Source of the DNA: Corallium rubrum
Lineage: Eukaryota; Cnidaria; Anthozoa; Scleralcyonacea; Coralliidae
Assembly (NCBI GenBank): GCA_964035015.1
Contig: OZ036016.1
Span: forward strand, 4,610,714 to 4,674,713
Reading direction: 5' to 3'
Length of the DNA: 64,000 nucleotides
A program made the translations under genes and the position numbers. This document shows, in pieces, positions 1 to 64,000 of this stretch (its first letter is position 1; every line of letters begins with the position of its first letter). The notes under the pieces were generated by a model. The model worked only from the letters and a program-made list of their open reading frames with translations. It was not told the DNA's origin and did not search any database.

Positions 1-258
1 ATATTACTTCTAATAAACCCAATTCTCTCCTGGCACTACCACCTTAATATATACAGAACTCGCGATCAAGCTCCCGGCAACGGCCTCCGTGGCTCAGTGG
101 TCAAAGCATTGCACTAGAATCGCAAGGTCGTGGGTCCAATTCCTGCCAGAAGGCCTGTGTAGTTGCATTTTTCGCAACTGGTCCCGGTTTGGTCTTAAAA
201 TGTATATATTCCACACTCGAATTTTCCTTCACCTAAAATCCCTAGAACATGTTATTTC
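1..258 (+). repeat. tRNA-derived SINE copy 1
   Basis: A Pol III type 2 internal promoter is visible. The A box is TGGCTCAGTGG at 90-100 and the B box is GGTCCAATTCC at 133-143, about 33 bases apart as in a tRNA gene. The anticodon-arm region does not fold as a functional tRNA, so this is a SINE head. The body continues through a segment ending in TTTTCCTTCACC that is shared with the minus-strand copy at 61040-61246. The open frame at 89-361 is a by-product of the tRNA-like head. Confidence 0.75.
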
Positions 259-445
259 CACTCGTGCGTTTCCCAGTTCTGCCTACGTGTTGCTTGCGAA
301 AAAGTTGAAACCTGGCCGAAATTACGTGCAAAATTATATCGGAACTCATTTCCTGTCTTAGGGCTTCAAAGTGAGTAAATTCGTACGCTTCAGCCGAAAG
401 CTTTATAAAATACTCTGCGGACTTCAGTTCCAGAATAAGATAATT

Positions 446-652
446 TTGTGAACAATATTATGCTGTACTCTGTTTTCAATGAGCAATATTGTACTGTGAA
501 CAATGTTGTACTGTATTCTGTGAACAATATTCTGCTGTACTCTGTATTCTACAAACAATGTAGTACTGTATTCTATGAACAATGTTGTGCTGTATTCTGT
601 ATTCTATTAACAGTGTTGTTTGTATTATACGAATATTGTACTGTAATCTAAA
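446..652 (+). repeat. Degenerate minisatellite, about 25-40 bp unit
   Basis: Five to six imperfect tandem units contain TGAACAATGTTGTACTGTAT followed by TCTG, with variable spacers. The open frame across it reflects the repeat and is not a protein. Confidence 0.7.
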
Positions 653-815
653 CACACTAGTGGGTCAGGTTAGTGTATAAGCCAGGCAGTAAACACACTA
701 GTGGATCAGGTTAGTGTATAAGCCAGGCAGTAAACACACTAGTGGATCAGGTTAGCGTAAAGTTATAACCGGTGAACATGATATAGTGGATTAGGTTACC
801 GTATAAGCTAGCTCG
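651..815 (-). repeat. 41-bp minisatellite, short array
   Basis: Three to four units carry ACACTAGTGGGTCAGG then TTAGTGTATAAGCCAGGCAG. This is the reverse complement of the larger array at 62758-63245, so one family occurs near both ends of the window in opposite orientation. Confidence 0.85.
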
Positions 816-1600
816 TAGACATAGAAAAATTCTCAACCCAACACTGTACTGTTCGCTGAAGTTTCAACTAGTAAGTCTAACGTTTTTAAAAACAGAATAC
901 TCGGTAATATAACCCGATCAGTAAGTTCGAGTTTCTTTTTAGAAGATCTAACATATCGAAAAACTACTTTAATTAATTGCAGATCATTACTATTATTCAG
1001 ATTCAGTGTTATTGAAATCATGCACTAGTTTGAAATTATACACCAATGTACAAAACAAGGAGATTGCCAAGTTTACCGTTAGAAATTACTCGGGACATTT
1101 GAGCTGACGACTTTTAATGTGGGTCATTTTTTATGCGGGTCAACAAGAGCCCGTGGTAGTTTATCAGCGGTATTATGCTAGTGACCGCTGTGCAATAAAC
1201 CTGGGTTCAGGCTCGCTTGATAAAGTTTCCGGTTCAGGGCGACTCTGCTACGGCGCCGAGGGAAACAGTGTGATTTGTGGCCCCGAGACTGCCGTTGTTT
1301 CCCGAGGGTGTTATTTCGTAGTTTTTTTACTCTGCCCGGTAATCAATAAACTTGCCTGCATTACAAAACCAAAACTCGTAAAAATACAACAAAAACAGTC
1401 AATAACTTAATTATGAACTGAACACTTTATGTACCTTTGATAGTAAAATATGTCTTTACAAAGCCTTGAAGTATGTTAGTTGACAATTTCGAATTGTATT
1501 TGCTTGTATTTTCGTTCGTTTCCTAGTGGTATTGTTTTACGGCGTTTCCGATATAATATTATAATGAGGATGACGTTGGAATATAGGCGTTATTTCTATA
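816..1600. other. No recognisable feature
   Basis: Short open frames exist at 833-1021 (-) and 1117-1410 (+), but neither has protein-like composition, splice context or homology I recognise. No repeat was recognised here. Confidence 0.4.
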
Positions 1601-2450
1601 CACAATGTTCGGTTGTGGGAGAAATATTTCTAAATATTATATTACTGAAATGGATTCTATGTAAAGTATGTAGTTGAATGTCAAAATATTTCTTTGATCT
1701 GTGCTTTTATTTATTGCTATACTGAGGGTTGTATTTCTATAATCGTAATAAATGACGTCAGAATATAGGCATTATTCGGCATACACAGTGTTCTGTTGTG
1801 GGAGAAATATTTCTAAATATTAGTTGAATGTCAAAATATTTTTTTAATCCGAGCGTTTATTTATTGTTATATCGAGGTTTGTAACTAATTCGAGAACGAT
1901 TTCGAATGTCTTCCGTGTAAACAGTCGGAACCGTACTAATTCGAGAACGATTCCGAATTTGTCTTCCGTGTAAACAGTCGGAACCGGTACCGTACTAATT
2001 CGAGAACGATTCCGAATTTGTTTTCCGTGTAAACAGACGAAACCGTACTAATTCGAGAACGGTTCCGAATTTGTCTTCCGTGTAAACAGACGAAACCGTA
2101 CTAATTCGAGAACGGTTCCGAATTTGTCTTCCGTGTAAACAGACGGAATCATACTAATTCGAGAACGGTTCCGAATTTGTCTTCCGTGTAAACAGGCGGA
2201 ACCATACTAATTCGAGAACGATTCCGAATTTGTCTTCCGTGTAAACAGGGGAAACCGTACTAATTCGTGACCGGTTCCGAATTTGTCTTCCGTGTAAGCA
2301 AGGAAAATGAGAAAGAAATATGCTGTACTTTAACGTCATCTCAATACCATTTTGAAAATACAAACTTCAATATCACAATACATAGAAATTTCAAAAAATA
2401 TTCTGGATTCGACTATCACTTTACATAGAATCGAAATATGAGTGGTATTG
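1600..2450. repeat. Fold-back element with minisatellite in its loop
   Basis: The left arm (about 1640-1760, partly repeated at 1795-1880) is inverted at 2331-2440. Paired blocks include GGATTCTATGTAAAG-like and TTGAATGTCAAAATATTT-like sequence, plus a GACGTCA/GACGTTA junction block. The same arms occur in the fold-back at 3185-3628. The loop holds the 51-bp array. Confidence 0.65.
1880..2300 (+). repeat. Minisatellite, about 51-bp unit, 8 copies
   Basis: The unit contains CTAATTCGAGAACGATTCCG followed by AATTTGTCTTCCGTG and TAAACAG. Units differ by point changes (GATT/GGTT, GACGG/GACGA). The open frame 2154-2363 (-) is a translation of this array and is rejected as a gene. Confidence 0.9.
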
Positions 2451-3060
2451 TATATTCTAGATTATATGCACTTGAAGTGCGCAGAGGAATGCGCATTGCC
2501 AGTCAACTTGCTTTTATGTAATCCAAAACCTGCATCACATAAGTAAAACAACAACAAACATAGAATCAACAAAAGGTTTTTGAATAAGGCCAGGTGAGAA
2601 CATTTTGAATAGGTAACGTGAGACAATTAGAGTGTTTCTAATCAATGAGTCAACGTTTCGACTAGTTTCTCCGACAAGATGTTGTGTTGAAACCGTATCC
2701 TAGTGTTATATCTCCCAAAACTAAAAACCATTGATTAGCAATTTTGGAGTGACGGCAATTTTTTTAGAACATTAAAGATAAATAGTAAGGTAGTAATGCC
2801 TCGACGTATATGTTAAGAATCATAAAAATGCATTTTCTATATTTTATACATTTTAAATCATTAAAAATTCATAAAGTGAGAAGGGAAAAATCAACAACTT
2901 TTTTCCAAGTTATATTTAAAGTACTGTATAATAAACGAGAAGGACTGTTTTATCAGACACGAACTGCGAGTTTATTATACGGCTTCAAAAACGAACCACT
3001 TGGTAAGTTGATTGGCGGAGTTAGTTTGAAAAATAACCTTGTCTAAGCCGAGAAAATCAA
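2451..3060. other. No recognisable feature
   Basis: AT-rich sequence without a supported gene. An open frame at 2810-3046 is Lys/Phe/Leu-rich as expected from base composition. Nothing else was seen. Confidence 0.35.
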
Positions 3061-3084
3061 AGCTAAAGTTTACGTAAATCAGGA

Positions 3085-3155
3085 GAAATCTTTATCACAT
3101 ATAAAGATACGATACGGTCATGATTTCCTTTTGTGTTTTCTCATGAATTATTAAT
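3085..3155 (+). repeat. Terminus of a dispersed MITE family
   Basis: This end carries TTTTGTGTTTTCTCATGAAT followed by TATTAATGAG. The same end recurs at about 8165-8195, 13955-13985, 15735-15760 (inverted), 16562-16590 (inverted) and 35670-35700, so it is a family boundary. Confidence 0.6.
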
Positions 3156-3184
3156 GAGTTTTTGAAGTGCTTGTAAATCCAAAT

Positions 3185-3628
3185 ATATTACTGCATATGG
3201 ATTCTATTTAATGTGTATAGTTGAATGTCAAAATATTTTTTAATTTGAAATTTTATTTGTTGTTATATTGAGGTTTGTATTTCCAAAATGGTAATTCCGT
3301 TACAACAGAAATATTTACCCAATTCACATGTTAATGAATACTTGAATAGTATATTCTATATTTTATCATTTTTTTTCTCATTAAAATCTTCAAGCGGTTT
3401 ATCATAAGAAAAGAAAAAAACACACATAAATGCCTGCATTGACGTTATCCTCATTACCATTTCGGAAATACAAACCTCAATATAACAATAAATAAAAGTT
3501 CAAATCAAAACATTTTTTGGCATTCAACTATACACATTAAATAGAATCCATATGCAGTAATGTCATATTTGTGTGCATTCAACTATACACATTAAATAGA
3601 ATCCATATGCAGTAATGTCATATTTGTG
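3185..3628. repeat. Fold-back element, about 115-bp arms
   Basis: The left arm (3185-3300) runs from TACTGCATATGGATTCTATT through TGAGGTTTGTATTTCCAAAA. It is inverted at about 3450-3562. The end of the right arm is duplicated in tandem (3576-3628). Arms are related to those at 1600-2450. Confidence 0.75.
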
Positions 3629-4152
3629 TTTATAAGCACTTTAAGTTACAACAAAATCGCAATTTTATTTCGTTACTAATTCATAAACTAAAAATCAGCG
3701 AAAATCAGCATATATTGCATTTAGTTTCATAGAATGGGGCTGTTGTGACTGATTCCGAAATTATTGTAGTTTTGGAAAACTTTTCGGAGCGCACGATTAA
3801 TTTGACTCTCCGCTGGGGTTTTTTAAAATAAAACAAGTGATATTTAAAGACGAGCAAGACGGCTCTTGTTTCCTGTTTTGGGTTTAGGTGTAAAGGTTTT
3901 CAATGACCCCAGCACGTGTGTGCACTTACATAAACCGTAGTCAGATCACATATAGGAACGAGATACAGGCTGGCACGCGAATATAGCCTGAAGTGTTTAT
4001 TTTAACTGTATACATGCCCACTGGCAATATAATTGAGCTTTAGAAAACAAGGAGAACACTTAAATAAGCGGCTTGGATTTCCATATCGAGACAAACCACC
4101 AAGTAGTGAAGATCAAAGTTTTCTTGTTTAAGAAATTTTTTGAATGTTTCAC
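3629..4152. other. No recognisable feature
   Basis: No gene, repeat or palindrome was recognised. Confidence 0.35.
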
Positions 4153-4156
4153 TTAA

Positions 4157-6238
4157 AGTGCCTATGACATGAAAAAATGGTATACGATTTTTTTGTATTA
4201 AGTGAAAGATGTACCTGTGAAAGGTAATCTCACGAAATTTGGCATCATTTTGTCGCATATTTTTCAAACTACGACTCTTCGAAGTTCACCTGAAACGACT
4301 CGAAGAGTGCGAAATTCCATCGCGCGGTCAGACCGGCTTATGACGTAGGCGTGTGGACACATCTCAAGTTGACTAAACAAAATAACAGGTATTATTAGCC
4401 GTTTTTGAGCAAATTGGGATGGCTATGATTCTGAATAAAACAACTTTATTTTAGCGTTATAGTGAAATTCTATATTACTGATGTGTTGATGATCTCTGGA
4501 TATGCATCTTTCCATTGAATCGCGAGTATAAACACTCCTAGTAAGAGTGAAGTTAGGTCAAGCAAAAACGTTTTGTTTAGTTTTTGATCAGCGTTCGAAT
4601 AAACGTCGTCGCCGTAAAAATGTTGAAGTGATCGCAGCAACGTCGTGAACAGAACCTTTATAGAGGGTAGAATGTTGGTCTAAGAATTACGTGTTTTGCG
4701 TGCAATCTTTGTGCAATTTTGTCGTCGGTCTGGTCATGGGATTTGCTAAAAGTTAGTATGTTATACTATATTACTATAACAATAATCACTTAGATATCAG
4801 TTTAGCAGTCATGTTACAGAGAACTGGTTTTCACTATAAATAAGATGACTTTAGTAATGTTAATGTTGGTCTTGAATGTATACACTATTTACTGTACAGT
4901 TGTCCGCATTCAATCCATGCATATATGTTCAACTTAATCTCTAGCGCGAGTTTCTTTACATATTATCAGTAATATTAAGTATTTGGTTATAACAAGGGTC
5001 TAGCAGGCGAATGCATGACCAACACAGTTTTGTCGCCTGCGCAAATTATGTCGTGATTGAACAAACTAGCTGAAATTGCATGAGTCGCTGAAATGTGGGA
5101 TATATAAACAGTAACTCAGAGCAAATTTGTCATAATAATAGGACCAAGAACCAGAGCGGAAATATTGATAACGCTAGACGACTCGAACTATAAATGTCGT
5201 AACTGATCGAAGTTTCGTATATCACAACAATCAGGTGGAATAGTATATTTTAGGGAACGGCCAATAAAATATATAAGATTATGTTTCGCCGCTATGATTA
5301 TGGACTATGCGATATGGATCAGCCGAAAAATGATTCGCATGCACCAGAGCAATCGCATGCACCAGAGCAATTTTGGACAGGTTTCACTGAGAAAACGAGA
5401 GCAGAAGAACGAAACGGAAATTATGTGTGATGTACAAAAATCATTTGCCTAGGCATGGTCCCGACTTTTGACTCACGTCACATCTTTGCTTGCGCATTTT
5501 AAAGACTTTGTGTTATCCGCAGTACTATTTGCTTTATAATTTTACGGGAATCTAGCTAAGACCCAACGTAATTTATCTGGACCCAGAAGCGAACACTATT
5601 GTATTGGAGTATTTCGGCAGTCGGCACACATGTGAATACTGGCTTGAGATGTGTGAATATATTGTATATTATATATAATAGAAACATATAGAATAGAAAA
5701 TATTGTTGCTTTAGTTCTATTCGTTTTGTTAATACTCGGCAATATTCAGAATAATTTACTATTAACTGTAACACTGCCAAATCTTTGGACAATATTTCCC
5801 GAAGGAATGTAACATCATCGACGAACCTCATCGACAATCGCCTCTCGACTGCATCATGATCTGATGGTTCATCACTATCAGCATCAACCAAAAACTGCTG
5901 CTTAATCATATCATTTGATTCTTCGTCTTCTATAGTAGCTGGTGAAACAAAATATTCGTTTTCTGACTCGTTTTCCAAAGCCCTATCTTGCTTATTTACT
6001 GTATCACCACAGTGACATTTACAATGAGTCCACACGCCTACGTCATCGCGGCCTAAACTCGGTCCCAGACTTTTCGTACTTTTTATTCGAAAATATGGCA
6101 AAATTGGCAACTTCAACGCGTTGTAACTCGAAAAATATTCATCAGAATTACGCCAAACTTTCTGAGACTATTATTTGGCTGAACATCTTTCAGTCTGTGT
6201 AAAAAATGCCATACTCATTTTTTCATGTCATAGGCACT
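4157..6238. mobile_element. 2.08-kb DNA transposon with TTAA target duplication
   Basis: The ends form a terminal inverted repeat starting AGTGCCTATGACATGAAAAA at 4157, with the same sequence inverted and ending at 6238. Both sides are flanked by TTAA (4153-4156 and 6239-6242). Similarity between the ends extends, more diverged, for about 200 bp inward. TTAA duplications are known for piggyBac and Kolobok transposons. Which superfamily applies cannot be told from the TIR alone. The interior holds only a partial minus-strand reading frame (5556-6116), so the copy is probably non-autonomous. Confidence 0.8.
5556..6116 (-). pseudogene. Decayed ORF inside the TTAA transposon
   Basis: The 186-codon frame reads inward from the right TIR of the element. 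The first 30 residues are basic. At about residues 29-36 there is WTHCKCHC, a Trp plus clustered Cys motif, followed by a long acidic stretch rich in Glu, Asp and Ser (about residues 45-90). The last third is hydrophobic and poor in coding character. Cys-rich modules of the P2X7-C-terminus type often sit in cnidarian transposon proteins, and this motif loosely resembles them; that link is inference. No DDE catalytic core is visible. Most likely it is the N-terminal remnant of the element's own protein rather than a host gene. Confidence 0.4.
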
Positions 6239-6242
6239 TTAA

Positions 6243-6984
6243 ATTTTCCATCCGAAACGAAAACAGTGACTGGTTTAGGATGTAGGAGAAGAATAACCAC
6301 GACAAAGAAGTCGCCATTCTACATGACACAACTTCCTCGAGAACAACTTAACGTTCTGGAAGCAACGTAAGTACTACTTCAGTCTTTTAAAGCAGTGTAA
6401 CGTTTAATGTTAACTTCAAGATTGTAAGAAAAAGAGTTTTAGTGGTGGACGGAAACGAAGCATCACAAGACGGTAGCATCACAAAATCAGTTTTCACAGG
6501 AGAAGTTCTGTAAAAACACAGAGGCAATAATGAATCAATGTTATCTCGATTATTACTTACCAGTCATATTTTATCCAAACTTCAACTCAGGAGAGAAGAC
6601 AAAAGGTCCTTTCACAGTCAGCGAAGTGATAGAAATAGCCAGTGTGAAAAAAGAGCAGAAAGCCACACGATTGCGGCATATAAAATTACAACGCCAGTAG
6701 GAGACCAAACACAAATTCATTGTCTTTCAGTCTTAAACTTCAACTTTGGCGCGAATATTTGCCCTTAGATACGAAAGTTTGATCGCCTAAATCTCGATAA
6801 ATATAGAAGGCAGGGATCTAAAAATTGGCATACAAACTTGTTGTTACTATATATTTCAACTGACAAAAAACTGTTAAGATCGAAAGAGTTGACTTCAGCC
6901 TCCAGTACCACCTTAAGTGAGTTAGATAAGGGGCTAACGCCGAACAGACTCTAAATTCGAATCAAATATTACATTTTACAAATA
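6243..6984. other. Open frames with splice-like signals, unproven
   Basis: A perfect donor GTAAGT begins at 6368 after an open frame containing MTQLPREQLNVLEA. A second open frame, 6443-6700 (+), follows an AG and contains KGPFTVSEVIEIASVKKEQK. The two do not join in phase across the 75-base interval (6368-6442) between them. In sequence this AT-rich, frames of this size occur by chance, so I do not call a gene. Confidence 0.2.
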
Positions 6985-7105
6985 TTATGTTTGAGAAGAA
7001 TGAGTTGATGAGAACTTAGGACGTCATATGTCAACAAAAGGGTCATTGTTGTTGAGTATATGACGTCATAAGCTTCCTCGACTCATTCTTCTCAAGATCG
7101 GCGGC
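6985..7105. repeat. Imperfect palindrome
   Basis: GAAGAATGAGTTGATGAG at the left is mirrored by CTCGACTCATTCTTC at the right, and both halves carry ATGACGTCAT-like blocks. It is probably a small fold-back MITE. The GC-rich stretch after it (7100-7245) contains a CCAAT box and ends in a GTAAGT donor, a weak promoter or first-exon candidate. Confidence 0.5.
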
Positions 7106-7312
7106 GCGCCAATCAGTTTTTTTTATTTTTGTTTTTTTGGGTGTCACGATTTTGCATTTTTGCACATTTTACTTCCGCTATTTTTCATACTTCCGGTGAG
7201 TTGTTAGCGTGTGACGGAGTGAGTGAGGCCGTTAGGCATGTTGTAAGTTCTTTGATTCTTTCGCTTTTGGAGTTGGACAAAAAGTTCAACAGCTTTGCCT
7301 TTTGATCAATAA

Positions 7313-7314
<2 letters not shown>

Positions 7315-7361
<47 letters not shown>
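7315..7361. repeat. (TA)n microsatellite
   Basis: Uninterrupted TA dinucleotides adjoin a TA-rich fold-back region. Confidence 0.95.
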
Positions 7362-7365
<4 letters not shown>

Positions 7366-7531
7366 CACGATTGAGTCGATTTTCTTTGATGTGCCGCGGG
7401 ATATATACAGGTTATATCCCGTGAATAAATAATTAGATAAAACTTGTGGATATAACTCGAAAAATCTTGATCGAAACTCTTCGAAATTGACGAAACCTTG
7501 TTCGAAAACCTCCTCAATCGTGATATAAGTC

Positions 7532-7635
7532 GGTTATATACCTCGAACTTGGGATATAAGTCATATATTGACCCTCGGGACCTTCGGCCCCTCGGGTCAA
7601 TATATGACTTATATCCCGCGTTCTCGGTATATAAC
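7532..7635. repeat. Palindrome, about 46-bp arms
   Basis: The left arm contains GGGATATAAGTCATATATTG followed by ACCCTCGGG. The right arm is its reverse complement, with a short loop (ACCTTCGGCCC). Similar GATATAAGTCGGTTATAT sequence lies just outside. It is flanked by (TA)n tracts at 7315-7361 and 7640-7680. Short open frames on both strands across it are artefacts of the symmetry. Confidence 0.85.
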
Positions 7636-7637
7636 CT

Positions 7638-7639
<2 letters not shown>

Positions 7640-7680
<41 letters not shown>
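7640..7680. repeat. (TA)n microsatellite
   Basis: TA dinucleotides follow directly after the palindrome. Confidence 0.95.
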
Positions 7681-7682
<2 letters not shown>

Positions 7683-7849
7683 GGAGGGCTTCATCGGATA
7701 TAAAACACGAGGCGATAGTCGAGTGTTTTAGAGCCGATAAAGCTCCTATTGCAAGGTTTTTAAACGACTTCTAAAACTCATCACTTCATACGTTCATTGG
7801 CGTAGTAATTTTGAAAATTAAGCTTATCTCAGCCGTTAAAAACCAGCGA

Positions 7850-8191
7850 GAAACTTAGAGCGAGTCTATATCACATATATAGATCCGATACGCTTTATAT
7901 CGGATTTTTCTTTGTGTTTTCCTCACGAATTACGTAATATATCATACACGAGGAGGAGTACAAAGACGTCTGTTGAAAACCGAGGCGAAGCCGAGGTTTT
8001 TGAACAAACTTCGAGGTGTTTTGATATCCTGATGAGACACTCCTCCGAGTGTATGATATAGCATCTCGAACAAATCAGTATTTTAAGAGAAAATCAAGGT
8101 AAAAGTTTGCTTAATTTATGTAATTTCTTCCTCCCATATTCAAACCACCGACACGGTACTGATTTCCTTTGTGTTTTCTCATGAATTATTA

Positions 8192-8195
<4 letters not shown>
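7850..8195 (-). mobile_element. MITE with internal GAGG palindrome, copy 1
   Basis: A palindrome at about 7937-8060 begins ATATCATACACGAGGAGG and ends CTCCTCCGAGTGTATGATAT. Its centre holds ACCGAGGCGAAGCCGAGGT. Flanks include TTTGCTTAATTTATGTAATT and the TCATGAATTATTAATG terminus. The reverse complement of the whole unit occurs at 16562-16860. Repeated GAGGCGAAGCCGAG motifs are reminiscent of ISL2EU-type elements; that assignment is inference. Confidence 0.7.

Positions 8196-8284
<89 letters not shown>
8196..8284. repeat. (TA)n microsatellite
   Basis: About 44 uninterrupted TA dinucleotides start directly at the MITE terminus. Confidence 0.97.
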
Positions 8285-8286
<2 letters not shown>

Positions 8287-8347
8287 ACAAATAAAACATA
8301 AAGTTCCGTGCAAATGTACTCTTATAGGTTTGTTTGACGTCATTTGA

Positions 8348-8412
8348 ACACGAAAGAAGTTGAGTAGAGACACGAGGCGATAGCCGAGTGCCTTTACACT
8401 TCTTTCGTGTTT
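8348..8412. repeat. Short fold-back with GAGGCGATAGCCGAG centre
   Basis: AACACGAAAGAAGT at the left pairs with ACTTCTTTCGTGTT at the right. The centre is CACGAGGCGATAGCCGAGTG. The same centre motif occurs at about 7708-7727. Confidence 0.65.
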
Positions 8413-8490
8413 AATTGTTTTATAAAATATGAAGAAAAACAAACAAACTAAAAGTGAGATAGTTTTGCAATGCACGGGGTCCAGAAACAA

Positions 8491-8659
8491 CAATTGAAAT
8501 ATAGTAAGGTTAGATATACTGCCGAAACAGAGAACGCAGGAGTCCGCTAACCGGTTTCGAGCGAAGACCCTTCGTCAGAGAGAAGGGCCTTCGCTCAAAA
8601 CGTTAGACTCCTACGTTCTCTGTTTCGGCAGTATATCTAACCTTACTCTATTTCGATTG
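8491..8659. repeat. Fold-back family A, copy 1
   Basis: The left arm begins GAAATATAGTAAGGTTAGAT and continues to the GCCGAAACAGAGAACG block. The right arm is its reverse complement. The centre carries the CTGACGA...GCTCGAAAC motif on the minus strand (TCGTCAG at 8572-8578), here with a damaged 3' part. Other copies: 16978-17790 (interrupted), 28696-28852, 33315-33370 (one arm), 35939-36090 and 57382-57582. Confidence 0.85.
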
Positions 8660-9455
8660 AAATAAGATACGTTGGCGGCTGGCGCGATACTCAATCAAAT
8701 CTGATCTATTTTCTTGTTGTTTTCTACTTTTGTAACTTATACGCCAAGTTTTGCAAGATTTGTTGCACAAATATAGCAACATTAAACTTTATTATGAAAA
8801 CGTTAGAAACCCAAAGATATCCTGTCACTCTCATGTTCACCAATTCGACACCTTCCATGACTCCGATTTCACCTTTACAAGTACAACAACAGCTCAGCAA
8901 GACTGCACTTTACACGAGCAAAAAAAATATATAAAAAAAAACCCGACTATAAACTGTTTAATGACTACTAAAAGTATTTTATACAAATATCAGCAGGGGT
9001 ATAGCCCAAAGAAAAGCACTAAGGTTTCGGAAAGCGGGTGATCTTGTAAAAGTAGAAGAAACGGTAAACATGCTTGTTGTTGGGTTTCACGGCGAATGGT
9101 TAAAAACAGAGCTCGAAGACAACGTCAGTGTTTTGTCTAGTCGAGAAAACATATCTTAGGAAAAACGAGTCAAGCTGTAGTTTTGGCAAAACATGAGCGT
9201 CCTCACAAGACTGAAGAATGAAGAGAAACGCTGATGGATTTTGGTTAGTAAAACTCGTGTTAGTTCAACTAAAGTTAAGCTTTTTAACCCTTAGAAAGAT
9301 CACAGCAAGCAATTGCCTGTGGCGGTTTGGCTTTTGAAAAAGGGCGACAGATATTGAGTAGTATAGAGACGGACTTCCAGAGCCAGAACGTTTTTATGCT
9401 GTGCGTATTTGAGAGTAGCGTTATGAAAACAGGATGGACAAAAAATAGGTACGCG
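8660..9455. other. No recognisable feature
   Basis: Unique AT-rich sequence. The frame 8751-9041 is not protein-like. No repeat was seen. Confidence 0.3.
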
Positions 9456-9462
9456 CTTGCGT

Positions 9463-9905
9463 ACATGCGGATACTGGTATTTGGCTAACATGACTGAGCG
9501 TACATTTCTCTACAGTGCTTCAATTCTTTTTAACTCATTAGACAATGAATATAAGCAACTCGCCATGTCATCAGCAAGTACTGCTGATGCTCCTACAATA
9601 TTAAGAATAACTACCACTAAAAACAAACTCCGTTATTACTTTCTTGATAAACTTACTTGTATTGACCATCTAGAAGATTTGGTTTGCTTAAACTGTAAAT
9701 TTCTATTGAATTGTAAATGTATTTCTACTTGACTATTGTCTATACTTATATAGTGAGTGTAATATAGTGTATTCTGTTTAGTATATATCATTTTGTAATT
9801 ATTGTTATCTTTTGAGGGCCGTATGTTAGATAACCTTTTTGGTCAGTAATACGTCTTTTTCCTCGTAAAATAAAGTTTTATTCTATTTTATTCTATTCTA
9901 TTCTA
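9463..9905 (+). mobile_element. 5'-truncated non-LTR retrotransposon (LINE) 3' end
   Basis: The frame to 9732 contains RTFLYSASILFNSLDNEYKQ, the C-terminal pattern of LINE reverse transcriptases (R-[TS]-F followed by [LI]-[FW]-N-S-L), then a stop and an AT-rich 3' UTR of about 170 bp. It ends in AATAAAGTTT followed by a (TTCTA)n-type tail. The same 3' end occurs inverted at 14041-14530, and that copy shows more of the upstream C-terminal motif. Only the last part of ORF2 remains here, so it is dead. Confidence 0.8.
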
Positions 9906-9962
9906 TACTGAACAATGTAAATTATATATTGCAAACGCATTAATGTACTGAAGATACTACTT

Positions 9963-10076
9963 AACAATTAGTCACCGAAATCGAGGTGACTATCGGTGAA
10001 TATTTACCGAGCCGCGAAGCGGCGAGGTAAATACACCGATAGTCACCGAGACTGAGGTGACTAATTGTTTTAGTAT
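9963..10076. repeat. Palindromic CACCGA element end
   Basis: CAATTAGTCACCGAAATCGA at the left is mirrored by AGACTGAGGTGACTAATTG at the right. The centre is CGAGCCGCGAAGCGGCGAGG. A related block (TCACCGCGCTAGGCGGTGAC, then CACCTCAGATTCACCGC) lies at about 10712-10755, so 9963-10800 may be one element carrying the small frame 10057-10245. Such CACCG-rich ends resemble ISL2EU elements (inference). Confidence 0.6.
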
Positions 10077-10799
10077 AATTTCAGAGGTTGATAAAAAACC
10101 AATAACGTTGAAACAAAAACTTTTAAACAACTGCTTTCATTTTAACAGTGGTGATTCTGTTTATTCACAAACGATGTTAGCAAGCCACAGTCTGTCAGTA
10201 AATAATTTCAAAAAAAGAGTAAATAACATCCTACTTTGGAATTGAACTTGTACATACATTCAAGTATATGCTAAAAAGACTTTTATTCTGGTGTTTTGGA
10301 TCCTGTGTTACGGCTTTTTTGCACTTAATTCATGTTCTTCACTCATGACGAGTTTTTCGAAAACATCGCTACGACCAAAACCTAGCCAAAACATACAAAA
10401 AAATACGAAGAAATATAGAAAATATACTTCCTTACCTTTATAAAGTTTTGTTTTTACGATATTTGATATGTACAACATCTCAGTGATAAGTGTTTTCAGT
10501 ATTATGCTCTTTTGTTTGTCTCAAAAACTACAGACCCCATTTTGAAAAAAAAAATCAACACTTCAATGAATCGAGAAATTCTAAAATGTCATACTTCAAA
10601 ATGACAACTCCGAGGGGGAGACTCAAACGAGTAAAGTCAGTGCAGTGTTGAATAAGTACCAGTCTTTTTTCCAAAACTACTTTTGAAGAACAATTTCTTG
10701 TGATGTAATAATCACCGCGCTAGGCGGTGACTATCACCTCAGATTCACCGCTGAGCGGACCAATCAGAAGGCTGGAAAGCCTCTTTTCCACTATGAAAT

Positions 10800-11950
10800 T
10801 ATACTAAGACTTATTATTGTAAAGTAAACATGATGGTGATTGTAAGATGCGTTTGGAAAGATTGGCAAGAAGCTGAATACTTCAGGCTGAGTGCTTTTGG
10901 GGGCATACTGAGCAAATTAGATAGACTGAAATTTCAGCATGAATTTACACACAAATCACTTTAAAGTAATGCTGTAATTTGATGGGATAAACTGCAGCCT
11001 ATTTAAAACTGCCAAAGTTCCAAGGCTGACTCAAATTTTCAGCCCACTAACTGCAGTAAAACTTTAGACTAGCTTTATGCCAGCCCAGACGAAAAATAAC
11101 TTATTCAGATGAACTAAACTATGTCAAAACACACAAGTCTATTTTACACCATGCATTTAAATTCATTCGAGGATCATCACAGCCTACACACTGACAGATG
11201 CAGTCTGATGAAATTGTTGATTAGAGACTGCCAAACACAGACTATGTGAGAACTGAGTGAACAGTTTACAGTTTATACATGCATACCTAAAAACAAGAAA
11301 AACTAGGTCAATGCTTGGAAATAAATAAAAATTCTGTATATACAATATACAATATTAATAGTTGAGCCAAATCATATAAGTATCCGCAAAAAGGAATATG
11401 TGTCTGTAGATAAATATTTTAAGATTCTTTGGAACTATACTATTTAAATTCCTGCCCTATTTAAAACTTAATCTTTTACGGGGGCTTCTCGATAGCTGAA
11501 TAGAACCGATTGACGTTATATATAGTAAGGGTAAGATACTGAAGACTTGAATCTGGACACGAAAGTGTTAAGCATACATTCTAGACTTTGATACAGGAGA
11601 TGGTATACTTTTAGATCGATCAGGTTTAAGAATTTTGTATATAGCAAAGGAGGAAAGCATGCCTTGACGGCATTTTCTAACGTTGCGGTGATACATCATA
11701 GCGCAGGGAATAGATGTAAAAGACCGAAAGACAAAATAAAACGTTTTAGTGCTAATAATAGTAATAATCAAAGTTGTTTATCGCTTGAATTCTGTTGAGT
11801 GTTACAGTTTTTACAACTTTTGGACAACGGCCAAAAAAGTCTCGTACCTGAAAACGGACACTTTCTCATTAAATTTTTTGTTTAATCTTTAAACATAATC
11901 TTGGCAAAAATTCAGCGAAAACCCAACTCCATATAACAAAACAACACTTA
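10800..11950. other. No recognisable feature
   Basis: No supported gene. A minus-strand frame at 11568-11771 has some protein-like composition but no motif, and its listed start is arbitrary. No repeat was identified. Confidence 0.3.
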
Positions 11951-12267
11951 GACCCCGTTTACACTATAGTTCTACATTTTTTCCAGATTCGAAATCTGCG
12001 GATACGTGTTCAAACCGAAACGTTTTTATTCCGGATTCATTCTTTTGTGTGTGAACGGCAAAACGAATCCGGTACTAAAACTTTGTGCACACGGTAACGT
12101 TTCCGAGCGTTTTGGCATTGTTTACTGTTCTCAAGGGAATCGAGAACAATCAGCTCATTACTTGAAACAATACGAAAACGCTTGGAAACGTTACCGTGTG
12201 CACATAGTCTAAAACGTTCCGGATTCGTCACGAATCCGAAAAGTTCTGCTCTAGGGTAAACAGGGTC
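11951..12267. mobile_element. MITE with GACCCYGTTTAC ends
   Basis: The left end reads GACCCCGTTTACACTATAG. The right end inverted reads GACCCTGTTTACCCTAGAG. Inside, a CCGGATTC block and a TGTGCACACGGTAACGTTTCC block each occur inverted, giving near-symmetry throughout. The open frames on both strands (12006-12212, 12037-12423) are consequences of this and are not genes. Target duplication is unclear. Confidence 0.7.
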
Positions 12268-13012
12268 AGACCTATCGGAAAACGAGTTAGTTTTCTGAAC
12301 CCTCCCTAACGTCTCGTATCCAGTCGTATATGCACCGTCTAAGAGCTTGCCCGTCTTATGGTCAGTTTTAGGCGAGAATGGGTTATTTTGGGCTCGGTCA
12401 TCAAGCGTATGCCTGGCAATCAAACACGCGGGAAAACGATCAACGGATACGTCATTCCCACTGATTATTTTTACTTGCGGTTAATCGGAATGGCGCTCGT
12501 TGAAAACAAAGTGACGACAGAAGACTTGGTTTCTTAATCATGCTAAAAGCACGAGTATATTAAACAGTTGAATAGCCTGGTAGAATGTTAATTTATAACG
12601 TTAATGTTACTCAACTGGGAATACAGGAAAGCGAATAAGTGTCGTGTAACAGGAAGTTACGCTTAGCCATACAAACCGCGCGAAAATTCTGGTTGAAGTT
12701 AGAAACGTTTGAAAACGTATACCGACTCGAGCGTCAGAGAGTGAGACAGCAATTTGATTGACGTCAATGAACCGCAAGTGCGTCACGCGTGCTTACCGTG
12801 GGATGAGTCGACGCGTGCATGAAGTCACATTTCACGCGCTGTTTGCACACTAATCAATATCAGATAAAAAAAACCCCAGCGAGAACTCAAGACACATCGA
12901 TATTCGCCGATTTTGTAAACAATTTTGAATAATTCGAAACCTAGAAAAGGAGAACCCTGAGAACGACAAGAAAAGAGAGACGACTGAGAAATGACTATGG
13001 CCGGCTACTCAC
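12268..13012. other. No recognisable feature
   Basis: Relatively unique, slightly GC-richer sequence. If the exon at 13013-13118 is real, this would be its first intron. No further exon was identified. Confidence 0.3.
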
Positions 13013-13118
13013 CGCTAGCTATATACTGAGCTGGCAGGCTGGCATTTTTGTGCTGTTCTTGATGTTGAGTACTGACTACCCCCGACTGCTGCACAGAGGC
13101 AGACTTCATGCTGTGCAT
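13013..13118 (-). CDS. Candidate start-codon exon, function unknown
   Basis: On the minus strand an ATG at 13118 with A at -3 opens a frame of 35 codons plus one base, reading MHSMKSASVQQSGVVSTQHQ and ending QYIAS. It stops exactly at a consensus donor (GTGAGT, 13012-13007). Upstream in the transcript, about 27 bases before the ATG, is a possible acceptor (TTGATTTGCAG), so this could be an internal exon holding the start codon. Base composition is richer in G+C than its surroundings, and residues are Ser/Gln/Ala-rich with no forced AT-bias. I do not recognise the protein, and no following exon was found. A chance open stretch next to a donor remains possible. Confidence 0.35.
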
Positions 13119-13497
13119 TTTTTCGTTATAAGCCAAATGTTTTTTTTCTGCAAATCAAAACCTTGTGCTATATATATATATATATTGTATTACAACTTTC
13201 TTAGAATCTAAATAGTTTTGTGTTTTATGTCACCGCAGCTTTTTTTCCCGGTGAAAGGTGACAAATTAAATGCCATAGCATGACTTTTAAAATTGGCGTG
13301 ATTTATGAAAATACATCAACAGACCGATTGATGGGTGCCAAACAGGAAAACCGCGCGTTTCCTAACGGCAACAGTCCGAGTTTCAAAACAACGAGGAGAG
13401 TTGAAAAAAATGAAGCGAAATCAAGCTTTAACGAATTTCTAAGTACTCTGAAAATTGAAACGAAAGGTCTTTTTACGGGTGCGTGAAGGTGAGGTAA

Positions 13498-13682
13498 TGC
13501 GGGCAACGCAACATTGTTGCATTGCAAGTTGAAAAGCGTTGTTGCACGTATTACCACCCACCTTAAACATTGCACGCAACAATGATTTTGTTGCAAGTTG
13601 AAAAAATTTGTTGAAAAAAGTAGACTCCAGTTCTACTTGCTGCAACATGCCGGTTCAACTGCAACAAAATCATTGTTGCATT
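13498..13682. repeat. MITE-like repeat with GCAACAA motifs
   Basis: ACATTGTTGCATTGCAAGTT and CAACAATGATTTTGTTGCAA blocks alternate with inverted copies. The right end reads AACAAAATCATTGTTGCA. Overlapping short frames on both strands are artefacts. Confidence 0.5.
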
Positions 13683-13694
13683 AATTTATAACGA

Positions 13695-13782
13695 GGACTT
13701 TACTGGGATTTCAAAGTCCGAGTGCTTTTTGAAAAGGCAAGCCTTTTTAATGCACGAGGGCTTTGTAATCCCAGTAAAGTCC
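13695..13782. repeat. Palindrome, about 17-bp arms
   Basis: GGACTTTACTGGGATTT at the left pairs with AATCCCAGTAAAGTCC at the right. A block TTTCAAAGTCC recurs outside it at 13859-13870. Confidence 0.7.
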
Positions 13783-14040
13783 GACGTCGAGTATTTGAAC
13801 TGACTTCTCAAACTCAAAACTCCGAAGATACCTCTGAAATGTAATATAATTCGCCTTATTTCAAAGTCCCAAGACTTTGAAAACCTATTTTGCATTATTT
13901 CAAAGTACTAGTACTTTTCCTCCGATTTCAAAGCACTGATTAAACATTAATTTCTTTTTTGTTTTTGGTTCATGAATTATTAATGAGTTTGAGAATAATA
14001 GTTACTTTTCACGCCCCGCTTGGAAATCAACATTATTTTG

Positions 14041-14125
14041 TTGAATAGAATAGAATAGAATAGAATAGAATAGAATAGAATAGAATAGAATAGAATAGAA
14101 TAGAATAGAATAGAATAGAATAGAA
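14041..14125. repeat. (TAGAA)n pentanucleotide tail
   Basis: About 17 uninterrupted TAGAA units form the 3' tail of the minus-strand LINE. Confidence 0.95.
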
Positions 14126-14530
14126 CAGAACTTTATTTCACGAGGGAAAAGACGTATTAACCAAAAGGTTATCTAACATACGGAATTAAAAAAATAATGT
14201 TAAGTAGACTATAGTCAAGTAGAAATACATTATTTACAATTCAATAGAAATTCACAGTTTAAGCAAAACAAATCTTCTAGACGGTCAATACAAGTAAGTT
14301 TTATCAAGAAAGTAATAATAAAGTTTGTTTTTAGTGGTACTTGCTGATGACATGGCGAGTTGCTTATATTTATTGTCTAATGAGTTAAAAAGAATCGAAG
14401 CACTGTAGAGAAATGTGCGCTTACCAAAATCAGTACGTGGGTAAAGCAGCTTAAGATCATATAAACAGGCTCTAGTACGAGCATGTTGTTATTGGCAGAT
14501 AAAAAATTAAACGTAAGTTTAAAGGAAGGT
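14041..14530 (-). mobile_element. 5'-truncated LINE 3' end, inverted copy
   Basis: Reading on the minus strand, the frame contains HARTRACLYDLKLLYPRTD then FGKRTFLYSASILFNSLDN, a classic LINE reverse transcriptase C-terminus. A 3' UTR matching that of 9463-9905 follows, then a long (TTCTA)n tail (plus-strand TAGAA, 14041-14125). The two copies diverge by point changes and small indels, so they are separate insertions about 4.1 kb apart in opposite orientation. Confidence 0.85.
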
Positions 14531-14985
14531 GGAGTATCAGGGTTAAGTATATGTAATTTCTTCCTCTGGTATTTAATCCACCGACATATATTTAAGTTGG
14601 ACTGTCGGATCCCCTAAACGTACTTCCTGCTCTGGGAGCTTTTGTTTCGTAAAACATGTTTCACAAACTTGTTTAACGAGGTTATCAAACAAGTTTCTCC
14701 AGTGTCGTACCATGGGACAGCTCCATTATATTAATTAGTCACAAGAGGTGGTCACGCAACAACCGTACGGATACGTTCTTACACAATAATGGCTTTCCGA
14801 GCACAGAAGACTTAAACCAGTTTATCAAGCAATGCAAAAGGCTCTACTATATTGCCATTTGAAGAGGCGTCCCTCGCATGAACAAGGCAAGCGGTAATAG
14901 CTATTTTTAGAAAGGTAAAGAACTACGTGTTTATGGGTTAATAGGCATTTCACTTCGTCGCTGATGGATTCACGTTGAGAAAACA

Positions 14986-15224
14986 TTATGACAGTTTTTC
15001 GTAACGCAGTTGTCCCACCAGCTTAATCCAATGAGACGGATTACTTTGAAAACGTGGTCTTTTCACTCCATCGAATCCGTCAGGCTGACATATGTAGCAA
15101 GGTTTATACTTTGAATAACAAGACATACAATACGCTTGTTCTTTCTGATATTCTAATTCAACTTTATGTTTTATCTGAAACTTGATACGCGTTTCTTGAA
15201 CACTTTCCAAAAATTCGGTTATCT
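14986..15224 (-). CDS. Candidate terminal exon with paired CxxC motifs
   Basis: On the minus strand a strong acceptor (T-rich tract then CAG, G at 15225) is followed by two bases and a frame open for 78 codons to a TAA at 14988-14986. It contains VELEYQKEQAYCMSCYSKYK, then PCYICQPDGFDGVKRPRFQS, and ends WIKLVGQLRYEKLS. The spacing C-x2-C-x8-C-x2-C could bind one zinc ion. Composition is protein-like with mixed charge. A shorter version could start at an internal non-ATG codon, but the splice reading is more natural. I do not recognise the family. It could be the 3' exon of a host gene or a piece of a transposon protein. Upstream exons, right of 15225, were not found. Confidence 0.35.
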
Positions 15225-15354
15225 CTGAAAAATTTTTTTTGCCGTGTTGCGCGTTGGAGAGAGTACGGTTAGTATAATGTAATATATACTACTGAAGGAA
15301 TTCTCATGCAGCCTGTATGCAGACAGCGGTCCACATTAAAGCATAATATGGCGA

Positions 15355-15500
15355 AATAGACGAGTGATGTCGGTGGTGAGAGTCAAACCACTATGGGTTC
15401 GAAGCCAAGTGATCGACCACATCGTGCGTCGTTTGCCCTTTGTGACTCTGCCAGGTGTTCGGTGACTGTGTTGACCGGAAAAGAGTCTTCCTGTCATTCC
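15355..15500 (+). repeat. tRNA-related SINE fragment (weak)
   Basis: GTCGGTGGTGAGAGTC resembles an A box, and TATGGGTTCGAAGCC at about 15391-15405 a B box. The minus-strand open frame over it is a shadow. Confidence 0.4.
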
Positions 15501-15547
15501 CTTTTTAGCTCTCAACAGCAAACACTAGCTTGTAACTTATACTTGTA

Positions 15548-15551
<4 letters not shown>

Positions 15552-15608
<57 letters not shown>
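15552..15608. repeat. (TA)n microsatellite
   Basis: Uninterrupted TA tract directly before a palindrome. Confidence 0.95.
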
Positions 15609-15614
<6 letters not shown>

Positions 15615-15619
15615 TTATA

Positions 15620-15704
15620 CTTTATTAAATATCAACGTTTCGGGGCAAGCCCCTCAGATATCTCGATAAAGGGACTTGCCCCAAAACGTTGATATTTAAT
15701 AAAG
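15620..15704. repeat. Palindrome, 30-bp arms, degenerate ribozyme-like centre
   Basis: The left arm CTTTATTAAATATCAACGTT is mirrored on the right. The minus strand carries CTGAGG, then a GGGGC/GCCCC-type hairpin, then GAAACGTT, a variant of the core seen in fold-back family A but lacking the conserved GA after CTGAN. Confidence 0.7.
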
Positions 15705-15734
15705 TTTTGAAGTTTTTATCTTGAAGTTACATAA

Positions 15735-15860
15735 ATTATTAATGATAATAATTCATGAGGAAAACACGAGGGAGATCCATGTTTATAATGAGGGTCTATA
15801 TGTGTGATATAGATTCCTCTTGATTTACATAAACTTTAGTTCTGATTTTGTCGACAGTTT
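15735..15860 (-). repeat. MITE-family terminus
   Basis: ATAATTCATGAGGAAAACAC matches the inverted TCATGAATTATTAATG terminus. It is followed by TATATGTGTGATATAGATTC, seen in related form at about 7866-7890. Confidence 0.5.
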
Positions 15861-15917
15861 GGACACGGCTTCGCCTCATGTCTGATACCCCGATACAGAA
15901 CGGCCACTCATTCTAGA

Positions 15918-16560
<643 letters not shown>

Positions 16561-16561
16561 A

Positions 16562-16860
16562 AACTCATTAATAATTCATGAGGAAAACACAAAGAAAATC
16601 AGTACCGTGTCGGTGGTTTGGATATCGGAGGAAGAAATTACATAAATTAAGCAAACTTTTATCCCGATTTTCCCTTAAAATACTGATTTGTTTGAGATGC
16701 TATATCATACACTCGGAGGAGTGTTTCATCAGGATACCCAAACACCTCGAAGTTTGTTCAAAAACCTCGGCTTCGCCCTCGGTTTTCAACAAACGTCTCC
16801 GGGTGTTTGGATATCCTGATGAAACACTCCTCCGAGTGTGTGATATATTACATCCTGTTT
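16562..16860 (+). mobile_element. MITE with internal GAGG palindrome, copy 2
   Basis: It begins TTAATAATTCATGAGGAAAA. A long palindrome follows at 16701-16847, between TATATCATACACTCGGAGGA and its complement, with the centre AACCTCGGCTTCGCCCTCGG. It is the reverse complement of 7850-8195. The frame 16578-16895 crosses the palindrome and is not a gene. Confidence 0.75.
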
Positions 16861-16997
16861 TCAGCCTAAAATGGCAAACCCAATATCACCCCTAAAGAAC
16901 AAATAAATTCTGTCGCGTGCGATCAGCCTGGGATCAACCGTGTTTACATGTGAAAAACAGTAAACAATAATATGAAAATATAGTAAGGTTAGATATA

Positions 16998-17661
16998 CAG
17001 GGTATCCCAAAATAAAATGTCCCCATCCGTTTTTGTACTGCATCTTCTTTAATTTGGGTACAAGAAGTAAATTTTTATATCACGCCGAAAGCCCATCACT
17101 CCTTCTTTGTTGTCTGAAATTTTCAGAGCTAAGTAGTTATCTGCTCGCTTCCAAGTTTGAATACATATGCATGCGAAAACTGACCACAGCTAGGGGAATA
17201 AAGTTTGATTCCAAATGAAGCAATGCGGCATCAAATCATGTGGGGTTCCTTGGTGTAATAACTATGCTCATGAGAGTTCTATGCACATGTTTGCCATGTA
17301 GGAAAAAGTGCACTTTACTTCATCCGTCTTAAGATGGTTGGACAACAATTCACTCCCGAGGAAAGAGCATTCATGGTACTTTCCTATCATGAAACAAGAA
17401 GCCCAACAAGGACAAGGGAAGCCTTTAGGAGAAGATTTCCAAATCTTGACGTAGCATACATAATTTAGGCAAGTTCAAATTTTGATGTCGCCTCTTTAAA
17501 TGACTACTGGAAGCGAGTAGACAACTACCTAGCTCTGAACATTTCAGACAACAAAGAAGGAGGGATGGGCTTTCGGCGTGATACAAAAATTTACTTCTTG
17601 TACCATAATTAAAGGTGCACCTCATAAATGGATGGGGGGCATTTATATGTGGGACACCCTG
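16998..17661 (+). mobile_element. Tc1/mariner-type deletion derivative
   Basis: The left end CAGGGTATCCCAAAATAAAA and the inverted right end CAGGGTGTCCCACATATAAA form the TIR, flanked by TA duplications (16996-16997, 17662-17663). An inner inverted repeat (CACGCCGAAAGCCCATCACT and its complement) extends the symmetry to about 190 bp. The interior retains only the N-terminus of a transposase (17334-17468). The empty site is preserved in other fold-back copies, so the insertion is precise and younger than the fold-back. Confidence 0.85.
17334..17468 (+). pseudogene. Mariner-type transposase N-terminal fragment
   Basis: The 44-codon frame starts with an ATG after CTTAAG and ends at a TAG. It reads MVGQQFTPEERAFMVLSYHE, then TRSPTRTREAFRRRFPNLDV. 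This is the first helix-turn-helix of mariner-like transposases (F-T-x-E-x-R-A-x-[ML]-V, then a T-R-S-P loop and a x-F-x-x-x-F-P helix). Family members run to about 350 residues, so the second DNA-binding domain and the DDE/DDD catalytic domain are missing. The fragment lies between the two long inverted repeats of the host MITE and cannot be active. Confidence 0.8.
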
Positions 17662-17895
17662 TACTGCCGAAACAGAGAATGTCAGTATGAGTCCAACGTT
17701 TCAAGCGAAGGCCCTTCAATCAGAGAGAAATGCGAAGACTACTATACGTTCTCTGTTTCGGCAGTATATCTATAATCTTACTATATTTCGATTGTTGTTT
17801 CAACACTGCCTACGCAGCTCGCTACTTTGATTAAACAATAATATGTACTTGCAATTTCTGACATTAATATTATATCTATTTAGCAGCTTTCTTAG

Positions 17896-18179
17896 CTTAA
17901 TCTTAATATAAATATCAATGCCCAGCATAATACACGAAGCAAAGCCATAAGTTTAAAAGTAATTTAATGAATCTAACGTTTCGTTGCTTCTCGCAACATC
18001 TTCAGAGAATGAATGAGGGAATAAATAATTACAAATATATAATAAATTATTTATTCCCTCATTCATTCTCTGAAGATGTTGCGAGAAGCAACGAAACGTT
18101 AGATTCACTAAATTACTTTTAAACTTATGGCTTTGCTTCGTGTATTATGCTGGGCATTGATATTTATATTAAGATTAAG
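17896..18179. repeat. 284-bp near-perfect palindrome, 135-bp arms
   Basis: Arms at 17896-18030 and 18045-18179 are reverse complements with a single mismatch seen and a 14-base loop. Each arm carries a hammerhead-like core (18067-18103 on plus, 17972-18008 on minus). The near identity implies recent formation or gene conversion between arms. GCTTTCTTAGCTTA-like sequence flanks both sides. Confidence 0.95.
18067..18103 (+). ncRNA. Hammerhead-ribozyme-like motif
   Basis: In order: TCT (stem I 5' strand), CTGAAGA (18070-18076), an unpaired T, a perfect 5-bp hairpin GTTGC/GCAAC with loop GAGAA, GAAACGTT (18093-18100) and AGA (stem I 3' strand). Core positions fit CUGANGA and GAAA with cleavage expected after GUU. 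Stem III would be only the self-complementary ACGT, so activity would need dimers. Stem I is 3 bp. The minus strand has the same motif by symmetry. Function is inferred. Confidence 0.4.
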
Positions 18180-18489
18180 ATACCGCCTGGATCATCAGTT
18201 GCTACTTTCTTAGCTTACACTTAGTCTGTTAATATCTTAACATAACAAACTTCTTTCATTCCTCTATTCAATATAATATCTAGACATCTAGTTCTTTTAA
18301 AAACCTAGCAGTTTTTCTTGTTTTATTTCGTCCATAAAAATACACCAGTATATTTCCTTCGGTATATTCAATAATTCAACAACGTAAGATGAAGAGTTAA
18401 GTCACTCGATATTACAGAAACTAGATTTCAGTTTTGAAATATCAAAAATATAAGTACCATTCATTATTCCACGACCTGCTCCCAAGTTG

Positions 18490-18640
18490 ACCATGTGCAT
18501 GGCTTAGACTGTAGAGCATCGGACTAGTAAACCGAAATTTCTAGCGAAGGACCATTGTACTTCAACACAGCATACGCAGCGCACTAAACCGAAGTAGGAG
18601 ACCGAAGGTCATGAGTTCGTATCCCAGTCGCACTCGAGTT
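18490..18640 (+). repeat. tRNA-derived SINE with internal insertion
   Basis: The A box region is GCATGGCTTAGACTGTAGAG and the B box is GAGTTCGTATCCC at about 18613-18625. Their spacing is widened by about 65 bp, and AGTAAACCGAA-like sequence repeats on both sides of the extra segment, as if duplicated or inserted. Confidence 0.5.
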
Positions 18641-19575
18641 TTTCTCCACTTACCAAGTATGGTTCATCACTTGGAGTAACACCTAATAATTATCATTTTC
18701 TTCACTTGAATTCGCTGTTCCCACAATAATTATTCCAACTTCAGTATATATATTAGGGACCTTAAGATCTACGACGGGAACTTCGAGGACGACGTCCTTC
18801 AAACAAAAGCATTCTTCTTGTAAAACAAAGATAATGAATAATTTCTAGTCCCAAGAGTAATCTGAACGCCGTCCTCCCTCTGTATACAACGCCACTCAGA
18901 GCATCTTCACGTCTTCAGGACGACGATGACTCGTGGGGTGATATGAACTGTTGTCTGAGATTGCCTTAACATAGACACTGCAACCGTTTTAACACTTTGA
19001 AAATTATAAAACAAGCTTCAAGTATTGAATACAGTAGTCAGTTAACCGTGACTTCTTTTAATGCTAAAATTTGAATTGCTTTTTAATCGCCGTCGTCGTT
19101 CTAGCATCTCATAAGGTCCCTATTTTCACATAGTCCTTTCATTCCTCTGTTCAATATTACATCCAGTTTATTTGAAACACAGCAACGTTATTTATTTATT
19201 TTTCAGTTAGGAGTTTAACGTATCCGGGGTCCTGATTCAAGATCCCGGTTTCCCCACAGCGAAATAATTGACTAGAACCAGCCTGGCTCAATTTTCACAT
19301 AAACATGCCAGTTAACAAAAAATTACATCAAACACGCGATCTCACCAAAGTCTTCCTAGTCTCTATGTGTAGCTCCATTCCTCTAAAGAGAGTGAATATT
19401 AAGAAGATTGGGACTCCATACTGGCTACGCCATTAACTAGATGTGATCAGGCCAAAACTGGAAGAAACCGGACACAACAATAATTAGGTTTAAAAAATTT
19501 TTTACGCCACCTTAGCTTGGGATCCATTTTTGAACGGAAATACCAAGCTGTAATCTCGACATCTTGTACCCCTAG
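18641..19575. other. Upstream region of the 19.9-kb exon
   Basis: Mostly unique sequence. No TATA box is clear at a sensible distance. A 26-bp tandem duplication (GAGCTCGGTTGAGTTTTTAC unit) sits at 19578-19634. Confidence 0.3.
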
Positions 19576-19936
19576 GTGAGAGCTCGGTTGAGTTTTTACT
19601 TTCATGAGAGCTCGGTTGAGTTTTTACTTTCATGTGAGCTCACGATTGCGGTTCTCTTAGCTGCTAGCGTGACCTCTAAAGCGTTGGAGGCAACACCGAG
19701 GTTTAATAAAAAAAGCGAGCTAGGCTTTGAACGGCGTCCAAGAATACGCCAACATGACAAGGTCACTATATGTCGACTTGAAATTTCCGCCTTCAGAACT
19801 CACGCTTTTCGCCGACTAATATCCGGAAAAAATTCATTTTGTCATACTTTTGTAGTTTTGACAGCTATCTGTGCAGTTCCCGCGGCGTTTCTTGTGATTT
19901 AATCTTCGTGGTTCACGCAGCGCATTAGAGCAGCGC

Positions 19937-20260
19937 ATGTTCGCGCTGATAGAACGGAGATGGGGAAACACAATGTGTTACGATGAAGAGAATCCGTTGT
20001 TGTCGTCAGCAGCATCAGCACGCATGGTTGTGCGTCGTCCAAACAAAAGGACATTTTTTGGGGACGAACAGCGAGTAGGGCTTGGTGCTGGTGATCAGCG
20101 GTTATTTGTGTTAACCCAGCTAGCGTTCAACTTCAATAAGGTTTCTTCCATTTATAGGACAAGTCAGGTCCGAAGAATGCTCAGGGATTCCAACTTCAAT
20201 GTTCTAATGATGGAAGACCCAATCATTCCAAAAGAAGAAGCTCCATGGAATCCTGACGAG
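19937..20260 (+). CDS. Protein-coding first exon, unknown family
   Basis: A 108-codon open exon ends in phase 0 at a donor (GAG|GTATGG, intron from 20261). An in-frame TGA lies upstream. The first ATG is 19937, and a second at 19973 has A at -3, giving alternative starts MFALIERRWG or MCYDEENPLL. Residues read on through RRPNKRTFFGDEQRVGLGAG, then LFVLTQLAFNFNKVSSIYRT, RMLRDSNFNVLMMEDPIIPK and end APWNPDE. Composition is mixed and globular with moderate basic charge, and G+C exceeds the flanks, all as expected of coding sequence. No signal peptide or membrane segment is seen. I do not recognise the family. Downstream exons were not found within the next kilobases, so the following intron may be long. 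Confidence 0.6.
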
Positions 20261-21890
20261 GTATGGTCTTAATTTTTTTCTTTTATTTTTCGACATCAAA
20301 CCTCGTCGGTAAAAATCAGTGCCCCACTTGTTTATTCTGGGGTTCTTATATAGTCATGTATCGGAGAAGTCGTCCTCTATTGTCATAATATTCGCGCGAT
20401 TCGCTGCATTCTCTGTAAAGCGCAAGGTACCATTGTGAGAGCAGTCTCGTGTGTTTATACTTATCGTGTTTGCTTTGTGATTGTTTTAAATCATCCACCG
20501 CTGCGGTACACTGTACTATCAAGGTCATTCGGGTCGCATCGTTTCAATCCAACCACTGCGCGAACGCTACTGCTTTATAGGAAATTCTCAATCATCGGTT
20601 TTAAAATACTTCTTTGGGTGAACCTGAGGCCAAGACGTGATTCATGGTTCAGCTACTAAAGTCTTCTACTACGATGTCTGCGCAATGCGTGTTGTTGCTG
20701 TTTGCGGTTCCTTATTCTGACGCGCACTCACTGTGTGTGCGTGACCAAGTACACGCTACACACTAGTGTACTTATCGAGATTCTTACATATCTCTCTAAA
20801 GGACGTGCACTCGTCCAGCATTTTGCGTAAGGAATCCTTAAGCTGTACACACATCAGGTATTTTGAATTAACACAATATAATAAAGACTTGCAGTCATAT
20901 TGAGTGTTTCTTCCGGCTTGCTTTAATATTCTATAGCAACGAGAGACATGATCTTGTTAGACCAGACTTGCACCAGAGCAGTTTTATAAAGAACTTTGCT
21001 CTGCACTTCGTTCTCTCTTATCCAACGCTACCGTACGGAAAACCTGAATCTATAAGATCCTATACATAGCTCTAAACCTTCTCGTCTCCATGGTAGGCCT
21101 TCAGTCACTCTATGGTCGAAGCTAAGACTATATGCTTCGTGAAGTATCACAATTTAGATATACATTTATATGATTCTCGATATATCTTTCTTGGAACACT
21201 GCATGTCAACAACAAGGTGTTCGTGTTTAGGGTTCCATTTTTGAGAATCATTATCATGTCTTGAATGAACAAGGGTTTATGATTACTCAGTCCTATGTAA
21301 ACGAAAGTGGATTGAGCTGAGGTCATGGTGTATAGAACCACTCATCGCCGACTTTAACCGAATAGTTACAGCTCAAAGAGTAGTATAGATAAATGGCTAA
21401 TACGTATAGGTTCAACATCAAAGGTATAGTAACTCATGTAGCAATGCTTCGTTTACTCCAACCTGGTTAAAGACGGAGAGCTTTGTGCTCAAGATGCTAT
21501 TTGGTTTAGGCGCCTCTTTTGCAAGTTTCCTTCCCATATTCACACGTCGGCAGTGAAGGCGAATTCCTTTTCATTCTTAAAACATTCGTTAATTTAGACT
21601 ATTGTATAGTTTCATCTGCTTTAACATCCTCGGGGTCGTCCACTACAGCGTACAGAACTGTTGTTTTTCTTTCCCGCTCGACATGCATCAGCATGTACAC
21701 ATTTAGTAACAACGTACAGCGCAAACAAAGTATACCGAGTCTTTAATCACGCATGTTATTGATAGATGTGCAATATTTTCTCATAATTGGTTCGAACCAT
21801 TCATGGTTATATGAGAAATTACTCTGTTACAACTATCATGAAATGTTTTGTCAATAGTAAATTTGGCTGATTCGAAGATAGGAAACGGCT
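20261..21890. other. Probable intron, no further exon recognised
   Basis: Follows the donor at 20261. Several short frames occur (20435-20659, 21147-21341, 21519-21746) without splice context or protein-like composition. No repeats were recognised. Confidence 0.3.
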
Positions 21891-21899
21891 AAGGTAGTG

Positions 21900-22470
21900 G
21901 ATTACCTAAATTTTAGCGAAGGGGGGACTAACATTTCGAGCTATTTTATACTCCAAAGGGCCTTCCCTCAAAACATCAGTACTTCATACTTCTAACTTAT
22001 CTCAGTAGTTTATTACTGTTAAGATTTCTATACATCGTAACACGCCGCCTATGCATCGCTGTACTTTTATATTACTCCATGACTTACTGTGACGAAGGTG
22101 TTTGACTCAGAACAACAGTGTTTCATTCGTTAAACTTGTCTCAGCAGTTCACGACCTCCTTTAAGAATATTTGGACATAGCACACTATCAACGTGTGGCA
22201 GTAGCACTCTACTTTTATATTACTCCATGGTTCATTCTGTGAAGTCTTTGACTCAAAGCGTCAGTATTTCGTTTTCTAAAATCTCTGCAACTTACTAGCT
22301 TTACGATTTTCTAAACATCAACACACTTCCTACACAGTACTCTACTTGTTATATTACTCCATGGCTTACTCTGATGAAGAGCTTTCGCTCAAAATATCAG
22401 TATTTCGTTCTCTGAAATCTCGCCAGTTTACCATCTTTAAGATTTTCTAAACATCGCATTGCTTATGCAT
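21900..22470 (+). repeat. Old, decayed 120-bp family array
   Basis: Four degenerate units share TACTCCATGGCTTACTCTGA, a TTGACTCAAA-like block, CAGTATTTCGTTCTCTGAAA and CAGTTTACCATCTTTAAGAT. These match the younger units at 28.0-30.8 kb. The ribozyme-like core is mutated (for example GAAA changed to AAAA at about 22389). Confidence 0.7.
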
Positions 22471-22559
22471 GCTAAAGTATGTCCTCAGGTATTTGGATTA
22501 GCCTAAGACTTCGGAAGCATATTTTAGACGAAACATAAGTCATTGTCCATTGAGAAGCA

Positions 22560-23210
22560 TTCACTTATTAATACTTTGAAGCGGCTGACGACGAGTCTTT
22601 AGTATTTTATTCTGACTAGCGCCAGACGATTTTATTCAGTACAGGGAGAGGTCCAGGCCTCAAAGTGTTATAAAGACTCAATAGAAAAGGCTTGCTAAAT
22701 TTACAACTATACGACAAGAAACATATTGAGATTGCGTTCAAAATTATTTCGGAGTAGAAGTATATATGAACTTAGAATATATTATTAAGACTAAACATAC
22801 CCGACATATTTATAGTTCTACACTGAATTCGTAGTGGAAGTTGTTTTAACGCTTTGAAGCCTGACGACGAGTCTTTAGTATTTTATTCTGGCTAACGCCA
22901 GTCGATTTTATTCAGCACAGGGAGAGGGAGAGGTCCAAGCCTCAAAGTGTTATAAAGACTCAAGAGAAAAGGCTTGCTAACATATTGAGATTGCGTTCAA
23001 AATGATTTTGGAGTAGAAGTATGAACTTAGAATATATTATTAAGATTAGACATACCCGACAGATTTACAGTTCTATACACTGAATTCGTATTGGAAGTTG
23101 TTTTAACACTTTGAAGCCTGACGACGAGTCTTTAAAGTTTATTCTGGCAAACGCCAGTCGATTTTATTCAGCACAGAGAGAGGTCCAGGCCTCAAAGTGT
23201 TAAGAAGTTT
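22560..23210 (+). repeat. Tandem repeat, about 250-300 bp unit, 3 copies
   Basis: Each unit starts at TTTGAAGCGGCTGACGACGA or TTTGAAGCCTGACGACGAGT. It then has TCTTTAGTATTTTATTCTGG, CTAACGCCAGTCGATTTTAT, an AGGTCC block and CCTCAAAGTGTTATAAAGAC. The CTGGCTAACGCCAG palindrome belongs to a motif family dispersed through the window. Confidence 0.85.
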
Positions 23211-23719
23211 CTTGTTTGAACCAGTGGTTTCAGTCCTGTGTGTATATTTACAACAGGTAGAAAGTTTGGTGGGTCTAGCTATAGTGCATGGATGTTTCTA
23301 ATAAACTATCAAAACATTCTCATAAACGGTGAAAACTTCAAAATAAAAGTATCCTCGAAGATGTTTAGCTAAACATATGAGTGTTTTAAGCCGATTTGGA
23401 CTGACTTTTTTTCTTTTTGGTTTTGTTTAAAGCAGTATATGCGGTGCAATATTTCTTACCAGAATTGGATTTCCGCCTGGTTCATCCATTGCGATAATTT
23501 TAACTGACTTTTAGACGTTCTTATTTTAAGTTTCTAAGGCTGTAGGTTTGAACGTTTGGTTAATCTTCAATGCAGCCATGAAGTTTATCGCGGGCTTCTT
23601 GCTTAATCCTCTCGTTTGCATACTGAAGCGGAGCAATGATATGGTGATCTGAGCTCATCATTTTGCTTTGTAGAGCATTGGTGCCAGAAAAACCTTACTT
23701 TCAGGCTCGCGTGCTTCTT

Positions 23720-23915
23720 TCAGGTCTCTTTTATTTTACTCTTGCTAAAGCCAGACAATTTTACTAATCACATATGAGAGATGCAGAGAATGCAACAACG
23801 GAAAAGGATTACGGTTGACGAAGGTGAAAAAATCTCTCGACTCTGTCTATAGGCGGCATCCGATTCTCAAGATTTCGATTTTACCGCTCTGGCTAACGCC
23901 AGCACAGGGAAATCA
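23720..23915 (+). repeat. CTGGCTAACGCCAG motif copies
   Basis: TTTTACTCTTGCTAAAGCCA at about 23734 and GCTCTGGCTAACGCCAGCAC at about 23887 are single decayed copies of the motif in the 22.6 kb array. Confidence 0.5.
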
Positions 23916-25260
23916 TCCATAGACGGGAAAAGCTTAAACGCTCAATTGTTGAAACTTTTATACATTATGTACATTGCATGGCGATCTTCCAGATTTTGAG
24001 TTGATATTGACAAGATCTGTCTGAATACAGAACCACGTATAGGTTTCTTTGAATTATAATAACAGAAAGAAAGGAGAAGAGAAGAACGGTACAGCAGTGA
24101 ATATTGTGTTTTGTTTTGAAAGCTTTCAAAAAAATTCCAACTTATCTTAGCCTTAGGATATTTACCGATTAAATAACGCGATTTCTTTGATTTGTGGTAG
24201 AAGAGTTTTTAATATAATTTGAATTTACATACCAGCTCAACAAATTGTTTAACATATATATGAATTACAACTCAAAGATTACCAATTAACTTAGAATGTT
24301 CATTGATTGAACAGAATGAAAATTAATTAACTGTTGGAAAGAACACTTTATACCGGATCGTTTGAATTTACAATATGGCCATACGTTTATATGTATTACG
24401 TATTCTAATGAAACTTTTTAAGTGCTAAGCGAATACTGCAATAAGTCCTTGGGAAACAAAACTGGAATAGAACTGAGGACTATAAATATAATAACCATAT
24501 AACAGAGTTCTAAAGGCAGATAAAGTTAGCATATCAAAGGCAAAGCTATGAGGACTTAAACTTGTATAGTTGCTGTCTTACTCAGATCCGCGTACCTCAA
24601 AAATTTCCTTAATTCTAATAATTCGAATCTCGTTTCAACATCAAGTTCATATTTTTCTAAATAGCAAGCAAAGAAAATGGACAATTTTGAAAACGCAAAT
24701 GAAGAATGCATGAAATCAAGTAAGGACCTTAATCAGCTTATATAGGCTTGGTTGTTTGATCAATATATCACGAGTTCTAATTCGATTTTTACGTGCTCAA
24801 GAAGATGTCAGTGAAAAGTCAAGACAATGCATTCCTCTTGCCACACTTTGGGACACCTTGTCATAGACTAGCTTGTTTTTCAAATGAATATATACACATT
24901 ACATATTTTTGTGAGTAAATGTTGACTGAATTGTGTATTGTGTATTGTTGAATGGTTTGTAATAATCCAGGTCAAAGAAAATAATTAAATGAAGTTGAAG
25001 AAGACAAACTTGAGTCGTATGTTCGTTTTGAATTGCACTTGATGTCTTTATTCCTATATTCGATCGCAAGGTGGCAACGTGTTGTAATACTTATCGAGGA
25101 CCAAAACGCACGATAATATATAAGTAATGTTTGTTTTCGCATGCAATGGCATAGCACGGCATGTAGATTTATTTGAACAGTATAATGACAAATCACAAGT
25201 GAAGGTATACAAAAGAAAGCCTTGATGGCATCCCTATGACAAGTTGACAAAAGCAAGAAT
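23916..25260. other. No recognisable feature
   Basis: AT-rich, with no supported gene or clear repeat. Confidence 0.3.
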
Positions 25261-26300
25261 TTATAGAGGATATCGAAGTGAATATCTTATACACTCATTG
25301 TCAATTCTTCTTCTTTTTACTATATGTTGTTGTAACTTGTAACTGAAAACACTGGAGGTTTTTATAGACGAGGAAACTTAGTAGCAAGAATTTATAGAAG
25401 ATATCGAAGTGAATATCTTGTATACTCACTGTCAATTCTTCATTTCTTCTTCTTATTATTATTACTATGTTGTTGTAAGTTATAACTGAAAACATTGGAG
25501 TCGTTTATAGACGAGGAAACTTAGCAGCAAGAATTTATAGAGGATATGGAAGTGAATTTCTTATATACTCACTGTCAATTTTTCTTCTTTTTACTATGTT
25601 GTTGTAAGTTGTAACTGAAAACACTGGAGGTGTTTATAGACGAGGAAATTTAGTAGGAAGAATTCATAGAGGATATGGAAGTGAATTTCTTATATACTCA
25701 CTGTCAATTTTTCTTCTTTTTACTATGATGTTTTAAGTTGTAACTGAAAACACTGGAGTCGTTTATAGACGAGGAAACTTAGTAGCAAGAATTTATAGAA
25801 GATATGGAAGTGAATATCTATATACTCACTGTCAATTAATTCTTCTTTTTACTGTGTTGTTGTAAGTTGTAACTGAAAACACTGGAGGTGTTTATAGACG
25901 AGGAAATTTAGTAGCAAGAATTTATAGAGGATATCGAAGTGAATATCTATATACTCACTGTCAATTCTTCTTCTTTCTACTATATGTTGTTGTAAGTTGT
26001 AACTGAAAACACTGGAGGTGTTTATAGACGAGGAAATTTAGTAGCAAGAATTTATAGAAGATATCGAAGTGAATATCTATATACTCACTGTCAATTAATT
26101 CTTCTTTTTACTGTGTTGTTGTAAGTTGTAACTGAAAACACTGGAGGTGTTTATAGACGAGGAAACTTAGTAGCAAAAATTTATAGAGGATATCGAAGTG
26201 AATACCTTATATACTCACTGTCAATTCTTCTTCTTATTACTATGTTGTTGTAAGTTGTAACTGAAAACACTGGAATCGTTTATAGACGAGGAAACTTAGT
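25260..26300 (+). repeat. Satellite, about 120-bp unit, 8-9 copies
   Basis: Each unit has GTTTATAGACGAGGAAACTT, AGTAGCAAGAATTTATAGAG, GATATCGAAGTGAATATCTT, ATACTCACTGTCAATTCTTC, a T/C-rich run and GTTGTAACTGAAAACACTGG. Units differ by small indels and by alternating GGAGGTG/GGAGTCG variants. It is unrelated to the ribozyme-like 120-bp family. Confidence 0.95.
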
Positions 26301-26419
26301 CTTGGGGGCCGATTACATGGAGACGTTCAGCCGGGATTGAAGCCGTATCTGGGCTGAAATTCAACCAGGAATGAAATTCTTGCCATGTTATAGCAAACTA
26401 ATGTTAACAACACACATTT

Positions 26420-26722
26420 ATTCGTAAAGTCTATACCTTTAGTTAGAATTTCTAACAGACTGCGACAGCTCCGTAGACAACATACCTGTTCAGTCTGTTA
26501 TATCAAACTGATACCGCACTGACCGTGTGAGGCTGATACAGTTTGAGAGAATCTGTTCTGAACAGTCTGTTGTGGCTGCAGGTATGATACAGATATCATA
26601 TCATAGGTGTATAGCTGATACTACAACAGGCTGTATCAGGGATCGCTACATATTTCTGAACAGATCTGACATCATTCTGCATCAGGTCTGACACAGAGTG
26701 TGCGTTTTTGCGTGTGTACTAA
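26420..26722. mobile_element. 410-bp MITE family B, 5'-truncated copy
   Basis: Matches the copies at 44415-44815 and 46564-46968 from TTTAGTTAGAATTTCTAACA to the right end GTGTGCGTTTTTGCGTGTGT. The left part is replaced by a different block beginning GGGGGCCGATTACATGGAGA. The interior is dense in CTGATACAG and GATCTGTTC-type inverted motifs. Confidence 0.85.
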
Positions 26723-26724
26723 AC

Positions 26725-27960
26725 GTCTGGTCCATCACACCAACCTCGAAACACTACCGCTTACGAAGCACCTGTGATTATGAATTTGGAACCTTAGCTC
26801 TCCACCAAGCTTCAATAGTTCAGTAGTTCGATCCTTGTATGAGACCCAGAAATATTTAAAGTGCATATAACCCCAAATTTTTTATCATCTAAATACGTTC
26901 TACCTTTGGCAAATAGTTGAACAAGGAAATATTTTTTAGATTGGAGCAACCTTTATGGCTTTAACAGAGATTTTTGTTTTCAAAATGGTAATGAGATGAC
27001 GCCAAAGTAGTCATCATAACATTATCTATACAATATTTATTTGCGGGAGTGATATGACCCAATTCTTCCATGTGTGTTTGAACAACATGTTCCACATGTT
27101 GTATAAGGTTTTCCACAAAAATTATCAGCTAGTTTATCTTGCCAAAAAGAGAAAGAAAGCCAAATGACTACATAGACGCCATTTCATTACCATACTAGAA
27201 ATGCGAATCGCCAAAAAAACATTGAAGAATAGCTCCAATCAAAAAAATATTTCACTGAACAACTGTTTGCTCTATGTAGAACGTATTCAGATGATAAAAA
27301 ATTGGGTTTATATGCACTTTAAGGTTGACGAACGTCTACCAAACGGTTTGTTATATTCGACCTTCTCGGTTTGTTCCCGGCCACCTGCGTACATGGGCTC
27401 ATGCTAATTATTATTAATTCTTCTATAAAGAGCTGACAAATATGTCTTTCTTTTCACCAGAGGCAAAATTTACATTAAAGTGTAAAGGGGTCGCAATTCA
27501 TAACATGTGTACATGACTTATATTTATAACTTCTTGTTCACGACATGTGCTGAAGTATTCTGGTATAATACCGAACTGCCGACCACATGTGTGGATTACA
27601 ACAGATTATAAACTGAAAAACACATGCCGGAATTTCGGAAGCTAAGCGCCAGTAAAGCGGTCTTGGATTTTTGGAGAATGGCGAAACTATTTCATTTCAC
27701 ACGTGTTTATTTACTTATTCATTTATTTACTTACTAATATTGATCAAATGTGCTTGCGACACGAACCTTTCTCGCTTAATCTTCCCATTTTCGTGTTTTG
27801 ATCAAAATCTAATTGCTTTTTCTCTACACCCCCGCCCACAATAGTGTTGTACATATTTATATAACATGTACCAAGTGTCATGAAAGCCAAATGTTGCGCA
27901 GATAACGACGTAAAATACACCAGAGCAAGGTTGAAAGGTGATAAACTGTCGAGAATAGTT
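26725..27960. other. No gene; one SINE-like remnant
   Basis: 26795-26850 has a decayed tRNA-like stretch (AGTAGTTCGATCC as a possible B box) next to GAATTTGGAACCTTAGCTCT, shared with about 34797 and 57745. The frames 27201-27407 and 27744-28010 are unsupported. Confidence 0.35.
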
Positions 27961-27972
27961 TTGATAAGGAAA

Positions 27973-28059
27973 TACTGACGTTTCGGGCGGACCTTTTCAT
28001 CAGTGTGCAATGTGATGAAAATTTTACTCTGATGAAGGGCTCCGCTTGAAACGTCAGTA
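27973..28059. ncRNA. Inverted pair of hammerhead-like motifs
   Basis: On plus, 28025-28059 has TACT, CTGATGA (28029-28035), an unpaired A, a GGGC/GCTT hairpin, GAAACGTC (28048-28055) and AGTA. TACT and AGTA form a perfect 4-bp stem I, with cleavage expected after GUC. On minus, 28007-27973 has CTGATGA and GAAACGTC with an AGTA 3' strand but a CACA 5' strand. Stem III would be the self-complementary ACGT, so a dimeric form is required. Function is inferred. Confidence 0.45.
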
Positions 28060-28322
28060 TTTCGTTATTAAAACTAATCTCGCCAGTTTACCATCTTTTC
28101 ACTTTGCTCTATCTAAAACACTGCCTACATTGTGCTCGTTAAAATCAAACTTAGCGAAGTCGTAGTGCTCGCTGAAAACTATACAAACGAAGGCATAATT
28201 TGTGCCTGTTGACTGTTGACAAACGTAAACGTACTCTTACTGAACCAAGCTGCAGTGCTTGTGGAAAAAAGAAATATTTGTAGAGGTAAGACTTTTAAAT
28301 ATTTACGTAACTAATTCAGTAA

Positions 28323-28556
28323 ATGGGTATAACAATTGAGCAATATCGTGCCCAAATTGGTGCACACAATGTAAGAGTCAAAGAGTATTCAACTCGACAT
28401 GAAGGTGACTTTTGTGCTATAATGTTGATGTTATTTCAGCTGGTAGTAACAGTACTGGTATTATTAATATTGATACGAATATTTTGTCTGGGTGTATTAT
28501 ATTTGCCAACAAAGCGGTTGGTAGAACAATATATTAAAAATACAGTAGATCTGTAA
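28323..28556 (+). pseudogene. N-terminal fragment of a mobile-element ORF
   Basis: The 77-codon frame starts MGITIEQYRAQIGAHN, a start I recall from abundant cnidarian transposon proteins that go on to a 2A-type peptide and further domains. A hydrophobic stretch follows (about residues 37-60, MLMLFQLVVTVLVLLILIRI), then VLYLPTKRLVEQYIKNTVDL and a stop. The usual continuation is absent, so the gene is truncated, and the next 140 bases hold no matching frame before fold-back family A begins. Family recognition is from memory and not checked. Confidence 0.5.
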
Positions 28557-28695
28557 ATACTCTGGTGTCTGTTGCAATTAATAATATCAGCCTAGGGGTT
28601 TTTTCGGGCAATTTCGTAAAACATCAGAAACTATAAATCAGGAAATTCCTGCCATTTGAGGCAGCACTTCACTTGCGATAGTAATTCTAGTTTTA

Positions 28696-28852
28696 TCGAA
28701 ATATAGTAAGGTTAGATATACTGCCGAAACAGAGAACGTAGGAGTCTAACGTTTCGAGCGAAGGCCCTTCTCTGACGAAGGGCCTTCGCTCGAAACGTTA
28801 GACTCCTACGTTCTCTGTTTCGGCAGTAAATCTAACCTTACTATATTTCGAT
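28696..28852. repeat. Fold-back family A, copy 3 (best preserved)
   Basis: Near-perfect arms run from TCGAAATATAGTAAGGTTAG to its complement at 28852, with a tiny loop near 28771. The centre (28769-28802) has TCT, CTGACGA (28772-28778), A, hairpin GGGC-CTTC-GCTC, GAAACGTT (28792-28799), AGA. The shared tail TACACTGCCTACGCAGCACG follows. Confidence 0.95.
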
Positions 28853-28901
28853 TGTTGTTTCTACACTGCCTACGCAGCACGCTACTTTTATTACACTCTT
28901 C

Positions 28902-29265
28902 TTTTTACTCTGATGAATGGCTCAGCTCGAAACATCAGTATTTCGTTATTAAAACTATTCTCCACAGTTTACCATCTTTTCACTTTGCTCTATCTAAAAC
29001 ACTGCCTACACAGCACTCTACTTTTTACACAGATGAAGGACTCCGCTTGAAACGTCAGTATTTCGTTATTAAAACTATTCTCAGCAGTTCACCATCTTTT
29101 CACTTTGCTCTATCTAAAACACTGCCTACACAGTACTCTACTTTTTACTCTGATGAAGGACTCCACTGAAACATCAGTATTTCGTTATCAAAACTATTCT
29201 CAACAGTTTACCATCTTTTCACTTTGCTCTATCCAAAAACAATGCCTACCGCGCACTCTACATTT
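28902..29265 (+). repeat. 120-bp tandem units with ribozyme-like cores
   Basis: Three units with CTGATGA or CAGATGA at 28910, 29030 and 29150 (120-bp period), each followed by a GAAAC(A/G)TC and AGTA. Each unit continues TTTCGTTATTAAAACTATTC, CAGTTTACCATCTTTTCACT, TTGCTCTATCTAAAACACTG and CCTACACAGCACTCTAC. Because 120 is a multiple of three, a 40-residue repeat frame (LKRQYFVIKTIL...) stays open. I treat that as a by-product. Confidence 0.9.
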
Positions 29266-29289
29266 TTACACTCCCGTAAAATACACGAG

Positions 29290-29630
29290 CAGGGTGAAAT
29301 CAGAAAGGAGACAGCAATGAGAAGGAAGACTTAGGAGAACCTAAAGTCGTATTCTGATCGACGTAGTCATTTATAGCTTGTAGTCATTTATACTTTGACA
29401 GCACTGTATTACATGATGCAATTTTCCAATTACATGATGCTTTTTGTTATACAACTTGTCTCATAACGCCAAAGGCATTGACGTAATTCAGTTGCGAAAC
29501 AAGCCGCACGTGCGAATGAACCATTGCAGCATGTAACATGTTGTGTAGTGATTGAGATCGTTGGAGATAAGACAAGCTAGAATCTGACTCTAACAAAGTG
29601 AACTCAGATTTCAAATAAGCAAGCGAGCGA
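29290..29630. other. No recognisable feature
   Basis: Short spacer between the tandem units and the purine tract. Nothing supported. Confidence 0.3.
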
Positions 29631-29635
29631 GCGAG

Positions 29636-29802
29636 GAAGGAAGGAAGGAAGGAAGGAAGGAAGGAAGGAAGGAAGGAAGGAAGGAAGGAAGGAAGGAAGG
29701 AAGGAAGGAAGGGAGGGAGGGAGGGAGGGAGGGAGGGAGGGAGGGAGGGAGGGAGAGAGGGAGGAAGGAAGGGAGGAAGAGAGGAAGGGAGGAAGGGAGG
29801 AA
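29636..29802. repeat. (GGAA)n / (GGGA)n purine tract
   Basis: About 160 bases of pure purine on the plus strand, GGAA units changing to GGGA units at about 29711. The minus-strand frames of Pro-Ser-Leu repeats are simple-sequence artefacts. Long mirror-symmetric purine tracts can form triplex DNA. Confidence 0.97.
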
Positions 29803-30180
29803 GTGCAAGACTGGAGAACGTTGATCACTACATCAGTGTTAACTGCAAGCTAAAAATACTATACTAATTAACTTGAGTATTGTTATCTTAATTAGCTGAT
29901 AGCAAGGTAGCCGGGAGGGAAAACATAAAACCATTTAACAAGCATCTTTGACGTCATATGGTGATATTGATGGAAAATCTGGTTTCCATCTAGTTGTAAT
30001 TGTAATTTAGTTGTCAATTGATGGCTGATTTTTTAATAACAGTGCAATATTTAATTTCCACATAATAAAATACAACAAAAGAAATCAATTACAGAGACAC
30101 GGTTGTTGAACGTTATTTTAATTAGCACAAAACGTTTACTTCAAATATCGAGCAAAGTGAAAAGGCAGTAAACTGCCGAG
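29803..30180. other. No recognisable feature
   Basis: Unique AT-rich spacer. Nothing supported. Confidence 0.3.
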
Positions 30181-30199
30181 AATAGTTTTTCATCAGAGC

Positions 30200-30800
30200 A
30201 AAATGTTTTGAAGGACTCCGCTTAAAACGTCAGTATTTCGTTATCAAAACTATTCTCAACAGTTTACCATCTTTTCACTTTGCTCTATCTAAAACACTGC
30301 CTACACAGCACTCTACTGTTTACTCTGATGAAGGACTCTGCTTGAAACGTCATTATTTCGTTATCAAAACTATTCTCAACAGTTTACCATCTTTTCACTT
30401 TGCTCTATCTAAAACAATGCCTACAGAGCACTCTACTTTTTACTTTGATGAAGGACTCTGCTTGAAACGTCAGTATTTCGTTATCAAAACTATTCTCACC
30501 AGTTTACCATCTTTCACTTTGCTCTATCTAAAACACTGCCTACACAACACTCTACTTTTTACTCTGATGAAGGGCTCTGCTTGAAACGTCAGTATTTCGT
30601 TATCAAAACTATTCTCAACAGTTTACCATCTTTTCACTTTGCTCTATCTAAAACACTGCCTACACAGCACTCTACATTTTACTCTGATGAAGGACTCTGC
30701 TTGAAACGTCAGTATTTCGTTATCAAAACTATTCTCAGCAGTTTACTATCTTTTCACTTGACTCTATCTACAACACTGCCTACACAGCACTCTTTTTTGC
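30200..30800 (+). repeat. 120-bp tandem units with ribozyme-like cores, 5 copies
   Basis: Cores at 30325, 30445, 30564 and 30684, plus a decayed one at about 30212. The copies at 30560-30594 and 30680-30714 have intact TACT, CTGATGA, hairpin, GAAACGTC and AGTA. The 30441 copy has TTTGATGA, and the 30321 copy has ATTA instead of AGTA. Units are otherwise almost identical, so the array expanded recently. The 40-residue repeat frames (30342-30850) are rejected as genes. Confidence 0.92.
30560..30594 (+). ncRNA. Hammerhead-like motif, intact example
   Basis: TACT (30560-30563) pairs with AGTA (30591-30594). CTGATGA is at 30564-30570 and GAAACGTC at 30583-30590, with a short GGGC/GCTT hairpin between. 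Consensus hammerhead core residues are all present. The weak stems and ACGT-only stem III imply low monomer activity. Confidence 0.45.
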
Positions 30801-31496
30801 TTCAAATATATGTTTCTCTTAGCTCTATGTGTTTTACTTTGGCTAATTAAAAAACAACAACCCAAAAGCACTGGCTATATTTAGAAATAGCAAAACTATA
30901 ATCTAGCTAAATAGTACAATTTTCAGTTTCAACCACGAAAAGATAAAATTAAGATCTTCGTGACACAGAGCCCTATACGTTTACATACAGTGGTCCTTTC
31001 TTAACCGCGGGCCTTTTTTTAAACGAGTTTATGACTGGAGTGAGCAGATTGTGGGCGCGGTCGAGCCGACAGTTACAGAAATGTATCGAGCAGTACAAGA
31101 TCAGCGGTCGCTACCATGAGAAAAAGGCCATCTTTGTTCAGTCAGTTTTCACTCGATCCTCGCGTTGTTATAAGCAATAACTCATTGCTTAATAGCACTG
31201 TCAACTTGATATCTAGGATAAGGGTTTGTGTTGGAATTGGTTACAATAAAATAAATTACTGGATAGTTCGTGAGAAAAAAAGTGATAGCAAGGACGATTA
31301 GAATTAATTGACGCCATTTAATCTTCTCCTGTCGACGGATTCTCCTTATGGGACGAGTAAAACCTTCTGGTATTAGTGCAAAAAGATAAAGTTGTACCCC
31401 AAAAACAACAGGAGTGAAAAGGTTAATCAACAGTGTGAAAATTGTCTGTCATCTGGCGTTAGACAAAGTAGAAAGATGAAGTTGTTCCACAAAACC

Positions 31497-32025
31497 CAGG
31501 GGCGTCGTGGCTCATAGATTTTAGGGGTGGCCAAGAGCACAATTTTTCCGACAAACAACAAGGTTTTTCCGACATATCACATATATACATAAGAATTAGG
31601 CAATTAGCTTCGCATAAACGATAAAACATACTTAATTCCGAATTAAATTCGACGATTGCCCGAAGTATAAAACAGACGTATTAAAGCGACAAAGTGTGCT
31701 GCTATGCTGCACGCAACCGCTACTAGTGAATTTAATACTGAAATAACAAAAAGTCAAAAGACAAACCTGGAAAGGATTCGCAGGAGCACCAGCATGTTTG
31801 TATGGAATATGTTGGTGTTTCTTTACTCTATCCGAATGATATTTATTGTTATGGCGAGATCGATAATCACTGTCAAATGTCTTCTTGCATAGCAGACATT
31901 CAACTTTCCGACGTTTCGTTGTTGTTGGCATAACTCAAAAGTGATAGTCATGACCAGAAACCGCGAAAAGCTTATGCCCGAATTCCGACAAAACTGTGTT
32001 GAACGACATTGGGGGGTGGGGGGGG
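31497..32025 (-). mobile_element. hAT transposon remnant
   Basis: A hAT-like terminus CAGGGGCGTCGTGGCTCATA begins at about 31500. On the minus strand a C2H2-type transposase N-terminus lies at 31767-31931. No matching right TIR was found. The right limit is guessed from the G-rich run at about 32010-32030. The element is internally deleted. Confidence 0.5.
31767..31931 (-). pseudogene. hAT-type transposase N-terminal exon
   Basis: A true ATG at 31931 opens a frame of 55 codons, MPTTTKRRKVECLLCKKTFD then YRSRHNNKYHSDRVKKHQHI, ending GAPANPFQ at a possible donor (CAG|GTTTGT). Cys12, Cys15, His27 and His32 form a C2H2 finger preceded by a basic KRRK. The IPYKHAGAPANPF stretch resembles the N-terminal region of ZMYM1-like/hAT transposases in invertebrates (from memory). 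After the donor the frame loses protein character. No dimerisation domain or catalytic residues are present, so it is a fragment. Confidence 0.55.
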
Positions 32026-32708
32026 ATGGAAACTGTTGTTTAACCTTTCATTGTAGTGTACAACTTTCCCAGATGTCTTCCAGTTGATAAGTAAAACCTT
32101 CTGGTGTTAGACAGAGTGAAAAGATAATGTTTTACCCCAAAAACAATGGACGTGAAAGGGTTATAATCAACAGTGTAAAACTTGTCTGTCAGAGTAAAAT
32201 CATCTGGCGTTAGACAAAGTAGAAAGATAAAGTTGTCTCACAGCCAATGACAATGTGCGTGAAACTGTGAAAGGGTTAATCAACACAAGTTGTTTAACCT
32301 TTTAGTGTACGACTTTCCGAGGTATCTCCCAGTTGATAAATAAAACCTTCTGGTGTTAATAGCCAGAGTAAAAAATAAAGTTCCAGAATAACAATGGGCG
32401 CGTGAAAGGGTTGATCAACAGTGTGTTTAATTATTTACTGCATGACTTTCTGAGACGTTCCCATGGAAACCAGGCTTAAAGTCCCTAATGCAAGTAAAAG
32501 GGCGGCGATGTGACTTTACGAGACTTGAATTTGAATTTATTAAATTTCCACTTAACGTGTGGCAGGAGAGAGGAACAGAACTTTCGTCCCAATTGACACC
32601 AAACTCCTATGTGAAGACAACAAAGACCTACAATCATGGAATAATTACATTGGGACAACTTGCAACAATGTCACTTCTAAGCAAAGATGCATTTTGCACA
32701 GTTAAGTT

Positions 32709-32826
32709 ATCCTCCTCCTCCCCCCCTCCCCCACCATACAATGTTGGTTCAGAAACATGGTATGAGGTGCGGGTAAGGCCTACCCCCAGGGACCAACATT
32801 GCATGGTGGGGGGAAGGGGGGAAGGT
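32709..32826. repeat. Palindromic MITE-like element
   Basis: Left CCCCACCATACAATGTTGGT pairs with right ACCAACATTGCATGGTGGGG, and C-rich and G-rich runs flank the two sides. Confidence 0.65.
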
Positions 32827-32961
32827 AGACTTGTGAGGGTAGAGGAAGACCTGTGATGGTGGTTTGGAGCAGGCGACGGATTTTTTTTTTCAAAGAGTTT
32901 ACGATGCCGTCAGAAATCGCGCTCGCGCGGAAAATGTCCCAATTAATTATTCTATGATTGT

Positions 32962-33180
32962 AGGTGTTGGTTTTACGGAGGGAGAAAAACCGGGGAACCC
33001 GACGAAAAACCCTCAGAGCACAGGAGAGAACAACTAAACTCTACTCACATAAGTCCCAAGCTGGTGGAGTACGGGGTTGTTCCCAAACGGTCACCCATCC
33101 AAGTACTAACCCCGTCCGACCAGGCTTAACTATTGGTGAGAGGCAGCGTCCTAACAGCACACGCCACTCGTGCTCCCCGG
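32962..33180 (-). repeat. 5S-rRNA-derived SINE, copy 1
   Basis: On the minus strand AGTTAAGCCTGGTCGGACGG followed by GGTTAGTACTTGGATGGGTG closely follows the internal control region of 5S rRNA (A box, intermediate element, C box). Body blocks GGGTTTTTCGTCGGGTTCCC and GGTTTTTCTCCCTCCG follow. Copy 2 is at 61637-61858 in the same orientation. It is not a 5S gene: the first and last stem strands do not match 5S. Confidence 0.8.
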
Positions 33181-33314
33181 AGACGTCTCCCCCCTGACTA
33201 TATCCATGCACCTCTGAACTACCCGTATAATCTCTACAGTAATAAAAACATAGCTTTGAAAAACGTATTTACCCTGGTGAATGGCAATGTTGCAAAGTTC
33301 TTAGAAGAACTGAA

Positions 33315-33370
33315 ATATAGAAAAACCTTACTATATTTCGATTGTTGTTTCAACACTGCCTACGCAGGAA
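33315..33370. repeat. Fold-back family A, solo right arm
   Basis: CCTTACTATATTTCGATTGT followed by TGTTTCAACACTGCCTACGC, without the rest of the element. Confidence 0.7.
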
Positions 33371-34260
33371 ACCTGAAAACAGGAGAAACAAATTCGGAAG
33401 AAAAGACCTCCGTTATTTTTCTATCTTTGTGCTCAATCCGGTAATCCTTGCAATCTGACTGCATGTCGGCAGCATAATTTAGGGAAATCGGAATATCATA
33501 AGGAAAATGTTGTTCGCATATACAAAGGAGTTTGATAGGGCGTAGGGTAAAACTGGACTATTTTCGGGACTATTGTTTGGATCAGTTTTTGCGTCTCATT
33601 TGTCTCATTTTTCATCTCAATTTTTCGGGTGAAAACTCTACATTGTTATTAGCCTATAGTATAATAGTCTAATAATGACCAAAGCCGCAGAATTTTTATC
33701 TCTTGACTTGTAACTTTATCCGCGTATATCTAAGTCTATAAACAGCATGTGTTTCGCGATACTTGTATCGACTTATTTTACTACCAAATTCAATAGCATT
33801 TAGTAGCGCAAACAGTTTTAAATTTCTGTTGAACTCAGTTTCATAGCATTTTACATCAATTTAGGCGTCTGCGGCGTCCGCTTAATAAAGGTGTCTGCTT
33901 AAATAGAGGTTTCATTTACAGGACTTATATGAATCCAATTTAGGAACTGTCTACTTAACAATCCAAGATCTAGATATCTGCTTAACACAGAGCCGCTTAA
34001 TAAAAGTTTAGCTGTAATTAGGAAGCTCCAGATTTGAAGTCAGATTTAGGAAACACCATGAAGTCACATTTAAAAAAAAACTTGAGGGGGACAACGTTTG
34101 AAATTCAATATATTGTTAATTGAATATTTTACTGTCAGTTTTACCATTAAGCTACTGAGACTCGGATGAAGAGCTGGATTGCTATACATAGTGTAATGTA
34201 AGAGACGTTTGGTAGATGTTCGTCAAGATGTTTCTGAATCCCAAACAAGGATCGAAGTGA
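33371..34260. other. Mostly unremarkable; possible pogo-like TIR
   Basis: At about 33860-34020, TAAAGGTGTCTGCTTAAATA and CACAGAGCCGCTTAATAAAA then GTTTAGCTGTA resemble subterminal repeats and an end of a pogo/Tigger-like element. The partner end was not found. Confidence 0.3.
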
Positions 34261-34268
34261 ACTTCCAA

Positions 34269-34397
34269 CCTTCTAATGACCAGTTAGACCTTCTAATGAC
34301 CAGTTAGACCTTCTAATGACCAGTTAGACCTTCTAATGACCAGTTAGACCTTCTAATGACCAGTTAGACCTTCTAATGACCAGTTAGACCTTCTAAT
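34269..34397 (-). repeat. 20-bp minisatellite, 6.4 units
   Basis: The unit CCTTCTAATGACCAGTTAGA is repeated six times without a mismatch, then a diverged unit. Its reverse complement matches the anticodon-arm part of the tRNA-like SINE at 34840-34867 (GTCTAACCGGTCATTAGAAG), so the array arose by amplifying an internal piece of that SINE. Confidence 0.95.
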
Positions 34398-34559
34398 TGA
34401 GCTACCGAGCTACAAGTGAAGAAATAAGTCTGGAAGTTCATAGTTCTATGTGCTTCCTAAGTGGTAGCGTTTGTATACGAAAAGTACATAAACTAATGTT
34501 GAGTGGTACATGTATACATACTACATGCGTGAGCTTGATGTAATGTGACAGACGTTACA

Positions 34560-34910
34560 TTACATTACATTACACTAAGCTGGTTAGAGTGTCTAATAAA
34601 CCGGTTATTAGAAGGTGTTACAAGTTTAATCCCTGTCCAAGAAACATTCTTTGAGCTTGACGAACGTCCACCGAACGTCTTACATTACACCAAGCTCGCA
34701 AACGTACCATATGCACTACATGTATACGTACAACTTATCACATTACTTTAACCACTACATCTCATATGCAAACGCTATCAGGAAGCACATGACTATGAAT
34801 TTAAAACCTTAGCTCTCCATCTGAACCTCAGTGGCTAATGGTTAGAGCGTCTAACCGGTCATTAGAAGCTTGCAGGTTCTGTTTGGGGTCTCAGTAATTG
34901 AGCTTGACGC
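34560..34910 (+). repeat. tRNA-derived SINE sequence
   Basis: Two tandem, diverged heads. The clearer one (34825-34890) has TCAGTGGCTAATGGTTAGAG (A box) and GCAGGTTCTGTTTGG (B box). It continues after the hAT MITE at 35163 (AACGTCTACCAAACGTCTG). The shared unit also occurs at about 57730-58060. Confidence 0.65.
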
Positions 34911-35154
34911 AGGCGCGCAACGAGAGGGGGGTTGGGGGGTGCGACCGACCCCTTTTTGGGGGTGCGATGGAAATTTTGGAGGTCAAAACATGTGATTTAA
35001 AAGCTTTATAATGGGTCAAAAGTGTCTTCAATGCAGGAAATGCTATTTTACAGACCCAAAGTTCAAAAGTTTCCCATGGGGCGACCCCCTAGATTGGTGT
35101 CGTCACTTTGTCCAAAAAACGACCCCCCTTTCAAAAATCCTGGTTGCGCCCTTG
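34910..35154. mobile_element. hAT MITE, 245 bp, with 8-bp target duplication
   Basis: The left end is CAGGCGCGCAACGAGAGGGG and the inverted right end is CAAGGGCGCAACCAGGATTT. The target duplication GCTTGACG is exact at 34902-34909 and 35155-35162. An 8-bp duplication with CA(G)GGCGC ends is diagnostic of hAT. It splits a tRNA-derived SINE. The frame 35022-35411 running through it is spurious. Confidence 0.92.
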
Positions 35155-35789
35155 GCTTGACGAACGTCTACCAAACGTCTGTTACATTACACCAAGCTCA
35201 CAGATGTACCACATGCACTACATGTATACGTACAACTGTTAATGTAAGGGACTATAAGAAAACGTTATTTACTAACGTCACTAAAAGTAGTTATGTAACA
35301 GATACTGTATGTAAGACTACATTCCTAGCAAAGAAACTTGATATGAAACTAAACAATGTATCACTTAATGAAAAACATTCGTCAGAGTGGAGTATTGGGC
35401 AAGTCATTTAAACTAAGTATTGACCTACTTGTTCTTGCTTACTGAGAAATAACCGAGCTGTTCTTATTTCATGCGCATGCACGCAATCAAAATATGAATA
35501 CTCTTTTTCTATTTAAAAAATGCAACGATTAAGTTGGTAGGACAGTTTCGTAAGTTCGTTAACGTAAAAACTTTGAAGATTGACCTTGTGTGAACTGTAA
35601 CATCCAGCAAGAAATTTACCGAAAACAGCAAGCGTGTATCTAGCACATATAATGACACTCATTAAACATGGGTTTCTTTTGGTTTTCTTTCATGAATTAT
35701 TAATCATTTCGGTAGATTTTAGTTGGGTTTTCTGGATTTATTGGGAACACGAGTTCTTCAGACGTTTGGTAGACGTATGAGAGCTATGT

Positions 35790-36210
35790 AGAATGAAGCT
35801 CAGATCTGTACTATAAAACTTTTCAAAAATCAAGACCTTCTCTAGAGCTATGCAATGAACTAGAATAAAACTCAACATCTGTACTATGAAACTTTTCAAT
35901 AATCAAGAGCTCATGCAATGAACTAGAATAAACCTCAGTCGAAATATAGTAAGGTTAGATATACTGCCGAAACAGAGAACGTAGGAGTCTAACGTTTCGA
36001 GCGAAGGTCCTTCGTCAAAGAGAAAACGTCCGCGTAGACTCCTACGTTCTCTGTTTCGGCAGTATATCTAACCTCACTATATTTCGATTGTTGTTTCTAC
36101 ACTGCCTACGCAGCACGCTACTTTTATTGCACTATTTAAAATAAAACTCAGATCTGTACTATGAAACTTTTCAATAATCAAGACCATCGCTAGAGCTATG
36201 CAATGACTAC
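35790..36210 (+). repeat. Minisatellite, about 70-80 bp unit, split by a fold-back
   Basis: Units with CTCAGATCTGTACTATAAAA, CTTTTCAAAAATCAAGACCT and CTAGAGCTATGCAATGA lie on both sides of fold-back family A copy 5 (35939-36090). Confidence 0.8.
35939..36090. repeat. Fold-back family A, copy 5
   Basis: Arms from TCGAAATATAGTAAGGTTAG to its complement. The central core on the minus strand is TTGACGA...GAAACGTTAGA, with the first core C changed to T, so ribozyme activity would be lost. Confidence 0.9.
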
Positions 36211-36565
36211 GAGCTTAGATCTACAATACGAGCCTTTTTATGGGGAGAAAAAGCAATTTTTCATGATTTCGACTATATCAAGAATAATGAAAACGCCACG
36301 GTGTTATCGGCATGCTGACGTGATGTTTCCCATTTTTAATACAATCTTGTACATTTGCTTACTTTGTACAACTCCATTTCCTATACTTTATTGATGAATG
36401 TGTCTAAAACAGGAAGTATGTCGGCGATTCAAAGGGTGGAGAGATTAGGAACGCTGTGAGTGTGGAATAATAAAATCATGTTTTCTAAAATGGATTAAGA
36501 AACCATACATCGTCACCTTTAGTTAAACAAACAGCAGATGTCGATGGTGCTACGATGGCGGAATA

Positions 36566-36782
36566 CAGGGCCGTCCTCAGAAAATTTTGCAGAGGGGGGT
36601 GTTGTACGCTCAATTTCGCCGACTGCACAGAATCGTCACTCGTCAGTACTCGGTACTCGCCGGATCTGACCTTGTCTGCCGACTATAGAACAAATAAAGC
36701 AATTCTTGGGAGGGGGGGGGGGCGGTCACATCCCCCCCCCCCCCACACACACACACACACCCCACCCTAGCGCCGGCCCTTG
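36566..36782. mobile_element. hAT MITE, 217 bp, with 8-bp target duplication
   Basis: The left end is CAGGGCCGTCCTCAG and the inverted right end is CAAGGGCCGGCGCTAGG. The target duplication GCGGAATA is exact at 36558-36565 and 36783-36790. The interior holds a G run, a C run and (AC)n, so length polymorphism is likely. The frame 36555-36770 over it is spurious. Confidence 0.93.
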
Positions 36783-36889
36783 GCGGAATATTACACTGTT
36801 CGATGTTCGACCTAGCTGAAATATTGTATGCTAGCTTGGATATAGGAATTGACTATAAATGTTCTTTCAGTTGTTTGAATCCTTGAATT

Positions 36890-38757
36890 CCGAAGTGGGA
36901 CTTGAACCCATGCACAACCTCCTATCGCCAGTGAAACCCTCTATAAACATTGACCAACTGGGACTTGATTTGAACGTAGATTGAATCATAGACTATGTAC
37001 AACCTTCTGATCGCCGTTGAGACGCTCCAACCATTGAGCTACTGAGACTCAGATGATTTGAACGTAGATTGAATATGTGTACAACCCACAACCTTCTGAT
37101 CACCAGTGAGACGCTCTAATCATCGAGCTACTGAGACTCAGATGATTTGAACGTAGATTGAATAATATGTGTGTACAACCCACAACCTTCTGATCGCCAG
37201 TGAGATGCTCTAACCATTGAGCTACTGAGACTCAGATGATTTGAACGTAGATTGAATATGTGTACAACACACAACCTTCTGATGACCAGTGAGACGCTCT
37301 AACCATTGAGCTACTGGGACTCAGTTGATTTGAACGTAGTTTGAATATGTGTACAACCCACAACCTTCTGATGACCACTGAAATGCTCTAACCATTGAGC
37401 TACTAGGACTCAGATGATTTGAACGTAGGTTGAATATGTGTACAACCCACAACCTTCTGATCGCCAGTGAGATGCTCTAACCATTGAGCTACTGAGACTC
37501 AGATGATTTGAACGTAGATTGAATATGTGTACAACCCACAACCTTCTGATCACCAGTGAGACACTCTAACCATTGAGCTACTGAGACTCAGATGATTTGA
37601 ACGTAGATTGAATATGTGTACAACCCACAACCTTCTGATGACCAGTGAGATGCTCTAACCATTGAGCTACTGAGACTCAGATGATTTGAACGTAGATTGA
37701 ATATGTGTACAACCCACAACCTTGTGATCACCAGTGAGATGCTCTAACCATTGAGCTAATATAGGACTCAGATGATTTGAACGTAGATTGAATATGTGTA
37801 CAACCCACAATCTTCTGATCACCAGTGAGATGCTCTAACCATTGAGCTACTGGAACTCAGATGATTTGAACGTAGATTGAATATGTGTACAACCCACAAT
37901 CTTCTGATCTCCAGTGAGATGCTCTAACCATTGAGCTACCGAGACTCAGATGATTTGAACGTAGATTGAATATGTGTACAACCCACAACCTTCTCATCAC
38001 CAGTGAAATGCTCTAACCATTGAGCTACTGAGATTCAAATGATTTGAACGTCACAATCTTCTGATGGCCAGTGAGACGCTCTTACCATTGAGCTACTGAG
38101 ACTCAAATGATTTGAACGTCACAATCTTCTGATGGCCAGTGAGACGCTCTAACCATTGAGCTACTGGGACTCAGTTGATCTGAACGTAGATTGAATATGT
38201 GTACAACCCACAACCTTCTGATCGCCAGTGAGATGCTCTAACCATACTGGGACTCAGATGGTTTGAATGTAGGTTGAGTTCGATGTATGACATTATATAC
38301 TGCTATATGTGCAAGTATGATGATATTAATGTCGTAATGCACACAACCATCTAATTGTTAGTGAGATGCTCTAACCATTGAGCTATAGAGACTCAGATGA
38401 TTTGAACGTAGGTTGAATATGTGTACAACCCACAATCTTCTGATCACCAGTGAGATGCTCTAACCATTGAGCTACTGGGACTCAGATGATTTGAACGTAG
38501 GTTGAATATGTGTACAACCCACAATCTTCTGATGACCGGTGAGATGCTCTAACCATTGAGCTACTGAGACTCAGATGATCTGAACGTAGGTTGAATATGT
38601 GTACAACCCACAACCTTCTGATCACCAGTGAGATGCTCTAACCATTGAGCTACTGAGACTCAGATGATCTGAACGTAGGTTGAATATGTGTACAACCCAC
38701 AACCTTCTGATCACCAGTGAGATGTTCTAACCATTGAGCTACTGGAACTCGGATAAG
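36890..38757 (-). repeat. Satellite of tRNA-like units, about 91 bp, roughly 20 copies
   Basis: On the minus strand each unit has TCAGTAGCTCAATGGTTAGA (A-box-like), GCATCTCACTGG, GATCAGAAGGTTGTGGGTTG (partial B box) and a non-tRNA spacer TACACATATTCAATCTACGT then TCAAATCATC. Copies differ at the ACTGG(C/T)GATC/ACC site. Two units are shortened (38041-38160), and one break at about 38275-38370 holds unrelated sequence. Related single units lie on plus at 56380-56870. The minus frame ending near 38928 (VAQWLEHLTG) is a known type of tRNA-like shadow. Confidence 0.93.
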
Positions 38758-38999
38758 GTTAAGCTCCCCGAAATAATTTAAGATTTTAACGAGGGGCTCA
38801 GCCTTCCTGTTGCCTCCACTGCACCACTGGGACGTTGACATTCCAAAGTGAGTGTTACCATGGTGACAGATAAATACTGACACCTCATTGGTGCTGACTT
38901 GACATATTACCTTGTATGGACGGTACATGAAATGCTAAGGCGCGTCCTGACATGTTATTAATCCAATTTGGTGCGGAGAGAGATTAAACTATATATAGT

Positions 39000-41625
39000 G
39001 AACTTCCTCTAAGGCGGACACCTCTCTAAGACGGACACCTCTCTAAGGTGGGCACCTCTCTAAGATAGACACCTCTCTAAGGCGGACACATCTCTAAGAT
39101 AGACACCTCTCTAAGATAGACACCTCTCTAAGATAGACACCTCTAAGGTGGACACCTCTAAGGTGGACACCTCTCTAAGACGGACACCTCTCTAAGACGG
39201 ACACCTCTCTAAGATAGACACCTCTCTAAGATAGACACCTCTCTAAGATAGACACCTCTCTAAGATAGACACCTCTCTAAGATAGACACCTCTCTAAGAT
39301 TGACACCTCTAAGGTGGACACCTCTAAGGTGGACACCTCTCTAAGACGGACACCTCTCTAAGACGGACACCTCTCTAAGACGGACACCTCTCTAAGATAG
39401 ACACCTCTCTAAGAGACACCTCTCTAAGATAGACACCTCTCTAAGATAGACACCTCTCTAAGATAGACACCTCTCTAAGATAGACACCTCTCTAAGATAG
39501 ACACCTCTCTAAGATAGGCACCTCTCTAAGATAGACACCTCTCTAAGATAGACACCTCTCTAAGATAGACTCCTCTCTAAGATAGACACCTCTCTAAGAT
39601 AGACACCTCTCTAAGATAGACACCTCTCTAAGATAGACACCTCTAAGGTGGACACCTCTAAGGTGGACACCTCTCTAAAACGGACACCTCTCTAAGACGG
39701 ACACCTCTCTAAGACGGACACCTCTCTAAGATAGACACCTCTCTAAGAGACACCTCTCTAAGATAGACACCTCTCTAAGATAGACACCTCTCTAAGATAG
39801 ACACCTCTCTAAGATAGACACCTCTCTAAGATAGGCACCTCTCTAAGATAGACACCTCTCTAAGATAGACACCTCTCTAAGATAGACTCCTCTCTAAGAT
39901 AGACACCTCTCTAAGATAGACACCTCTCTAAGATAGACACCTCTCTAAGATAGACACCTCTCTAAGATAGACACCTCTCTAAGATAGACACCTCTCTAAG
40001 ATAGACACCTCTCTAAGATAGACACCTCTCTAAGATAGACACCTCGAAGGCGGGCACCTCTCTAAGGCGGACACCTCTCTAAGGTGGACAGCTAATCTTG
40101 GCCACTCATTACTTACTATAGTAAAACTCTTTCTAAGACGGACACCTCTCTAAGGCGGACACCTCTCTAAGGCGGACACCTCTAAGACGGACACCTCTCT
40201 AAGCCGGACACCTCTCTAAGGCAGACACCTCTCTAAGATAGACACCTCTCTAAGGTGGACACCTCTCTAAGGCAGACACCTCTCTAAGGTGGACACCTCC
40301 CTAAGGCAGACACCTCTCTAAGGTGGACACCTCTCTAAGGCAGACACCTCTCTAAGGTGGACACCTCTCTAAGGCAGACACCTCTCTGAGGTGGACACCT
40401 CTCTAAGGCAGACACCTCTCTAAGGCAGACACCTCTCTAAGGCAGACACCTCTCTAAGGTGGACACCTCTCTAAGGCGGACACCTCTCTAAGATAGACAC
40501 CTCTCTAAGGTGGACACCTCTCTAAGGCAGACACGTCTCTAAGATAGACACCTCTCTAAGATAGACACCTCTCTAAGGTGGACAACTCTCTAAGATAGAC
40601 ACCTCTCTAAGGTGGACAACTCTCTAAGATAGACACCTCTCTAAGGTGGACACCTCTCTAAGGCAGACACCTCTCTAAGATAGACGCCTCTCTAAGGTGG
40701 ACACCTCTCTAAGATAGACGCCTCTCTAAGGTGGACACCTCTCTAAGATAGACACCTCTCTAAGGTGGACACCTCTCTAAGGCAGACACCTCTCTAAGAT
40801 AAACACCTCTCTAAGGTGGACACCTCTCTAAGATAGACACCTCTCTAAGGTGGACACCTCTCTAAGGCAGACACCTCTCTAAGATAGACACCTCTCTAAG
40901 GTGGACACCTCTCTAAGGCAGACACCTCTCTAAGATAGACGCCTCTCTAAGGTGGACACCTCTCTAAGGCAGACACCTCTCTAAGGCGGACACCTCTCTA
41001 AGGCAGACACCTCTCTAAGGCGGACACCTCTCTAAGATAGACACCTCTCTAAGGCGGACACCTCTCTAAGATAGACACCTCTCTAAGGTGGACACCTCTC
41101 TAAGGCAGACACCTCTCTAAGATAGACACCTCTCTAAGGTGGACACCTCTCTAAGGCAGACACCTCTCTAAGATAGACACCTCTCTAAGATAGACACCTC
41201 TCTAAGGTGGACACCTCTCTAAGGCAGACACCTCTCTAAGATAGACACCTCTCTAAGGTGGACACCTCTCTAAGGCAGACACCTCTCTAAGATAGACACC
41301 TCTCTAAGATAGACACCTCTCTAAGGTGGACACCTCTCTAAGGTGGACACCTCTCTAAGGCAGACACCTCTCTAAGATAGACACCTCTCTAAGGTGGACA
41401 CCTCTCTAAGGCAGACACCTCTCTAAGGTGGACACCTCTCTAAGGCGGACACCTCTCTAAGACGGACACCTCTCTGAGACGGACACCTCTCTAAGACGGA
41501 CACCTCTCTAAGGCAGACACCTCTCTAAGGCGGACACCTCTCTAAGATAGACACCTCTCTAAGATAGACACCTCTTTAAGATAGACACCTCTAAGGCGGA
41601 CACCTCTCTAAGACGGACATTTACT
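39000..41625 (+). repeat. 17-bp satellite, about 150 units
   Basis: The unit is TAAGATAGACACCTCTC with variants at AAG(ATAG / GTGG / GCAG / ACGG). The left third is mostly ATAG units; the right part is an ordered alternation of GTGG, GCAG and ATAG. A block with two 15-bp GTGG units, three ACGG units and a shortened AAGAGACACC unit is repeated about 334 bp apart (short unit at 39411 and 39745), showing segmental duplication. A non-repeat gap is at about 40090-40135. Confidence 0.97.
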
Positions 41626-41695
41626 ATTTACCATTCTAAGATTATGAATCGACTTACACTGACCGTCTCAAAAAGCTTAACTTATTACCTATATC

Positions 41696-42130
41696 ATATA
41701 GACGACTTTCAGGCTCATGCGCAGTAGCAACTTTACTTCAAATTTTCATTGGAGGTAAAAACAACTGTTTTAGCTGGAAAGATCATATTAGAAATAGTAA
41801 AAGTGCAAAGTTTAAAATAAATCGGACAAATAGTGCGAAAGCTAGGCTCTTCGGAAGTTTTGCTCTCCACTAGGGATTTAATAGGGATTTTGGCTTGGCG
41901 TGCAACTTCCGCCCGCCAAGCCCAAATCCCTATTAAATCACTAATAAATCCCTGTTGGAATGGTCAACTTTCCGCTTGTGAAACTTTTCCATTTGTGAAG
42001 CAATTCGTTTCAAACTTTGCACTTCTACTATTTTCAATATGCTCGTTCCAGCTAAAACAGTTGTTTTTATCTCCGACGAAAATTTGAATATTTGTTGCTA
42101 CTGCGCATGATCGTGAAAGTCGTCTATTGG
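41696..42130. mobile_element. MITE with about 120-bp TIRs
   Basis: The left TAGACGACTTTCAGGCTCAT then GCGCAGTAGCAAC is mirrored at the right end (GTTGCTACTGCGCATGATCG then TGAAAGTCGTCTA). Arms continue through AAAACAACTGTTTTAGCTGG. The core has an extra inner palindrome (TTAATAGGGATTT and complement near 41880-41940). TA flanks both ends. The frame 41833-42087 is spurious. Confidence 0.85.
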
Positions 42131-42725
42131 CTTGAAATTAAGGATCTTCCCTTCTTTTTTAAGTGTAAAAAAGGTCTCTATGATCTATAGATATCTCCCG
42201 TTTTGTTACTTTTTCTTCTATCCGCTCATCTCGCACTCGTTCAAGTCAAAACAAGTTGCTTCAAGCCAATCCTTGTAGGACTTCTCTTTTTAGAAATTCT
42301 TTTTTCAACAGAATTGTCTTTCTCTGGAACAATCTCTCTCCGATAGTTCGTAATAGTACTTCTGTTTCCATTTTTAAACATGAACTTTATATTCACTACT
42401 CTTCTAAGTTAGACTCCAATTTCGATGTTAATAGACTGCGCATCTGGAATAGTTTCTGTTATAAATGTCGTTCTTTCAATCCAAGCTGTTGCTCTTAAAT
42501 CTTTATTCTTATGTAATTTGTGTATTTGTTTTTTTTTTGTGTTTTTTTTATCGTGTGTTTACTTAATGTTTAGTATGTAATTTTTTTGTTGGGTTGGTCT
42601 TCACATGGGACTCGTGTCCTCTTGATCATTCCTTCAATCATGTTCAAGTATTGCACTCTTTATTTACTGTATATTTGCATTCTTGCACGGTTGTAAAGTT
42701 AATACATAAATAAATAAATAAATAA
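42131..42725 (+). pseudogene. LINE reverse transcriptase C-terminus and 3' tail
   Basis: The frame from about 42256 reads CRTSLFRNSFFNRIVFLWNN, then LSPIVRNSTSVSIFKHELYI, and ends in a Cys-rich IWNSFCYKCRSFNPSCCS before TAA. This is the usual end of CR1/L2/jockey-like ORF2 (S-F-F-x-R-x-[VI]-x-L-W-N-x-L, then S-x-x-x-F-K). Just upstream, in another frame, is ILPFFFKCKKGLYDL-like sequence, so a frameshift has occurred. A 3' UTR and an (AAATA)n tail at about 42700-42725 follow. No fingers/palm catalytic FADD motif remains. It is a dead, 5'-truncated insertion. Confidence 0.8.
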
Positions 42726-42829
42726 TAGAACTCTTTCCAAGGCGGACACCTCTTTAAGGTGGATTCCAAATTTGGTCCCGAGAGTGTTCGCCTTACAGAG
42801 AGTTCACTGTATACAGCTATTCAACAGTT

Positions 42830-44400
42830 AGAGCATCTCACTGTTCACGACGTCGTTTATAAACTGTACCTCTATGTATACCTTAATTCAATATGAAAGT
42901 CCATCTGGTGCATAGATTAGAGGGCCACGAGGTCGTCTCTACACTGCACACCTATGTAAACTCTAACAAAGTATGCAAATCCATTCAGTGTAAGCACTAG
43001 AGCAACTTACAGAACACGAGCCCTTTTTATAGACTAGACTGGACTGGACGTTAGTATTCCTTATATAAAATTCTATGTTCATTCGTATTCTTTATATAAA
43101 ATTGTATGTTAGAGAGCTGTGTAGGCAGCATTTTGGATAGCGAAAAGTGAAAAAGTGGTAAACTACCAACAAACATAGAAATCAGAACTAAAAATCTTAG
43201 TATTCTTTCTGCCGTCAATACGTTTTATCAGGTGTAAAACCACCGACATAGTAAAGGTTTCTTTTGTAGCTTTTCATAGTTCATACATTATTACCGAGTT
43301 TTAAAAAGAGTGGACACCTTACAACTCTGTCTATTCTTGGAGGAACTTTAACAAATCAATCTCATTAGCAGCTATTGTACAGTATTTGGAGTATGTTTTC
43401 CTCCAACATGGCTGCCGTATCTTTGTCTTCTAAATCTCAAGGGATTGTTTGAAAACCAGCAATAGTGCAAACAGAGAATCTCACTGGACATATGCTACGC
43501 GAGGTTGTTTCTACACTGGACACCTGTGGCGTCTTTTAAAGTATGCAAATCCATTTAGTGCAAGCACTAGAGCATCTAACTGGGACATAAGGTGGCTTAG
43601 TGTACACCTAACTAAATACTAACTGTACAATTCCGTTAGAGCATCTCATTTACCATGAGGTCGTTTACAGTCTGTACACATACTTATATGTACACTCTGA
43701 TTAACACTTTACGGGGCAGTGTTGCTATTTTATATATTTTAGTTTTTTTGTTTGTTGTTGCTGTCGAACCCACAACCTTCCGAATGCCAGCTGGACGCTC
43801 TCACCATTGAGCCACTGGAACTCTCAGATGGTAGACCGAGGTTGTTTTTCGATATTTATACCTGGGAACTAGTCAAACCGTACGCGTGTCACAAGTACTT
43901 GTTGGGCTACAAGTAGCATTGTGTTAGTCTATATATTTTACTGTCTAATACCAGACGATTTTACCCATCCTTCTGGAAATCTATCCAATAAAGAGCTAAA
44001 ACTTTGCAAATAATTTATTATAAACCTTGGGGCATCTTACTGACCACGAAGCGGTTATAGACGATACACCTGTTTATATAAACTCTATTTAAGTATGTAA
44101 ATCCGTTTAGTGTAAGCACAAGGGCATCTTTATAAGGCCATGAGGTCATTTATAGACTATACACGCCTATTTATATAAACTCTACTTGACTATGCAAGTT
44201 CATCTCGTTGAAGCACAAGGGCATCTTACTTGGCCATGAGGTCGGTGGTTATATATAGGTTGCACACAAATTTTAACTCAGCACATGTAAGTAGTGTATC
44301 TAGTGGAAGGTTTTCTACATCTCATGTACTATGAAGCTGGTTAGAGGATTCACTTTTGCAACCTTAACTCGGTATGTAGTTCATGCAACGTTGTTCAAAA
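42830..44400 (-). repeat. Old degenerate repeat field, tRNA-like blocks
   Basis: Recurring, heavily diverged blocks: TTAGAGCATCTCACTG, CCACGAGGTCGTTTATAGAC, TACACCTATGTATAC-like and AGTATGCAAATCCATTTAGT. The TTAGAGCATCTCACTGG piece matches the tRNA-like satellite. A CTGTCTAATACCAGACGATT motif sits at about 43950. No genes. Confidence 0.55.
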
Positions 44401-44414
44401 GTTAGAGCATGTTA

Positions 44415-44815
44415 TACACACGTAAAAACGCAGTCTGATCAGCTCTGATATCAGATCTGTTCAGGGAAATGTAGCGACCCTTGATACAGCCTGACAGCTA
44501 CAGAATGTACCAGCGCTGATGTATAAACATTTAGTTAGAATTTCTAACAGACTGCGACAGCTCCATAGACAACATACCTGTTCAGTCTGGTATATCAAAC
44601 GGATACAGCACTGACCGTGTCAGGCTGATACAGTTTGACAGAATCTGTTCTGAACAGTCTGTTGTAACTGCAGGCATGATACAGATATAATATCATAGGT
44701 GTATCATAGCTGATACTGAAACAGGCTGTATCAGGAATCGCTACATTTTTCTGAACAGATCTGACATCATTCTGCATCAGGTCTGACACAGAGTGTGCGT
44801 TTTTGCGTGTGTACT
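44415..44815. mobile_element. 410-bp MITE family B, full copy
   Basis: The ends ACACACGTAAAAACGCA and TGTGCGTTTTTGCGTGTGT are inverted repeats. The interior has CTGATCAG, TTGATACAGCCTGACAGCTA, TTAGAATTTCTAA and TGATACTGAAACAGGCTGTA. It is over 90% similar by eye to 46564-46968. Confidence 0.9.
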
Positions 44816-45585
44816 TGGAAGTTATTTATAGACTGTACAGTTATATATATATACAAGATGAACTCATGCAGGATATAGTGAAAAGATTACATGTATTTCA
44901 CTGCATGGCCATGAAGCCAGACTATGACATCCTTATGTAGGTAAGTGATTCCACGATGTTCGACAGTTAGAGCATTTTACTGGCAATGAGGTCAGTTATA
45001 GGGTGCACATTTAAATATACAAGTCTAACTCAGCATGCATGTCTATTCTGTGAAAAGATCACATGTATTTCACTGGCCATGAAACCAGACCATGCAATTT
45101 TGCAACCTAAACTCGGTATGTGGTCAGTCTACGTTGTTCAACAGTTAGAGAGCATCGTACTAGGAATGAGGTAAGGGGTATTGACTGCACTTATATATAC
45201 AGGCTCAATATATGTATATGCATCTAGTGTAAGGTTTACAACATTTCACTGACTGGCCATTAGGCCAGAGCATACACTTTAGCAACCTTAACTCAGTATG
45301 TGACTCCATGTAATTCAAGAGTTGCAGCATCTCACTGACAATGAGGTCAGTTATAGGGAGAACACCTATATACAAGTTGAATTCAGTGTATGCAAGTCTA
45401 TCTAGTGCAAGGAACCTTAACTGAGTATGTGGGTCCATGTATTTTAACAATTAAGACATCTTACTAGGAATGAAGTTAAACACTTACAGTAATCTAGTGC
45501 AAGGATTACATGCATTTCGCTGGCCAGACCTTGCATCCCTTAGCGATAGGCGCACAAACGCATGTTTGAAGTTATTTAATAAGAT

Positions 45586-45676
45586 AATATAAATAAGTTT
45601 TGTGGAAACACCAGTGGAAACACCATATTTCTAAAGAAATATTTTACGTGGTGTTTCCATAAAACTTATTTATATT
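45586..45676. mobile_element. Short palindromic MITE (GGTGTTTCCA type)
   Basis: The left arm AATATAAATAAGTTTTGTGG then AAACACC is mirrored by GGTGTTTCCATAAAACTTAT then TTATATT. It sits directly before a LINE coding remnant and has probably inserted into it. I recall similar MITEs from anthozoans. Confidence 0.8.
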
Positions 45677-45687
45677 ACTTTATCGCC

Positions 45688-46128
45688 ATGAAAACGTTCA
45701 AAGAATTAATTAATAAGATAACTTGTAATCCTGACCATAAATTAGCGCACCATCTCCCACCAAAGAAAGTTTCACATTACAATTTAAGAAAACCTCGAGC
45801 TTTCTCGCTGCCGCGTTCCCAAACTGCCAGATTCCAAAAGACTTTTATTCCTTCACCGGTTGAAGCAGCTCATAATGAATATAGCATGTTCTGGGGATTT
45901 TAGGTGCTATGTAATCGAGTGAAATGCCCAATATTACTTCTAATAAACCATAATGAATATAGATTGTTTTAATTCTTTTCTTTTTCTCCTTTTGTAAATT
46001 GGGAGTAGTTTGGTACCTATTATTTATCTAATTTTTGTAATTATTTAGAATTGTTTTATATGTCAACCGCACGCAATTCAATTTTATTGTAAAGTGTTGG
46101 GTTTTTAAATAAATTATCAATTATCGTT
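45688..46128 (+). pseudogene. LINE ORF2 C-terminal remnant with 3' UTR
   Basis: The 71-codon frame reads NPDHKLAHHLPPKKVSHYNL, then RKPRAFSLPRSQTARFQKTF and IPSPV. This is the pre-terminal region of LINE ORF2 ([LP]-P-[KA]-x-x-x-x-Y-x-L-R-x-x-R, then T-x-R-F-x-x-[ST]-F-[IL]-P). The normal W-N-x-L end is replaced by a short inserted piece (GCTATGTAATCGAGTGAAAT, also at about 61391). The 3' UTR has CCGCACGCAATTCAATTTTA and an AAATAAATTATCAATTATC tail. It is a different LINE family from the 9.5/14 kb and 42 kb remnants. Confidence 0.75.
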
Positions 46129-46563
46129 GCAATCTTAACTCAGTAGGCGATTCCATGTAGTTTAACAATTAAGACATCTTACTAGGAATGAAGTTATTAA
46201 ACACTTACAGTATAGAAGCTGAATTCGGTGGTATATCCAAATCCATCTAGTGCAACGATTACATGTATTTCACTTTCACTGGCCATGAGGCTAGAACATG
46301 CACATTTGCAACCTTAATTCGGTAAACAATTCCATGTGACGCCAGTTATACCACAAGTCTATCTAGTGCAAAGTTTACAGTATTTTACTAGCCACTAGCT
46401 TATACAATCTTATTTCACGTTGTTCAACAATTAGAGCATCTTACTAGGAATGAAGTTACTTAGACTGTATACATGCACATATGGCAACTGCAAGTGAGTG
46501 TATGAATACATGTAGTTAGACCATTTCATTAGCCAAGGGGCCATAGTCCGCAGTAGTCAATAT

Positions 46564-46968
46564 ACACACGTAAAAACGCACAGTCTGATCAGCTTTGATA
46601 TCAGATCTGTTCAGAGAAATGTAGTGACCCTTGATACAGCCTAACAGCTACAGAATGTACCAGCGCTGATGTATAAACATTTAGTTAGAATTTCTAACAG
46701 ACTGCGACAGCTTCGTAGACAACATACCTGTTCAGTCTGTTATATCAAACTGATACAGCACTGACCGTGTCAGGCTGATACAGTTTGAAGAATCTGTTCT
46801 GAACAGTCTGTTGTAGCTGCCGGGTATGATACAGATATGATATCATAGGTGTATCATAGCTGATACTGCAACAGGCTGTATCAGGGATCGCTACATTTTT
46901 CTGAACAGATCTGACTGATCATTCTGCATCAGGTCTGACAAAGAGTGTGCGTTTTAGCGTGTGTAGTA
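46564..46968. mobile_element. 410-bp MITE family B, full copy
   Basis: Ends ACACACGTAAAAACGCA and TGTGCGTTTTAGCGTGTGT. Interior as in 44415-44815, with small indels (GTTTGAAGAATC, GACTGATCATTC). Confidence 0.9.
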
Positions 46969-46999
46969 CTCAATATACAGTACCCAATATAGCAGTATA

Positions 47000-47770
47000 T
47001 TAAAGTTAACTTAAAAGTCATGCACTATTTATGAATCTGGGAAAGTCAAAAATTCTGCTAATTTGTGGTAGATTATAAAAACTCAAAATGGTCTACCTAG
47101 AAACCTTTTCTTATTTTTTGTACAACCGTATACCAAAGTAAGGAGTATAGCAATGGCTTTATCCTGATTTTATGCAAGGCACTTGAATTTCCATGTGATA
47201 TACGATAATTGACTTATAAAGGGTTTGCTTATTGCTACCTCCTCTTAGCCCAGACTAGCAGTCGTCAGCGGTCAGTACTCTGCATATAGCAGTATGTCAA
47301 AGCTTGAAAAGTCAAGGTAAAAAATCACACTATATATTTAAGCCAAATTCTTACTATTTTGAGGAAGGTTAGGAAAACTTGAAATTATATCTGGAGCAAG
47401 GTTTTTCTAACTTTACACAAACGTAAAGGAAAGCAAGGATGATAGCAATGACCAGCCGTTATACTGGCCACTTCAATTGATGTATGATTTACTTCTAAAG
47501 GCTTTGGCTGCTTTGCCAACCCCTCTCATAACGCAGACAGTCATTAGTTAATATGGTAAAGCTTAACCAAGAAAATTAAGCTAGATAGCAAAGTAAATAT
47601 CTCTTCGAATATCGTTATTTTGAGGAAGGTTATGAAAAGTTAAATTTCGACGAGGAGGAAGGTCTTTCGAAGTCTGCATAAAAGGTGTATCCAAGCTAGG
47701 CGATATAACAATGATCATGCATTCTTATGTGATATACATGTACTTATAATAAAAGTGTTTGACTGTTACG
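47000..47770 (+). repeat. Degenerate tandem repeat, about 285 bp, 3 copies
   Basis: Units share AGCAGTATGTCAAAGCTT-like, ATTTTGAGGAAGGTTAGGAA and a block with ATAGCAATG and a TGTGATATAC motif. Strongly diverged, so old. Confidence 0.5.
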
Positions 47771-47879
47771 ACCACCCCCTGCTCTTCACAACTGCCATTC
47801 TACAGACCCCCCATGCCTTGCCCTTCTACGCAATGGCCATATTCCGAAAATGTGATTTATTCACGCGATGTATAATTTA

Positions 47880-49560
47880 AATAAGCATATAATTTCACAC
47901 GTGATTCGTTCATTCTCGTCAACATTGCGTTCAGTCAGTGTTGCTTCAGTGTTGCTTCTTCGGCGGCCTACGTTTGATGTAGAGTAGTGTGGACTCAAGC
48001 AAACACTTGGATCCACTTGTACCATTGTGGACAAGGATTAAGGATATTTGGCTAACCAGCTGTCCTACTCGTATGCGTGAACAACTCTCTAACGCACTAA
48101 CACCCAGAGGAGATTATTTTTAACGCAGCCAAAAGAAGGAGCTTAGGTCTTCAAGAAGTCGTTTCCTGGGCCACTTTTTTCCATAAACATCGATGAGAGA
48201 GAACTTTCAGGTTTGTAAAACTCGAGTTTAAATTATCGCGTGACTGTCGGTAAAGCGTTTCCTGTCCATGATATTTATATGTTCTTAGTTGCTAATAAGT
48301 AATGGGATTCGTATCAACAACGTATAATTAAATAGAACTTATTGTTCTCTTCTGTAGAGTTTTAATGGATAAAAACAAATGATTTGTTAGTCTTTTTTCC
48401 CGCCCTATAAGAGTTGCGATATTTAGGTTTAATTTAGAATGGCTTTGGGATCCTTAACGACTTATTGAACCGACCAAACACGTAAATGTATTATGTATAA
48501 CCGCATGTTTTTACACGCTATCTTAGAAGGCGTTTTCTACAATATATCACCTGAAATACCACCCCACCTCTCTCCTGCAACATCACTTGAAATCATTCAT
48601 CGTGTTTGGCGATTATTTTCGTCTCAGATAACCTCGTCGTGCTATGCGTGACTTCGCGGACCTTGGCCTCAACCATGTGATGTATTTCCGTAAACATAAT
48701 TGTGAATTATCAAAACGCTACTTGAGATGTTAATTCTATTCAGTCTTTGAGATCTCGTTTCTTAAAATGCACACCCACTAACAACACCATTCATGACCAC
48801 ACTACGGGTGTTCAACGGACACACAACGACCATCTATACCAAAACAGGGAATCCTCCAGCTTCGATGAGAACTGTGACTTAATTCGACTAAACACGCGCG
48901 CATGCCCAAGCTATCGCCACCGTGTGGGGGTCGATTCGCGGAATTTTGAGCTATGATCGCCGTAGGTCTTTTTTCTTCGACGAGCGTGATCGAGAATATC
49001 TGAAAACATCTCTGAAGTCTACAGAACTGTTTTGGGCAACTATAAGCCCGATTTGGACAAGGCTCGATGCTTACCCGAGCCGACTTGTTTTTGTTTCCTC
49101 TCGTATCTATGACAATATACACCTGTGTTCGTGCTTGTCGAATATATTTTTTCGTCTCCCCAAAGGTTTTTAATATAGCAGAATTGCTTCTTTAGGTCAT
49201 AATATTTAAGATATTTCTCCTGCAAATCAATTTGTAGTTTTAGTTAAAGTTCAACTTTAGTATCGTTTAGCTTGATATATAACAGAGCGCGTTGCAAGCG
49301 TTTGGCAGTCAACTGAAGTGAACGGTGCAAAGAAAGTTTGTTATTTCGTATATTTTTACGGGAACTCGCTGGGCCTAGGAGAATTAGGATATAATTTCGA
49401 GTGTTGGAAACCCTCGAGGAGGTCGTACTTGTATTTTGCCATAAAGTCTGTAAACAAGACTATTAATTGAGAAGATTTACATGGACGAGCTATATACGAA
49501 TATTGTTGTTAAAGCTATTTTTCAAACTCCGAAAAATTTCTGTTGTGAAATCGAATTCGT
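47880..49560. other. Unique, GC-richer interval; possible promoter or first exon
   Basis: No repeats recognised, which is unusual for this window. A leader-like stretch (about 47930-48222) ends in CTTTCAG|GTTTGT, a possible donor. The frames 48747-48956, 48922-49173 and 48802-49122 (-) overlap and none is clearly coding. A regulatory or untranslated exon is possible. Confidence 0.25.
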
Positions 49561-50040
49561 TGAACCTTCTAATTGCCAGTGAGACGGTCTAAGTGTAAGT
49601 CTAAGCACTGAGCTATATTGTGACTTAAATAGCAGACTAATTTAACTTTCTGATCATCATGGAGTAAGATGCTCTAATCATTGAGCTACAAGGACTGACA
49701 TGGTAGAGCTAATATGTGTACAACTGTTAACTTCTGATTACCAGTAAGACGCTCTAAAGCTAACCATTTTTAGCTTACTTTGATTCAGATAGCCAAGCAA
49801 AAGTTGAAAATGTGTAGAATAACTTTCTGACACTATATTAACTATTGAGCTACTAGGACTGAGATGGCAGTGTAAAGGTTACTTATGTGACAACCGTTAA
49901 CTTCCGACTATGTTCTAAGACTAACCACTTAGCTAGTGTGACTTAGATAGCAGAGCAAAGGTTCAAAATGTGTATAACAACTTTTTAATGATCAGTGAAG
50001 TCAAGATGCTCTAACTATTGAGCTATCAGGATTCAGAAGG
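49560..50040 (-). repeat. Decayed tRNA-like satellite units
   Basis: CCTTCTAATTGCCAGTGAGA, AAGATGCTCTAATCATTGAG and similar blocks recur about every 120 bp, matching the minus-oriented units of 36.9-38.8 kb. Confidence 0.6.
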
Positions 50041-50739
50041 CAGAGCGTGTTTACCTTGAAGACTAATTAAACGAAGTTATGCAGGACAAATTCTACCCGA
50101 CCTCTAGCCTATTGATTTATTTTTTGAGTTTGGATCTATTTATTTTCCCTCTCGCTCAAAAACAAAGTTTAGTCTTTTCTGGCTTAATTTATATTACAAG
50201 TTTATCCAAATGTATTCAATGCATCATATGAGAAACCTGTTTGGGAAGGAGGCGGTGGCTATTTGCTAGTGCATGCATGGTAATCGTTGTTTGTTTCAAC
50301 ATTACACCGGGCCCTACACGACTCCCCCATGCATTCGTATAAATAACACGGTATTACCGAGTCTCTTGTTAAATTTGTTATGTTCGTTGGTCAGTTTTCT
50401 CTGCACAGCCAGTCGAATGTTCAGCAGTTTTAATAACTTAGCGAATACTGAATATTCCTTGTTCGTTTTTGATTCATGTTTGTTTAATTTGCTGGTTTTG
50501 ACGCGTGGCTTGTCAGTACTCATGTCAGTACGTTTTGTCAGCAGTTCAGCCGACCTTAATACTCGCTATAGATCTCGCATGTGTTAGTCCTCGCTACAGT
50601 CATACCGGTACTGACACATATACTTGGTTAAATTATTATTCAACTCCACAGCACAGTACAGGTCTCCTAATATTAACTTGTTCCTGTGCACTGGACCCAT
50701 TCAGCTAGCCTTCATAATATTACCACAAGTTAATGGCGT

Positions 50740-51500
50740 CTTAATTCCTGACTTAAAGTTTAGTCCATTTTTTTCTAATTTATATCACAATAAGTCTAAA
50801 CAAATGTTTCCACTATATTCTATAATAATATGTTGGAAAAATGCTGAAAAGGGAGCGTCGATTGTTGTCTTTTCTAGTGTAATTTATATGACTATAAGTC
50901 TATACAAATATTTCCACTATATTCTATAATAATATGTTAGAAAAATGCTTTCAAAAGTGGGCGTCGATTGTTCACTAATGGACACACTACTGTTATCTGG
51001 CCACTGCATGTTTATAGTTTCTGCCTCACACAAATAGTCCAGTCCTTTCTGGTGTAATTTATATATCACAATAATTTCACTATATTCCATAATATGTTAG
51101 AAAAATGCTTTAAAATGTGGGCGTCGATTGTTCACTAATGGACACACTACTGTTATCTGGCCACTGCATGTTTATAGTTTCTTCCTCACACAAATAGTCC
51201 AGTCTTTTCTGGTGTAATTTATATACCACAATAATTTCACTATATTCTATAATATGTTAGAAAAATGCTTTAAAAAGTGGGCGTCGATTTTTCACTAATG
51301 GACACACTACTGGTATCTGGCCACTGCATGTTTATAGTTTCTGTCTCACACATATAGTGACACTTAGTCCAGTCCTTTCTGGTGGATTAAATTTATATAT
51401 CACAATAATTTCACTATATTCTATAATGTTTGGAAAAATGCTTCAAAAAGTGGGCGTAGATTGTTCGCTATTGGACACGCTAATGTGTCTACACTGCCTA
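50740..51500 (+). repeat. Tandem repeat, about 160-bp unit, 4-5 copies
   Basis: Units with GTGGGCGTCGATTGTTCACT, AATGGACACACTACTGTTAT, CTGGCCACTGCATGTTTATA, AGTCCAGTCCTTTCTGGTGT and AATAATTTCACTATATTC. The first and last units are partial. Confidence 0.9.
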
Positions 51501-52380
51501 TATAAATAGTTTCTACCTCACATGATAAATTTAGTTTAGTCTATTTTTTTCTTCTGTTCAGTAAGTTATATTTCCAATTTATGTAAATGTTTTCACTGTC
51601 ATGAGAGAAATCTGCTTCATTTAACTGTCGACATGAGAGTAATCTGTTGCTTGAAAGGGGCGTTGATCATGTGGTATATTGACACCCTGATGGCTAGTGT
51701 CTGTAGTCCTTCATAAGCTTGTCTCAAATATATAGTTTAGTCGTTGTCTCGTCGAATATAGTTTAGTTCCTGTCTCCGATATAGTTTAGTCTAGCTGTTT
51801 CAGTCTTTCAACAACACTTTACATCACGAGTCTTAATAATGTTCGTTCTTTCGCGTGAGAAAATTGCATGTGTCTAAAAAAAGGTTCGTTCTCTCGAATA
51901 TGTGAGAAATTGTTTTGCTATTAATACATTAATCGCGTCTTGACTTGTTCCCACCTCTATAGAGTCGTAACTTTTTCTGTCTTTTCAATCAACGCGCGGT
52001 TTTCAAATAAACAGAAGAAATCCAATACCAATAATACTTTCTACGTGCCGGAGAATTGATCACGTTCAACTTTAATTTACTTTCCTTAATCTTTGAACTT
52101 GTCATTCAAAACCAAGCATACTAAATATTTACTAAGAAAATATTTGAAGCTTTTATTTAAACTCGGATTTGACTCAAAAGGGTTGAGTTTGTGGGAGCAT
52201 TCTTTGTAAGCAAGGCGATGCATACTGATATTTTCCTAATTATAATTTCACCTTTGCGTTTATGTATAGACAATGGGGGTTTGCCGAGTTCACTTAAATA
52301 AAAATAATGAACTAAATAGGATAAAAATCTGCTGTAAACATTAACAAGGCAGACTGAATCGCTTATTGAGAAGCTGCCTC

Positions 52381-52382
<2 letters not shown>
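51501..52382. other. No recognisable feature
   Basis: Repeated TATAGTTTAGT words at 51727-51790 only. No gene. Confidence 0.3.

Positions 52383-52459
<77 letters not shown>
52383..52459. repeat. (TA)n microsatellite
   Basis: About 35 TA units. Confidence 0.97.
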
Positions 52460-52460
<1 letters not shown>

Positions 52461-52998
52461 CCTTTGGTGTATTTCTGATTTGATCTCATTGGAAAGGACG
52501 GAATTGATTGTATTAAAACAAGTTATATCAAACAGCTGCCAGCTGGGTTTATACGATAGTGAATCTACTATATATGAAAATTCAAATCCCGTTCAACAAA
52601 TTATATTTCTATGATATTCAGATAATTCTGGAAAATGAAACTCGGCACGTTCTCATGGAAAACCGTTAGGTTGTCACGACATAAACTGACTAAAATTTGT
52701 CTTCAATCTTTGTGACTTAAATTAATATAACTCAACAGGTAGAGCGACTGATCGGTATTCCGAAAAAAAATCCCACTCGCTCAACATATTTTGCTGTTGA
52801 TTTCAGCTATGTGAGAAATTAGTTTCTTTTCATGTCGCTTTATCTTTCTGGGGAAGATTCTGTAAACGGCGACACTTTCAGTCGACCGACGAATATATAA
52901 TTAAATTAAAAGAAATTGGTGAAACTCTCGCCTTATGTTCCTCTGAAGAGTTTATAAGGGAAAGATTATTGCCGTTATTTTATAAAGTCTTTTATATA

Positions 52999-53491
52999 CA
53001 GGCGGTTGACAAAAAAAGTGGCCATCATTAAAAATATGGTTAATGTGGAATAACTATTATTCGAGAAAAGAAAAATATGTAAAGTGATATATTTTAGAAT
53101 GCATGCGTCAATATCTGCTCAAATATGATATCCAATTCTAATTTTGTTATTGGTTTAAAAAATACATTAACTTTGAAAGCATGCAATGCTGTGAAGCTGT
53201 GGTGAACACTTTCATAGTATACAAACTCCATTAATCATTTTGAAGACCAATTCGAATAAGTCGAACTAAGTCTACGATTCACTTCATTTGTTACAAGGTT
53301 GAAAATCATGAAAAATTAATGTTTTTTAAATCAATGGATAAAATTAGAATTTGATATGATATTTGAGCAGACCTTGGCGCAGGCATTCTAAAAAAATATA
53401 ACTTTACATATTTTTTGGTACTCTAATAAAAGTTATACAATGCACATTAATCATACTATCAATGATGGCAACTTTTTTTGTCCACCCCCCG
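52999..53491. mobile_element. Tc1/mariner-type MITE, 493 bp
   Basis: The left CAGGCGGTTGACAAAAAAAG and the inverted right CGGGGGGTGGACAAAAAAAG lie between TA dinucleotides (52997-52998, 53492-53493). TIR similarity continues for about 170 bp (ATTTTAGAATGCATGCGTCA, CTGCTCAAATATGATATCCA and inverted counterparts). There is no transposase frame. Confidence 0.88.
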
Positions 53492-53499
53492 TAATTATA

Positions 53500-54590
53500 G
53501 TTATAAAACCGAGTTACTCGAGGTTGGTTTAATTTATAACAGTGTTCCTGGAGCGTTGGAACCGTGTCTGTTTATATCTGAAACCGAGTTACTAAAAAAA
53601 CAAATATTCAAATAAACAAATCTTAAATAAAGTTGTTGCTTTTTATTTCACGATCCACTAATATAATGGTCTTTCATTTCTTGGCAAGAAGTCATAAGTC
53701 TAAAATATTTTCACTGGCCAGAACATAAAAGATGGCGTATGATGTCATGCTGATAGTCTACTGATATAGGAAGTTATGGCTAACATTTCGACTGAACTAC
53801 GAAGGTCCTTTGTTCGAAACGTGATAGAAGTCCAAATGCCAACCAGTATTTTAGTAAGTAGTACAGATGTTTCAGATCTATATACACCTATGCACTATAC
53901 ATTTTATATTTCCACTGTCGTCGATTATAACATCAATATTTAAACTTCATTTAAACGACAAGATAGTATACATGTTAAAGGCTGAATGCACAGGTGTCAA
54001 GGCAATTACTTTATATCTTTGTTCTTTCTTTGACTTGTGTTTTCACTTGTTGGTTTACGGTTTATCTTATCTTTTCTCGAATTGCTGTCTGGTTGTGGTC
54101 TCAAGACTTGAGCGTGTCATAAACTGCGGTAAATTGCCCACATTGCATGTGAACTTAAGCAGTTTATATATATAGCCTACAGTAGGCCTAGTGTATTAGC
54201 CTATATATTAACATATTTTTATATCATAATATCCTTTCGGGGGATAGGCTTTAAACATAAACTTCCTCTCTTTCTCTTTCGAATAACTTTTCATTTCTTT
54301 AGAGATTTTAAGAAATGATAAGTAACCAAGGCGTTGTCATTTTTCATCAAGGACATGCTCAGTCTAATTGCGTTTGAGTTTGAAGAGTTGTTAATTTCAA
54401 CAACGTCAAGTATTCGAACGTATCTTAGAGACGGCCTCAATAAACTGACAGACTAATCTTGTTTGTTTAACTTGCTTGTGGAGAGGACTGGAGACGGAAT
54501 CTTTCTCGTAAATGGTATGATATATAATGGTATAAATTGATTGTTTGCTATAGTTGTAATTCTAACTCCGTTTTTCAAGCAGTTTTTTAG
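53500..54590. other. No gene; decayed core-like motif
   Basis: At about 53796-53822, CTACGAAGGTCCTTTGTTCG then AAACGTGA looks like a decayed form of the fold-back core. The frame 53867-54175 is hydrophobic/AT-driven and unsupported. Confidence 0.3.
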
Positions 54591-54594
54591 ACAC

Positions 54595-54965
54595 TTAATC
54601 TTTATAGTAATTTTACTCTGGCTAACGCCTGCACGATTTTATATACCCCTCATGCAAAGAACCCTCAGTCATCAGGGCATTAAAGACGATTAAGCTATTT
54701 CCGATTGTCTTTTCTGACATTAGTTCACTTTTTTTGGAACTGACGTTTAGTAATTTACTTTGGCTAACGCCAGACGATTTTACTCAACAAGGAGCTAGAT
54801 AGAGCCTTCACTCAGTTACGAAAGAGTTAAAGAAAACTTAAAATCGATCTCTTAAACTCCAGCCTTACTGAATCAGTCTTCTGGGGCTTTGGTCTTTAGT
54901 ATTTTACTCTGGCTATTAAAGCCAGGCGAAATTTACTCGTCAAAGAAGGGTCCAGAAGTCACCGC
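54595..54965 (+). repeat. Three CTGGCTAACGCCAG motif units
   Basis: TTTTACTCTGGCTAACGCCT (54610), TTTACTTTGGCTAACGCCAG (54756) and TTTTACTCTGGCTATTAAAG (54902), each followed by CGATTTTA or a variant, spaced about 146 bp. Confidence 0.7.
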
Positions 54966-55870
54966 AGAGTCAATATGGTATATATAGTGATACGGGCTAG
55001 ACTATATATAGTTCGTGTCACGAAATTCTTTCCTCGATCGCAACAGAAGAGATTTTACTCATCGTTAGAATTCGTTTACAACTAATTACTAAACCAATTC
55101 TTCTTTGTAAATTTAGTCTATGCAAGTTTTAAAACGATCCTAATTAATCGAGTGAACCCAGTTAACTGCATGGCCATGGGCCAACTCGTCTCGTGTAATC
55201 GGCCCTTATACTTGAACATAAAAACATATTGAAAACAAATACAAAATGTATACAACAATCAAGGGAGACCTAAGGGAAGGTTTCAAATGCTTTCGTACAT
55301 TGAAGCGATCTTTAATAACTTTCGTTTTGTAGTTCTTCAAACATATATTCAGTACGTGATCCCATTTGTGTGGGGTTTTTTTAAACCAAAGTGTAATTAA
55401 GTGTTGATGATTGCCTGCACAGAGAACAGGTTACGATCGTATGGGTGATATAAAAAAGAACAGGCGTAAAGCTCTGTTGAGATACACAAATGGTTTGTGA
55501 TGTCCAAATGAACTGTATATATGACATATCCTGGCTGCCGATATAAGAATATTTATTTTTGCAAAGGCTTGATTTTGATAATCATGTAATTACTATAAAA
55601 ACATATCTTGTTGCTTGGTCAGGTTTAAACGTGTTTTATATATCGATATCTATGTTCACTGATGTCTAAACAAGACTTTACCAAGGCTATGAGCAAGTGT
55701 ATAATATAGTGTATAATATGGGGTATAATATAGTTGCATTATATAGTCATAGAGAGTATTAGCTACGAATAAAGCTATAAATATAGACGTTATCGTGACA
55801 AAACGGATTCCAGGTTATTTATACGATATTGTTGAATCTTGCTGTATTCAACTTCAGAAACTTTAAACAA
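54966..55870. other. No gene; one MITE-end fragment
   Basis: CTCGTCTCGTGTAATCGGCC at about 55187 is the inverted form of the GGGCCGATTACATGGAGACG block at 26326. Nothing else recognised. Confidence 0.3.
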
Positions 55871-55879
55871 TGGTTCATT

Positions 55880-56345
55880 TTGCTGTTGTTTAGCCTAGAA
55901 ATGAGCACTCTTCTCAAAGAATATAGATAGATATGTTTCTTACTAGAAAGACACTTAATATATTTTCTCTATTGCATATCTTGTATCCTTCTTTCTCTTT
56001 AGTCGACAAATGCCAGGAATGGATTTTGACTTTGGTTGCTGCTGTTTAGTCTAAAATGAGTAATCTTCTTAAAGAGTATAGATAGATATGTTTCTTACTA
56101 GAAAGGCACTTAATATTATCTCTATTGCATATCATGCATCATTCGTTTGCCCTGCCTTTATTTGACAAATACCAGGAATGGATTTTGACTTGGTTTATGT
56201 TAGCGTTAAGTTTAGCCTATAAATGAGTATACTCTTCTCAAGTAATAAAGATATGTTTCTTACTAGAAAGACATTTAATACTCTCTCTGTTGTATATCTT
56301 GTATCCTTCCCTGGCAAATACCAATAATGGATTTTGGACTGAGTG
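55880..56345 (+). repeat. Tandem repeat, about 145-bp unit, 3 copies
   Basis: Units with TATGTTTCTTACTAGAAAGA, CACTTAAT, CTCTATTGCATATCTTGTAT, CCAGGAATGGATTTTGACTT and AATGAGTA. Confidence 0.88.
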
Positions 56346-56379
56346 ATCAGAAGATTACAAGTTGTACATGATGTAACCT

Positions 56380-56880
56380 TTGTTCTAAGCCTCATTAGCT
56401 CAATGGTTAGATCATCTCACTGGTGATCAGAAGGTTACTAGTTGTACACGTTTGTAACCTTTGCTCTACCATTTGAGTCTCAGACTCTCAGTAGCTCAAT
56501 GGTTAGATCTCACTGGTGATCTGAACGTTACTAGTTGTAGATATATGTAACCTTTGCTTTGCCATCTGAGTCTCAGTAGCTCAATGGTTAGATCATCTCA
56601 CTGGCAATCAGAAAGTCGTGTGTTCGATTCTCAGAGAGTAAAATTTCATAACAACTTGGAAATTTAAAACCGGCAATAGTACTAATCCTATTAGTGCTTA
56701 ATACATTCTGACTTCTAAAGTAAACAAAAGTTCGTGTACTGTATATAATTGAATTAATTTTAGACCCAACCTATACATTCGAATCATCTGAGTCTCAGTA
56801 GTTCAATGGTTAGAGTGTCTCACTGGTGACCAGAAGATTGTGAGTTCGAGTCTCGCTTGGGAACTCAGGAATTTCGCGAG
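56380..56880 (+). repeat. tRNA-like repeat units, plus orientation
   Basis: Four units with CTCAGTAGCTCAATGGTTAG (A box). Two keep a good B box (GTGTTCGATTC at about 56619; GAGTTCGAGTC at about 56851). They match the minus-strand satellite at 36.9-38.8 kb but with intact Pol III boxes, so they may represent its SINE ancestor. No unit folds as a complete tRNA with a clear anticodon arm. Confidence 0.75.
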
Positions 56881-57381
56881 TAAAACATAGCTCGATGAAC
56901 GTTTGCACACAATAAGGTAACAATAGTACTTTAGACTCGCGAGTCTAAAGGTAAGAGCGACAATTAGACAGCATGGTCACGCAGAGAGGCACTCCAGTTG
57001 ATCTCGATATGTCAACAGTGCAACAGAACAGAACAGAACGAAATAGAAACATAACGACATAGAGAAACTAACGACATAAAGGAATTAAATTTCGAATCGT
57101 TGTATTTTTGCACAAAAATATGACACTCCAGTAATCACAATCTTTCCATACAATCCACTGAAGTGTCTTATCTGTAATTTGTGTATTTCTGATCTTTATC
57201 AAGAGTATTAAGTGCATTCTTATTACCAGTATACCAACGCTAGTAGCAAACGTGTAGTAATAGTTAGTCCGATAGTTTACTGGTCGAAGATTCGGTTCCT
57301 GTCTTGGTCTGATCACAAAGAGTTTTTAAAAAATCTGTACTGAACCTGACGGACGTCTACCAAACGGCTGTTGCATTATTA

Positions 57382-57582
57382 ATCGAAATATAGTAAGGTT
57401 AGATATACTGCCGAAACAGAGAACGTAGGAGTCTAATGTTTCGAGCGAAGGCCCTTCGTCAGAGTCCCTTCGTCAGAGGCCCTAACGTTAAGGTTTCTCT
57501 CTGACGAAGGGCCTTCGCTCGAAACGTTAGACTCCTACGTTCTCTGTTTCGGCAGTATATCTAACCTTACTATATTTCGATT
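57382..57582. repeat. Fold-back family A, copy 6
   Basis: The longest copy. The loop region has extra CGTCAGAGTCCCTTCGTCAG sequence. The plus-strand core has TCT (57496-57498), CTGACGA (57499-57505), hairpin, GAAACGTT (57519-57526), AGA. The shared tail CAACACTGCCTACGAAGC follows. Confidence 0.95.
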
Positions 57583-57729
57583 GTTGTTTCAACACTGCCT
57601 ACGAAGCACGCTACTTTTATTTCACTGTTGCATTATTACACGTGCACTCACCAAGCTTGTACCACATACTGCAGGTATACATAACACCCATGACATTTAA
57701 CTACATTTTATATACAAACGCTTTCGCTA

Positions 57730-58060
57730 AGGAAGAATATGACTATGAATTTACAACCTTAGCTCTTCTTCTCAGCCTATGTAGCTAAATGGTCAGGCTT
57801 CAAAGCGTCAACACATCATTAGAAAGTTTCAGCTTCGATCCCTGTCTGGAAACATTTTCTGAGTATTTGAACTCGACGAACCAAACGTTTGCTGCCTTTA
57901 AGCGCATATGACTATGGATTTGCAACCTTGACTCTTCACCCGACCGTCAGTTGTTCAATGGTTAGAGCGTCTAACCGGTCATTAGAAGGTTGCAGGTTCA
58001 TTTCCTGTCTGGGGATCAGTGTATTTGGGCTTGACAAACAAACGTCTACCAAATGTCTGT
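57730..58060 (+). repeat. tRNA-derived SINE sequence, two heads
   Basis: The second head (57950-58010) has TCAGTTGTTCAATGGTTAGA and GTTGCAGGTTCATTTCC. TCTAACCGGTCATTAGAAGG is shared with 34.85 kb. The minus-strand frame 57936-58157 is a shadow. Confidence 0.65.
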
Positions 58061-58779
58061 TATAATTTCTTTCAAGGCGCAAATGTGAAATAACTCGGAC
58101 CACAAGCCGTCTGTGAGAAAAACAAGAACTCTCGTTTGACCTCCAAAGCAAGTTCATCCATTAACCTTCGCTACATTTGTAACTAATAACAACCATGCAC
58201 TCGCCAAAACAAACCACAAATAGAACAGGGGCAATCTGTGGTCTGAGGTAATCTCAAGATTTATTTGGGTGCTTTGGCATTGCTTTTCCGGTCGGTTAAA
58301 AGCCTTAAATTACGTTTTAGATTGAGTCCAAACGGTAGGTGTTCGTGTCAGTGTGTCACAAGAAAGCCGAGAGAGTATACATGTGGGTTAGTCGAGAGCA
58401 TGGGGGGATTAACCTTCTGTTAAGGTCGTGTTTGTTGGATTCTAAGTAATTCTGGTTTCATTAATGTGAACTTCTTTGGGATGTTTTTCTCGCTAGCCAT
58501 GGTCGACGGGTTGTCCTTGTCATATGTTGTCCTTGTGATCTACCTAACAGGAAACGGCAAACATCTTGGCTAGCCTGAGCTCCAAGGAGACAGAAATGTG
58601 GCACGCTTTGATCCCAAACAAGATCTCGATGCGATCGCGCGACTTGAACACAACGAATTCAAAGCAAAAATACACATAAGCCCATTTTTTAACATTAAAA
58701 CAATGTAGCAATTCAAATGGAAAATTATGTCAGGCCTTTTGTGGGAACGAATTATTCTTGGCCTTTTGCCGGTGTCGGT

Positions 58780-58860
58780 GGGAGGGCTCGTGTGATTGGC
58801 GCTCGTCCGAAAATGTCGGCCAATCTGTTCGAGTCCTTCTTCCCTTTTATCCAATGAAGT
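58780..58860 (+). promoter_or_regulatory. Probable CCAAT-box promoter region
   Basis: Three CCAAT boxes within 61 bases: ATTGG at 58795-58799 (inverted), CCAAT at 58820-58824 and CCAAT at 58851-58855. The stretch is GC-rich and free of repeats, 370-440 bp upstream of the ATG at 59230. It probably drives the gene starting there. Confidence 0.45.
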
Positions 58861-59229
58861 GTTTTTTAAACCATTTGCAAATAATTAGCGCATTTTAAGG
58901 TGACAACATTTTAATGAAAGCATGTCACTGACGACTATTGAAATTTATGGTAATTTATCTTGTTGGTGAAAGGTGATACGTTTGACCTAAACGACTCACG
59001 AGGGAAAGCTCCTCACGCACATAAAGCCGCTATAACCCTTACGGCTCTATGGCTGGGCCGTGCTTCACTATTCCCTAAGGCTACGAGCAGAACCAGGAGC
59101 GACGCTCGGTTAATCTGACTCGACAAGCTCCGTCGGAAAACGAGAACTCGGTTAAGAAATTCATCGCGAATATCCAACGACAAGCTTAAAGCCCGACTGC
59201 TTACTGTGTCTAAGTAGGAAACTCGAAAG

Positions 59230-60270
59230 ATGGATACGAGTGAAGCTGTGAGTCCGAATAATGGTTCAGCGACTAAGAAATCTCGTTCGTCACTAAAGGA
59301 TCTTAGTCCACCACCGACACCAATCTCTCCAACGAGCCCTTCCATTATAACAAAACTCGAGGACACGCAGAGCGTATTCTCGTACAACGAGGTGAGACAG
59401 CAAGCTAGAAGCCCACTATGAAAGCGTCTCGGGCAGGCGATCTTAGGCCCGTTTCAACATCCTTACGCCCTGTGGCCAACCAAACGAGTTGTTTGTGTTT
59501 TGTTAGAACGATCTGAGAGCCAGATAGTCTTGATGTGTGCCTGCTTGGTTCTCGTAATGTGGTCAAGGGATTATTATTTACTAATCATTAGTGTATATTT
59601 ATTATTCTCTCTATAGTGGTTTGTTGATAGTGATACACAGTGTTTAACTCTGATATAGTCTTGTTGTTGTTCCTAGGACCGCAGCATCCCTGCTATGCCT
59701 TGTGTGAGCACGTCAGCCAGTGGGAACTCCGTGTCGTCTTCACTCAATGCCTGCTCGACCAGTGCAGGAATCTCTCTTCAACACCCGCCACCTCATCATG
59801 ATTTTCGTGACCTTCGCGAAGTCCTCGCAGGTCAACTGCCACCGCAGTCCAACCCGTACTTTCCATCGCAGTTCAACCCGGTTCACTATCAACAGCAACC
59901 ACAACGCTTCGACTTCTCGCACACCATGGATCACTATCAACAAACAACTTCGTTCCCGCAAGCTGCGTCAGGCTTTCACCCCCAACAACCACAACAACAA
60001 CCACAACAACAACAACAACACCATCATCAACAACAACAACAACAGCAACAACATCAGCCCAGCTCTAACCCTAACCACAGACTATTACGGCCTAGAGAAC
60101 ACCTAGAACGTCTCGACTCGGTGAATCAATTCAGTCCGGATTTGGTAGATGGACCACGTCGGGAAGACTTATTCGCATCGCATTCGCGTCGACACGATCC
60201 GATTCGATTGAGTACGGAACCCATGGACATTCTTCCGCCTGTGTCACTCAGTGGACAGACCACACCACAG
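59230..60270 (+). CDS. 5' exons of a Ser/Pro- and Gln/His-rich regulator-like protein
   Basis: Exon 1 (59230-59391, 54 codons) starts at an ATG with A at -3 and ends at GAG|GTGAGA. Exon 2 (59677-60270, 198 codons) follows CCTAG and ends at CAG|GTACGT. Both junctions are phase 0, giving 252 residues so far. Residues 15-20 hold KKSRS, a possible nuclear signal, and 26-38 are SPPPTPISPTSPS, likely targets for proline-directed kinases. Residues 62-87 are Ser/Thr-rich. A short amphipathic HDFRDLREVLAG lies at about 95-106. 121-181 is Gln/His-rich, with a near-pure Gln/His run at 156-181 coded by CAA/CAG/CAC. Exon 2 ends with basic/acidic mixed sequence and ILPPVSLSGQTTPQ. This is the composition of transcription-factor or co-activator N-termini; the DNA-binding or other domain would be in later exons beyond 64000. 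The family is not recognised. The CAA/CAG tract may vary in length between individuals. Confidence 0.8.
59392..59676 (+). other. Intron 1 of the Gln-rich gene
   Basis: 285 bp, GTGAGA at the start and TTGTTGTTCCTAG at the end, AT-rich, no open frame continuing from exon 1 for more than nine codons. Confidence 0.75.
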
Positions 60271-60482
60271 GTACGTCAAATATAGTACATTTTTAAATCC
60301 CAGTAATACAATACCCACGACTAGACGAAAAGGGCGGTGCCTTGTTTGGCGTCAAAAACGACGCGACAAAAACGTCGTTTGCTAATGACTTCGCATCAGC
60401 GAACGAAACTAAAGAAAAAACTCACAAACAGAACTAGACCCAGTCATGAAGCACGGTGCTGTGGCTATTGATTACGAACCGA

Positions 60483-60716
60483 AAAACGAACGAACGAACT
60501 TACGAACCGAAAAACGAACGAACGAACGAACGAACGAACGAACGAACGAACGAACGAACGAACGAACGAACGAACGAACGAACGAACGAACGAACGAACG
60601 AACGAACGAACGAACGAACGAACGAACGAACGAACGAACGAACGAACGAACGAACGAACGAACGAACGAACGAACGAACGAACGAACGAACGAACGAACG
60701 AACGAACGAACGAACT
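60483..60716. repeat. (CGAA)n microsatellite
   Basis: About 55 CGAA units in the second intron of the Gln-rich gene. All three frames and the complement stay open (Asn-Glu-Arg-Thr or Arg-Ser-Phe-Val repeats), which is not coding evidence. Confidence 0.98.
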
Positions 60717-61039
60717 AGCGAGCGAGGTTTTTCCCCAGAGTGCAGAGGTGAATATCGTTTCTCTTGTATAGCCACAAACCCACTTCCATTTTTGCGTTTT
60801 GACTTTTTTCTCTCTCTTGCCTTTTGTTTATTAATTTGCTCATATTTCTACGCCTGTGTGCCAACCATAACCACATACCTCATTATCTAACAATGTTGCT
60901 GAAACATTGAGCAAAATCAATTAGCAGCCTACGGTTTCAAAAGAGTTTTTTTTTAAGACAACGAATGAATGGACCATTCACACTATAACGAGATCTATTT
61001 GAAAGCGAGTCTTTCTGAGACCAAATCTAAACGAGGCTG
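60717..61039. other. Intronic, nothing recognised
   Basis: No exon with splice signals and no repeat seen. Confidence 0.3.
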
Positions 61040-61246
61040 AACGGATCTAAGGATTTTGGGTGAAGGAAAATTCGAGACCAGTTGCGAAAAATGCAACTAC
61101 ACAGGCCTTCCGCCGAAATTGAACCCACGACCTTGCGATTCTAGTGCAATGCTCTGACCACTGAGCCACGGAGGCCGCTGCCGAGAGCTTGATCGCGAGT
61201 TCTGTATAGATTAAGGTGGTAATGCCAGGAGAGGATTGAGTTTATT
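61040..61246 (-). repeat. tRNA-derived SINE copy 2
   Basis: Minus-strand copy of the 1-258 element: A box TGGCTCAGTGGTCAGAGC and B box GGTTCAATTTC, with the same TCTATACAGAACTCGCGATC leader and GCATTTTTCGCAACTGG body. Confidence 0.85.
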
Positions 61247-61274
61247 ATAAGTAACAGTGGGCATTTCACTCGGA

Positions 61275-61372
61275 AAATTCGAGTGTAGAATATATACATT
61301 TTAAGACCAAACCCGGAAATTCCTGCCGGTTTGGTCTTAAAATGTACATATTCCACACTCGAATTTTCCTTC
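61275..61372. repeat. Palindrome of SINE tail sequence
   Basis: GGAAAATTCGAGTGTAGAAT and TACATTTTAAGACCAAACC are mirrored after a 14-base loop, giving about 41-bp arms. The same arm sequence forms the SINE body at 186-235. Confidence 0.85.
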
Positions 61373-61636
61373 ACCCCAAATCCTTAGAACATGCTATGTA
61401 ATCGAGTAAATGCCCAATATTACTTATTATAAACGGATCTAAGATTGATCTAAAAAAGTCTACCTGAGATCGATCTAAACGAATATGAAGCTTTCTCAAA
61501 GCGAATATGGATCGATCAGAAATAGTCACGAGTGTGAGATCGTGAGAGTTTTGTTTTGTTTTAATAACTTTATTGCCTATTGCAACTGGTGGTCAAACAG
61601 AGCGAAATGTCCCAATTGAACATGACTACCATGATG

Positions 61637-61858
61637 TAAGTGTTGGTTTTGCGGAGGGAGGAAAACCGGAGAACCCGGCGAAAAACCCTCCAAGCACAGG
61701 AGAGATCAACTACAACTCTACTCACATTAGTTTCCAGCTCGACATGCAACGGAGTCATTCCCAAGCGGTCACACATCCAAGTACTAACCCCGTCTAACCG
61801 AGCTTAACTTTTGGTGAGAGGCAGCGCGGTAACAGCACACGCCACCCGTGCTCCCCAT
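61637..61858 (-). repeat. 5S-rRNA-derived SINE, copy 2
   Basis: Minus strand: AGTTAAGCTCGGTTAGACGG, GGTTAGTACTTGGATGTGTG and the same body as 32962-33180. The C box carries GGATGTGTGACCG instead of GGATGGGTGACCG. The plus frame 61573-61797 is a shadow. Confidence 0.8.
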
Positions 61859-62757
61859 CACGGCTGTTAAATTCAGTCTACAAAGTCTCAAAGTTCCGAT
61901 GGCAAAAACACAAAAAAAGTGATACCAAGAAATCTAGACATACTTATCATTGAAATACTTATCATATGCACGCATAATGCATTTACCTTATAACAGCGCG
62001 ACCAGGATTTCGCAGGGGAGTGCCCTAAAACTTAGCATGAAGCATTTCGGGAGGGGAATTGTAAATGATAACTCCATCCGAATTTGAAAATTTGATGTCT
62101 AAAGTTCCGACGTTCCCGCCATTTTATCCAATTTTTTTCCATCAAGCAATTCAATCAAGGGTCTGCTATCAGAAGCTTCGAGAGGGCGGGGCAATGCAAC
62201 CCTACTGATCACTTATCACGATTTCCTGTTTCTTCTTAGCAGATCTATTATTGCATCGATTAAATGATAAAGAAATTCAGAGCTTATGTTCTCGAATAGT
62301 AGCAATAGTGCTCCCAATAGGTGATAAAAAGCCAGCTGAAATCTTAGTATTTCGTAGTGGATCTTCTTGTTCCGAAGTCGTGACTAAAAGCTGCAAGCAC
62401 ACCGCGATACTGGGATTGTGACTTAAAATTTGTCAGACCCCGCGAAAGACGTGACCGTGGCACGGTGCTTGATCTTAATTTCGAAAATCCTTTGAGGATG
62501 TAGACAGACTGATTACATAAAATGTTGATTTGATGATGTTTATGATTGTTTCTGTTGCATCCTCCTGTTTTCTAGTTAGAAATAAAAGTTTTGATTGGGT
62601 TGGCCGAGCTCATTCGTTAGATTCGGATCGTACTGTGGTTTGAAAATTCGCATAAACTAAATTTGCAAAGAAGAATTGGTTTAGTTTTAGATGGAAGCAA
62701 TTCCTAACTTAGTTTCAAAGCTTCTTTTGTGACTGAGGAAAGAATTTCACAAGTCGA
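61859..62757. other. Intronic, nothing recognised
   Basis: No exon or repeat recognised. Confidence 0.3.
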
Positions 62758-63245
62758 ACATAACCCACTAGCGTGTTTACTGCCTAGCTTATACCAGTGT
62801 GTTTACTGCCTAGCTTATACAGTGTGTTTACTGCCTAGCTTATACAGTGTGTTTACTGCCTAGCTTATACAGTGTGTTTACTGCCTAGCTTATACGCTAA
62901 CTTGATCCACTAGTCCCACTAGCGTGTTCCCTGCCTAGCTTATACACTAACCTGACTCACTAGTGTGTTTACTGCCTAGCTTATACACTAACCTGACTCA
63001 CTAGTTTGTTTACTGCCTAGCTTATACACTAACCTGACCCACTAGTGTGTTTACTGCCTAGCTTATACGCTAACCCATCCCACTAGTGTGTTTGCTGCCT
63101 AGCTTATACACTAACCTGACTCACTAGTGTGTTTACTGCCTAGCTTATACGCTAACCTGATCCACTAGTGTGTTTACTGCCTAGCTTATACCAGTGTGTT
63201 TACTGCCTAGCTTATACAGTACGCTAACCTACACTAACTTGACCC
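62758..63245 (+). repeat. 41-bp minisatellite, about 12 units
   Basis: The unit is GTGTTTACTGCCTAGCTTAT followed by ACACTAACCTGACTCACTA with spacer bases. Several units at the left and right ends are shortened to about 25 bp (TGCCTAGCTTATACAGTGTG). The inverted counterpart is at 651-815. Confidence 0.95.
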
Positions 63246-63770
63246 ACTAGCTGTAACTCAAACTTTAGCTCGAACCTCGAATTCAAACTTATGATATTCA
63301 CCATAATTTTAATCGTGTGAACTAGAAGGTTTTTTTGTTTACTTTCAGGAGGTCGTTAGCGTGCATAAGTACTTAACATTCAACTGTCAACCTGTCAATT
63401 TCGTTGTTAATGAGTGGTTTAATTCTTACCGTAAGCTAGCACGCGATTATCGAAGGCCTTTAAAATAGCAGCAACTTCTTTAAATTAAAGCCTATTACTA
63501 CCTTAATATATTAGACCATCGTTTGTAGCTTTTTTTTGAACGAAAATCATCTCTTTGGCAGTGCTATGGAAAAACCTAATGATTCGTGTCTAACAGCTAT
63601 CGTGACGAGACGAGACGGTTTATGTAAATGAAATACAATTTAATGCAACTATGGATTTTATATCGTAGCTTATATCTTGCTCCTTAAGTCGCCAACTATA
63701 AACAAACTGTGGTTACCCTGAAGTCACGAAGATGTTCGTAAACGCATATTTTGTATTACGAGAGTGTAAT
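63246..63770. other. Intronic, nothing recognised
   Basis: No exon with splice signals recognised. Confidence 0.3.
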
Positions 63771-63789
63771 AAAGTACAATGCTGCGTAG

Positions 63790-64000
63790 CCTGTGTTTTT
63801 GATAAGTGAAAAGATGGTAAACTGTCAAGAATAGTTTTAATAACGAAATACTGACGTTTCAAGCTGAGCCCTTCATCACAGTAAAATGTAGAGTGCTTGC
63901 GTACGCAGTGTTTTAGAGAGAGCAAAGTGAAAAGATGGTAAACGGCTGAGAATAGTTTTGATAATGAAACACTGACATTTGGAGCGCAGTCCTTCGTCAG
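63790..64000 (-). repeat. 120-bp ribozyme-like family, minus-strand copies
   Basis: Two units on the minus strand. The left has TACT, GTGATGA (first core base C changed to G), GAAACGTC (63860-63853) and AGTA. The right, at the window edge, has CTGACGA and a mutated AAATGTC. Both are predicted inactive. The array continues past 64000. Confidence 0.85.

Follow-up and report, generated by a model that had tools for sequence, protein, structure and literature searches.

Minimal type I hammerhead ribozymes of Penelope-like elements (PLEs) occur in thousands of copies, are arranged in tandem and have been proposed to act as dimers (PMC7761336, PMC6155905). A coral genome has been described as holding more than 6,000 type I motifs, which fall into 16 families and of which 1,508 are canonical (PMC7229834). 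In PAc, the cut is located 26 nt into the open reading frame (ORF) and reverse transcription (RT) starts 111-118 nt into it, in an AC-rich stem loop; the PAc hammerhead cut only when the PLE protein was added (PMC11167929). Known hammerhead alignments tolerate one or two inserted bases beside CUGAnGA (PMC10085705). In the CChMVd hammerhead, where one extra nucleotide is present, A at this position lowers the rate moderately, U raises it 3-4-fold, and C and G are very harmful (PMC3705267). Excerpts of these papers provide the background used here.

We analysed a window of 64,000 nt from the Corallium rubrum genome (contig OZ036016.1, positions 4,610,714 to 4,674,713). Judged from its letters, the 120-bp repeat with a core of self-cutting RNA found there is a real feature of a known kind, with predicted catalysis. 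We read the 120-bp unit, with a probability of roughly 0.7, as a non-autonomous PLE derivative copied as multimers and carrying a PLE-type minimal type I hammerhead that would be possible only as a dimer. The features of the window are the following; bit scores refer to the covariance model R1 described below.

28025-28059, plus strand: intact PLE-type minimal hammerhead motif in a single 120-bp unit (39.8 bits)
27922-28137, no strand assigned: head-to-head pair of an inverted partial unit and unit 28033-28137, with arms 27922-28011 and 28021-28110 that are 81% complementary
27977-28003, minus strand: hammerhead core of the inverted partial unit, with 0 stem I pairs
28914-29272, plus strand: three-unit array of the 120-bp repeat, hammerhead cores decayed
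30209-30797, plus strand: five-unit array of the 120-bp repeat
30147-30189, minus strand: inverted partial unit on the 5' side of the five-unit array
30321-30355, plus strand: strict core (30325-30351) with broken stem I (AGTA changed to ATTA)
30560-30594, plus strand: intact hammerhead motif, expected to be cut 3' of the GTC in GAAACGTC (40.0 bits)
30680-30714, plus strand: intact hammerhead motif adjoining the previous one (33.4 bits)
63761-63996, minus strand: two more units of the 120-bp family, near the window end
21955-22464, plus strand: old, diverged tandem copies of the 120-bp family
28695-28852, no strand assigned: head-to-head palindrome of a second element family, F2, with a hammerhead motif at 28772-28799
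57369-57594, no strand assigned: further copy of the F2 palindrome, motif at 57501-57528
17893-18182, no strand assigned: palindrome of a third element family, F3, with motifs at 17975-18005 (minus) and 18070-18100 (plus)

The three intact motifs claimed by an earlier note at 28025-28059, 30560-30594 and 30680-30714 were found at these coordinates. Each reads TACT-CTGATGA-A-hairpin-GAAACGTC-AGTA, with a complete core and TACT/AGTA fully paired as stem I (4 of 4 pairs). The same note had described 28025-30714 as tandem 120-bp units. The repeat of about 120 bp is indeed there; the region holds three separate insertions of a dispersed family, not one array, and between these three places lie an F2 element (28695-28852) and simple repeats. 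Only the motifs at 30560-30594 and 30680-30714 are both intact and adjacent. Decayed cores read GAAACATC (28910-28936 and 29150-29175), CAGATGA (29030-29056) and TTGATGA (30445-30471). The A after CTGATGA is one nucleotide beyond the usual hammerhead core; the F3 motifs have an extra T and a 5-bp stem II. In the intact motifs stem II is weak, with 4 pairs including a G-U in two of them and 3 pairs in a different register in the third. Given this weakness, and as no pair of loops suited to tertiary contacts is visible, any cutting is likely to be slow or protein-assisted. The minimum-energy fold of a two-unit RNA is not the hammerhead; since folding programs do not include tertiary contacts, this result was given no weight. 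F1, F2 and F3 all have inverted copies in the window and a head-to-head build.

Chance was ruled out as the source of the motif by counting a strict pattern, CTGATGA-N(4-20)-GAAACGTC, in which the core is fixed and stem I and the inside of stem II are free. It has 2,934 matches in the genome (1,322 + 1,612; 474 Mb) versus 6 for the same pattern read backwards, and a mean of 0.0 per window in Markov controls (20 first-order copies, both strands). The hammerhead-like observation is therefore confirmed as real.

As the strict pattern leaves stem I and the interior of stem II free, pairing at these places is a test of the hammerhead fold. The first 100 of the 2,934 matches, all from contig C1, gave 94 unique rows and 17 flank clusters, one of which holds 75 rows; each cluster was represented by one sequence regardless of its stems. 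In these 17 clusters, 3.0 of the 4 stem I positions are paired on average, compared with 1.93 when the downstream flanks are re-dealt (0 of 5000 deals reach the observed value) and with 1.29-2.06 in slid registers. When exactly one unpaired base is allowed after CTGATGA, a stem II of at least 3 pairs flush with GAAA is observed in 10 clusters, compared with an expectation of 1.2 for shuffled hairpins. The count falls to 1, 0 and 1 if zero, two or three bases are left unpaired. Stem II thus pairs mainly with one unpaired base, so that in the majority of these families A9 is separated from stem II by a single extra nucleotide. This base is A in 5, T in 4 and G in 1 of the ten clusters (A 41, T 4 and G 1 in 46 unique rows). 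An insertion of one base, as in most families, stays within the one-or-two-nucleotide limit given in the excerpt of PMC10085705.

A second set, A2, contains 12 sequences picked by hand among families whose stems are visible, namely 7 representatives of the 17 clusters, L095, L165, L171 and two window families. It leaves aside the other 10 representatives, including that of the 120-bp family, and the PLE motifs L166, L169 and L170 of A1, the latter because their stem III is longer. In A2, 91.6% of the cells are paired versus 55.8% after shuffling and at most 48.2% in slid registers, and 37 cells are changed on both sides versus 11.9 in shuffles; being hand-picked, the set makes this covariation test lean towards the structure. 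The number of A2 pairs with a both-side change, 7 of 8, is not above that of the shuffles, 159 of 500 of which attain it. Compensatory changes between copies in the genome, proposed in the earlier note as a test of its hammerhead claim, are thus present both in the 17 clusters and in A2, and the claim itself is borne out by the core letters and by stem I and II pairing across clusters. The features of the hammerhead class found here are the core CUGANGA with GAAA, NUH before the cut, and stems I and II with covariation.

Stem III would be formed by palindromic ACGU paired with ACGU, possible only between two motifs, and it varies too little for a pair test. ACGU is unable to fold back on itself; a single motif therefore cannot form stem III and two neighbouring motifs can. 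The suggestion that self-complementarity leaves room for a dimeric hammerhead only is well founded as far as the letters can tell.

Rfam does not recognise these motifs. No Rfam hammerhead was found at gathering thresholds in the window or in L001-L008, nor at E up to 10 in 27900-30850 or in the surroundings of the L008 motif, whose stem II is long. The 120-bp-family motifs do not reach the gathering cut-off of Hammerhead_1 (RF00163). As a positive control, 8 of 8 fetched canonical loci were matched. Canonical type I hammerheads stand elsewhere in the genome, with at least 47 Rfam matches, at least 40 of them over the cut-off, when 74 of 61,716 candidates were scored; none of the 7 inspected has the extra nucleotide. 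At relaxed thresholds, miRNA-like Rfam matches below their own cut-offs also appeared, several of them on the F2 palindrome. R1 was built from the 12 motifs of A2, which include two from other families of the window and none from the 120-bp repeat. R1 finds the three intact motifs at E-values of 1.4e-9, 1.7e-9 and 1.6e-7, which show likeness and not activity since R1 was trained on the same core. Applied to 21 fetched repeat loci, which include other families, it reports 175 matches with E up to 1. The match to a covariance model that the earlier note had called for was thus obtained with a model from other families and, even at E 10, not with Rfam. The Rfam hammerhead model misses the PLE-type minimal class, so Rfam-based scans undercount it.

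The genome contains at least 143 GIY-YIG matches (150 of 1,845 candidates scored). At L169, elements repeat in tandem every 2,710 nt and encode an 830-aa frame with RVT_1 and GIY-YIG. All three ORF boundaries carry TGTA-CTGAAGA-T-GGCA...TGCC-GAA-ACATGT-T-TACA, that is the core, an extra U, a palindromic stem III without loop, and stem I. Motif kinship with PLEs, already suspected in the earlier note, gains support from these boundaries. Thirty other GIY-YIG loci were scanned with a strict descriptor, which detects a motif on the same strand in 12 of them (0.0 in shuffles). There are also 6 motifs on the opposite strand, several of which sit in inverted partner copies or in F2 elements. In L143-L151 and L166 (10 of 30 PLE loci) the motif follows the domain match at a distance of about 150-175 nt, lacks the extra nucleotide and has AACGTT as stem III. 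The extra nucleotide is therefore common and not universal, and the motif class is that of PLEs. On sequence grounds, the motif of the 120-bp unit is of the published PLE-type minimal hammerhead class, with self-cleavage as a prediction.

No RT or GIY-YIG coding sequence was found by tblastn in the window or at the loci of the 120-bp arrays, so the 120-bp element does not qualify as an autonomous PLE. The search used 4 PLE frames against the window, L001-L138 and L172-L176, and its sole match was an inverted one in L002. Conversely, no PLE with the 120-bp sequence was found in 30 of the at least 143 GIY-YIG loci, with weak profile matches in L153, L158 and L165. The anatomy of the insertions is PLE-like. 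Of 30 close GIY-YIG pairs among the at least 143 places, 24 are minus/plus and so stand head to head, 0 are plus/minus, 5 plus/plus and 1 minus/minus. At hammerhead places, an inverted copy lies within 140 nt upstream in 28 of 100 cases and downstream in 2 of 100 (0 and 0 with shuffled flanks). Head-to-head 5' pieces and a preferred 3' end are both present in the 120-bp family; the ends at L169 differ.

The cut is predicted after unit position 23. In 15 of 23 arrays the 3' end lies at unit positions 104-115, which is 81-92 nt past the cut and just after an AC-rich stretch that folds weakly (-1.0 kcal/mol). In two others the end lies no more than 3 nt from the cut (exactly there in L013, one base short in L030), and 6 end elsewhere. 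Subtracting the two PAc figures in the excerpt of PMC11167929 puts the PAc RT start 85-92 nt past its cut. In the L143 PLE family, copies L143, L144 and L147 diverge from the six remaining ones at about 78 nt beyond the cut, next to a TA repeat; the third copy of L169 ends 34 nt past the cut, outside the 81-92 range. What marks most ends of the 120-bp arrays is thus not the ribozyme cut but something at a position where an RT start could be anticipated.

Arrays of 1 to over 20 units occur at many places on several contigs (40 of 1,160 candidates scored). We compared 157 units from 24 arrays, retained with a score over 85 and nearly full length. Divergence is 4.8% within arrays and 6.4% between them, and 75 of the 157 units have their nearest relative in their own array. 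Among the 21 arrays with at least three units, 5, 6, 4 and 8 are uniform at sites 7, 37, 100 and 108, compared with 1.9, 2.7, 2.0 and 3.0 expected by random dealing. These figures, the tandem arrangement and the two ends at the cut would suit a classical metazoan retrozyme, whose transcripts are cut to 120-nt monomers, closed into circles by a host ligase and reverse transcribed round the circle into a new array; such circles exist in a coral (PMC7229834, excerpt). However, both alleles of shared variable sites are found inside 16, 15, 17 and 13 of the 21 arrays, and variation at site 108 is mostly a C/G transversion, which makes repeated mutation unlikely. A single circle copied repeatedly would yield uniform arrays, and the mixing seen fits either a multimeric RNA as template or exchange among arrays at a later time. 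Most array ends are also away from the cut, and the hammerhead is minimal, without the canonical loop contacts, canonical ones standing separately in the genome. Allele mixing within arrays disfavours rolling-circle copying of a single monomer, and we regard the retrozyme explanation as a whole as unlikely. The cutting into 120-nt units and circularisation suggested in the earlier note, and spread by this route, did not find support, given the mixed alleles in most arrays and the 2 of 23 ends within 3 nt of the cut.

Another explanation is that of a plain satellite, in which a hammerhead relic of PLE origin, no longer working as a ribozyme, is dispersed and kept uniform through unequal exchange and duplication. 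L021 shows a local four-unit duplication or higher-order repeat, and many cores are decayed, the core with four stem I pairs being kept in 119 of 257 relaxed matches. Within the 120-bp family, variation is 0.019 at the 11 core positions versus 0.040 in the rest, a difference that is not significant (p 0.17). Yet the scatter of arrays over many sites on several contigs, together with their preferred 3' end, requires a mobile step, and stems that covary between families imply that the motif was under selection at least in ancestors. A satellite without ribozyme function is in our opinion rather improbable.

As 120 nt make 40 codons and one frame stays open through several arrays, a protein-coding tandem repeat was also considered. 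A stop interrupts this frame in only 1 of 104 exact 120-nt units. However, synonymous changes number 30 versus 27.2 expected without selection, the third-position excess has p 0.087, and 53 of the 157 units are not 120 nt long. With no codon selection in the open frame and so many units off length, this explanation was rejected as extremely improbable.

The preferred reading, a non-autonomous PLE derivative copied as multimers, is built on the observed core, covarying stems I and II, mostly A/U after A9 and a loopless palindromic stem III. To these are added the motif kin at L169, the inverted 5' partial copies as in PLEs and right ends that mostly lie 81-92 nt beyond the predicted cut. In RNA transcribed from adjacent units, ACGU would pair with ACGU to give a double hammerhead able to cut after GUC, probably slowly or with the PLE protein bound. 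PLE reverse transcriptase/endonuclease would copy mostly uncut multimers in trans, and reverse transcription would start just past the AC-rich stretch near unit positions 83-108. The genome-wide motif excess, the R1 matches and the mixed alleles in arrays also favour this reading. Several results count against it: the Rfam negatives, the failure to find PLE coding pieces near the arrays or the 120-bp sequence in the 30 GIY-YIG loci inspected, the PLE motifs lacking the extra base, the non-significant core conservation with 119 of 257 relaxed matches intact, the L169 copy ending at 34 nt, the 2 arrays ending at the cut and the 6 ending elsewhere, and the weak fold of the AC-rich stretch. More tentatively, and as a speculation that we consider clearly less likely than not, the unit might approach the smallest complete PLE passenger, with a hammerhead and an RT start only, copied in trans uncut. 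Its ribozyme would then belong to a PLE subclass that requires an unpaired A/U after A9, acts only as a dimer and probably only when bound by PLE protein, and cutting would end a copying round, not start it. Comprising hardly anything but a ribozyme and a probable RT start site, and present in many arrays, the 120-bp repeat is a small natural system in which to ask if the role of the ribozyme is to produce the template or to resolve the product.

A literature search that did not include the primary PLE-hammerhead papers found no report of the 120-bp unit or of a fixed A/U after A9, and no priority is claimed; a text search with the motif letters returned papers that are unrelated judging by their titles. 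The minimal PLE hammerheads of Cervera and de la Pena (2014) and of Lunse, Weinberg and Breaker (2017), as relayed in excerpts of PMC7761336 and PMC6155905, are likewise of type I, with a helix III devoid of non-conserved nucleotides, in tandem and linked to PLEs. In contrast with what these two sources relay, the present unit is a 120-bp non-coding one, with A/U after A9 in most families. PAc, a Poseidon PLE of Anolis, shares a hammerhead near the ORF start, tandem copies and an insertion end at the RT start (PMC11167929, excerpt); the 120-bp unit differs in having no ORF and in an AC-rich stretch that hardly qualifies as a stem loop. Metazoan non-LTR retrozymes resemble it as short AT-rich tandem repeats with a type I hammerhead and no coding capacity. 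According to the excerpt of PMC7229834, their RNAs are of about 170-400 nt with mostly canonical hammerheads, whereas here the unit is of 120 nt, the hammerhead is minimal and the make-up of arrays argues against circle copying. The (+) hammerhead of the viroid CChMVd also has one extra nucleotide between A9 and stem II (PMC3705267, excerpt); the resemblance is limited to this feature of a viroid RNA, and no kinship is claimed. Finally, the schistosome W-elements and Sm-alpha, in the excerpt of PMC8490949, are satellite-like and of type I, with an extremely short stem III, and some were shown to cut; their units are hundreds of bp long and they belong to another animal group.

A covariance model built from 12 hammerhead motifs of the C. 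rubrum genome, none of them from the 120-bp repeat, gave additional matches in the window outside the families described, with E values of about 1e-6 to 0.08:

8541-8586, minus strand, hammerhead-model match outside the families described
15626-15664, minus strand, hammerhead-model match outside these families
15655-15698, plus strand, hammerhead-model match outside these families
17687-17731, minus strand, hammerhead-model match outside these families
35983-36026, minus strand, hammerhead-model match outside these families

The head-to-head palindrome of the second hammerhead-bearing family is a foldback element; a mir-2041 precursor match was obtained on both of its strands at 28735-28812 (43.7 bits, below the cut-off of 70). 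Such a palindrome could mislead miRNA searches. A 5S rRNA match at 33060-33170 (minus strand), perhaps a pseudogene, lies barely above its cut-off (38.6 versus 38 bits). The window also contains a minisatellite of about 154 copies of a 17-bp unit (39017-41613) and tandem units of about 89-93 bp (36966-38744 and 56391-56576), in which the stretch GAGCTACTGAG / CTCAGTAGCTC... resembles, by eye, a portion of a tRNA.

Elsewhere in the genome, an array of 120-bp units (L021, 1413-2468) forms a higher-order repeat in which a four-unit block occurs twice. At L169, two Penelope-like frames of 830 aa, with identical printed translations, stand in tandem with a period of 2,710 nt and adjoin partial copies; the arrangement looks recent. 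The palindromic stem III of the hammerhead at 4430-4462 of this locus, ACATGT, contains the start codon ATG of the frame, and the predicted cut would therefore come directly after the start codon. Canonical type I hammerheads occur in the same genome as the minimal ones, L177-L184 among them, one family having near-identical copies in many places. These loci are likely classical retrozymes.
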